Source: an uncultured beta proteobacterium (GTDB taxonomy: Bacteria > Pseudomonadota > Gammaproteobacteria > Burkholderiales > SG8-39). Taken from it: a DNA stretch of 13,070 nt. A program made the position numbers and the translations under genes. Of this stretch, positions 1-13,070 are shown piece after piece. Every line of letters begins with the position of its first letter. The stretch's first letter is position 1. The DNA is taken from positions 80,689 through 93,758 of the forward strand of contig CADEDU010000018.1 in the NCBI GenBank assembly GCA_902826155.1, read 5' to 3'. Under the pieces are notes generated by a model. That model had not been told where the DNA came from, did no database searches, and saw only the letters and a list, made by a program, of their open reading frames with translations.

Positions 1-1227
1 CTGTCGTTCGACATGGGCGGCACCACCGCGAAGATCTGCCTGATCGACGATGGCGAGCCGCAGTATTCACGCACGTTCGAAGTGGCGCGCGAATACCGGT
101 TCCTGAAGGGAAGCGGATTGCCGCTGCGCATCCCGGTGGTGGAGATGGTCGAGATCGGCGCAGGTGGCGGCTCGATTGCGTCTGTCGATGCAATGCGACG
201 CATCCAGGTCGGCCCGGAGAGCGCCGGCTCGGAGCCTGGTCCGGCGTGCTACGGACGCGGCGGCGCGCGCCCCACGGTGACCGACGCCGACGTCGCGCTC
301 GGAGCGATCGACCCTGGTCGCTTCGCCGGCGGCTCGATCCAGCTCGACACGGCGGCGTCCGCGCGCGCGATCGAACGCGACATCGGCGCTCCGCTCGGCT
401 TCCCGCCGGAGCATGCCGCCTTCGGGATCGTCGAAGTAGTCGAGGAGAACATGGCCAACGCCGCGCGCGTGCATGCGGTGGAGCGCGGCAAGGAACTCGC
501 CGGCCGCACGCTGATCGCTTTCGGCGGAGCGGCACCGTTGCACGCGGCGCGACTGGCCGACAAGCTGGCCATCGATCAGGTGGTGATTCCCACCGGCGCA
601 GGCGTGGGCTCGGCGGTGGGGTTCCTGCTCGCGCCGGTGGCCTACGAGACCGTTCGCACGCGCCACACACCGCTCGATGCCGGGTTCGATTCAGGCGCCG
701 TGAATGCGATGCGCGACGAGATGCGGCGCGAAGCCGAGCACGTGGTGCGCATGGGCGCACCCGAGGGCGCCCTGACCGCCGCGTGGACCGCCGACATGCG
801 CTATCAAGGCCAGGGACACGATCTCACCGTCGCGATTCCCGACAACGAGTTCGACGCATCGGGCGCGACCGTGCTCGCCGCACGCTTCGCCGCCGAGTAC
901 GAGCGCATCTTCGGCATCACCATTCCCGGCATGCCGGTGGAGGTGATGAGCTGGGCGCTGCGGCTGGCGGCGCCGACGCCGCCGCTTGCCGCTGATCGAT
1001 CGACACTGCAAACGACGCAGGCACGGCCGGTCGACGAACGCGCCGTATTCGACCCGCGCGCTGGACGTACCGAAGCCGTGCCGATCTACTGGCGCTTCGA
1101 TCTGCCGCCCGGCGCGACGTTGACCGGCCCGGCCATCATCGCCGAGGATGAGACCTCGACCCTGGTGACGCGTGGCTTTGTGGCGAGCATCGACGCACAG
1201 GGGTACATCGTGCTACAGAGACACTGA
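1..1227 (+). CDS. hyuA: Hydantoinase/oxoprolinase family protein, A subunit (5' end outside window)
   Basis: This is the C-terminal 408 residues of a HyuA-type subunit; the frame is open from base 1, so the true start lies upstream (family members are usually near 690 residues). The family carries out ATP-dependent opening of cyclic amides such as hydantoins or 5-oxoproline, or ATP-dependent carboxylation of ketones, together with a B subunit in the cytoplasm. Visible family signatures are the phosphate-binding FDMGGTTAK at visible residues 3-11, MVEIGAGGGSIA at 49-60, AGSEPGPACYG near 75-85, PTVTDAD at 91-97 and FGGAAPLHA at 174-182. The matching B subunit is the fourth gene of this operon, not the next one, which is unusual. 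The exact substrate cannot be read from the sequence; hydantoinase, oxoprolinase and acetone/acetophenone carboxylase-like roles all remain possible. The family call is firm. Confidence 0.93.
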   Translation: MSFDMGGTTAKICLIDDGEPQYSRTFEVAREYRFLKGSGLPLRIPVVEMVEIGAGGGSIASVDAMRRIQVGPESAGSEPGPACYGRGGARPTVTDADVALGAIDPGRFAGGSIQLDTAASARAIERDIGAPLGFPPEHAAFGIVEVVEENMANAARVHAVERGKELAGRTLIAFGGAAPLHAARLADKLAIDQVVIPTGAGVGSAVGFLLAPVAYETVRTRHTPLDAGFDSGAVNAMRDEMRREAEHVVRMGAPEGALTAAWTADMRYQGQGHDLTVAIPDNEFDASGATVLAARFAAEYERIFGITIPGMPVEVMSWALRLAAPTPPLAADRSTLQTTQARPVDERAVFDPRAGRTEAVPIYWRFDLPPGATLTGPAIIAEDETSTLVTRGFVASIDAQGYIVLQRH

Positions 1228-1303
1228 AAACAGCACCGCAGCCCGGCATGCATGCGCAAGCCGTGCGTGATAGCTTCGCTTCCCCCAACGAGGAGACACA
1301 TCC

Positions 1304-2494
1304 ATGAAGAACCAGCTCGCCCTGGCCGCGCTCGCCCTGACGGTAGCCCAGGCTTACGCGCAGGCTCCCGCCTGGCATCAAGGCAAACCCCCCGCGATGG
1401 GCGAATCGAAGCTCGCTCCCGTGGCAGGCAAGATGACCGAGACGCCAGCAGCGGAGATCCCCATCGACCGCCTCAAACTCCCGCCGGGATTCAAGGCCGA
1501 GATCTGGGCCACCGGCCTGGTAGGCGGCCGCGCGATGGCCTTCAGCGATTCGCAACAGAAGCTGTGGGTCGGCACACGCGCCATCGGCCGGGTCTACGAA
1601 GTGGCCGACTACGGCGATCGTCGCAACGTGCGCGTGCTGGTGGACAAGCTCACGCAGCCGGCCGGGGTCGCGTTCTCCAAGGGCTCGCTATACGTCTTCG
1701 CCATCGACAAGGTGCTTCGCTACGACAACATCGAGAGCAACTACGGTACGTCGGCCGCCGATATCACCGCCGCCTTCAATCTGCCCAAGGAGCAGCATCA
1801 CAATTGGAAGTACGTGCGCTTCGGGCCCGATGGCAAGCTTTACGTGCCCTTCGGCGCACCATGCAACATCTGCGAGCCGCCCACCAAGGAGTACGCGCAG
1901 ATCCGCCGCTACAACCCGGACGGCTCGGGCATGCAGGTGATCGCCACCGGCGTGCGCAACTCGGTGGGCTTCGACTGGCACCCGCAGACCAAACAGTTGT
2001 GGTTCACCGACCACGGTCGCGACTGGATGGGCGACGCAGGCCCCGAGGATGAACTCAACCGCGTCTCCAAGCCGGGTCAGTTTTTCGGCTTCCCGTACTG
2101 CCACGCCAACGGCATACCCGACCCCGACGTGAAGCGGGCCGACGCCTGCAAGGGTGTCACCATGCCCGTGGTCACCACCGGACCGCACGCCGCGACGATG
2201 GGCATTCACTTCTACACGGGCAAGATGTTCCCCGCCGAGTATCGAGGCGTCGCGTTCGTGGCCCGCAAGGGCTCGTGGAACCGGACCAAGAAGTTCGGCT
2301 ACGACGTGGTCACGGTCCGGGCGAACGCGGACGGCACCGGCGCGAAGATCACGCCGTTCATGATCGGATTCATGAACCCGGCGGATGATTCGTTCTGGGG
2401 TCGGCCCGCGTACATCGTGCAGATGAAAGACGGCTCGCTCCTGGTGTCCGACGAGCAGTTGGGCGCGATCTATCGGATCAGCTACAAGAAGTAG
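1304..2494 (+). CDS. Exported PQQ-dependent sugar (sorbosone) dehydrogenase-like beta-propeller protein
   Basis: The product has 396 residues. A short signal peptide ends near residues 18-20 (AYAQ-AP), so the protein should act in the periplasm. The rest resembles the sorbosone dehydrogenase/soluble glucose dehydrogenase beta-propeller family, which oxidises an alcohol or aldehyde group with pyrroloquinoline quinone. Recognisable parts are LPPGFKAEIWATGL from residue 59, FGPDGKLYVPFG at 173-184, RNSVGFDWHP at 218-227, TDHGRDWMGD at 235-244 followed by PEDELN at 247-252, GQFFGFPYCHANG at 258-270 and the last blade GSLLVSDEQLGAIYRI from 377. A CxxC pair lies at 187-190. The start is set by AGGAG at 1291-1295, 8 nt before the ATG. 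It follows hyuA by 76 bp and overlaps the cytochrome c start by one base, so it probably hands electrons to that cytochrome. Use of PQQ is a family inference and the substrate is unknown. Confidence 0.86.
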   Translation: MKNQLALAALALTVAQAYAQAPAWHQGKPPAMGESKLAPVAGKMTETPAAEIPIDRLKLPPGFKAEIWATGLVGGRAMAFSDSQQKLWVGTRAIGRVYEVADYGDRRNVRVLVDKLTQPAGVAFSKGSLYVFAIDKVLRYDNIESNYGTSAADITAAFNLPKEQHHNWKYVRFGPDGKLYVPFGAPCNICEPPTKEYAQIRRYNPDGSGMQVIATGVRNSVGFDWHPQTKQLWFTDHGRDWMGDAGPEDELNRVSKPGQFFGFPYCHANGIPDPDVKRADACKGVTMPVVTTGPHAATMGIHFYTGKMFPAEYRGVAFVARKGSWNRTKKFGYDVVTVRANADGTGAKITPFMIGFMNPADDSFWGRPAYIVQMKDGSLLVSDEQLGAIYRISYKK

Positions 2495-3069
2495 TGACTA
2501 TCCCGCACGTTGCACGGTGGGCCGCGGCGCTCACCGCTGCTTTTGTTTGGGCCGGTGCCCCGGCGCAGGACGCCGCGCGCCTTGCCACCTGCGGTGGCTG
2601 CCACGGCGCTGACGGCAACTCGGTGATCGCGGGCACGCCTTCGCTCGCCGGGCAGCCGCGCGTGTTCCTGGAGCACTACCTCGTCATGACGCGAGAGGGC
2701 CTGCGCGGCAGCGACGTGATGCGCGATCTCCTCAAGGGCGTGACCGACGCCGAGATCGCGGCGCTGGCGAAACACTTTTCCGCACTGCCTGCACGCCCAC
2801 CCGAGGCCGCAAAGGATGAAGCGCTGTTTCGCGCCGGCGAGATGCTCGCCGCCAAGCATCATTGTGGCAGCTGCCACCTACCGAACTACCACGGGCAGGA
2901 GCAGATGCCGCGACTTGCAGGCCAGCGCGAGGAGTTTCTGCTCGAAGCGATGTTGCAATACCGGGCGAACCGCCGCCCCGGCGGCGATACGATGATGGCT
3001 GCGGCGCTGCATGGCATTCCCGAAGAGGGGATCCGAGCGCTGGCGCATTTTCTCTCGCGCCTTCCGTAG
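2494..3069 (+). CDS. Exported dihaem cytochrome c (c4/c553-like)
   Basis: The product has 191 residues with a signal peptide (hydrophobic stretch 8-22, likely cleavage near APA-QD at residue 25). Two CxxCH haem-attachment sites lie at 33-37 (CGGCH) and 124-128 (CGSCH). Each is followed by an LAGQ segment (51-54 and 141-144) and by candidate Met axial ligands (for example MM at 167-168), giving the two-domain layout of c4-type cytochromes. It should be a periplasmic electron carrier. The start is a GTG whose first base is the last base of the preceding TAG stop (TAGTG). I see no strong independent Shine-Dalgarno, only a purine run AAGAAG, so translation is probably coupled to the upstream quinoprotein gene. 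That arrangement makes it the likely electron acceptor for that dehydrogenase. The next gene, hyuB, starts 35 bp downstream. Confidence 0.93.
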   Translation: MTIPHVARWAAALTAAFVWAGAPAQDAARLATCGGCHGADGNSVIAGTPSLAGQPRVFLEHYLVMTREGLRGSDVMRDLLKGVTDAEIAALAKHFSALPARPPEAAKDEALFRAGEMLAAKHHCGSCHLPNYHGQEQMPRLAGQREEFLLEAMLQYRANRRPGGDTMMAAALHGIPEEGIRALAHFLSRLP

Positions 3070-3104
3070 CCGCGCGGCGCCGGTCCGGCCCTTAGGAGCC
3101 AATC

Positions 3105-4859
3105 ATGGAAGCTCGTACCGCCACCTCGCTCACGCCCGCATCACTCTCCCAGATCCGCATGCAGGTCATGTGGGATCGGCTCATCGCCGTCGCCGAGGAA
3201 CAAGCCCTCACCCTGATGCGCACCGGCTTTTCGACCTCCACCCGCGAGGCGGGTGACGTCTCGGCCGGCGCGTTCGACACCACCGGCAACATGCTCGCGC
3301 AGGCGGTCACCGGCACGCCGGGGCACGTCAACGCGATGGCGCGCGCGGTGCGCCACTTTCTGGCCAGATATCCGATCGAGACCATGGTCGACGGCGACGT
3401 GTTCTTCACCAACGATCCATGGAAGGGCACCGGCCACCTGCACGACTTCACCTTCGTCACGCCGACCTTCCGCCACGGCAAGCCGGTCGGCCTGTTCGCC
3501 TCCACCAGCCACATGGTCGACGTGGGCGGGCGCGGCATGGGTCCCGACTCACGCCAGGTCTACGAAGAAGGCATCTACATCCCGCTGATGCGCTTCGCCC
3601 GCGCCGGACAGGTCGACGAGGCGGTGATCGAGATCATCCGCGCCAATGTGCGCGAGTCGGCGCAGGTGATTGGCGATCTGTACTCACTCGCGGCGTGCAA
3701 CAAGGTCGGCGGGCGACGGCTGGTGCAGATGATGGACGAGTTCGAGATCGACACGCTCGATGCGCTGGCCGCGCACATCCTGGAGCGCTCCAGGGAAGCC
3801 ACGCTCGCTGCGATCGGCAAGATCAAGCCCGGCGTCTACAAGCACGAACTCACCGCCGACGGCTACGACAAGCCGGTGAAACTGGTAGCCACGATGACCA
3901 TCGGCGCCAGCGGCATCGACGTCGCGTTCGACGGCACCTCGGGCGTCTCGTCCTACGGCATCAACGTGCCGATGTGCTACACCGAGGCGTACTCGAGCTT
4001 CGGCGTGAAGTGCATCGTCGCACCCAAAGTGCCCAACAACGAAGGCTCACTCTCATGCATCCGCGTGACCGCACCGGTGGGCACGATCCTCAATGCGGTT
4101 CATCCGGCGCCGGTGGCCACGCGCCACATCACCGGACAGCTGCTGCCCGATCTGATGTTCGGCTGCCTGCATCAGGCGCTGAACGGCGGCGTACCGGCCG
4201 AGGGCACCTCCTGCCTGTGGAATCTATTCGCCATGGGCGGTGACTCGCGCATCGAAGCCGACGTCGAAGCGATCGCCAAGACCAAAGCGTTCAACGTGAT
4301 GAGCTTTCATTCCGGCGGCACCGGTGCCCGCCCGGGCAAGGACGGCCTGTCGGCTACCGCCTTCCCCAGCGGCGTGCGCAACGTACCGATCGAGATCACC
4401 GAAGCGCTCTCGCCGCTGCTGGTCACGCGCAAGGAGTACCGCGTCGATTCGGGCGGGCCGGGCAGGAATCGCGGCGGCCTCGGCCAGGTGATGGAAGCGG
4501 TGCATCTGGACAACGTGCCGTACATGATCAGCGCCAACTACGATCGCGTGCATTTCCCGCCGCGCGGGCGCAATGGCGGCCATGACGGCGCGCTCGGCGT
4601 GGTGCGCCGTGGCGACGGCGAACGCCTGCGCGGCAAGGGCCAGCAGACGATCCCGGCGGGCAAGAGCTTCATCATCGAGATGCCGGGCGGCGGGGGTCTG
4701 GGCCGCCCACAGGAGCGCGATGCGGCGCTGGTGGCCAACGACGTGCGCGACGGTCTGGTCTCGCGCGAAGCCGCGCTGCGCGACTACGGCGTCGTACTGA
4801 ACGAGCAAGGCGAGGTGGATGTCGCGGCAACCCAAACGAGGAGAACTGCATGCGAGTAA
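3105..4859 (+). CDS. hyuB: Hydantoinase/oxoprolinase family protein, B subunit
   Basis: The product is a 584-residue HyuB subunit, which forms the cytoplasmic enzyme together with HyuA. Family hallmarks are an N-terminal segment with MRTGFSTSTREAGDVSAG at 38-55, GDVFFTNDPWKGTGHLHD at 97-114 (usually GDVFITNDPY..GTHLPD), SHMVDVGGRGMG at 135-146, a central GTRPGKDG-like stretch (GARPGKDGLSATAFPSG) near 406-422, and the C-terminal glycine-rich MPGGGGLGRPQERD followed by NDVRDGLVS and the YGV ending. Length and motifs look intact. The start is fixed by AGGAG at 3094-3098, 6 nt before the ATG. Its last 10 bases overlap the start of the following LLM oxidoreductase. Separation from hyuA by a quinoprotein and a cytochrome is atypical. 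The substrate is unknown. Confidence 0.93.
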   Translation: MEARTATSLTPASLSQIRMQVMWDRLIAVAEEQALTLMRTGFSTSTREAGDVSAGAFDTTGNMLAQAVTGTPGHVNAMARAVRHFLARYPIETMVDGDVFFTNDPWKGTGHLHDFTFVTPTFRHGKPVGLFASTSHMVDVGGRGMGPDSRQVYEEGIYIPLMRFARAGQVDEAVIEIIRANVRESAQVIGDLYSLAACNKVGGRRLVQMMDEFEIDTLDALAAHILERSREATLAAIGKIKPGVYKHELTADGYDKPVKLVATMTIGASGIDVAFDGTSGVSSYGINVPMCYTEAYSSFGVKCIVAPKVPNNEGSLSCIRVTAPVGTILNAVHPAPVATRHITGQLLPDLMFGCLHQALNGGVPAEGTSCLWNLFAMGGDSRIEADVEAIAKTKAFNVMSFHSGGTGARPGKDGLSATAFPSGVRNVPIEITEALSPLLVTRKEYRVDSGGPGRNRGGLGQVMEAVHLDNVPYMISANYDRVHFPPRGRNGGHDGALGVVRRGDGERLRGKGQQTIPAGKSFIIEMPGGGGLGRPQERDAALVANDVRDGLVSREAALRDYGVVLNEQGEVDVAATQTRRTACE

Positions 4860-5857
4860 GCGCCGGACTACCCACCGGGATGGAGGGCCTCACCTACCCC
4901 ATCCCGTTCTCCGATCCGGAAAACGTCGCCAGGATCGCGCTTGCCGCCGAGCGCCTGGGCTACGACTCGGTGTGGGGCAACGATCACATGACCACGCAGC
5001 ACTACGTGCGCGAGGAGTTCCCGGTGCCGCCGCGCTTCTGGGAGCCGCTGGTCACCTACGCATACCTCGCGGGCATCACCAAGACGCTACGCTTCGGCAC
5101 CGGCGTGCTGGTGCTGCCGATGCGCCGCGACATCGTCGCCACCGCCAAGCAGATCTGCACGCTCGACCACTTCTCGGGCGGCCGGCTCGAGATCGGCGTG
5201 GGCATCGGTGCATATCGCGAGGAGTTCGATGCGGTGCAGCCCGATTCCCCGCTGCAGCGCGGTGACATCGTGAGCGAAGGGTTGGAGGCGATGAAGAAGC
5301 TCTTCAGCGACCGCGTCGCCTCGTTCGAGGGCAAGTTCTACCGTTATCGCGACGTCGAGTTCTTTCCCAAGCCGAAGCAGAAGAACATCCCGATCCTGGT
5401 CGGCGGCAACAATTTCAACAACATCCGCCGCGCGGTGAAGTCCGCCGACGGCTGGCTGCCCGCGGGCATCCACGTCACCAAGGTGCGCGAGGGCGTCACG
5501 CTGATGAAGCAGCTCGCAGAGCAGGCCGGCCGCGACTTCTCGAAGATGGAAGTGGCCCCGCAGTTCATCGTCCGCGTGGGCAAAACCACCGCCGAAGCGG
5601 TACGCGATTTCCAGGCGAGCCAGATGTACAAACACGTCGTGTCACTGCGCAAATCGACGCTCAAGGAGCAAGGCAGCCTGACGATGGAGGAATGCAATCT
5701 CATCGGCACGCCGAGCGAAGTGGTGGAAAAGGCGCTCGCGCTGCGCGAAGCCGGCGTCACGCATCTGCTCGGCCTGTACTTCGCGGCGAACTCGGTGTCC
5801 GATCTGATCGATCAGATGGAAGTGTTCGCCGCCGAGGTGATCCCGAAGGTGAAGTGA
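4850..5857 (+). CDS. LLM-class flavin-dependent oxidoreductase
   Basis: The product is a 335-residue member of the luciferase-like monooxygenase superfamily, a TIM-barrel enzyme using FMN or F420 to oxidise or reduce small organic substrates. Visible signatures are AERLGYDSVWGNDH at 33-46, the strand FGTGVLVLPMRR at 82-93, the phosphate-binding-side LDHFSGGRLEIGVGIG at 105-120, FFPKPKQKNIPILVGG at 171-186 and ADGWLP at 199-204. A GAGGAG Shine-Dalgarno at 4838-4843 lies 6 nt before the ATG, and the gene overlaps hyuB by 10 bp, so it belongs to the same operon. By context it may perform an oxidative step before or after the HyuAB reaction. FMN is the more likely cofactor because most betaproteobacteria do not make F420, but that is inference. 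It converges with the LysR gene, leaving only 6 bp between stops. Confidence 0.88.
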   Translation: MRVSAGLPTGMEGLTYPIPFSDPENVARIALAAERLGYDSVWGNDHMTTQHYVREEFPVPPRFWEPLVTYAYLAGITKTLRFGTGVLVLPMRRDIVATAKQICTLDHFSGGRLEIGVGIGAYREEFDAVQPDSPLQRGDIVSEGLEAMKKLFSDRVASFEGKFYRYRDVEFFPKPKQKNIPILVGGNNFNNIRRAVKSADGWLPAGIHVTKVREGVTLMKQLAEQAGRDFSKMEVAPQFIVRVGKTTAEAVRDFQASQMYKHVVSLRKSTLKEQGSLTMEECNLIGTPSEVVEKALALREAGVTHLLGLYFAANSVSDLIDQMEVFAAEVIPKVK

Positions 5858-5863
5858 TCAGGC

Positions 5864-6829
5864 TCAAGCCGGCGACGGCGGTTTGCGCCGCACCGCAGTC
5901 TCGGTCGATCGAATACGCGCCGACGGCAGCTGCTGTGGTTTGCGCAGTCGTGCGATCGTTCCCATGAAGTCGACGAACGCACGCACGCGCGCCGGCAGAT
6001 TTCTCTGGCTCAGGTAGATCGCGTTGATGGGTTCGGGCCGGGTGCGTAGCGCGGGCAGCAGTTCGATCAGCTCGCCGTTCGCAATCGCATCTACGACCAT
6101 GTTGTCGGGGACCTGCGCAATACCCAAACCGGCTTGCGCCGCGGCCACCAACGCTTCGCCATCGTCGATCAGCATGCTCGCGCGAGGGTGATGTTCGACG
6201 GTCTTGCCTTCGACCAGGAACCGCCAGGGTCGCTCCCGCCGCGACGCCAGTCCGCGGAATACCAGCGCCGGATACCGATCGATATCCTCGACGGTACGCA
6301 CCTCGGTGATTCGCGCCAGCTTGGGCGATGCGATCGTGACGATGCCCTGCACGCCGATCGGTCGCGCGACCAGTGTCGAGTCATTCAAGGTTCCGATACG
6401 GATCGCAATGTCGACGTTGTCTTCGACCAGATTGATGAAGCGATCGGAGAAGCTCAGCTCCAGTCGAACCTCGGGATAACGTTCGAGGAATTCGCCCAGA
6501 TGGGGAACGATCAGACGTTTGCCGATCGTCATCGGCATGTTCACGCGCAGCCGGCCGCGCGGCGCGATCGAACGGTGCGAGAGCTGATTGCGTGCGGACT
6601 CCAGATCCTCGATCAGCTGCCGGCACTGGCCGAAGAAGAGCGCCCCCTCATCGGTCAGCGAGATGCGCCGCGTCGTTCGGTGCAGCAGGCGCACACCCAG
6701 ATCAGCTTCCAGACGCGCGATGCTCTTGCCGACGCCCGAAGGCGTAATGCCGAGCACGTGAGCCGCGCGCGTGAATCCGCCCAACTCCGCGGCGCGCACG
6801 AAAGCGAGGATGCCGTTGAAGTGCTCCAT
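5864..6829 (-). CDS. LysR-family transcriptional regulator
   Basis: The product is a 321-residue LysR-type regulator. The N-terminal winged helix-turn-helix reads MEHFNGILAFVRAAELGGFT, then RAAHVLGITPSGVGKSI, then RLEADLGVRLLHRTTRR, and T-DEG closes the wing near residue 60. The rest (about 90-290) is the substrate-binding domain, with GRLRVNMPMTIGKRLIVPHL, DIAIRIG and AGLGIAQVPD. The frame is open up to an ATG at 6940, but this family starts just before the helix-turn-helix, so I chose the ATG at 6829; the extra 37 residues show no family pattern. No strong Shine-Dalgarno precedes it; instead a 12-bp palindrome (6839-6850) sits 9 nt upstream. It is divergent from the cupin gene, the most likely direct target, and convergent with the catabolic operon. 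The arginine-, proline- and serine-rich tail after residue 295 lies beyond the usual domain end. Confidence 0.92.
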   Translation of the reverse strand: MEHFNGILAFVRAAELGGFTRAAHVLGITPSGVGKSIARLEADLGVRLLHRTTRRISLTDEGALFFGQCRQLIEDLESARNQLSHRSIAPRGRLRVNMPMTIGKRLIVPHLGEFLERYPEVRLELSFSDRFINLVEDNVDIAIRIGTLNDSTLVARPIGVQGIVTIASPKLARITEVRTVEDIDRYPALVFRGLASRRERPWRFLVEGKTVEHHPRASMLIDDGEALVAAAQAGLGIAQVPDNMVVDAIANGELIELLPALRTRPEPINAIYLSQRNLPARVRAFVDFMGTIARLRKPQQLPSARIRSTETAVRRKPPSPA

Positions 6830-6838
6830 GACGTGATC

Positions 6839-6850
6839 CGGTTGCAACCG
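6839..6850. repeat. 12-bp perfect palindrome upstream of the LysR start
   Basis: CGGTTGCAACCG is its own reverse complement and ends 9 nt before the ATG of the LysR gene. It occupies the place where a ribosome binding site would normally be. It may be an operator for autoregulation; this is inferred from position only. Confidence 0.4.
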
Positions 6851-6861
6851 ATTCGTGACCG

Positions 6862-6884
6862 ATTGCGGACCAATGGTCCGCAAT
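6862..6884. promoter_or_regulatory. Candidate operator: perfect inverted repeat in the LysR/cupin divergent gap
   Basis: The two arms ATTGCGGACC (6862-6871) and GGTCCGCAAT (6875-6884) are exact reverse complements around a 3-nt AAT centre. The site lies 33 bp upstream of the LysR ATG and 127 bp upstream of the cupin ATG, the usual place for a LysR-family recognition site controlling divergent genes. ACCGATT also occurs twice one helical turn apart (6847-6853 and 6858-6864), partly overlapping the palindrome. No T-run follows, so a terminator is unlikely. The assignment to this LysR protein is inference. Confidence 0.55.
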
Positions 6885-7010
6885 GTTCTTCCCGGCAGCC
6901 AGTTTATCCAGATCGATCGCTGCGTTGAAATGCACGCCATGCCGATCGCAATGACGCGCCGGCAACCAGCGAATCACCCACCAACCGAATCACCGCACCA
7001 GGAAACTCTC

Positions 7011-7409
7011 ATGACCGTTTATGCCAACACCGCGTTGACCCCGAACATCCTTCCCGGACTCGCCCACAGCACACTCGCCGGCGCCGAACATGGTTTGCGC
7101 CAGCTGGCCGTGTGGTCACAATCGATCGATGCCGGGGCCGGCTCCCCGCCTCATCGTCACGACTGCGAGGAAGTCATCCTCATCCTGGAAGGAAGCGGCG
7201 CGCTGTCGATCGACGGCGCCGAACTGCCCTTCACCCAAGGACAGACGCTCGTGATACCGCCCAACAAACCTCACCAGATCTTCAACACGGGCGAGCGCGC
7301 GCTCCGGTTGATCGCCGCACTCAGCGCCGCACCGGTGCGCGTGGAATTTCCCGACGGTACCGAGATCGATCTGCCCTGGCAGACGGCCGGCTCGGCTCGC
7401 CGCGATTGA
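7011..7409 (+). CDS. Small single-domain cupin protein
   Basis: The product is a 132-residue single cupin barrel. Cupin motif 1 is complete: G44 then H48, H50 and E54 (in GSPPHRHDCEE) and a closing glycine at 61. Motif 2 is also complete: GQTLVIPPNKPHQIFN at 77-92 with H88. The three histidines and the glutamate form the usual metal site, so it could be a small dioxygenase, isomerase or ligand-binding protein; the fold does not decide between these. The frame opens earlier, at 6855, but AGGAAA at about 7000-7005 just before the ATG at 7011, and the start of the conserved region, fix this start. It is divergent from the LysR gene, which probably regulates it. It converges with the minus-strand LLM gene, 23 bp away. 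Confidence 0.87.
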   Translation: MTVYANTALTPNILPGLAHSTLAGAEHGLRQLAVWSQSIDAGAGSPPHRHDCEEVILILEGSGALSIDGAELPFTQGQTLVIPPNKPHQIFNTGERALRLIAALSAAPVRVEFPDGTEIDLPWQTAGSARRD

Positions 7410-7422
7410 TCGGCCCGACAAG

Positions 7423-7454
7423 GCTCGGCGCGTCAGTGATCCAGCGCGCCGAGC
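7423..7454. terminator. Inverted repeat between convergent genes, possible bidirectional terminator
   Basis: The arms GCTCGGCGCG (7423-7432) and CGCGCCGAGC (7445-7454) are perfect reverse complements with a 12-nt spacer. The repeat lies between the cupin stop and the final codons of the minus-strand LLM gene, overlapping that gene's stop. A GC-rich hairpin here suits transcription ending from both sides. There is no T-run on either side, so intrinsic termination is not certain. Confidence 0.4.
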
Positions 7455-8416
7455 ACCCGCAACAGATCCGCGTTGGTGTCCACGCCGCCGATGATGACCT
7501 CATCGGCGCCGAGCGCGCCGTACTGGGCATAACGCGCCTTGACCTGTTCCGCCGTGCCTGCGGCGGCATGCGCGCGCACCACCGTATCGGTCACCAGCCG
7601 TTCGACGCCGCGCCAGTCCTCCGCCGCGTACGCATCCCACAACGCTTTCTGATCGAGGCCACTGCCGCCCAGCGCGACGTTGCGCGCGTGATGCGGTCCG
7701 CGCAGGATGAAACCCATCGTGCGGCGGATGCTGTCGATGGCCGCGCGCTCGTCGTCCGCCGCCCGGGTGTACACGATTACGTGGCGTTTGCAGCGGCCGG
7801 GCCTGGTGCGCCGCGCCTCACCCTTGGCAACTGTACTGAACGTTTCCGCTACGAACGGCGCGCAGGTAGCCGCGGAGATGATCACCCCGTCGGCCTGCTC
7901 ACCCGCCAGCTCCAGCATCTGCGGCCCTGAGGCCGCCAGCACAATCGGCACGCGCGGCGCGGGGTTCGGGAGACGCCGCCCCTGCATCCGATAGATCTCT
8001 CCGGCGTGGTCGAGGGTCTTGCCGGCAAGCAGATCACGGCAGATCGCGATGGTCTCGCGCAGCGTGGCGAGTGGTTTCGTTGCGCTCAGGCCTGCTGCCG
8101 CAAGATCGCCCGGTGCGCCTGCACCCAGGCACAGCACCACGCGACCGGGATACAACTCGTCGAGCGCGGCGGCGGCCATGGCGATGAACGCCGGATTGGT
8201 GAGATACGGGCTCATCGCCATCAGTGCGACCTTGATGCGCTGCGTCGCCGCGAGCGCGGCGTTCGCCATCGTGATCGGATCGCGCAGGAACAGATGGCTC
8301 GCCATCCACAGCGTTGCGGCGCCGCTCGCGTCGGCGGCGCGCGCCTGCGCGATCACATCCGACAGCGGCGCGCGGCCGTCAAAGGCCACACCCAGATCAG
8401 CGCGCATCAAAGCCAT
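7433..8416 (-). CDS. LLM-class flavin-dependent oxidoreductase (second, divergent copy)
   Basis: The product is a 327-residue TIM-barrel member of the luciferase-like monooxygenase superfamily, close in pattern to the methylenetetrahydromethanopterin-reductase-like branch. Supporting segments are ARAADASGAATLWMASHLF at 25-43, ALMAMSPYLTNPAFIAMAAAALDELYPGR ending at 92, LGAGAPGDL at 97-105, VPIVLAASGPQMLELAGEQADGVI at 156-179 and the C-terminal G-ADEVIIGG. It differs widely from the other LLM protein in the window, so it is not a recent duplicate. The ATG at 8416 has AAGGA 5 nt upstream; the frame runs further but that extension has no family pattern. The gene overlaps the 3' end of the threonine-synthase-like gene by 20 bp, so the two are co-translated in one operon. 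Cofactor (FMN or F420) and substrate are unknown. Confidence 0.85.
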   Translation of the reverse strand: MALMRADLGVAFDGRAPLSDVIAQARAADASGAATLWMASHLFLRDPITMANAALAATQRIKVALMAMSPYLTNPAFIAMAAAALDELYPGRVVLCLGAGAPGDLAAAGLSATKPLATLRETIAICRDLLAGKTLDHAGEIYRMQGRRLPNPAPRVPIVLAASGPQMLELAGEQADGVIISAATCAPFVAETFSTVAKGEARRTRPGRCKRHVIVYTRAADDERAAIDSIRRTMGFILRGPHHARNVALGGSGLDQKALWDAYAAEDWRGVERLVTDTVVRAHAAAGTAEQVKARYAQYGALGADEVIIGGVDTNADLLRVLGALDH

Positions 8417-9632
8417 AGTGGTCCTTGAGGCAGCGCGTGAGCGCCGCGAGATCACCATCGACGAACGGGGTGCTGTCGGCCGCACCGGCGCGCACATCCT
8501 TCAGCCCGCCGGCAGTGGCCAGCGCCACCACCACGTCGCCGGGCGCGATGGTCCCTGCGGCGCGCAGCTTGTCGATCACCGGAAACGTGGCGGCTGCGGA
8601 CAGCTCGAGAAACACACCCTCCTGCTGCGCCACGCGCGCGCGCCAGGTCAGCATGTCTTCGTCATCGACGACCATAGACATGCCATGCGACGCTCGTAGC
8701 GCCGCAACCGCCTGGTACGTGCCTTGCGGCGCGGCGATCGAGCCGGCCACGCTGTTCATCGCGCGCGGTGCCGGCATCTCCGCGCCGAGTGCCATCGCCT
8801 CGGTGAGCGACCCGGACACTTCCGCTGCCACAAGTCGCGGCACACGATCGGTCCAGCCCAACCGCACCATGTCTTCGAAGCCCTTCCACATGCCGTAGAG
8901 CGCATCGCCGTAGCACACCGGCAGCACGCACCACTCGGGCACGCGCCAGTCGAGCGCTTCGGCGATCTCGTAGGCGATCGTCTTGTAGCCCTCGATGCCG
9001 AACGGATTGCTGCCCACCGCCGGTCCGTAATACACCGACGCGGGATACCACCCGTACGCTTCGACTGCCGCAGAGAGCAGACGCCAGCGATCCGCGCTGG
9101 TCGGCACCGTCACCAGCTTCGCGCCGTAGCTCTGCATCTGCGCCACCATCGGACCGCTCGCACCGCGATAGGTGACGATCACGCAGGGCAGCCCTGCCCG
9201 GCTCGCATAAGCGGCAATCGCCGCGCCCGCGTTCCCCGACGAGCTGGAGCAGATCACGCGCGCGCCGAGTTGCTGCGCCATGGTGACTGCGCTGCTCGCC
9301 AGCCGGTCCTTGAACGACCAGGTCGGATTGCGCGTCTCGTCCTTGAGCAGCAACCGGCCGAGCTGCAGGCGCTCGAGCGAAACCAGTGGTGTGCCGCCTT
9401 CGCCCAGCGTGACTGCCTGCGCTGCGGGAGCCGGCAGCAACGCGCCGTAGCGCCACATCGATCGCGCGCCGGCGGGCAGCTGATCGCGGTGCAGCGTGCG
9501 CCGCGCCGCATAGTCGACCGTCAGATTGGCCGCCACGTCTTCGGCGGCACAGTGCGGACAGCCGCGCGCGTACGCGTGCAAAGCGAAGGTCCGCGCGCAG
9601 CGAATGCAAAGTAATCCGGATGCGTTGCTCAC
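8397..9632 (-). CDS. Threonine-synthase-like PLP-dependent enzyme with N-terminal zinc ribbon
   Basis: The product is a 411-residue fold-type II PLP enzyme. An N-terminal zinc ribbon is formed by C9-x2-C12 and C25-x2-C28. GEGGTPLV lies at 77-84, the PLP lysine is K108 in NPTWSFKDR at 102-110 (threonine synthases usually read NPTGSFKDRG), the phosphate loop precursor SSSSGNAG is at 129-136, and ATAGGLKD is at 372-379. Threonine synthase makes threonine from O-phosphohomoserine, but the substituted W105 and L111 and the catabolic neighbours suggest a related beta-elimination or replacement reaction on another amino acid. The start is a GTG at 9632: an in-frame stop lies at 9657-9659, no ATG lies between, and GAGAG precedes the GTG. 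It follows kynureninase by 57 bp and overlaps the LLM gene, which makes a three-gene operon. The family is sure; the substrate is not. Confidence 0.86.
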   Translation of the reverse strand: MSNASGLLCIRCARTFALHAYARGCPHCAAEDVAANLTVDYAARRTLHRDQLPAGARSMWRYGALLPAPAAQAVTLGEGGTPLVSLERLQLGRLLLKDETRNPTWSFKDRLASSAVTMAQQLGARVICSSSSGNAGAAIAAYASRAGLPCVIVTYRGASGPMVAQMQSYGAKLVTVPTSADRWRLLSAAVEAYGWYPASVYYGPAVGSNPFGIEGYKTIAYEIAEALDWRVPEWCVLPVCYGDALYGMWKGFEDMVRLGWTDRVPRLVAAEVSGSLTEAMALGAEMPAPRAMNSVAGSIAAPQGTYQAVAALRASHGMSMVVDDEDMLTWRARVAQQEGVFLELSAAATFPVIDKLRAAGTIAPGDVVVALATAGGLKDVRAGAADSTPFVDGDLAALTRCLKDHYGFDAR

Positions 9633-9689
9633 GATGTCACTCTCGGCGGCTGGATATCAGAAGCACTTGCGCAACCCTCGGCGAAAGAC

Positions 9690-11003
9690 TCATGTCACGG
9701 TCGCACGATGCGAAAAGCGCGGCTCGCGCCACTGCTCGCCCGCCAGCACGTCGCGCAGGTGCTCGACGGCATCCCACACATCGACGTACCGGGTGTAGAG
9801 CGGCGCGAAACCGAAGCGCAGCAGGTCGCGCGAATCGGCATCGTCGGGCGCGCGTTCCTGCACAGCGTGAAGGGCGCCGGTGAGCCCGGCGCGGAAATCG
9901 CCAATCACACCACGCTCGATCAGCGCCTGCATCACCGCGTAACCGTTCTCGTCATGGCTGAAGCTGACCTGGCTGCCGCGTCGCTCGGCCTCGCGCGGGG
10001 AACGCAGCTGCAACCCGAATGTGTTGCAACGCGCTTCCACCAGATCGATGAACAGACTGGTCAGCGCGACCGACTTTTGTCGCAGCGCCGCCATGCCACC
10101 GAGCGGTCCGGCCGCATGCAATGTCTTGACTCCCTCTTCCAGAGCGGCCAGCGCCAGGATCGCGGGTGTGCCGCACAGATAGCGTCCGATGCCGGCTGCG
10201 GGCCGGTAGCTGTCGCTGAAGGCGAACGGTGTTGCATGACCGAGCCAGCCGCTCAACGGCTGCTCGAAGCGATCGGCGTAGCGTGGATGCACCCAGACGA
10301 ACGCAGGCGCGCCGGGTCCGCCGTTCAGATATTTGTAGCCGCAACCGATCGCGAAGTCGGCATCGGCCCCGCGCACGTCAACGGGCAGCGCCCCGGCCGA
10401 ATGCGCCAGATCCCAGATCGCCAGCGCGCCGACGCGATGCGCGGCGGCCGTGAGCGTCGCCATGTCGTGCAGCGCACCGCTGCGATAGTTGACTTGCGTC
10501 AGCAGCAGCACGCTCACCGATTCATCGAGCGCATCGAGCAGCTGCTCCGCGCTGACCAGCCGCAGCGCGCAATCGAACTGCCGCGCGAGGCTCTGCGCGA
10601 TGTAGAGATCGGTAGGGAAGTTGCTGCGCTCGGACACGATCACCCGCTTGCCTGGAGTGCGGGCGCGCTGCAGGCTCAACGCAGCGCTCAGCACCTTGTA
10701 CAGATTTGCCGAGGTCGAGTCGGCTGCGACGACTTCGTTCGCACCGGCACCGATCAATGGTGCGATCAGATCACCGACGCGTCGCGGCGCATCGATCCAG
10801 CCTGCGCTGTTCCAGCTGCGGATCAGGCCGTGCCCCCACTCCTCGTCGATGACCGCACGCAGCCGGCCCGCAACGCTGCGCGGCTTGGCGCCAAGCGAAT
10901 TACCGTCGAGGTAGATCGCGCCCTCGGGTAACTCGAACTGCTCACGTAACGACGCCAGCGCATCGGCGGCATCGCGTGCGGCACAGTCGGCCCGGGTGAA
11001 CAT
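9690..11003 (-). CDS. kynU: Kynureninase
   Basis: The product has 437 residues, close to the family's usual 410-430. Kynureninase is a fold-type I PLP enzyme that cleaves kynurenine (or 3-hydroxykynurenine) to anthranilate (or 3-hydroxyanthranilate) and alanine in tryptophan breakdown. Family signatures are IYLDGNSLGAKP at 30-41, NFPTDLY at 128-134, QVNYRSGALHDM at 170-181, WDLAHSAGALPVDV at 197-210, the PLP lysine K224 in GCGYKYLNGGPG at 220-231, and RFGFAPLYTRY at 396-406. I chose the ATG at 11003; the frame is open to 11096, but those extra 31 residues precede the conserved start and lack pattern. No strong Shine-Dalgarno is visible. It leads a minus-strand operon with the threonine-synthase-like and LLM genes. 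No tryptophan dioxygenase or formamidase gene is in the window. Confidence 0.93.
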   Translation of the reverse strand: MFTRADCAARDAADALASLREQFELPEGAIYLDGNSLGAKPRSVAGRLRAVIDEEWGHGLIRSWNSAGWIDAPRRVGDLIAPLIGAGANEVVAADSTSANLYKVLSAALSLQRARTPGKRVIVSERSNFPTDLYIAQSLARQFDCALRLVSAEQLLDALDESVSVLLLTQVNYRSGALHDMATLTAAAHRVGALAIWDLAHSAGALPVDVRGADADFAIGCGYKYLNGGPGAPAFVWVHPRYADRFEQPLSGWLGHATPFAFSDSYRPAAGIGRYLCGTPAILALAALEEGVKTLHAAGPLGGMAALRQKSVALTSLFIDLVEARCNTFGLQLRSPREAERRGSQVSFSHDENGYAVMQALIERGVIGDFRAGLTGALHAVQERAPDDADSRDLLRFGFAPLYTRYVDVWDAVEHLRDVLAGEQWREPRFSHRATVT

Positions 11004-11049
11004 GCAGTCGCTGGAAGAGAGGTGGCGTGGTGCGGAACGCGTCGCGAAA

Positions 11050-11058
11050 ACTGTAGCA
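11050..11058 (-). promoter_or_regulatory. Possible extended -10 element for the kynU operon
   Basis: Read on the minus strand, TGCTACAGT fits an extended -10 (TG-n-TACAGT) about 47 bp upstream of the kynureninase ATG. I see no good -35 hexamer at 16-18 bp, so this is a weak candidate. Confidence 0.25.
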
Positions 11059-11119
11059 CAGCGTTCGTGCCGCTCCGACTCCTTCGGGCGGTGCACGATG
11101 GCAAGAAAGTGCTTGGCGC

Positions 11120-11125
11120 TATACT
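11120..11125 (+). promoter_or_regulatory. Possible -10 hexamer for the DUF1330/AhpD-like operon
   Basis: TATACT lies 75 bp upstream of the DUF1330 ATG, in the 196-bp gap divergent from kynU, which otherwise shows no gene. The matching -35 position is poor, so this rests on the -10 alone. Confidence 0.25.
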
Positions 11126-11199
11126 GCCTCGTCGTGTTTTTCCATCCGGCATTACGCTCGATTCATCCATCCACTCGCATCACACCAGGGAGCGCATCC

Positions 11200-11490
11200 A
11201 TGCCCAAAGCCTTCTGGGTCGGCACCTACCGATCGATCTCCAACGCCGACAAGCTCGCCGCGTACGCCAAGCTTGCCGGCCCCGCGATCCAGGGGGGCGG
11301 CGGACGGTTCCTGGCGCGCGGCAATCCGGCGCAGGTCTACGAAGCAGGCATCCAGCAACGCGTGGTCGTGATCGAGTTCGATAGCGTTGCGCAAGCCACC
11401 GCCGCGCACGACAGTCCTGGCTATCAGGCAGCGCTCAAGGAGCTCGGTGACGGCGCAGTGCGCGATATCCGCATCGTCGAAGGGCTGTAG
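11200..11490 (+). CDS. DUF1330 family protein
   Basis: The product has 96 residues and the pattern of DUF1330, a small dimeric alpha/beta-barrel (ferredoxin-like) family: a first strand KAFWVGTYRSI, DKLAAYAKLAGPAIQGGGGRFLARG at about 18-42, VVVIEFDSVAQATAAHDSPGYQAALK at 55-80, and the final strand DIRIVEGL. No catalytic role is established for the family. The start is fixed by AGGGAG at 11187-11192, 7 nt before the ATG; the frame runs upstream to 10996, but that part overlaps the kynU start and has no family pattern. It is followed 14 bp later by the AhpD-like selenoprotein candidate, so the two are very likely one transcript. Confidence 0.85.
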   Translation: MPKAFWVGTYRSISNADKLAAYAKLAGPAIQGGGGRFLARGNPAQVYEAGIQQRVVVIEFDSVAQATAAHDSPGYQAALKELGDGAVRDIRIVEGL

Positions 11491-11504
11491 CGCCGGATAA
11501 GCCC

Positions 11505-12053
11505 ATGCCCCGAGTCCGCGAGATCACCGATGCAGGCGGCAACGCCGATCTGCAGAACATCTTCGCCAAGGAGCGCGAGCTCTACGGCGATCTGCTCAAC
11601 CCATCGAAAGTCATGGCGCACTGCCCGCCTATCCTGCGGGCAGCGAAGCTGTTGAGCGCCTCGATCGACCAGTCGGGCACGTTGCCCAAATCATTGCCGT
11701 CGCTCGTCTACTTCCGGGTGGCGAGCATCAACGGCTGTCCGTTCTGAATCGACATCAACGCCATCCGTGTGATGGAAAGCGAAGGCGGGGCGGACAAGCT
11801 CGCCGAATCAGCCCAATGGCGCCAGAGCACGCGCTTCAGCCCGGCCGAGCGCGTCGCGCTGGAATACGCCGAGCGCGTCACCTACACCGACCAGAAGGTC
11901 GATGACGAGCTGATCGCGCGGCTGAAGCAGCACTTCGACGATGCGCAGCTCGTCGAGCTCACCGCCGCGATCGCGCTGGAAAATTTCCGCAGCAAGTTCA
12001 ACCCTTCGCTCGGCGTGGAGTCGCAGGGGTTCTGCATGGTCGGCAAGAAGTAG
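11505..12053 (+). CDS. Candidate selenoprotein: carboxymuconolactone decarboxylase/AhpD-like, in-frame TGA at 11745-11747 read as selenocysteine
   Basis: The frame from ATG 11505 to TAG 12053 encodes 182 residues if the single in-frame TGA (11745-11747) is read through. The TGA is codon 81, in N-G-C78-P-F-[TGA]-I-D-I-N. AhpD/CMD-like proteins carry a redox CxxC here (NGCPFCIDI-type), so the TGA stands exactly in place of the second cysteine, giving CxxU. The frame continues with typical family sequence: FSPAERVALEYAERVTYT, an acidic helix DDAQLVELTAAIALENF, then RSKFNPSLGVESQGFC. Codon use and GC content do not change across the TGA. A SECIS-like hairpin follows at 11761-11775. AhpD-like members are peroxide-linked thiol reductants; here the role is presumably thiol/selenol redox chemistry. 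Only a weak GGATAA precedes the ATG, 14 bp after the DUF1330 stop, suggesting coupled translation. The alternative is a pseudogene or sequencing error hitting that one codon. Ordinary gene callers would report two short fragments (11505-11747 and from ATG 11769). Confidence 0.78.
11761..11775 (+). promoter_or_regulatory. SECIS-like hairpin downstream of the in-frame TGA
   Basis: CCATC (11761-11765) pairs perfectly with GATGG (11771-11775) around the 5-nt loop CGTGT. It begins 13 nt after the TGA, and the loop begins 18 nt after it. Bacterial SECIS elements lie inside the coding region just after the UGA, with a short stem and a G among the first two loop bases; in E. coli fdhF the recognised mini-hairpin starts 11 nt after the UGA and has a GU in its loop. 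Here G is the second loop base, followed by U. The bulged U of the E. coli element is not evident. Recruitment of SelB is inferred. Confidence 0.55.
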
Positions 12054-12074
12054 CCACGGCAGCGCTCGAAGCGA

Positions 12075-12099
12075 ACCGCCGCCCGCACCGGGCGGCGGT
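12075..12099 (+). terminator. Strong GC hairpin between the AhpD-like and Crp/Fnr genes
   Basis: ACCGCCGCCC (12075-12084) and GGGCGGCGGT (12090-12099) form a perfect 10-bp stem with the loop GCACC, 21 bp after the AhpD-like stop. No T-run follows, so it may be a weak terminator, an mRNA-stabilising 3' end or an attenuator ahead of the regulator gene, rather than a classical intrinsic terminator. Confidence 0.45.
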
Positions 12100-12136
12100 G
12101 CCGGGAGGCTGAGGAGGCGAAGGAGGCACAAACGCC

Positions 12137-12766
12137 ATGAGCGATCTGTTCGGCTTGAATCAGCAGGAGCTCGAATCGTTGACGCGCGGCGCGCTCGTGC
12201 GCAGCTTCCCTCGCAACGCCGTGGTGCTCAACGAAGGCGATCGCACCGACTCGCTCTACGTGATCCTGTCGGGCCGGGTGAAGGTGTACCTGGCCGACGA
12301 CGAAGGCAAGGAAGTCACGCTCTCGACGCAGGGCCCGGGCGAGTACTTCGGCGAGCTGGTGCTCGACGCGGGTCCGCGCTCGGCTTCGGTAATGACCCTG
12401 GAGCCCTCGCGTTTCGCGGTCGTGACCAAGGAGCAGTTCACCGAGTTCCTCGCGACGCATCCGGAATTCACCGCACGGCTCATCGGCAAGCTGATCCGGT
12501 TGGCGCGCACCCTCACCAGCAACGTGCGCGGTCTGGCTCTGCTCGACGTGTACGGACGGGTCGCGCGGCTGCTGCTCGAACTGGCGGAGGAGCGCGACGG
12601 CAAACGCGTGGTGCGCGAGAAGCTCACCCAGCAGGAGATCGCGAACCGGGTGGGCGCCTCGCGCGAGATGATCAGCCTGATCCTCAAGGACCTGACGCTT
12701 GGCGGATACCTGTCGATCGCCGATCGCGTCATCACCATCAACAAGGAACCGCCGCGGCACTGGTGA
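12137..12766 (+). CDS. Crp/Fnr family transcriptional regulator
   Basis: The product has 209 residues with two domains. An N-terminal cyclic-nucleotide-binding barrel (about 5-115) carries NAVVLNEGDRTDSLYVILSGRVKVY, then GEYFGELVLDAGPRSASV at 68-85. This last segment matches the phosphate-binding cassette of CRP (FGEL..., then RSA), including E73, R81 and S82, so cAMP or a similar nucleotide is a plausible ligand. A long dimer helix (about 116-145) leads to the C-terminal helix-turn-helix LTQQEIANRVGASREMISLILKDL at 163-186. The protein has no cysteine, which rules out an FNR-type iron-sulphur cluster. Two AGGAGG sequences (12112-12117 and 12121-12126) precede the ATG, the nearer 10 nt away, indicating good translation. 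It lies 83 bp after the selenoprotein candidate, behind a strong hairpin, so it may be transcribed separately. Confidence 0.92.
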   Translation: MSDLFGLNQQELESLTRGALVRSFPRNAVVLNEGDRTDSLYVILSGRVKVYLADDEGKEVTLSTQGPGEYFGELVLDAGPRSASVMTLEPSRFAVVTKEQFTEFLATHPEFTARLIGKLIRLARTLTSNVRGLALLDVYGRVARLLLELAEERDGKRVVREKLTQQEIANRVGASREMISLILKDLTLGGYLSIADRVITINKEPPRHW

Positions 12767-12836
12767 AGGCACCGCGGCGGCAGATCGGGCACCTGGCGGC
12801 GCCCGGTTGAAACGAACTGTTCTGACGCGGCTGCGC

Positions 12837-13046
12837 TTACAGCGGGCTGAAATCGGTCACGAACTGGTAGTTGCGCGCCGCGGCGGCCGGCTGCACTTCG
12901 TACGTCGTGACCTCGGCAGGCTTCTTGAACCAACCGAACTCGAGCCGTTTGGGTTGCAGTTCAGGCTGTGCTTCGTCGCCGAAGCTCGGGGCGGTGAAAC
13001 CGATGAGAACGATGCTGGTCAGCACGACAGAGATTGCGCGTTGCAT
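12837..13046 (-). CDS. Small exported protein of unknown function
   Basis: The product has 69 residues. The first 23 or so form a clear signal peptide: basic QR, a hydrophobic core AISVVLTSIVLIGF, and a likely cleavage near PSFG-DEAQ. The mature part of about 46 residues is proline- and glutamate-rich, with EFGWFKKPAEVTTYEVQPAAAARNYQFVTDFSPL at its end; I do not recognise a family. AAGGAG (13053-13058, minus strand) lies 6 nt before the ATG, strong support that it is a real gene. It converges with the Crp/Fnr gene, with 70 bp between, in which I see no clear terminator. Confidence 0.7.
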   Translation of the reverse strand: MQRAISVVLTSIVLIGFTAPSFGDEAQPELQPKRLEFGWFKKPAEVTTYEVQPAAAARNYQFVTDFSPL

Positions 13047-13070
13047 GATGAACTCCTTGGACAGAGGGTT

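Follow-up and report, generated by a model that had tools for sequence, protein, structure and literature searches.

A CMD-domain gene with one in-frame TGA codon

The window (the whole 13,070-nucleotide stretch of DNA analysed here) carries a 182-codon reading frame that begins with ATG at 11505 and ends with TAG at 12051-12053. As originally predicted, the frame is interrupted by a single in-frame stop, the TGA at 11745-11747, and no further stop or frameshift was found between 11505 and 12053. The residues flanking this codon read GCPF-TGA-IDIN. Alignment to the homologue P0002 (CSFC) and to PA0269 (CAYC) places the TGA at the second cysteine position of the CxxC redox motif, which bears out the position proposed for it from the letters of the window. 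The features of the gene that are relevant to its interpretation are collected in Table 1.

Table 1. Positions of the candidate selenoprotein gene, its features and the adjacent gene in the window
Feature	Position	Strand	Details
DUF1330 protein gene	11200..11490	+	start inferred from translation; PF07045 in 11191-11490
AhpD/CMD-fold gene, putative selenoprotein	11505..12053	+	182 residues, Sec predicted at residue 81
Predicted CxxU redox motif, C78-P-F-U81	11736..11747	+	C78 in 80/80 aligned rows (window + 79 loci)
In-frame TGA, probably read as selenocysteine (U81)	11745..11747	+	same-codon TGA in 80/80 related loci
Asn85, at the His position of CxxCxxxH relatives	11757..11759	+	Asn in 79/80 rows, one gap; PA0269 has His
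SECIS-like hairpin	11761..11775	+	stem CCATC (11761-11765)/GATGG (11771-11775), apical loop CGTGT (11766-11770), 18 nt past TGA
C-terminal Cys177, QGFC tail	12033..12035	+	80/80 rows; beyond end of PA0269 match

The protein encoded by the full frame matches the CMD domain PF02627 with 40.8 bits (gathering score, 23). Its predicted fold is the all-helical AhpD fold and spans both halves of the protein, and the C-terminal tail has low confidence in the structure model. Five NCBIfam models are matched and none is passed: the best is NF053654, “YciW-related (seleno)protein” (residues 1-175, 128.7 bits, cut-off 310), followed by TIGR01926 for peroxidase-related enzymes (41.1 against 81.8 bits), TIGR00778 for the AhpD core domain (21.1 against 27.8 bits), and two models that score lower. 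Likewise, ten further proteins, including seven from loci of the same branch, all fall below the cut-offs of NF053654 and TIGR01926. The seven branch relatives score 125.7-150.7 bits against NF053654, and one locus (L064) passes the general domain model TIGR00778 with 33.2 bits. The catalytic site of AhpD in the strict sense is CxxCxxxH, and the window protein has Asn85 at the position of this His.

The DUF1330 gene ends 14 nt upstream of the interrupted gene, and the two are possibly co-transcribed. The region at 7433-11096 further upstream codes, on the reverse strand, for a luciferase-like monooxygenase and a PLP-dependent enzyme, whose longest frames share about 100 bases, together with a kynureninase-like protein.

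Conservation of the TGA codon and of both halves of the gene

Scanning of genome contigs yielded 193 confirmed relatives, from which the best 80 (58-76% identity) were kept. All 80 of these kept loci carry TGA opposite residue 81, and the matched frame contains no second stop in any of them. Because this codon is shared by 80 of 80 loci, the TGA is not a chance nonsense mutation, as the original prediction had argued from its position. None of the 80 has another codon at this site, which had been named beforehand as evidence against a selenoprotein. The combination of a UGA at a redox cysteine site, its retention in relatives and the existence of a homologue with cysteine (P0002) is that used to recognise bacterial selenoproteins.

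The gene is common in the family to which Reyranella massiliensis (G004) belongs, with matches in 68 of 75 genomes. Exactly one TGA is present in 69 of the 72 matching places in this family, and the other three places are 40-42% identical and contain no stop. Outside this family the gene is rare. It occurs in one of nine genomes from the order that includes the nearest relative (G001) and in one of 300 sampled genomes from the order of a betaproteobacterial bin (G018), in each case only in the relative itself and with one TGA. A sample of the phylum gave two of 398 genomes, both already known, and a sample of the class, searched with the Cys form P0002, gave six of 385, five already known; each of these genes has one TGA. 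Two scans of viral contigs revealed no relative, and all relatives in plasmid records are less than 60% identical, the ten listed being 38-40% identical. Where record titles tell, most relatives stem from groundwater, soil or fresh water; one (L078) is from a marine bryozoan symbiont.

Two other observations concern individual relatives. In the genome bin G020 the selenoprotein gene is present twice (L020 and L025), on separate contigs. At L056, a second CMD-like gene, distinct from the first and some 3 kb from it (4359-4781, reverse strand), also has a TGA at the second CxxC position (GCNY-TGA-GNQR), and its product scores 69.1 bits against NF053654, which is under the cut-off.

Gene neighbourhoods provide no lead on the function of the selenoprotein, either in the window or in Reyranella. 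At an E value of 1e-8, the DUF1330 neighbour matches nothing in the 80 related loci. When all 13 other window genes were compared with these loci, seven had no match and no shared neighbourhood emerged; the remaining six are matched in between one and three loci apiece, mostly at 24-35% identity and at a distance of 2-7 kb. Genes recurring beside the Reyranella copies include those for a TctC receptor, a protein of the phosphoglycerate dehydrogenase type and an FAD protein. Seven of ten recurring Reyranella neighbour ORFs that were scanned have no Pfam match, and these may be overlapping frames.

We also compared the window with its nearest relative, L001 (76% identical), on each side of the TGA. 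The dN/dS values are 0.230/0.588 upstream and 0.148/0.580 downstream, and GC3 is 0.85 before and 0.88 after the codon. Judged by these substitution patterns, both halves look constrained, in agreement with the earlier statement that codon use on the flanks shows no decay. The window differs at none of the 60 near-invariant columns (identity of 97% or more among the other rows), and this result, together with dN below dS on both sides, argues against decay. L079, whose match begins at residue 26, was excluded from the tree and from the near-invariant-column and residue counts, and P0006 was excluded from the tree; alignment A3 comprises 34 of the 80 loci.

These data bear on the explanation that an ordinary CxxC gene has suffered a nonsense mutation, has become a pseudogene or contains a sequencing error. 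The window branch is long in the tree (0.32 versus 0.064 for L001) and the hairpin of the window is weak (see below), which speaks in favour of this explanation. Nevertheless, we consider this explanation very unlikely given the same TGA in all 80 kept relatives, the lack of departures at near-invariant columns, the excess of dS over dN on both sides of the codon, and a frame free of frameshifts and second stops.

Databases largely present this protein as a fragment. The search gave 698 matches, 120 of which were listed, and 114 of these 120 are proteins of 100-108 amino acids that cover 50-55% of the query. Eleven of the 114 pieces were aligned and all correspond to the half after the TGA, so the expectation that standard annotation would truncate the gene proved correct. 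Some of these entries begin with MDIN, which would suit two separate genes, the second beginning straight after the TGA. We regard such an arrangement as extremely improbable, for ATG follows the TGA in only 22 of 81 sequences (the window has ATC), the CxxC motif would be split between the two products, and the predicted fold spans both halves.

Only six of the 120 listed matches reach across the Sec site, and P0002 is the only one of them with Cys. In P0003, P0004, P0005, P0006 and P0078, which are full-length or nearly so, the site is occupied by Gly, Ser, Trp, Leu and Trp, respectively. Each of these residues is possibly one base from TGA, and they may represent read errors or gene calls made under codes 25 and 4. 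Although these few proteins could also be taken to indicate a reassigned code in the organism, with TGA standing for an ordinary amino acid (as in code 4 or 25), the chance of this is practically negligible, because TGA terminates 8 of the 13 other window genes. Moreover, internal stops occur in none of these 13 genes, and the 80 relatives have just one TGA in the matched frame. In the tree, P0002 nests inside the Sec branch. A reversal from Sec to Cys is possible for this protein but is not claimed here, given its weak support (93/22) and long branch.

A SECIS-like hairpin and the selenocysteine machinery of relatives

The hairpin downstream of the TGA (Table 1) has counterparts in most relatives, where a stem-loop occupies the stretch from 12 to 30 nt past the TGA. 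Pair counting was conducted on alignment A2, which holds 59 distinct sequences after 22 of 81 (the window and 80 loci) were dropped as repeats. The covariation score is 0.341 compared to 0.122 (SD 0.016) in shuffles, and 53 cells are changed on both sides compared to 10.6 expected; none of 500 shuffles is as high by either measure. The number of pairs changed on both sides is a weak measure (5 versus 3.1 in shuffles, with 20 of 500 as high). When the partner strand is slid, all measures drop except this one (6 pairs at +1 and 5 at +3). A stem of at least 5 bp forms in either of two registers in 55 of the 59 sequences versus 7.8% of synonymous shuffles, and the four distinct sequences without one are L035, L056, L073 and L077. 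Furthermore, codons 82-92 are more uniform, with an excess homozygosity of 0.36 (7 codons) versus 0.11 (104 codons). The two registers differ by one base, giving a loop of 5 or 4 nt, and the second is used by 8 of the 59 distinct sequences. This is perhaps why RNAalifold found no consensus structure for the 59 sequences, in place of which we counted pairs on the named structure.

According to published constraints (PMC13188914), bSECIS elements have a loop of 3-9 nt, a stem of 4-16 bp, a G in the first two loop positions, a spacing of 16-37 nt, and a minimum free energy (MFE) of -7.5 kcal/mol or lower. The window hairpin lies within this geometry, with a 5-nt loop that has G as its second base, a 5-bp stem and a spacing of 18 nt. 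Its MFE is -4.0 kcal/mol alone and -5.3 kcal/mol when folded with its neighbours; longer stretches reach -7.0 to -12.1 kcal/mol, as other folds. The best hairpin is at a spacing of exactly 18 nt in 76 of the 81 sequences, and 60 of the 81 reach -7.5 kcal/mol versus 11.5% of 1972 control positions. The folding energy of the window stretch itself is no better than that of synonymous shuffles (z, -0.05), and this weak hairpin is the weakest point of the selenoprotein case for this single gene. Scans of the window with Rfam (at gathering scores) and for tRNAs gave no match.

The genomes of relatives were searched for the components needed to insert Sec. Among the 39 genomes behind L001-L040, selB exceeds the cut-off in 34 (controls, 2 of 14) and tRNA-Sec exceeds the gathering score in 37 (controls, 5 of 14). 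Other tRNAs score about 54 bits, so a clear tRNA-Sec was defined there as one with at least 60 bits, which 35 of the 39 genomes have. Among the 40 genomes behind L041-L080, 37 have a tRNA-Sec at E values up to 1e-10 (controls, 2 of 14), giving a clear tRNA-Sec in 72 of 79 relatives' genomes for both sets together. Three of the 39 genomes (G011, G034 and G036, behind L011, L035 and L037) have neither selB over the cut-off nor a clear tRNA-Sec. These are metagenome bins by title and may be incomplete. In the Reyranella family, selB is found in 72 of 75 genomes, and therefore its presence or absence hardly varies there. The nearest relative, G001, has a tRNA-Sec of 60.1 bits and a selB-like fragment that is under the cut-off (199.5 bits on 128 of 581 positions); among the nine genomes of its order, the gene and tRNA-Sec are both found in G001 only. 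A report on Alphaproteobacteria (PMC8124441) places selC within selB.

On this evidence, namely the shared TGA, the Cys homologue, the covarying hairpin and the presence of selB and tRNA-Sec in most relatives' genomes, the original reading as a selenoprotein is well supported. We are confident that the gene product is an AhpD/CMD-superfamily selenoprotein, with UGA codon 81 read as Sec, and we infer Sec insertion in this organism.

Relation to known proteins and proposed chemistry

AhpD-like selenoproteins have been in print since 2005, and the window gene adds one more of a known type. The statement in the original prediction that such proteins had come from marine surveys is matched by two reports: 27 AhpD-like CxxU sequences (COG2128) from the Sargasso Sea (PMC1088965), and a further 299 and 70 from the GOS survey (PMC2398784). 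Other publications report AhpD-like (COG2128) selenoproteins in genomes in 2006 (PMC1794560), name a CMD-like match in Geobacter (PMC1242214) and list the group in reviews (PMC9312934, PMC13188914). The Sargasso Sea and GOS proteins (COG2128/YciW; PMC1088965, PMC2398784, PMC9312934) also have Sec second in CxxC and a predicted bacterial SECIS. The likeness is one of description, and those surveys were mostly marine, whereas groundwater, soil and fresh water predominate in the record titles of the window gene's relatives. In the open literature we found nothing on this branch, including Reyranella selenoproteins, and one review names YciW. The window protein passes no NCBIfam cut-off, but the novelty is smaller than originally implied because the AhpD-like CxxU kind has already been described.

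Proteins of known structure offer further comparisons. PA0269 (PDB 2ijc, 2o4d, 7xw1) shares the fold and the CxxC position and differs in having Cys for Sec and His for Asn85; its match starts near residue 41 and ends at 171-172, short of the QGFC tail. The debrominase Bmp8 (PDB 6ohi, 6ohj) is alike in fold over residues 1-180 and in its CxxC site, but it is 20-21% identical and is a Cys enzyme that, according to the entry titles, was crystallised with bromopyrrole. Mycobacterium tuberculosis AhpD (PDB 1knc, 1gu9) is only 11-13% identical. Its catalytic His (H137) corresponds to Asn85 by motif spacing only.

We propose that the ribosome would read UGA codon 81 as Sec, with SelB and tRNA-Sec acting at the hairpin just 3' of the UGA. 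The product would be an all-helical redox enzyme of the thiol/selenol type, in which the CxxU pair performs the chemistry. The second CxxC position is the peroxidatic one. Sec81, at this position, would attack a peroxide or another oxidised substrate, Cys78 would then form a selenenyl-sulfide, and a cellular thiol system would presumably reduce it. Alternatively, the selenoprotein might be a reductive dehalogenase, like the CMD-fold debrominase Bmp8, or a disulfide reductase rather than a peroxidase, which we judge unlikely though well within reason.

A bolder reading of this probable Sec enzyme, which we offer tentatively and hold to be rather unlikely, is that it represents a distinct branch of the AhpD fold, one that has almost fixed Sec and rebuilt its chemistry around this residue. 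His would have been replaced by Asn because a selenol needs less help ionising, and a mobile QGxC tail with an invariant Cys would relay electrons to or from CxxU. In some thioredoxin reductases, C-terminal tails carry electrons likewise. Both the Asn and the tail Cys are also present in P0002, the sole Cys form seen, and thus these features may predate Sec or be independent of it.

The protein is split in two by standard annotation and is present in 68 of the 75 sampled genomes of one family, and a profile built from sequences of this branch would correct many database entries. Moreover, a branch with Sec in nearly all members seen and one Cys form would make the benefit of Sec over Cys directly measurable.
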